A stretch of 15,378 nucleotides of DNA from an uncultured Mycoplasmatota bacterium (GTDB lineage Bacteria; Bacillota_I; Bacilli_A; RF39; UBA660), in NCBI GenBank assembly GCA_948470005.1, contig CAOKNI010000025.1:1-15378 (forward strand), in the 5' to 3' direction. Position 1 is the stretch's first letter; every line of letters starts with the position of its first letter. A program made the position numbers and the translations under genes. The notes beneath the pieces were generated by a model, which saw only the letters and a program-made list of their open reading frames with translations, made no database searches and was not told the origin of the DNA. Shown here piece by piece: positions 1 through 15,378 of this stretch.

Positions 1-12
1 AACAAATTAAAA

Positions 13-43
13 GACAAATAAGTAAAATTTATACCTATTTGTC
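13..43. repeat. 8-bp inverted repeat at the window edge
   Basis: GACAAATA (13-20) is repeated in reverse complement as TATTTGTC (36-43) around a 15-nt AT-rich spacer. No T-run follows directly, so this is not a clear terminator. It lies outside any gene I can recognise, just beyond the terminator of the NlpC/P60 gene. It could be an operator or hairpin belonging to a gene left of the window. Confidence 0.3.
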
Positions 44-52
44 AACAGTCTG

Positions 53-80
53 AAAAAATCAGAAGTTACTCTGATTTTTT
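53..80 (-). terminator. Rho-independent terminator, probably bidirectional
   Basis: A perfect 11-bp stem (AAAAAATCAGA at 53-63 pairing with TCTGATTTTTT at 70-80) closes a 6-nt loop. It has an A-run on one side and a T-run on the other, so it can work in both directions. It lies 21 nt past the stop codon of the minus-strand NlpC/P60 gene. Confidence 0.85.
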
Positions 81-101
81 GCTTATAAGAATCTAACTTC
101 T

Positions 102-1460
102 CTAATTCCAATATTCATTGTAGTTACCATCTTTTTTATAAAACTCATCCATTAAAACAACATGAGTAAAAGTATTATTAAATGCTTTTTTAGAATACTT
201 TCTTGTTACTACACCGCCAAAATTAGGTAGTGATTCTGCAACATAGAAATTGTCTTTATCTATTCCCACAATAATGGCAATATGACCAAAATAATTAAAT
301 AAATCACCAGCTTTAATCGTATTACTATTAATAAGACTAGATGTTAAACTTGTAAAATTGCCTAAATCAGTCATTTGATAAGGATAATCAGTTTCGCCAG
401 CACCTACGTCTCCAGGGTCAAAGCCACCATTATATAATGCCCACGCTACAAACCCTGAACAGTCTAAACCATTAGGAGCTTTAGCGCCATAATAATAACC
501 GTAACCAGGTTCATCTTCCCAGTTATTAAGAGGGCAACCCCAAGAAGCTGGACCGCTAAACTTAGCTTTAATACTTTTATATTTTTCTTTCCCTAAATAT
601 AATCCATAGTGATAATATCTGCCTTCCCCATCTGCATAATTAACTCCCGATGGATGTACTCGACCATTCTCATAGAAATAGGGGATACGATAAGGAAATT
701 CTAATGTTAGGAATCTTGCCGCGGCAACAGCTCCCGCTCGAGTTTTAAAGCCTGCTTCTTCTATCCGGACTTTTAATAATTCATCTAATAATTCTTGTTC
801 TTCGAAGCTATATTTATTACAGGCAATAATTTGCTTTCTTTGAGGACTATATTTTGGCTTTGTAATTAAATCTGTTACAATTACTTTAAAGCTTTTACTA
901 TTATTTGCGGCATATATTTCAGTCACACCAGAAGATATACCTACGATTTTGTTATTTTCTACTTTTGCAATATCTGAATTTTTACTGATAAATTCATATT
1001 TAATATTTTTAGTAAAAACATTTTTTGCTGTAAATTCAATTTCTTTTTCTTCTTGAGCTATCAAATATATAATATCTTTTTTATATTCAAAATTTAATTC
1101 ATTATTAAAAAAGTTTAGTATATCATAAGTATTACTTTTACCTAATTTATCTTCCACCATTACATCATAATTATGAAAAGTACTAAGTTCCATGGCACAT
1201 TCGTTATTATTACCTAAAGCTATTATAGTTTCTTCATTTTCTTTATTAATAGCCTTACAATAAAACTTTTTATTTTTAAGACCATCTTTCTTAATTATTT
1301 TAACATTAACTATATTTTTTTCTTCATCATGCTTTGTTAATATAACATTTTCTATATCAATAGTTTTATATTCATTATTTGTAAATTTAACACATAAAAG
1401 TATTACTAAACTAGTTAAAAAAGTAATAGTTATCCCTATAAAAAAGTTTTTATAATTCAT
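102..1460 (-). CDS. Membrane-anchored Ig-like / NlpC-P60 cell-wall hydrolase
   Basis: A 452-residue protein predicted to cleave peptidoglycan peptides outside the membrane. Residues about 6-24 form one hydrophobic segment behind a lysine, an uncleaved anchor or signal peptide. Residues about 125-196 resemble a bacterial Ig-like (BIG2) domain: IAKVENNKIVGISSG is the usual S-x-I-A-x-V..G-I-V-x-G..G-x-x-x-I signature. The C-terminal part carries the NlpC/P60 signature: DCSGF with candidate nucleophile Cys334, then GDLFNYFGHIAIIVG with candidate His393. The ATG at 1458-1460 has AAGGTG 8 nt upstream. The gene is divergent from the phosphodiesterase gene and ends in a strong hairpin. The domain class is well supported. 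The bond cleaved is not known, and residues 25-120 match nothing I recognise. Confidence 0.85.
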   Translation of the reverse strand: MNYKNFFIGITITFLTSLVILLCVKFTNNEYKTIDIENVILTKHDEEKNIVNVKIIKKDGLKNKKFYCKAINKENEETIIALGNNNECAMELSTFHNYDVMVEDKLGKSNTYDILNFFNNELNFEYKKDIIYLIAQEEKEIEFTAKNVFTKNIKYEFISKNSDIAKVENNKIVGISSGVTEIYAANNSKSFKVIVTDLITKPKYSPQRKQIIACNKYSFEEQELLDELLKVRIEEAGFKTRAGAVAAARFLTLEFPYRIPYFYENGRVHPSGVNYADGEGRYYHYGLYLGKEKYKSIKAKFSGPASWGCPLNNWEDEPGYGYYYGAKAPNGLDCSGFVAWALYNGGFDPGDVGAGETDYPYQMTDLGNFTSLTSSLINSNTIKAGDLFNYFGHIAIIVGIDKDNFYVAESLPNFGGVVTRKYSKKAFNNTFTHVVLMDEFYKKDGNYNEYWN

Positions 1461-1486
1461 AATTCAACACACCTTATTATGAATTT

Positions 1487-1515
1487 ATTTTACTACATAT
1501 TTTTCTTAAAGTCTA
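1487..1515 (-). promoter_or_regulatory. Candidate promoter of the NlpC/P60 gene
   Basis: Read on the minus strand, TAGACT (1515-1510) and TAAAAT (1492-1487) are separated by 17 nt, upstream of the ATG at 1460. The -35 matches TTGACA at four of six positions. It overlaps the -35 of the divergent plus-strand promoter, so the two genes may compete for polymerase or share a regulator. Confidence 0.4.
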
Positions 1516-1542
1516 TACAATAACCTATGAAAATGTTATACT
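1514..1542 (+). promoter_or_regulatory. Candidate promoter of the phosphodiesterase gene
   Basis: TATACA (1514-1519), a 17-nt spacer and TATACT (1537-1542), with a TG one base before the -10 (extended -10, TGTTATACT). It lies 28 nt upstream of the ATG at 1570. The good -10 and exact spacing make up for a weak -35. Confidence 0.55.
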
Positions 1543-1569
1543 AAAAATATAATTTTGAGGTGATTATTA

Positions 1570-2691
1570 ATGAAGATAATTTTTCCTGATTATCATAATT
1601 CTTTAGTAAATATTACTAATTCTATTTTAAAATATTATGACGTTAAATCATTTCACAATTCTTTAGCTGAATTAGATGAAATATTAAATGAAAAGGATTA
1701 TCAAAATATAGTTCTTATGTTATATGATGGTATGGGTTCTAATATCATGGATAAGAATCTCCCTTTAAATTCTTTTTTCCGTAGTAATAAAATTAAAGAT
1801 ATAAATGCTGTTTTTCCACCTACAACTACAGCTTCAACTACAAGTGTTTTAACGGGACTTTATCCAAATGAACATGGTTGGCTTGGTTGGGATTTATATT
1901 TTAAAGATATAGATAAAACTGTCACGATGTTTAAGAATACTATAAAAGATACAAATGAAGTGGCAGCGTCTTTTTCTTTAGCTCATAAATATTATCCTTA
2001 TAATTCTATTATTGAACTTATTGCCTCAAAAGTGAAAGCTGTATCTTTATATCCATTCGGCGAAAATGGTTATAGTGATCTAAATAATATGTTTACTAGG
2101 ATAGAAGAGTTATGTAAGACAAATGAAAAGACTTTTATTTACGCTTACCACGATGAGCCAGATTATTCTATGCATGAATTTGGTACGAAAAATATAAAAA
2201 TTAAAGAACTATTTAAACGTATAGATAGTGGTACAAAAAAGTTATGTGAAACATTAAAAAATACATTAGTCATAGTTATTGCCGACCATGGTCATATAGA
2301 TAGCGAGGGTATAACTTTAAGCGAATATAAAGATTTTATTGCCACTTTGAAACGTGATATTTCAATTGAAGGTCGTGCTTGTAATTTTTTTGTTAAGGAA
2401 AATCAAAAAGAAATATTTGAAAATTTATTTCAAAAGTATTTTGGCGAGTATTTTAAGTTATATAAAAAAGAGGAAGTTATAAATAAAAAGCTATTTGGTA
2501 TTGGTGTTAATCATGCTAAGTTTTCAGATGCTTTAGGAGATTATTTAGCCGTGGCTACTAAAAATAAATATTTTCGTTTTAAGGAAAACAGCATTAATTT
2601 TAAGTCAATGCATGCCGGAATAACTGAAGACGAAGTGTTAGTTCCCTTAATCGTTTATAAATGTATGAACAAAGATATTAATGTCAATTAG
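1570..2691 (+). CDS. Type I phosphodiesterase / nucleotide pyrophosphatase family protein
   Basis: A 373-residue protein of the alkaline phosphatase superfamily, nucleotide pyrophosphatase/phosphodiesterase branch, which hydrolyses phosphodiester or phosphoester bonds with two metal ions. Visible motifs in order: LMLYDGMGSN with metal ligand Asp53; FPPTTTASTTSVLTG with the candidate Thr nucleophile at 85-87; AYHDEPDYSMHEFG giving Asp195/Asp198 and His202; IADHGHID giving Asp239-His240; and a late metal His in SMHAG (His348). No signal peptide or membrane segment is visible, so it is probably cytoplasmic. The ATG follows GAGGTGAT at 7-nt spacing. The family is confident. The substrate (nucleotide, phospholipid head group or phosphonate) cannot be read from sequence, and the adjacent lipoprotein does not point to one. 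Confidence 0.85.
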   Translation: MKIIFPDYHNSLVNITNSILKYYDVKSFHNSLAELDEILNEKDYQNIVLMLYDGMGSNIMDKNLPLNSFFRSNKIKDINAVFPPTTTASTTSVLTGLYPNEHGWLGWDLYFKDIDKTVTMFKNTIKDTNEVAASFSLAHKYYPYNSIIELIASKVKAVSLYPFGENGYSDLNNMFTRIEELCKTNEKTFIYAYHDEPDYSMHEFGTKNIKIKELFKRIDSGTKKLCETLKNTLVIVIADHGHIDSEGITLSEYKDFIATLKRDISIEGRACNFFVKENQKEIFENLFQKYFGEYFKLYKKEEVINKKLFGIGVNHAKFSDALGDYLAVATKNKYFRFKENSINFKSMHAGITEDEVLVPLIVYKCMNKDINVN

Positions 2692-2714
2692 CTTGTCAAT
2701 AATAGATCTTTATA

Positions 2715-2742
2715 TTGTTTTATCACTTGCATATGTTAAAAT
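2715..2742 (+). promoter_or_regulatory. Candidate promoter of the lipoprotein gene
   Basis: TTGTTT (2715-2720), a 16-nt spacer and TAAAAT (2737-2742) with an extended TG (TGTTAAAAT). It sits 20 nt upstream of the ATG. I saw no clear terminator for the preceding gene in this 71-nt gap, so read-through from the phosphodiesterase gene is also possible. Confidence 0.4.
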
Positions 2743-2762
2743 CTAATTAAGAAGGTGTGTTT

Positions 2763-3515
2763 ATGAAAAAAATAATTTTTATATGTTTATGTTTGTTATG
2801 TTTTTGTAGTTGTGGTAAAAAAGAGGAACTACCTGAAAATAGTCCTAAAGCAAATATTCCAGTGGAAAAGAAAATTGCTATAAAAGAAATTGAAAAAATA
2901 TTAGACGATGAATTATACGTTCTTTGGAATAAAGATAAAATTAGTGATGTTACGAATAATGAAAGATTAACTCTTGGTATAAAGAAGTATGCTAAAATTA
3001 ATGATTTAGACTATTATAGTATTGAAAATATTAGTACTAAAGAAGTTGAAACAGCTTTTAAAACTACTTCTATTGGTGATTTAACATTAAATCATGAAAA
3101 TATTAGAGGAAGTATTAACTTAGATATGTGTGAACATACAAAATGGTATTATAATGCCCAAAAGGGTGAGTATACCATTAATGTAATGGATGCCCATGGA
3201 GGATGTACCGCTAAAGAGATTTATCGCAAATTAATTGATTTTAAAGAGGAAAATGATAAATATATAGCTACTTATAAATTAATGTTTGATTATGGTTGCG
3301 AAGGTGATATTACAACAATCTATGGTTCTTATGAAGATGCAATAAATGAAAGAAATAAATTAGCGGAAATAGACCATTTGGAACAGGCCGAAAAAGGCTA
3401 TGAAGCAGCTATTGCTAGTAGATATGAGAAAATAGAAGATAAACTTGCTATTTATACTTATACTTTTGAGAAAATAAATAGTAAAATTACTTTAGTTGAT
3501 TTTAAGCGTAAATAG
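2763..3515 (+). CDS. Putative lipoprotein of unknown function
   Basis: A 250-residue exported lipoprotein. Lys2-Lys3 are followed by a short Cys/Leu/Phe-rich hydrophobic stretch and a lipobox-like FCSC, so Cys17 is the likely lipid-modified residue. A charged linker (KKEELPENSPKA) follows. The mature part is hydrophilic, mixed alpha/beta, and has a Cys pair (DMCEHTKW, HGGCTAKE) plus another Cys at DYGCEGD. I recognise no catalytic motif. I chose the ATG at 2763 because AGAAGG lies 7 nt upstream; an in-frame GTG at 2757 would sit almost on that site. A hairpin follows the stop. It may be a surface-exposed binding protein, but no function is claimed. Confidence 0.75.
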   Translation: MKKIIFICLCLLCFCSCGKKEELPENSPKANIPVEKKIAIKEIEKILDDELYVLWNKDKISDVTNNERLTLGIKKYAKINDLDYYSIENISTKEVETAFKTTSIGDLTLNHENIRGSINLDMCEHTKWYYNAQKGEYTINVMDAHGGCTAKEIYRKLIDFKEENDKYIATYKLMFDYGCEGDITTIYGSYEDAINERNKLAEIDHLEQAEKGYEAAIASRYEKIEDKLAIYTYTFEKINSKITLVDFKRK

Positions 3516-3516
3516 A

Positions 3517-3553
3517 AGATATGCCTCTTTATATAGATGTGCAATCTTTTTTT
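3517..3553 (+). terminator. Candidate terminator of the lipoprotein gene
   Basis: AGAT-A-TGC (3517-3524) can pair with GCA-ATCT (3541-3547) with one bulged A, and a run of seven T follows (3547-3553). The stem is short and the loop is 16 nt, so support is moderate. The position directly after the stop codon is right. Confidence 0.5.
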
Positions 3554-3572
3554 AATAAAATTCTTATTTTTA

Positions 3573-3601
3573 TTGACATACAAACAAATGTATTATATAG
3601 T
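3573..3601 (+). promoter_or_regulatory. Strong promoter with an internal inverted repeat
   Basis: A perfect TTGACA (3573-3578), a 17-nt spacer and TATAGT (3596-3601; five of six consensus bases). Within the spacer, ATACA and TGTAT form short inverted arms, which could be an operator. This is the best -35 in the window. It precedes the 15-codon mini-ORF and then the S66 peptidase gene. Confidence 0.7.
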
Positions 3602-3643
3602 GGTAATGTAGAGAGAAATTTATTATGTAAGGGGAAAGAAAAA

Positions 3644-3691
3644 ATGAATAATAAATTGGAAACAATTACTAATCTTTTTGAAAAAAATTAG
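3644..3691 (+). pseudogene. 15-codon mini-ORF: gene-start relic or leader peptide
   Basis: ATG to TAG encodes MNNKLETITNLFEKN. GGGG lies 10 nt upstream and a consensus promoter 43 nt upstream, so it is probably translated. The peptide looks like the first residues of phage-type Bro-N/KilA-N family proteins, which often begin with an N-K-L-x-x-I-x-x-L-F-E pattern. That resemblance is from memory and rests on very few residues. Two readings fit: the stump of a lost mobile-element gene whose promoter now drives the S66 gene, or a true upstream ORF affecting its translation. The next ribosome binding site begins right after its stop. Confidence 0.4.
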
Positions 3692-3707
3692 AAGGAGAGA
3701 ATGAATT

Positions 3708-4724
3708 ATGATATATCCTGCATTTTTAAAAGAAAATGATATAATTGGTGTAACTGCACCATCAAACGGCATAGTAAATCCAGGTAAACTTAAAAGATTA
3801 GATTTTGCTATTAAAAATTTTGAACACAATGGTTTTTCTATAAAGGAAACTTCAAATATTAGAACTAGTATAAAAGGAAGAAGTAGCGATGCTTCTGTTA
3901 GAGCCAAAGAATTAGAAAGTTTATATTTAAATAAAGATACAAAAGCCATAATTTGTGCCGCAGGTGGCGATTTTTTGCTTGAAATGCTTCCTTATATCGA
4001 TTTTGAAGTAATAAAAAATAATCCCAAATGGTTGCAAGGATATTCTGATCCTACAGGACTTTTATATGTTATTACTACTAAGTTAGATATTGCAACTATT
4101 TACGGCGATAATTTTGCCCAGTTTGGTATGTCACCTTGGCATGAATCTTTAGAAAATAATTTAAGTATATTAAAAGGAAATATTATTACTCAAAAAAGTT
4201 TTGATAAGTACGAAAGTGTTGGACTTCATGAGTACGATAAAGGAGACGAAGGATATATTCTTAATGAAAAAGTATGCTGGGAAAGTTTAAATGGTGAAAA
4301 AGAAATTAATTTGCAAGGCCGAATTATTGGTGGTTGTCTCGATATTATAAGCGAGCTATTTGGTACTCGTTTTGATGGTACTTTACAATTTATTGAAAAA
4401 TATAAAGATGATGGAATTATTTGGTACTTTGATAATTGTGAGCATTCAAGTGAAGATATTATTAGAACATTTTGGCGCTTTTTAGATAGTGGTTATTTTA
4501 AATATGCTAAAGGAATAATTTTTGGTAGAAGTGCAACCGAGGCTAGCTACTATGATATTTCTTTTAAGGAAGCTATTAAAGATTCTTTAGGCACTTTAAA
4601 TATCCCTATTATCTTAAACGTCGATATTGGCCACGTTTCTCCTAGAATGACTATCATTAATGGTGCTATTATAAATTTAAAATATGTTAATAATAAAGGT
4701 AGTATTGACTTTATTTTAGAATAA
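3708..4724 (+). CDS. S66-family serine peptidase (LD-carboxypeptidase / MccF type)
   Basis: A 338-residue cytoplasmic serine peptidase of family S66. LdcA members trim the terminal D-Ala from recycled murein tetrapeptides; MccF members cleave microcin C-type acyl-nucleotides. Motifs: IIGVTAPSNGI near the N-terminus; AAGGDFLLEMLPYIDF; the nucleophile elbow GYSDPTG with Ser113; FDNCEHSSED with candidate Glu245; and VDIGHVSPRMT with candidate His309, completing the Ser-Glu-His triad. The length suits the MccF-like branch slightly better than classical LdcA. The ATG has AAGGAG about 10 nt upstream, directly after the mini-ORF stop. An overlapping ATG at 3701 is in another frame. The nearby wall genes favour a murein role, but the substrate is not settled by sequence. 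Confidence 0.85.
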   Translation: MIYPAFLKENDIIGVTAPSNGIVNPGKLKRLDFAIKNFEHNGFSIKETSNIRTSIKGRSSDASVRAKELESLYLNKDTKAIICAAGGDFLLEMLPYIDFEVIKNNPKWLQGYSDPTGLLYVITTKLDIATIYGDNFAQFGMSPWHESLENNLSILKGNIITQKSFDKYESVGLHEYDKGDEGYILNEKVCWESLNGEKEINLQGRIIGGCLDIISELFGTRFDGTLQFIEKYKDDGIIWYFDNCEHSSEDIIRTFWRFLDSGYFKYAKGIIFGRSATEASYYDISFKEAIKDSLGTLNIPIILNVDIGHVSPRMTIINGAIINLKYVNNKGSIDFILE

Positions 4725-4745
4725 ATTATTCTTGAAAAAATAAAG
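4709..4745. terminator. Shared bidirectional terminator hairpin
   Basis: CTTTATTTT-AGAATAA (4709-4724) pairs with TTATTCT (4726-4732) and AAAATAAAG (4737-4745), with an asymmetric bulge at 4733-4736 and a one-base centre. It covers the stop codons of both convergent genes, S66 peptidase and XRE regulator, which are only 1 nt apart. It is very AT-rich and so weakly stable, but the placement is right for both. Confidence 0.5.
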
Positions 4746-4983
4746 AAATATCTGTTTTTAAAGCATAAGCAATTCGACCTAAAAGAGCAATAGTTATATG
4801 TTTATTACGGCTCTCGTTTTCTAAATCGCAAATATATTCTCGTGAAATATTTGTTATATCCGCTAAATCCTGCTGTGATAAGCCATTAAGTAAACGATAT
4901 TTTTTAATGTTCTTTCTGATAATTATGTAATAGTACTCATCGTTTAAATTATAAAGAGGCTCTAAAATAGTTTTAGTTTTCAT
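4726..4983 (-). CDS. Small XRE-family helix-turn-helix regulator
   Basis: An 85-residue DNA-binding protein. Residues about 23-82 form a Cro/CI-type five-helix HTH: IRKNIKKYRLLNGLSQQDLA, then ITNISREYICDLENESRNK and the closing ALLGRIAYALKTD. There is no extra effector domain, only a 22-residue N-terminal extension. I chose the ATG at 4981-4983 because GGAG sits 6 nt before it; an in-frame TTG at 4995 lies inside that site. The gene diverges from the five-gene peptidoglycan operon and shares its 142-nt upstream region, so it is the obvious candidate regulator of that operon, possibly through the palindrome at 5045-5056. That link is inferred from position only. Confidence 0.85.
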   Translation of the reverse strand: MKTKTILEPLYNLNDEYYYIIIRKNIKKYRLLNGLSQQDLADITNISREYICDLENESRNKHITIALLGRIAYALKTDISLFFQE

Positions 4984-5044
4984 ATATAACTCCAATTTCT
5001 TTATATTTTGAGCTTATTTTAGGAAAAATGATATAGGCTCGTAG

Positions 5045-5062
5045 CCACAATTGTGGTATAAT
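5045..5062 (+). promoter_or_regulatory. Operon promoter with perfect palindrome CCACAATTGTGG
   Basis: An extended -10, TGGTATAAT (TATAAT at 5057-5062), is preceded directly by a perfect 12-bp palindrome at 5045-5056. No good -35 is found at 17 nt (TAGGCT at 5034-5039), so recognition would rest on the extended -10. A repressor bound at the palindrome would block polymerase. The untranslated leader to the ATG at 5126 would be about 57 nt. This is the promoter of the 5126-12241 operon. Confidence 0.65.
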
Positions 5063-5125
5063 AATTACTAGAAAACAAAAACTAAAAATAGATAATATAT
5101 TTGTTTTTATATGGAGGTATTTAAT

Positions 5126-6955
5126 ATGTGTGGAATTGTAGGATTTGTTAATAAAGAAGAAAAAAAAGAAGAAATAATTAAAAAAATGGCTGACCGAATT
5201 ATTCACCGTGGACCAGATGGTGAGGGGTATTATGTAGATGATGATATTGCTTTAGGACATCGTCGTCTATCTATTATTGATATTTCAGCTGGTAGTCAGC
5301 CTATGTTTAATGAAACCAAAGATATTGTGGTAATTTTTAATGGTGAAATATATAATTATAAAGCGTTAAGAACCGAGTTAAAAAAGCATAAGCATAAATT
5401 TGACACGAATTCTGATACCGAAGTTTTAGTTCATGGTTATGAAGAGTGGGGAGAAAGTTTACCTAACCACCTTCGTGGGATGTTTGCCTTTGCTATTTGG
5501 GATAAAAAAGAACAAAAATTATTTTGTGCTCGCGACAATTTTGGCATTAAACCATTTTATTATTATGAAAACAATGGCACATTTATGTTTGCTTCTGAAA
5601 TAAAGTGTTTTTTAGATCAACCTAACTTTGAAAAGAAACTTAATAAAGATTTATTAGGACCATACTTAACCTTTAGTTTTACTCCTACAACTGAAACCTT
5701 TTTTACTGGAGTAAATCGTCTTAACCCTGGACATAGTTTAACTTATCAAGATGGTAAAATTACTACCGAAAAATATTTTGAAATATCTTTTGAAGAAGAA
5801 AAAAGAAGTTATGAAGAAGCTGTAAATGAAATAGAAGCTGCGATGAAAGATTCTGTGAATCATCATTTAGAAAGTGATGTTGAGGTTGGCTCGTTTTTAT
5901 CTAGTGGCATTGATTCTTCTTATATTGTAAGTCTTGCTCGTCCAGATAAAACTTATACTGTTGGTTATGATATTCCTAAATATAGCGAGATAAGTTATGC
6001 TGAGGATTTAGCAAAGAGATTAGATATCGAAAATATAAGTAAAAAGATTACTAAAGAAGAATATATGGCTATTGTGCCAAAAGTTATGTATCACATGGAT
6101 GAACCATTTTGCGATGCCGCTTCTATTGCTTTGTATTTTTTGAGTGAACTTGCTAGCCGTGATGTCAAAGTTGTTTTATCAGGTGAGGGTGCCGATGAAT
6201 TTTTTGCCGGTTATAACACTTATAAAGAAACGGTTGATATGAGCTTTTATAATAAAATTCCTTATTTTATGCGCCATGCCATCGCCGTTGTCTTAAATAA
6301 ATTTCCAGAATTTAGAGGGCGTAATTTTCTTGTAAGACGAGGAACCAAACTTGAAGATGAATATATAAGTATGAACCGTGTATTTAGTGATAGCGAAATG
6401 CGTAAGGTCTTAGGTCATAAAAGTCCTATTAAAAATAAAGATATTACTAAGGAAACATTTGCTAAATTTAAAGATAAAAATGATTTAATTAAGATGCAGG
6501 CAATTGATATAAATTTTTGGTTGGTAAAAGATATTTTGCATAAAGCTGACCGAATGACGATGGCTAATTCTTTAGAGCTCCGTGTTCCATTTATTGATAA
6601 AGAGGTTTTTGCTCTTGCAAGTTCTTTAGAGATGGATAAAAAAGTTACGAAAGAAAATACTAAGGTAGCATTAAGGGATGCGGCTAGAAGAGTTATACCT
6701 AATGAATCATATAAAAAGAAAAAACTAGGATTTCCTGTTCCACTTCGTTCTTGGATGAGTGAGGTTGATGTTCAAGCAGAAATTAAAAAGACTTTCGAGC
6801 AAGATTTTGTTAAAGATTTATTTAATGAAAAATATATTTTAAAACTATTAAACGATTCTCTAAAAGCAAAGAAAAACACTTATAAAAAAGTTTGGGCAAT
6901 TTATGCTTTTATTAAGTGGTATGAAGTATTCTTTTTAGACAAAAATTTTGCTTAA
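5126..6955 (+). CDS. asnB: Glutamine-dependent asparagine synthetase-type amidotransferase (first copy)
   Basis: A 609-residue class II amidotransferase that moves the amide of glutamine to an ATP-activated carboxylate. Start: ATG-TGT at 5126, because the mature enzyme needs Cys2 as N-terminal nucleophile; an in-frame ATG at 5111 would bury it and overlaps the GGAGG site. Glutaminase motifs: MCGIVGF, IHRGPD, HRRLSIID, FNGEIYNY, SDTEVLVHGYE, LRGMFAFAIWD, ARDNFGIKPF. Synthetase motifs: PP-loop SSGIDSS (259-265), SGEGADEFFAGY (351-362), and KADRMTMANSLELRVPF further on. It is first in an operon with a racemase, a D-Asp ligase-like enzyme and a second copy. AsnB relatives amidate free aspartate, but also meso-DAP (B. 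subtilis AsnB) or D-Asp cross-bridges (L. lactis AsnH). A wall substrate is likely here but inferred. Confidence 0.9.
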   Translation: MCGIVGFVNKEEKKEEIIKKMADRIIHRGPDGEGYYVDDDIALGHRRLSIIDISAGSQPMFNETKDIVVIFNGEIYNYKALRTELKKHKHKFDTNSDTEVLVHGYEEWGESLPNHLRGMFAFAIWDKKEQKLFCARDNFGIKPFYYYENNGTFMFASEIKCFLDQPNFEKKLNKDLLGPYLTFSFTPTTETFFTGVNRLNPGHSLTYQDGKITTEKYFEISFEEEKRSYEEAVNEIEAAMKDSVNHHLESDVEVGSFLSSGIDSSYIVSLARPDKTYTVGYDIPKYSEISYAEDLAKRLDIENISKKITKEEYMAIVPKVMYHMDEPFCDAASIALYFLSELASRDVKVVLSGEGADEFFAGYNTYKETVDMSFYNKIPYFMRHAIAVVLNKFPEFRGRNFLVRRGTKLEDEYISMNRVFSDSEMRKVLGHKSPIKNKDITKETFAKFKDKNDLIKMQAIDINFWLVKDILHKADRMTMANSLELRVPFIDKEVFALASSLEMDKKVTKENTKVALRDAARRVIPNESYKKKKLGFPVPLRSWMSEVDVQAEIKKTFEQDFVKDLFNEKYILKLLNDSLKAKKNTYKKVWAIYAFIKWYEVFFLDKNFA

Positions 6956-6976
6956 AAAATAGATTGGAGTAACAAT

Positions 6977-8131
6977 ATGTATCGTAATACCTATGCTTTA
7001 ATTAATAAACAGATATTAAAAGACAATGTAGCAGAAATAAAGAAAAAATATCCCCATTATAAATATTATTTTGGAGTAGTTAAAAATAATGCTTATGGCC
7101 ATGGCGATGATGTTGTATCTTCTTTAATTGCTGGCGGAATTAATTATCTTGCGGTATCTAGTCTAGATGAAGCAATGCATATTCGTCAAAAAGAAACTGA
7201 AGTTCCTATTTTGGTATTAGAACCAATCAATTTAAAGTATTTGGATATTGCTCTAAATAACAATATTACTTTAACTATTGATAATATAGAAATGATAAAA
7301 GAATTATCTAAATTAAAAATATCTCATACTTTAAAAATACATTTAAAAATTGATTCTGGAATGAATAGACTAGGGTTTAAAAATAAAGAAGAAATAAATG
7401 AAGCTTATAAAATCATTTCGGGTACTGCTAATCTTTTTTTAGAAGGAATTTATACTCATTTTGCTACCTCTGGTCGTGGAGATGCTTATTATGATTTTCA
7501 AGTTAAACAAATATATAATTTACTTGCTGATATTGATTTGAAAAATATTCCCATAGTTCATTTTGACCGCAGTCTAACTTTTGTTAGTCATAAAAAATTA
7601 CCATATGTAAATGGTATCCGCTTAGGTATTATTATGTATGGTTTTAGTGGTAGTGTTATTCCTTCAAAAAGTATCAAAAGTAAATTACGTAAAATAAAGC
7701 ATTCTTTTTTTGGACCAAAAATGTCCGAATATATTAGTACTAATAATTTAAATTTACAAACAGCTTTTAGTCTTTATTCGGAAGTTATATCAACTAGAAA
7801 TGTTACAATAGGCGAAAAAGTAGGGTATAATGCTAATTATACTGTTCGTAATGATGGTTTTATTGCCACAATTGCGATAGGGTATGCAGATGGCGTTACT
7901 AAAGATTATAAATATGTTTTTATTAATAATAAACAATGTGAAATTGTTAGTGATTCTATGGATATGTTAATGGTCTTAGTTGATGATAAAGTCCAAATTG
8001 GTGATAAAGTTGAAATATTTGGCGATAATATTCCGATTAAAACGGTTAGTAACTTACTTAATACTAACAGTTATCATTTATTTAATATGATTACGAGTCG
8101 TGTTCCACGGATTTTTTTAGAAGAAAAATAA
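6977..8131 (+). CDS. alr: PLP-dependent alanine racemase-fold enzyme
   Basis: A 384-residue fold-type III PLP racemase, probably supplying a D-amino acid to the wall. The PLP lysine is Lys36 in VVKNNAYGHG. Also conserved: KIDSGMNRLGF, IYTHFAT, GIRLGIIMYG, the catalytic Tyr region KVGYNANYTV, IATIAIGYADG, SMDMLMV and ITSRVPRIF. Two features are unusual. The phosphate-binding segment, normally H-x-A-N-S-A, reads HFDRSLTF, keeping Ser but losing Asn. About 30 extra residues follow IMYGFSG before the second domain. It lies 21 nt after asnB with GGAG 8 nt upstream of the ATG, and 14 nt before the ATP-grasp ligase. Alanine is the default substrate; next to a D-Asp ligase-like gene, aspartate or another amino acid is possible. 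Confidence 0.85.
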   Translation: MYRNTYALINKQILKDNVAEIKKKYPHYKYYFGVVKNNAYGHGDDVVSSLIAGGINYLAVSSLDEAMHIRQKETEVPILVLEPINLKYLDIALNNNITLTIDNIEMIKELSKLKISHTLKIHLKIDSGMNRLGFKNKEEINEAYKIISGTANLFLEGIYTHFATSGRGDAYYDFQVKQIYNLLADIDLKNIPIVHFDRSLTFVSHKKLPYVNGIRLGIIMYGFSGSVIPSKSIKSKLRKIKHSFFGPKMSEYISTNNLNLQTAFSLYSEVISTRNVTIGEKVGYNANYTVRNDGFIATIAIGYADGVTKDYKYVFINNKQCEIVSDSMDMLMVLVDDKVQIGDKVEIFGDNIPIKTVSNLLNTNSYHLFNMITSRVPRIFLEEK

Positions 8132-8145
8132 AAGGAGGAGTAATA

Positions 8146-9354
8146 ATGGATTTTGAAGTATTAATTTTAGGTTCTGACCCTAATGCCTATTATATGGCTC
8201 GCTGTACTTTTGAAGCTTTTAAAAAAAAGCCATATGTCATTGGTCGAAGCCCACTTTCTTTTACTACTTATTCTAATATTTTAAATATAACGTATGAAAA
8301 AGATATGTGGAATGAAGAAGGATTTTTAAAAGTATTAAATAATTTTGCTAAGGAGCACCCAAAACCTATTCTTTTAATTAGTACTAATGAAACTTATACG
8401 GAATTTGTGAGTTCTAATAAAAATAAATTATCTTCTAATTATCTTTTTAATTTTCCAGATGTATCTATTATCAAAAGTTTAACTAATAAAGAGCTTTTTT
8501 ATAAGACTTATAAAGATAGTAAATTAGTATTTCCGAAAACTATTTATTATGACTGCCAGAAAAATACTTCTCTTAAAAAAATAACTTTTCCAGTAATTCT
8601 AAAACCTGCCAATGTTGTTATGTATAATCATATCACATTTCCTAGTAAAAATAAAATATATAAAATATCAAATCACGAAGAGTTAAAAGACACGATAAAT
8701 CTTATCAAAGAAAGTGGTTATAATGACAAATTAATAATTCAAGAATTTATTCCGGGTGGGGATGATGCTCTTTTTGATGCAGTTTTATATATTAATAGTA
8801 AAGGTAAATGTGAATTTATGACTTTTGCCCAAATTGGTTTGCAAGAACGTTCTAGAAACATGGTTGGTAATGCTGCAGTTTTAATTAATGGCTTTAATAC
8901 TACCAAAGGGGATGTAAATAAACAAGCCAATATTATAAAAGAATTTATGGAAAGTATTAATTATCGTGGTTTTGCGGAAGTTGACATGAAATATGACTCA
9001 CGGGATAATACCTTTAAAGTTTTAGAAATAAATGCTCGCCAAGGAAGAAGTAGTTATTATGTTGCCGCTCTTGGTAAAAATCTAATCGAAGTATTAGTTA
9101 ATGATTTAATTGAGCATGAATATCATGATTTTCAGTTTTTGCAAGAAAAAGTAATGCTTTCTTTTGTTCCAAAAGGTATTATAAAAAGATATATTCCAAA
9201 TAAAGAGTTTTTGAGGGAAGCTTTGAAGATGTGGAAACACGTAATTAAACCTATGGATGCCCCAGGTGACAAAAATTTTAAGCGGTTTTTAATGCTAAGA
9301 AAACGTTGGTTAAATTATTATAAAGAATATAAAAATAGTTATTGGAGGAGCTAA
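8146..9354 (+). CDS. ATP-grasp ligase, D-aspartate ligase (Aslfm) type
   Basis: A 402-residue ATP-grasp carboxylate-amine ligase. In Enterococcus faecium, Aslfm joins the beta-carboxyl of D-Asp to the epsilon-amine of the stem-peptide lysine in UDP-MurNAc-pentapeptide. Motifs: N-terminal VLILGSDPNAYYMAR; ATP-binding FPVILKP with Lys153; IIQEFIPGGDDALFDA (197-212); metal-binding FAEVDMKYDSRDNTFKVLEIN (276-296, Glu278 and Glu294 the candidate ligands); and ARQGRSSYYV. DMKYD-x-R-D followed by EIN-x-RQGRSS is, from memory, characteristic of this ligase group. AAAGGAGGAG precedes the ATG. The 3' end carries the GGAGGAG site of the second asnB, 2 nt ahead, so the two are tightly coupled. It could use another D-amino acid. 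Family confident, substrate inferred. Confidence 0.8.
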   Translation: MDFEVLILGSDPNAYYMARCTFEAFKKKPYVIGRSPLSFTTYSNILNITYEKDMWNEEGFLKVLNNFAKEHPKPILLISTNETYTEFVSSNKNKLSSNYLFNFPDVSIIKSLTNKELFYKTYKDSKLVFPKTIYYDCQKNTSLKKITFPVILKPANVVMYNHITFPSKNKIYKISNHEELKDTINLIKESGYNDKLIIQEFIPGGDDALFDAVLYINSKGKCEFMTFAQIGLQERSRNMVGNAAVLINGFNTTKGDVNKQANIIKEFMESINYRGFAEVDMKYDSRDNTFKVLEINARQGRSSYYVAALGKNLIEVLVNDLIEHEYHDFQFLQEKVMLSFVPKGIIKRYIPNKEFLREALKMWKHVIKPMDAPGDKNFKRFLMLRKRWLNYYKEYKNSYWRS

Positions 9355-9356
9355 AA

Positions 9357-11195
9357 ATGTGTGGAATTGTAGGATTTATTGATAAACAGAATAAAAAAAA
9401 TAAAAATATAACAATTAAAAAAATGGCTGATAAAATAATCCATCGGGGACCTGATGATGCCGGATATTATTCTGATGATTTTATTAGCTTAGGCCACCGT
9501 CGTCTTTCGATTATTGACTTAAAAAGCGGTAAACAACCCATATATAATGAAGATGAAAGCAAAGTAATTATTTTTAATGGCGAAATATATAACTATAAGG
9601 AATTAAAAGAAGAGTTAATTAAAAAAGGTCATAAATTTAAAACTGAAACAGATACAGAAGTGCTTATTCATGGCTATGAAGAATATAAAGAAGCTTTATT
9701 TCCTAAATTACGTGGTATGTTTGCCTTTGTCATATATGATAAAGTAACCCACGAATTAGTGGGAGCTCGTGATTATTTTGGCATCAAACCTTTTTATTAT
9801 TATCAAAAAGATAATGTATTCATGTTTTCTTCTGAAATTAAATCTTTTTTAGCTCATCCTGAATTTCAAAAAGAAGTTAATACCGACGCTTTAAAAATGT
9901 ATTTAATATTCCAATATTCTGTCCATGAAGAAACGTTTTTCAAAAATGTTTTCAAGTTAAAACCAGGACATTATTTTAAATATAAAGATGGAATTCTTAA
10001 AACAGAACAGTATTTTAAAGTTAAATACCATAAAACAAATAGAAATTATAATGATTATCGAAATGAATTAAAATCCACTTTAGAAGAGTCTATTAAATAT
10101 CATCAATTAACTAGTGATGTAGAAGTAGGTACTTATCTTTCTGGTGGAGTTGACTCTTCTTATGTAGCATCATTCGCTCATCCTGATAAATCATTTACTG
10201 TTGGCTTTGACATGAAAGGCTTTGATGAAACCAAAATGGCTAAAGATTTATCAGATATAATTGGTATTAAAAATTATAGTAAATATGTAAGTGGTGATGA
10301 ATTTTTTAAAATTTTACCAACGATAGTATATCATACAGATGAGCCTCATGCTAATCTTTCGACAGTACCTTTATATTTTTTAAGCAAACTTGCTAGCCAA
10401 GAAGTAAAAGTAGTGTTATCAGGTGAAGGTAGTGATGAAATGTTTGGCGGCTATAATGAGTATTACGAGCCTCTACTTCTTAGAATTTATACAAAAATAC
10501 CACTATTTTTCCGAAAGATTTTAGCTAATATTGTTACACCTTTGCCACACTTTCCAGGACAAAACACTATAAAGCTGTATGGGAAACCTTTTTATGAGCG
10601 ATATATTGGTCATGGTTCATATATGACGGAGAGTGAGGCTAATCTTATTTTAAATACTAATTTAAAAAGTGATGAGACTATTGGTGATATTTTAAAACCG
10701 TATTATGAAGAAGTAAAACATGCAAATGATATTACTAAAAAAATGTATATAGATATGTTTTTCTGGCTTCCTCAAGACATCTTATTAAAAGCTGATAAAA
10801 TGTCTATGGCTAATTCTTTAGAGCTTCGTGTGCCTTTATTAGATATAGAAGTTTTTAAATCATCAGAAAGTATTCCTACAAAATACTTAGTAAAAAATAA
10901 AGAGACCAAACACATTTTTCGTGATATTGCTTATGAAGAATTACCAGAAGAATGGGCTAAGAGACCAAAACTTGGCTTTCCAGTTCCTTTTGGGCGCTGG
11001 GCCAAGGAAGAAAAATATTATAAAATAATCAAAAAATATTTTAATAAAGATTATGTTGATAAATTTTTTGATAAAGCATATATTAATAAAGTATTAGACG
11101 ACCATTACCATAATATTAAAAGTAGTAGTTTAAAATTATATAATATTTTAATTTTTCTCATTTGGTATGAAGTTTATTTTGGAAGTGGTGAATAA
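9357..11195 (+). CDS. asnB: Glutamine-dependent asparagine synthetase-type amidotransferase (second copy)
   Basis: A 612-residue paralogue of the enzyme at 5126, with the same two domains. I chose ATG-TGT at 9357 so that Cys2 is exposed; an in-frame TTG at 9342 lies in the ribosome binding site. Glutaminase motifs: MCGIVGF, IHRGPD, HRRLSIID, FNGEIYNY, TDTEVLIHGYE, LRGMFAFVIYD, ARDYFGIKPF. Synthetase motifs: canonical PP-loop SGGVDSS (262-268; the first copy has Ser for the first Gly), LSGEGSDEMFGGY, KADKMSMANSLELRVPL. The copies are clearly diverged, most in the acceptor half, so they probably act on different substrates. Placed 2 nt after the D-Asp ligase-like gene, this copy is the better candidate for amidating ligated D-Asp to D-Asn, as AsnH does in Lactococcus. 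Its stop overlaps the next ATG by one base (TAATG). Confidence 0.9.
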   Translation: MCGIVGFIDKQNKKNKNITIKKMADKIIHRGPDDAGYYSDDFISLGHRRLSIIDLKSGKQPIYNEDESKVIIFNGEIYNYKELKEELIKKGHKFKTETDTEVLIHGYEEYKEALFPKLRGMFAFVIYDKVTHELVGARDYFGIKPFYYYQKDNVFMFSSEIKSFLAHPEFQKEVNTDALKMYLIFQYSVHEETFFKNVFKLKPGHYFKYKDGILKTEQYFKVKYHKTNRNYNDYRNELKSTLEESIKYHQLTSDVEVGTYLSGGVDSSYVASFAHPDKSFTVGFDMKGFDETKMAKDLSDIIGIKNYSKYVSGDEFFKILPTIVYHTDEPHANLSTVPLYFLSKLASQEVKVVLSGEGSDEMFGGYNEYYEPLLLRIYTKIPLFFRKILANIVTPLPHFPGQNTIKLYGKPFYERYIGHGSYMTESEANLILNTNLKSDETIGDILKPYYEEVKHANDITKKMYIDMFFWLPQDILLKADKMSMANSLELRVPLLDIEVFKSSESIPTKYLVKNKETKHIFRDIAYEELPEEWAKRPKLGFPVPFGRWAKEEKYYKIIKKYFNKDYVDKFFDKAYINKVLDDHYHNIKSSSLKLYNILIFLIWYEVYFGSGE

Positions 11196-12241
11196 TGACT
11201 AGAAGAAAGCGTAAAAAAGGAATACGAATTGGCCGTTTGTTATTACTTTTAATTGTTATTACTGGCATAATTTATATAGCAAAAGAGGCAGTATTTTATT
11301 CTAAGGATTTTAAAAATTTTTTCTTTAATAACGAAAAAAGTGAAGAAAATCCAAAAAGTAATGACAAAGATAAAGATAATGATAAGGAATTACAAAATAA
11401 TTATGAAGCTTGCTTAAATGAACCGTATAGTGAAGATGAAATAAATTATAAATTACAAGCAAAGATTGAGGAAATAGACAACTTAATAGCAAATAATTAT
11501 AAAGCATCAGTTTATTTTGAAGATTTAAAATTAGGATTTACTTACACTTATAAGCCAGAGGAAGTTTATTATGGATGTAGTTTAATAAAGTTAGTTGATG
11601 CAATATATTTAATTAATAAAGCAACAGTTAGCGATAATAAAATTGATTTAGATAAAGTCACAATAAAATATGATAGCAAATATGTTATGGCTTATTCTGA
11701 TGGACTTAAAAGGCACAAAATAGGAGATGATATAAGTTTACGCAACCTTATTAAATATGCTATATCAGTAAGTGACAATTCTGCTCATATGATGCTTATA
11801 AATTATATAGGTTTTAATAATTTAAAAGAATATGGTAAAAGCTTAGGTGGTAAAGTAATATTAACAGGTGGCGATAATTTTGGTAATCAAACTGCGGAAG
11901 ATACAAATAATTACTTGAAAGAAGCTTACCGTATAATTACAAAAAATGAAGAGTATGGCCAATTTTTAAAAGAAATAATGGATAACGATGAAAGAAACGC
12001 TTTTAATACAGATGATATTCGCATTTATCATAAATATGGTAGTTATGGCGACAACTTTCATGATATTGGACTAAGCTTGGAAGAGCATCCTTATGCAATA
12101 TCAATATTAACGTTACACGAGAAAAGTAATTATACCGAAGTCATTCAAACTATTCATACTAAAATTCGCGAACTAAGAGATTTATTTTATGAGAATCGTG
12201 AGAATAATTGCTATAATATCATATATAATAAAAATAATTAA
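11195..12241 (+). CDS. Membrane-anchored class A beta-lactamase-fold serine hydrolase
   Basis: A 348-residue penicillin-recognising serine enzyme. A basic start (MTRRKRKKGIRIGR) and hydrophobic segment 15-30 form a signal anchor, so the enzyme faces outward. A Lys/Asp/Glu-rich linker (about 46-68) follows. Catalytic motifs: S-x-x-K in CSLIKL (Ser129, Lys132), SDN at 193-195, and K-x-G in HKYGSYG (Lys280). The omega-loop region, GGDNFGNQTAEDTNNYLKE, is short and has no obvious counterpart of the deacylating Glu166. The fold fits, but antibiotic hydrolysis is doubtful; a D,D-carboxypeptidase, transpeptidase or other wall-peptide hydrolase is more likely. Translation is coupled to asnB by a 1-nt overlap. 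It is the last gene of the operon and is followed by a hairpin terminator. Confidence 0.8.
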   Translation: MTRRKRKKGIRIGRLLLLLIVITGIIYIAKEAVFYSKDFKNFFFNNEKSEENPKSNDKDKDNDKELQNNYEACLNEPYSEDEINYKLQAKIEEIDNLIANNYKASVYFEDLKLGFTYTYKPEEVYYGCSLIKLVDAIYLINKATVSDNKIDLDKVTIKYDSKYVMAYSDGLKRHKIGDDISLRNLIKYAISVSDNSAHMMLINYIGFNNLKEYGKSLGGKVILTGGDNFGNQTAEDTNNYLKEAYRIITKNEEYGQFLKEIMDNDERNAFNTDDIRIYHKYGSYGDNFHDIGLSLEEHPYAISILTLHEKSNYTEVIQTIHTKIRELRDLFYENRENNCYNIIYNKNN

Positions 12242-12264
12242 AAGAAGAATCGACTTCTTTTTTT
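12240..12264 (+). terminator. Terminator of the peptidoglycan operon
   Basis: AAAAGAAG (12240-12247) pairs perfectly with CTTCTTTT (12254-12261) around the 6-nt loop AATCGA, and the T-run continues to 12264. It starts within the stop codon of the serine hydrolase gene and closes the five-gene operon. Confidence 0.85.
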
Positions 12265-12340
12265 GATTTATAATTTTATAGATTTTTTAGACAATGTCAT
12301 TAAATAATAATTTTCATATATTAACATTAGGAGGAAATTT

Positions 12341-13261
12341 ATGGATTTTGATTATAATTTTGGCAATGAATATTATAAATATTACGATGAATATGGTTTA
12401 CAAGTAAAAAAATATAAAAAAATAGCTCCTGAGCAAGAACAGGATAAACAACCAGGTTTAGAGTATTTAATGGACCCGTTACCTGTTTTTGATAATCCTA
12501 GTTATAAAGGTTCAGGCAAATTAAAGGATAAAGTCGCTATTATTACTGGTGGAGATAGTGGTCTTGGAAGAGCAGCGGCGGTTGCTTTTGTAAAAGAGGG
12601 AGCAAAAGTGGTTATTCCCTATTATAATGAACATGAAGATGCCTTATATACAAAAAGGTATCTCGAAAATCTTGGTGGAGAATGTTTAATTATGGCTGGT
12701 GACATTACTAATCGTAGCTTTTGCAAGCGAATTGTTACTGAAACTTTAAATAAATTTGGAAAAATCGATATCCTTGTTAATAATGCAGGAGTTCAATATC
12801 AACAAGATAAGCTAGAAGATATAAGCGATAGTCAATTTGATTGGACTATGAAAGTAAACGTTTATGGCATGTTTTATCTTACCAAAGAAGTTTTGCCATA
12901 CTTAAAATCTGGCGCATCCATTATTAATTTAAGTTCGATTACAACTTTTTATGGCGACCCCGAGTTAATAGATTATGTTACGACTAAAGGAGCAATTGTC
13001 GGCTTTACCAGAAGTCTAGCCAGAAATCTAGCTTTAAAAAATATTAGAGTAAATGCTATTGCCCCTGGATTTTTTTGGACACCACTTCAACCAGCTTGTT
13101 GGGTAAAAGAAAAAATACCTTCACTCGGCGCTAATTCGGCGATGGGAAGAGGCGCAATGCCTTATGAACTTGCTCCTACTTTTGTATTTTTAGCTAGTGA
13201 TGATGCAAGCTATGTTACAGGACAAGTTATCCATAATAATGGTGGCGAAGTCATGGGTTAA
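12341..13261 (+). CDS. NAD(P)-dependent short-chain dehydrogenase, general-stress type
   Basis: A 306-residue SDR oxidoreductase with a Rossmann fold. Motifs: TGGDSGLG cofactor loop (69-76), DITNRSFC, LVNNAG (145-150), catalytic Ser198/Ser199 in INLSSI, Y-x-x-x-K in YVTTKGA (Tyr212, Lys216), and RVNAIAPGF. The extra N-terminus of about 60 residues (Tyr-rich start, then PEQEQDKQPGLEYLMDPLP) is typical of the group of Bacillus stress proteins such as YdaD and YhxC. Bases, spacing and motifs are intact, and AGGAGG sits 6 nt before the ATG. I could not identify a convincing promoter in the 76-nt gap behind the operon terminator. The substrate is unknown. It ends tail to tail with tspO over a shared hairpin. 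Confidence 0.88.
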   Translation: MDFDYNFGNEYYKYYDEYGLQVKKYKKIAPEQEQDKQPGLEYLMDPLPVFDNPSYKGSGKLKDKVAIITGGDSGLGRAAAVAFVKEGAKVVIPYYNEHEDALYTKRYLENLGGECLIMAGDITNRSFCKRIVTETLNKFGKIDILVNNAGVQYQQDKLEDISDSQFDWTMKVNVYGMFYLTKEVLPYLKSGASIINLSSITTFYGDPELIDYVTTKGAIVGFTRSLARNLALKNIRVNAIAPGFFWTPLQPACWVKEKIPSLGANSAMGRGAMPYELAPTFVFLASDDASYVTGQVIHNNGGEVMG

Positions 13262-13291
13262 AAAAAGCTTCTAGTAATAGAAACTTTTTTT
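13260..13291. terminator. Bidirectional terminator between SDR and tspO genes
   Basis: AAAAAAAG (13260-13267) pairs with CTTTTTTT (13284-13291), then a one-base mismatch, then TTCTA/TAGAA around a GTAA loop. A-run and T-run flank the stem, so it can terminate both convergent genes. It overlaps parts of both stop codons. Confidence 0.85.
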
Positions 13292-13745
13292 AGTTTAGTA
13301 CATATATTCCAATTGTTAAGTAAGTAGCAAAAAGTATCCAGACCATATAAGGAATATTAAGATATAAAGATATTTTTTTTCTTTGGCTAAATAAATATAA
13401 TAAAATAAGCATTAATATATCAAGTAAAATAATCCACAATATTGCTAAAAATCTTGCTTTCCATAAAAAGAAGATTAAGGACCATAAAGCATTAATGAAT
13501 AATTGAACATAATAAACAATATCTACAACATTATTTTCTTTATAATCCTTTTTATAAATATAATAAGATAGACCCATTAATAAATAGATTATTGTCCAAG
13601 CAATGGGAAATAAAATTTCGGGAGGAGCAAGAGGAGGTCTTACTAGACTTGTATAATCAATACTATTTCGAATTAAAAATGCAACAAGCCCGCCCATAGC
13701 CAATGGAAAAAATAAATAAAATAATAATTTAAAAAACTTTTTCAT
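13290..13745 (-). CDS. tspO: TspO/MBR family membrane protein
   Basis: A 151-residue, five-helix membrane protein of the tryptophan-rich sensory protein / peripheral benzodiazepine receptor family, which binds porphyrins and related ligands. Helices lie at about 6-25, 44-65, 74-95, 99-118 and 127-149. Family motifs: RPPLAPPEILFPIAWTIIY starting at 36, with the loop-1 proline pair and following W-x-x-x-Y; NALWSLIFF (85-93); PYMVWILFATYL (132-143). I chose the ATG at 13743-13745, which has AAAGGTG about 4 nt upstream; an in-frame GTG at 13760 lies before that site and would add only MERCF. No haem or tetrapyrrole genes are near, so the role is open (oxidative or osmotic stress sensing, porphyrin handling). 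Confidence 0.9.
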   Translation of the reverse strand: MKKFFKLLFYLFFPLAMGGLVAFLIRNSIDYTSLVRPPLAPPEILFPIAWTIIYLLMGLSYYIYKKDYKENNVVDIVYYVQLFINALWSLIFFLWKARFLAILWIILLDILMLILLYLFSQRKKISLYLNIPYMVWILFATYLTIGIYVLN

Positions 13746-13763
13746 AAAACACCTTTCCACTAA

Positions 13764-13775
13764 TACTATATAGTA
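13764..13775. promoter_or_regulatory. 12-bp palindrome TACTATATAGTA upstream of tspO
   Basis: A perfect palindrome lying 19 nt before the tspO start. Read on the minus strand it contains TATAGT, a good -10, so it may be the core of the tspO promoter or an operator over it. AT-rich palindromes arise easily by chance, so support is modest. Confidence 0.35.
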
Positions 13776-13800
13776 ATATTAAAAAAATATACATTAAAAG

Positions 13801-13893
13801 AGGTTTGAAAAATATAGAATAATACAAGATAAAATGTTTAAATCTGATTTTGGTAAATTTATTTTAGATCAGGAAATTGAAAAAGCATCTTAG
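13801..13893 (+). pseudogene. 3' remnant of a second rhuM gene
   Basis: Read from 13804 (TTT) to the TAG at 13891-13893, the frame encodes 29 residues beginning FEKYRIIQDKMFKSDFGKF. The C-terminus of the intact RhuM at 15122-15202 begins FEKYRITQDKLFESDFDKF: 15 of 19 residues match, and the DNA starts with a shared 17-nt run (TTTGAAAAATATAGAAT). This is the last tenth of a rhuM-type gene whose body has been lost. Upstream of 13801 the frame shows no further likeness. Its stop overlaps the stop codon of the opposite-strand permease fragment. An ATG at 13834 inside it would give 19 codons but has no ribosome binding site, so it is not a small gene. Confidence 0.8.
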
Positions 13894-14099
13894 TTGTTAA
13901 GAAGCTTTCTTTCTAAATAAGTAACAATTTTATATAACAAAAACGATATTATAACAAGAATCACTATTCCACTCATAACCATATTAAGATTAAAAACTTG
14001 TGTACCATAAATAATTAAATAACCAATTCCTTTACGACTAACTAAGAATTCTCCCATAATAACTCCGACTAGCACTGTATAGAGAAAAATATTTAGCAC
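13890..14099 (-). pseudogene. 5'-truncated ABC transporter permease (NitT/TauT type)
   Basis: Only the last ~65-69 residues of an inner-membrane permease remain; whole members are about 250 residues. GEFLVSRKGIGYLIIYGTQV is the cytoplasmic-loop end and following helix typical of the nitrate/sulfonate/taurine/thiamine-precursor permease group. The closing helix FNLNMVMSGIVILVIISFLL and a basic tail follow. The end at 13890 looks natural. The upstream end does not: a stop codon (TAA) lies in frame right before the GTG at 14097-14099, there is no ribosome binding site, and the DNA beyond is the rhuM promoter. No ATP-binding or solute-binding partner gene is in the window. It is a fragment left by deletion or replacement at about 14095-14110. 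Confidence 0.75.
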
Positions 14100-14109
14100 T
14101 TAAAATCAT

Positions 14110-14137
14110 TTGTTCATAGCCATAAATTTGGTATAAT
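14110..14137 (+). promoter_or_regulatory. rhuM promoter
   Basis: TTGTTC (14110-14115), a 16-nt spacer and TATAAT (14132-14137) with an extended TG (TTTGGTATAATA). Positions 14117-14138 match 19 of 22 bases of 5042-5063, the promoter core of the asnB operon. It lies directly against the broken end of the permease fragment. Confidence 0.7.
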
Positions 14138-14148
14138 ATAGGTACCAG

Positions 14149-14165
14149 TTTTATTCGGAATAAAA
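14149..14165. promoter_or_regulatory. 17-bp palindrome in the rhuM leader
   Basis: TTTTATTC and GAATAAAA are perfect inverted arms around a central G. The site begins about 12 nt after the -10, at or near the transcript start, and ends 5 nt before the AAGGAG site. It could be an operator (autoregulation by RhuM, whose N-terminus looks DNA-binding) or a 5' RNA hairpin. The function is inferred from position. Confidence 0.45.
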
Positions 14166-14185
14166 AAAGAAAGGAGATGGTTATT

Positions 14186-15202
14186 TTGAATAATTTAGAA
14201 GTCATTAGCAGTACAGAAGAATTTTTAGTTTTTAAAACACAAGAACAAGAAAAGGGAATTGCTGTCAGATATGAAAATGAAAATCTATGGATGACTCAAA
14301 AAGCTATGGCAGAATTATTTAATGTAGAGCAGCCTGCAATAGCTAAACATTTAATTAACATTTATAATGAAAATGAACTTGATAAATCCTCAACTTATTC
14401 CAAAATGGAATTAGTTCAAAAAGAAGGAAACAGAAATGTAAAAAGAAATGTTGAATTTTATAGTTTAGATGCTATTATATCTGTAGGTTATAGAGTTAAT
14501 TCAAGAAGAGCGACTCAATTTAGAAGATGGGCAACACAAGTTTTAAAAAAATTTACGATTGAAGGATATGTTTTAGATAAGAAGCGAATGGAGAATGGAA
14601 CATTCTTAAATAAAGATTATTTTGAAAAACTTTTAGAAGAGATAAGAGAAATACGTTTAAGTGAAAGAAGATTTTATCAAAAAATAACTGATATATACGC
14701 AACTAGCATTGATTATGATGCTAAGGCTCCGACGACAATCGAATTATTTAAAAAAGTACAGAATAAGATGCACTATGCTATTACACATCAAACGGCAGCA
14801 GAAATTATCTATAATAGAGCAGACCATACAAAAGAGAATATGAATTTAACTTCTTGGAAGAATTCTCCTAATGGAAAAATTATGGAATCTGATGTAATAA
14901 TAGCTAAGAATTATTTAACTAAAGAAGAAATTAAAGATTTAGAAAGAATTGTAAATGCCTTTTTGGAACTTGCAGAAAGAAGGGCAGAAAGGCATATTCC
15001 AATGACAATGGAAGATTGGAGTTCGAGAATTGATAAATTTTTACTAGCAGATGATTTAGATGTTTTAAAGGGTGCAGGAAAAATATCACATGAAATAGCT
15101 GTGGATAAAGCTTTAAGTGAATTTGAAAAATATAGAATTACACAAGATAAATTATTTGAGTCCGATTTTGATAAGTTTATGATTGAAATTGAAAAAGATT
15201 AG
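14186..15202 (+). CDS. rhuM: RhuM family protein
   Basis: A 338-residue member of the virulence-associated RhuM family, first named in Salmonella pathogenicity island 3 and common beside mobile elements and restriction systems in gut bacteria. Its biochemistry is not established. Residues about 34-60 (LWMTQKAMAELFNVEQPAIA onward) look like a DNA-binding winged-helix/HTH region. Residues 92-134 hold the family core, YSLDAIISVGYRVNSRRATQ then FRRWATQVLKKF. The C-terminal half (ITHQTAAEIIYNRADHTKENM, then a helical tail) is full length. An in-frame ATG at 14177 touches the AAGGAG site (14171-14176) with no spacing, so I prefer TTG at 14186, 9 nt downstream, giving MNNLEV. A remnant of a second copy lies at 13801-13893. 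Confidence 0.85.
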   Translation: MNNLEVISSTEEFLVFKTQEQEKGIAVRYENENLWMTQKAMAELFNVEQPAIAKHLINIYNENELDKSSTYSKMELVQKEGNRNVKRNVEFYSLDAIISVGYRVNSRRATQFRRWATQVLKKFTIEGYVLDKKRMENGTFLNKDYFEKLLEEIREIRLSERRFYQKITDIYATSIDYDAKAPTTIELFKKVQNKMHYAITHQTAAEIIYNRADHTKENMNLTSWKNSPNGKIMESDVIIAKNYLTKEEIKDLERIVNAFLELAERRAERHIPMTMEDWSSRIDKFLLADDLDVLKGAGKISHEIAVDKALSEFEKYRITQDKLFESDFDKFMIEIEKD

Positions 15203-15222
15203 TAAGAACTTGAGGTGAAAAT

Positions 15223-15339
15223 ATGACAAAATGGAAATTATATTGGGTTGCTTCTGATGGCTTGGAAGATTGTTTTGTTGTAGCAAAAAATTCAAGAAGT
15301 GCTAAAAAAATTGAAAAAGAAACGATGGTGTTAGAATAG
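15223..15339 (+). CDS. Short ORF after rhuM, probably an interrupted longer gene
   Basis: Thirty-eight codons from ATG (GAGGTG 6 nt upstream) to TAG, beginning MTKWKLYWVASDGLEDCFVV, then AKNSRSAKKIEKETMVLE. It begins 20 nt after the rhuM stop and is probably co-transcribed. From memory, the opening resembles longer small proteins found beside restriction-modification or rhuM genes in gut Firmicutes; I cannot confirm this here. After the stop the same frame runs on to the window end. Adding one A at each of three G-AAA runs (15320-15322, 15340-15342, 15353-15355) gives an open reading, ENDGVRIENIDTKIPNDDII. So this is either a decayed gene or a real gene hit by homopolymer miscounts. The gene, if longer, is also cut by the window edge. 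Confidence 0.55.
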   Translation: MTKWKLYWVASDGLEDCFVVAKNSRSAKKIEKETMVLE

Positions 15340-15378
15340 AAATATAGACACGAAATTCCGAACGATGATATAATAATT

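Follow-up and report, generated by a model that had tools for sequence, protein, structure and literature searches.

A putative D-aspartate cross-bridge gene set with a racemase of the alanine-racemase fold in an uncultured Mycoplasmatota bacterium

Five consecutive genes of an uncultured Mycoplasmatota bacterium raise the question whether a D-Asp or D-Asn cross-bridge of the cell wall could be built with a racemase unlike the one known from lactic acid bacteria. The known systems, AslA/Aslfm, RacD and AsnH of Lactococcus lactis and Enterococcus faecium, comprise the same set of ligase, racemase and AsnB-type amidotransferase (excerpts of PMC4155827). As described there, AslA attaches, RacD makes and AsnH amidates the D-Asp bridge in Lactococcus, and in the lactic acid bacteria that have been worked out the D-Asp of the wall comes from RacD. 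In the open-access papers covered, the terms tried yielded no paper on a gene set of racemase, ligase and asnB as found here.

Layout of the five genes

The window, i.e. the whole analysed stretch of 15,378 nucleotides, contains the following features:

5054..5062, + strand: extended -10 promoter-like element TGGTATAAT, read by eye, without a good -35
5126..6955, + strand: asnB1, glutamine-dependent amidotransferase (open reading frame, Pfam, NCBIfam)
6977..8131, + strand: rac, PLP racemase of the alanine-racemase fold, ligase-linked subfamily
8146..9354, + strand: ligase, ATP-grasp enzyme distantly related to D-aspartate ligases (Aslfm/AslA)
9357..11195, + strand: asnB2, ligase-linked amidotransferase, AsnH-like by position, ATG start seen
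11195..12241, + strand: serine hydrolase of the Beta-lactamase2 family, outside the conserved core
12236..12268, + strand: terminator-like hairpin with U tract (z -3.2)

All five open reading frames lie on one strand between 5126 and 12241 (open reading frame list and Pfam), and the tight spacing described in an earlier note on this DNA was found again, with gaps of 21, 14 and 2 nt followed by an overlap of 1 nt. The ATG of asnB1 at 5126 is preceded by GGAGG and gives a cysteine at position 2, which is needed by an Ntn amidotransferase; as both fit this ATG, a start at 5111 (the longer reading frame) is unlikely. The single terminator that the note had proposed is supported by the hairpin and its U tract (none of 200 shuffled sequences folded equally well), and is absent from the list of a simple terminator scan of the window. 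The single promoter is a weak candidate: the extended -10 has no good -35 and is missing from the list of the promoter scan, in which promoter-like matches in the window stayed at chance level (102 found vs 101.8 expected).

Both amidotransferases carry the Pfam domains Asn_synthase and GATase and are 48% identical to each other. The last gene matches Beta-lactamase2 above the Pfam cut-off and reaches 47 bits against the bla_class_A model with its cut-off of 200; its product has a hydrophobic N-terminal stretch and the motifs SLIK at 129, SDN at 193 and KYG, in place of KTG, at 280.

The ligase and its conserved partners

The only Pfam match of the ligase is ATP-grasp_3, under the cut-off (21.1 vs 23.2 bits), and its AlphaFold model (mean pLDDT 90.6) resembles ATP-grasp enzymes generally, with identities of 10-16% among the matches listed, which include PylC and an L-amino acid ligase; PDB sequences searched with the ligase profile gave no match at E <=0.01. 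The ligase has 1816 matches at E <=0.001 among 4874 candidates. A homologue in Latilactobacillus curvatus (27% identity over 98% of the length) adjoins an annotated amino acid racemase, and a full-length homologue in L. crispatus stands behind an asnB. With ligases that adjoin RacD in the order of one relative (G001) the identity is 33-36%. Full-length homology places the enzyme with RacD-linked ATP-grasp ligases and supports the D-Asp ligase type proposed earlier; its presumed substrates would be D-Asp and a wall precursor that offers a free amine. In contrast to AslA, however, the window ligase type forms a clade separate from the RacD-linked ligases (support 100/100), and since the identities are only 27-36%, its D-amino acid could differ from D-Asp. 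Its closest named relatives come from assemblies labelled Bacilli, Tenericutes, Mycoplasma and Erysipelotrichaceae, which we take to resemble the GTDB order RF39, and further off from Clostridia and Lachnospiraceae. Viral spread of the module was considered and set aside: 74 stretches in viral contigs fitted a pattern with none confirmed, and annotated phage records gave five with distant matches.

Gene order was compared in 80 public loci, those cut by contig ends being counted in the denominator. In 77 loci the racemase precedes the ligase by at most 120 bp, in 79 it is present within the locus, and the sole locus without it, L049, begins at the ligase itself. An AsnB-type amidotransferase, linked to the ligase as in the RacD/Asl/AsnH system, was found in 60 loci (at most 150 bp downstream in 58, farther in two more), and among the tabulated loci these downstream AsnBs match asnB2 best. 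The remaining 20 loci have none downstream, and in nine of these over 4 kb would have been available for one. An AsnB upstream of the racemase occurs in 9 of the 80 loci, the room ahead of the racemase being at least 700 nt in 74; in L047 a second AsnB is located downstream of asnB2. The hydrolase was recognised in a single locus, L005, where the contig stops within the gene (the fragment scores 83 bits and has no Pfam family), an absence elsewhere that is a weak negative because just 28 of the 60 loci with a downstream AsnB leave at least 1 kb behind it. The earlier note had proposed a search for its gene order in relatives; the order recurs for rac, ligase and asnB2 (77/80 and 58/80) but not for asnB1 and the hydrolase (9/80 and 1/80), so that the conserved unit, racemase, ligase and AsnB, is smaller than the module it had suggested. 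The penicillin-recognising protein looks lineage-specific.

Co-occurrence was followed across the order of G001, with 146 genomes. At E <=1e-10 the window ligase type was present in 24 genomes (431-768 bits) and a lactobacillus-like ligase type in nine (240-282 bits). The racemase type, with scores of 424 bits or more, was present in 24, as well as in G069 as two contig pieces. All 24 genomes with the window ligase type have the racemase type (23 of 24 without G069), as opposed to one (G085) of the 122 genomes without this ligase and none of the nine with the lactobacillus-like ligase. The Fisher p of about 1e-26 (about 1e-24 without G069) ignores kinship and, the genomes being related, is not a corrected probability; nevertheless, the pairing goes far beyond chance. 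It is not due to linkage alone either, because in G035, G050 and G052 racemase and ligase are encoded apart from each other, on separate contigs.

A ligase-RacD-AsnB form of the known system occurs in this same order. Among the 33 ligase-bearing genomes RacD adjoins the ligase in G079, G113 and G128, accompanied by AsnB in the latter two; in the window an Ala_racemase protein is encoded beside the ligase instead of RacD (PF01177). The other six of the nine genomes with a lactobacillus-like ligase showed no racemase match beside it, some of them near a contig end, so that a ligase of this kind can exist without a linked racemase. The AsnB of the racemase-ligase locus L183 (genome G141) is 79% and 76% identical to the AsnBs of the RacD operons L169 and L168, and the three group at 100/100. 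No other finding hints as strongly as this exchange at a common product of the two versions.

Trees were calculated on chosen subsets of 54, 36 and 35 rows. In the 35-row tree AsnB2 groups with racemase-linked AsnBs, which the AsnBs of L168, L169 and L183 join weakly (84/56), and those of L001, L003, L004 and L176 make up a group of their own. With support of 100/100 the tree sets apart 13 rows, among them AsnB1, L187-L192, L193 and the second AsnB of L047, and the rows outside this group include the ligase-linked AsnBs of both versions. AsnB1 orthologues in six relatives (L187-L192) had no ligase match in their stretches of 12-13 kb, and the neighbours of these unlinked orthologues (Tex, sulfatase, PAP2) gave no clue to the substrate of AsnB1. 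AsnB1 looks lineage-specific and in relatives mostly not linked to the ligase.

Fold and active site of the racemase

The assignment of the racemase to the alanine-racemase fold was confirmed: it has the Pfam domains Ala_racemase N and C, its structure model (mean pLDDT 92) finds alanine racemases in Foldseek, with a TM of 0.86 to 1sft_B, and it scores 268 bits against the NCBIfam alr equivalog (cut-off 168). With Alr (fold type III) it shares the PLP lysine, the catalytic tyrosine and other core residues, K39, R136, H166, R219 and Y265 (Geobacillus numbers) being invariant in 78 of 78 ligase-linked racemases, i.e. the window and 77 of the 79 loci possessing one, the contig-cut L005 and L065 excluded. 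It differs from Alr in being tied to one ligase type and in its phylogenetic position, since in the 54-row tree a split with support of 100/99 divides canonical Alr from the ligase-linked rows and the sister and degenerate groups that go with them.

The residues lining the active-site entry are changed as well. D171, R290, R309 and I352 constitute its middle layer (excerpts of PMC3245724), and this layer, conserved in Alr, is not kept in the ligase-linked racemases: D171 is replaced by G in 78/78, R309 by D or E in 72/78 and retained as R in none, R290 is kept in four and I352 in none. The window racemase has G, K, D and N at these four positions and retains Y354. N203, which is located near the PLP phosphate, is R in 74/78. 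In 16 canonical Alr rows (4 duplicates, 5 sister-group and 7 degenerate-group rows excluded) D171 is kept in 14, R290 in 14 and I352 in 15, but R309 in just 8 and N203 in just 7, so that two of the changes are not clean. Taken together, the changed entry points to an altered substrate, without naming which.

Could the enzyme nonetheless simply be the housekeeping alanine racemase that happens to be encoded next to a D-Asp ligase, with D-Asp obtained from the surroundings or from an unknown enzyme? The alr equivalog score and the intact catalytic residues would fit, as would a survey of wall genes in 20 relatives (profile cut-offs), where it is the sole Ala_racemase_C match above cut-off in 15 and hence may have to make D-Ala. 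Yet we consider this unlikely in view of the 24/24 pairing with the window ligase type and the changed entry residues. Moreover, a canonical Alr is encoded behind the same cluster in L062, L063 and L065 (in the last of which the contig end truncates the first racemase), an arrangement that speaks against a role in D-Ala supply alone, and five of the 20 relatives have a second Ala_racemase_C match. Home-made D-Ala may often be dispensable, 81 of the 146 genomes being without a racemase-profile match at E <=0.001.

Proposed pathway and its rivals

The favoured reading, to which we assign a probability of about 0.55, is that rac, ligase and asnB2 form a D-Asp/D-Asn cross-bridge module in which an Alr-fold racemase replaces RacD. 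Homology, linkage, co-occurrence, the RacD version and the shared AsnB make a D-Asp/D-Asn side residue the most likely product, and from these together with the divergence of the active site we infer the substrates and the order of steps. The PLP-dependent Alr-fold racemase would make D-Asp from the L-form, possibly along with D-Ala, and so take the place of RacD, an unrelated, PLP-independent enzyme. The ATP-grasp ligase would then activate the side-chain carboxylate of D-Asp and couple it to the wall precursor through the free amine of the diamino acid at position 3, after which AsnB2 would amidate the remaining alpha-carboxylate with nitrogen from glutamine. That a pathway of this ordinary kind is real is very probable; its unusual, testable part is the racemase. 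The wider proposition that the Alr-fold subfamily is a dedicated or dual aspartate racemase, which co-evolves with its own D-Asp ligase clade and fills in for RacD in a single order of uncultured bacteria, is put forward tentatively, at a little under even odds.

MurE was above cut-off in 18 of the 20 relatives, 17 of these 18 with the DNPR motif, which is usual for mDAP rather than Lys and in which the relatives differ from the AslA/RacD/AsnH system; known D-Asp bridges sit on Lys (excerpts of PMC4155827). Few other genes of the supply were found: DapF in 4/20, MurT in 8/20, DapB in 2/20, DAP dehydrogenase in 2/20 (2/26 with six more genomes), PF01177 (MurI/RacD) in 5/20, one with a broken frame, and the PF01063 transaminase above cut-off in 3/20. 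The method works, as 14 controls yielded PF01177 in 10, PF01063 in 13, DapB in 11 and DapF in 9. A self-contained module, as had been claimed, is hence not what the relatives suggest, 15 of 20 being without PF01177, 17 without PF01063 and 18 without DapB. Such frequent absences (genome completeness is not given) suggest that the relatives may in part scavenge stem precursors, which agrees with excerpts of PMC10868615, where RF39, ML615J-28 and a RFN20 family are described as having an mDAP-type pathway with missing steps and as possible scavengers. The acceptor amine may accordingly belong to Lys or to scavenged mDAP.

The same gaps give some room to a broad or dual racemase that supplies D-Ala and D-Asp, perhaps D-Glu too, after the loss of MurI and D-amino-acid transaminase; 12 of the 20 relatives possess one Ala_racemase_C and neither PF01177 nor PF01063 above cut-off. 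This account overlaps with the favoured one, so that the odds do not sum to one, and appears rather doubtful, for the lack of PF01177 is not specific to genomes with the racemase: a match exists in 5 of 25 racemase-bearing vs 50 of 121 other genomes (Fisher p 0.07) and in 16 of 40 genomes with another Alr match (p 0.11 against the racemase-bearing ones). Replacement of MurI by the racemase was consequently dropped and a D-Glu role is not claimed. Still less probable is that the ligase attaches another D-residue made by the racemase, D-Ser or D-Glu. The ligase clade and the racemase subfamily, each distinct, do travel together, and the VanT serine-racemase model gives 172 bits, far below its cut-off of 460; but a residue that an AsnB amidates after its attachment must carry a second carboxylate, which D-Ser does not have, and the AsnB held in common with RacD operons at 76-79% identity also speaks for the D-Asp/D-Asn module.

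If this D-Asp/D-Asn reading is true, the PLP enzyme of the Alr fold would clearly exemplify the replacement of an enzyme by one of unrelated origin, and the racemase alignment already shows candidate residues for the switch of substrate. It would also provide a concrete prediction of wall chemistry for little-cultured orders of Bacilli whose peptidoglycan pathways look incomplete (excerpts of PMC10868615).

Outside the core, AsnB1 would have been recruited to the operon among close relatives of the window; its probable role is either to amidate a different carboxylate, on stem D-Glu or mDAP, or to make Asn. A role on the stem is conceivable because AsnB-type enzymes can amidate mDAP (excerpts of PMC8554201); the mDAP amidotransferases AsnB of Listeria and AsnB1 of L. 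plantarum are AsnB-type by annotation, like both AsnBs of the window (excerpts of PMC8554201 and PMC4155827).

An exporter of the PF01943 type (flippase-like) follows asnB2 in L046, L055, L059, L062, L063, L065, L067 and L076, and adjoins the ligase in two genomes whose racemase is encoded elsewhere, G035 and G052.

Genes flanking the module

The five-gene operon that holds the module and begins with the amidotransferase gene asnB1 is flanked in the window by the following genes, to which the corresponding regulator of L033, a ligase locus in public sequences, is added:

102-1460, NlpC/P60 protein, close by
3708-4724, LD-carboxypeptidase family S66 gene, immediately upstream
4726-4995, minus strand, small XRE-type regulator, divergent from asnB1
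13290-13760, minus strand, TspO-family gene, downstream
14177-15202, RhuM-family gene, downstream
L033 991-1248, minus strand, small XRE-type regulator, divergent from asnB1 as in the window

The S66 gene and the NlpC/P60 protein of the window are both likely to be wall-related. A TspO-family gene was also found close to the module in nine relatives (L048, L058, L066, L070, L071, L074, L075, L077 and L078), and likewise near AsnB1 where this is not linked to a ligase (L189 and L192). Among the 80 ligase loci, a UvrD-like helicase, mostly oriented divergently from the racemase, recurred in 44 (e.g., L021, L041) and a VanZ-family gene in 14.

Altered racemase relatives and wall-precursor genes

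Alr-fold relatives of the racemase with altered active sites were encountered at L195-L201 (genomes G033, G076, G060, G123, G138, G154 and G132), all of which present a gap at the position of the catalytic tyrosine and further active-site changes, with the PLP lysine missing as well in two of them. A match to the ligase was lacking in all seven genomes. Among the 20 relatives G001-G020, matches to the MurI/RacD family, class-IV transaminase, DapB and DapF were often absent, MurE being present.

Ligase clusters on phage- and plasmid-labelled records

Clusters of ligase, RacD-type racemase and AsnB, unannotated in the respective records, were observed in LT985590 (L004), labelled as phage, and in the Subdoligranulum plasmid record OY725879 (L003).
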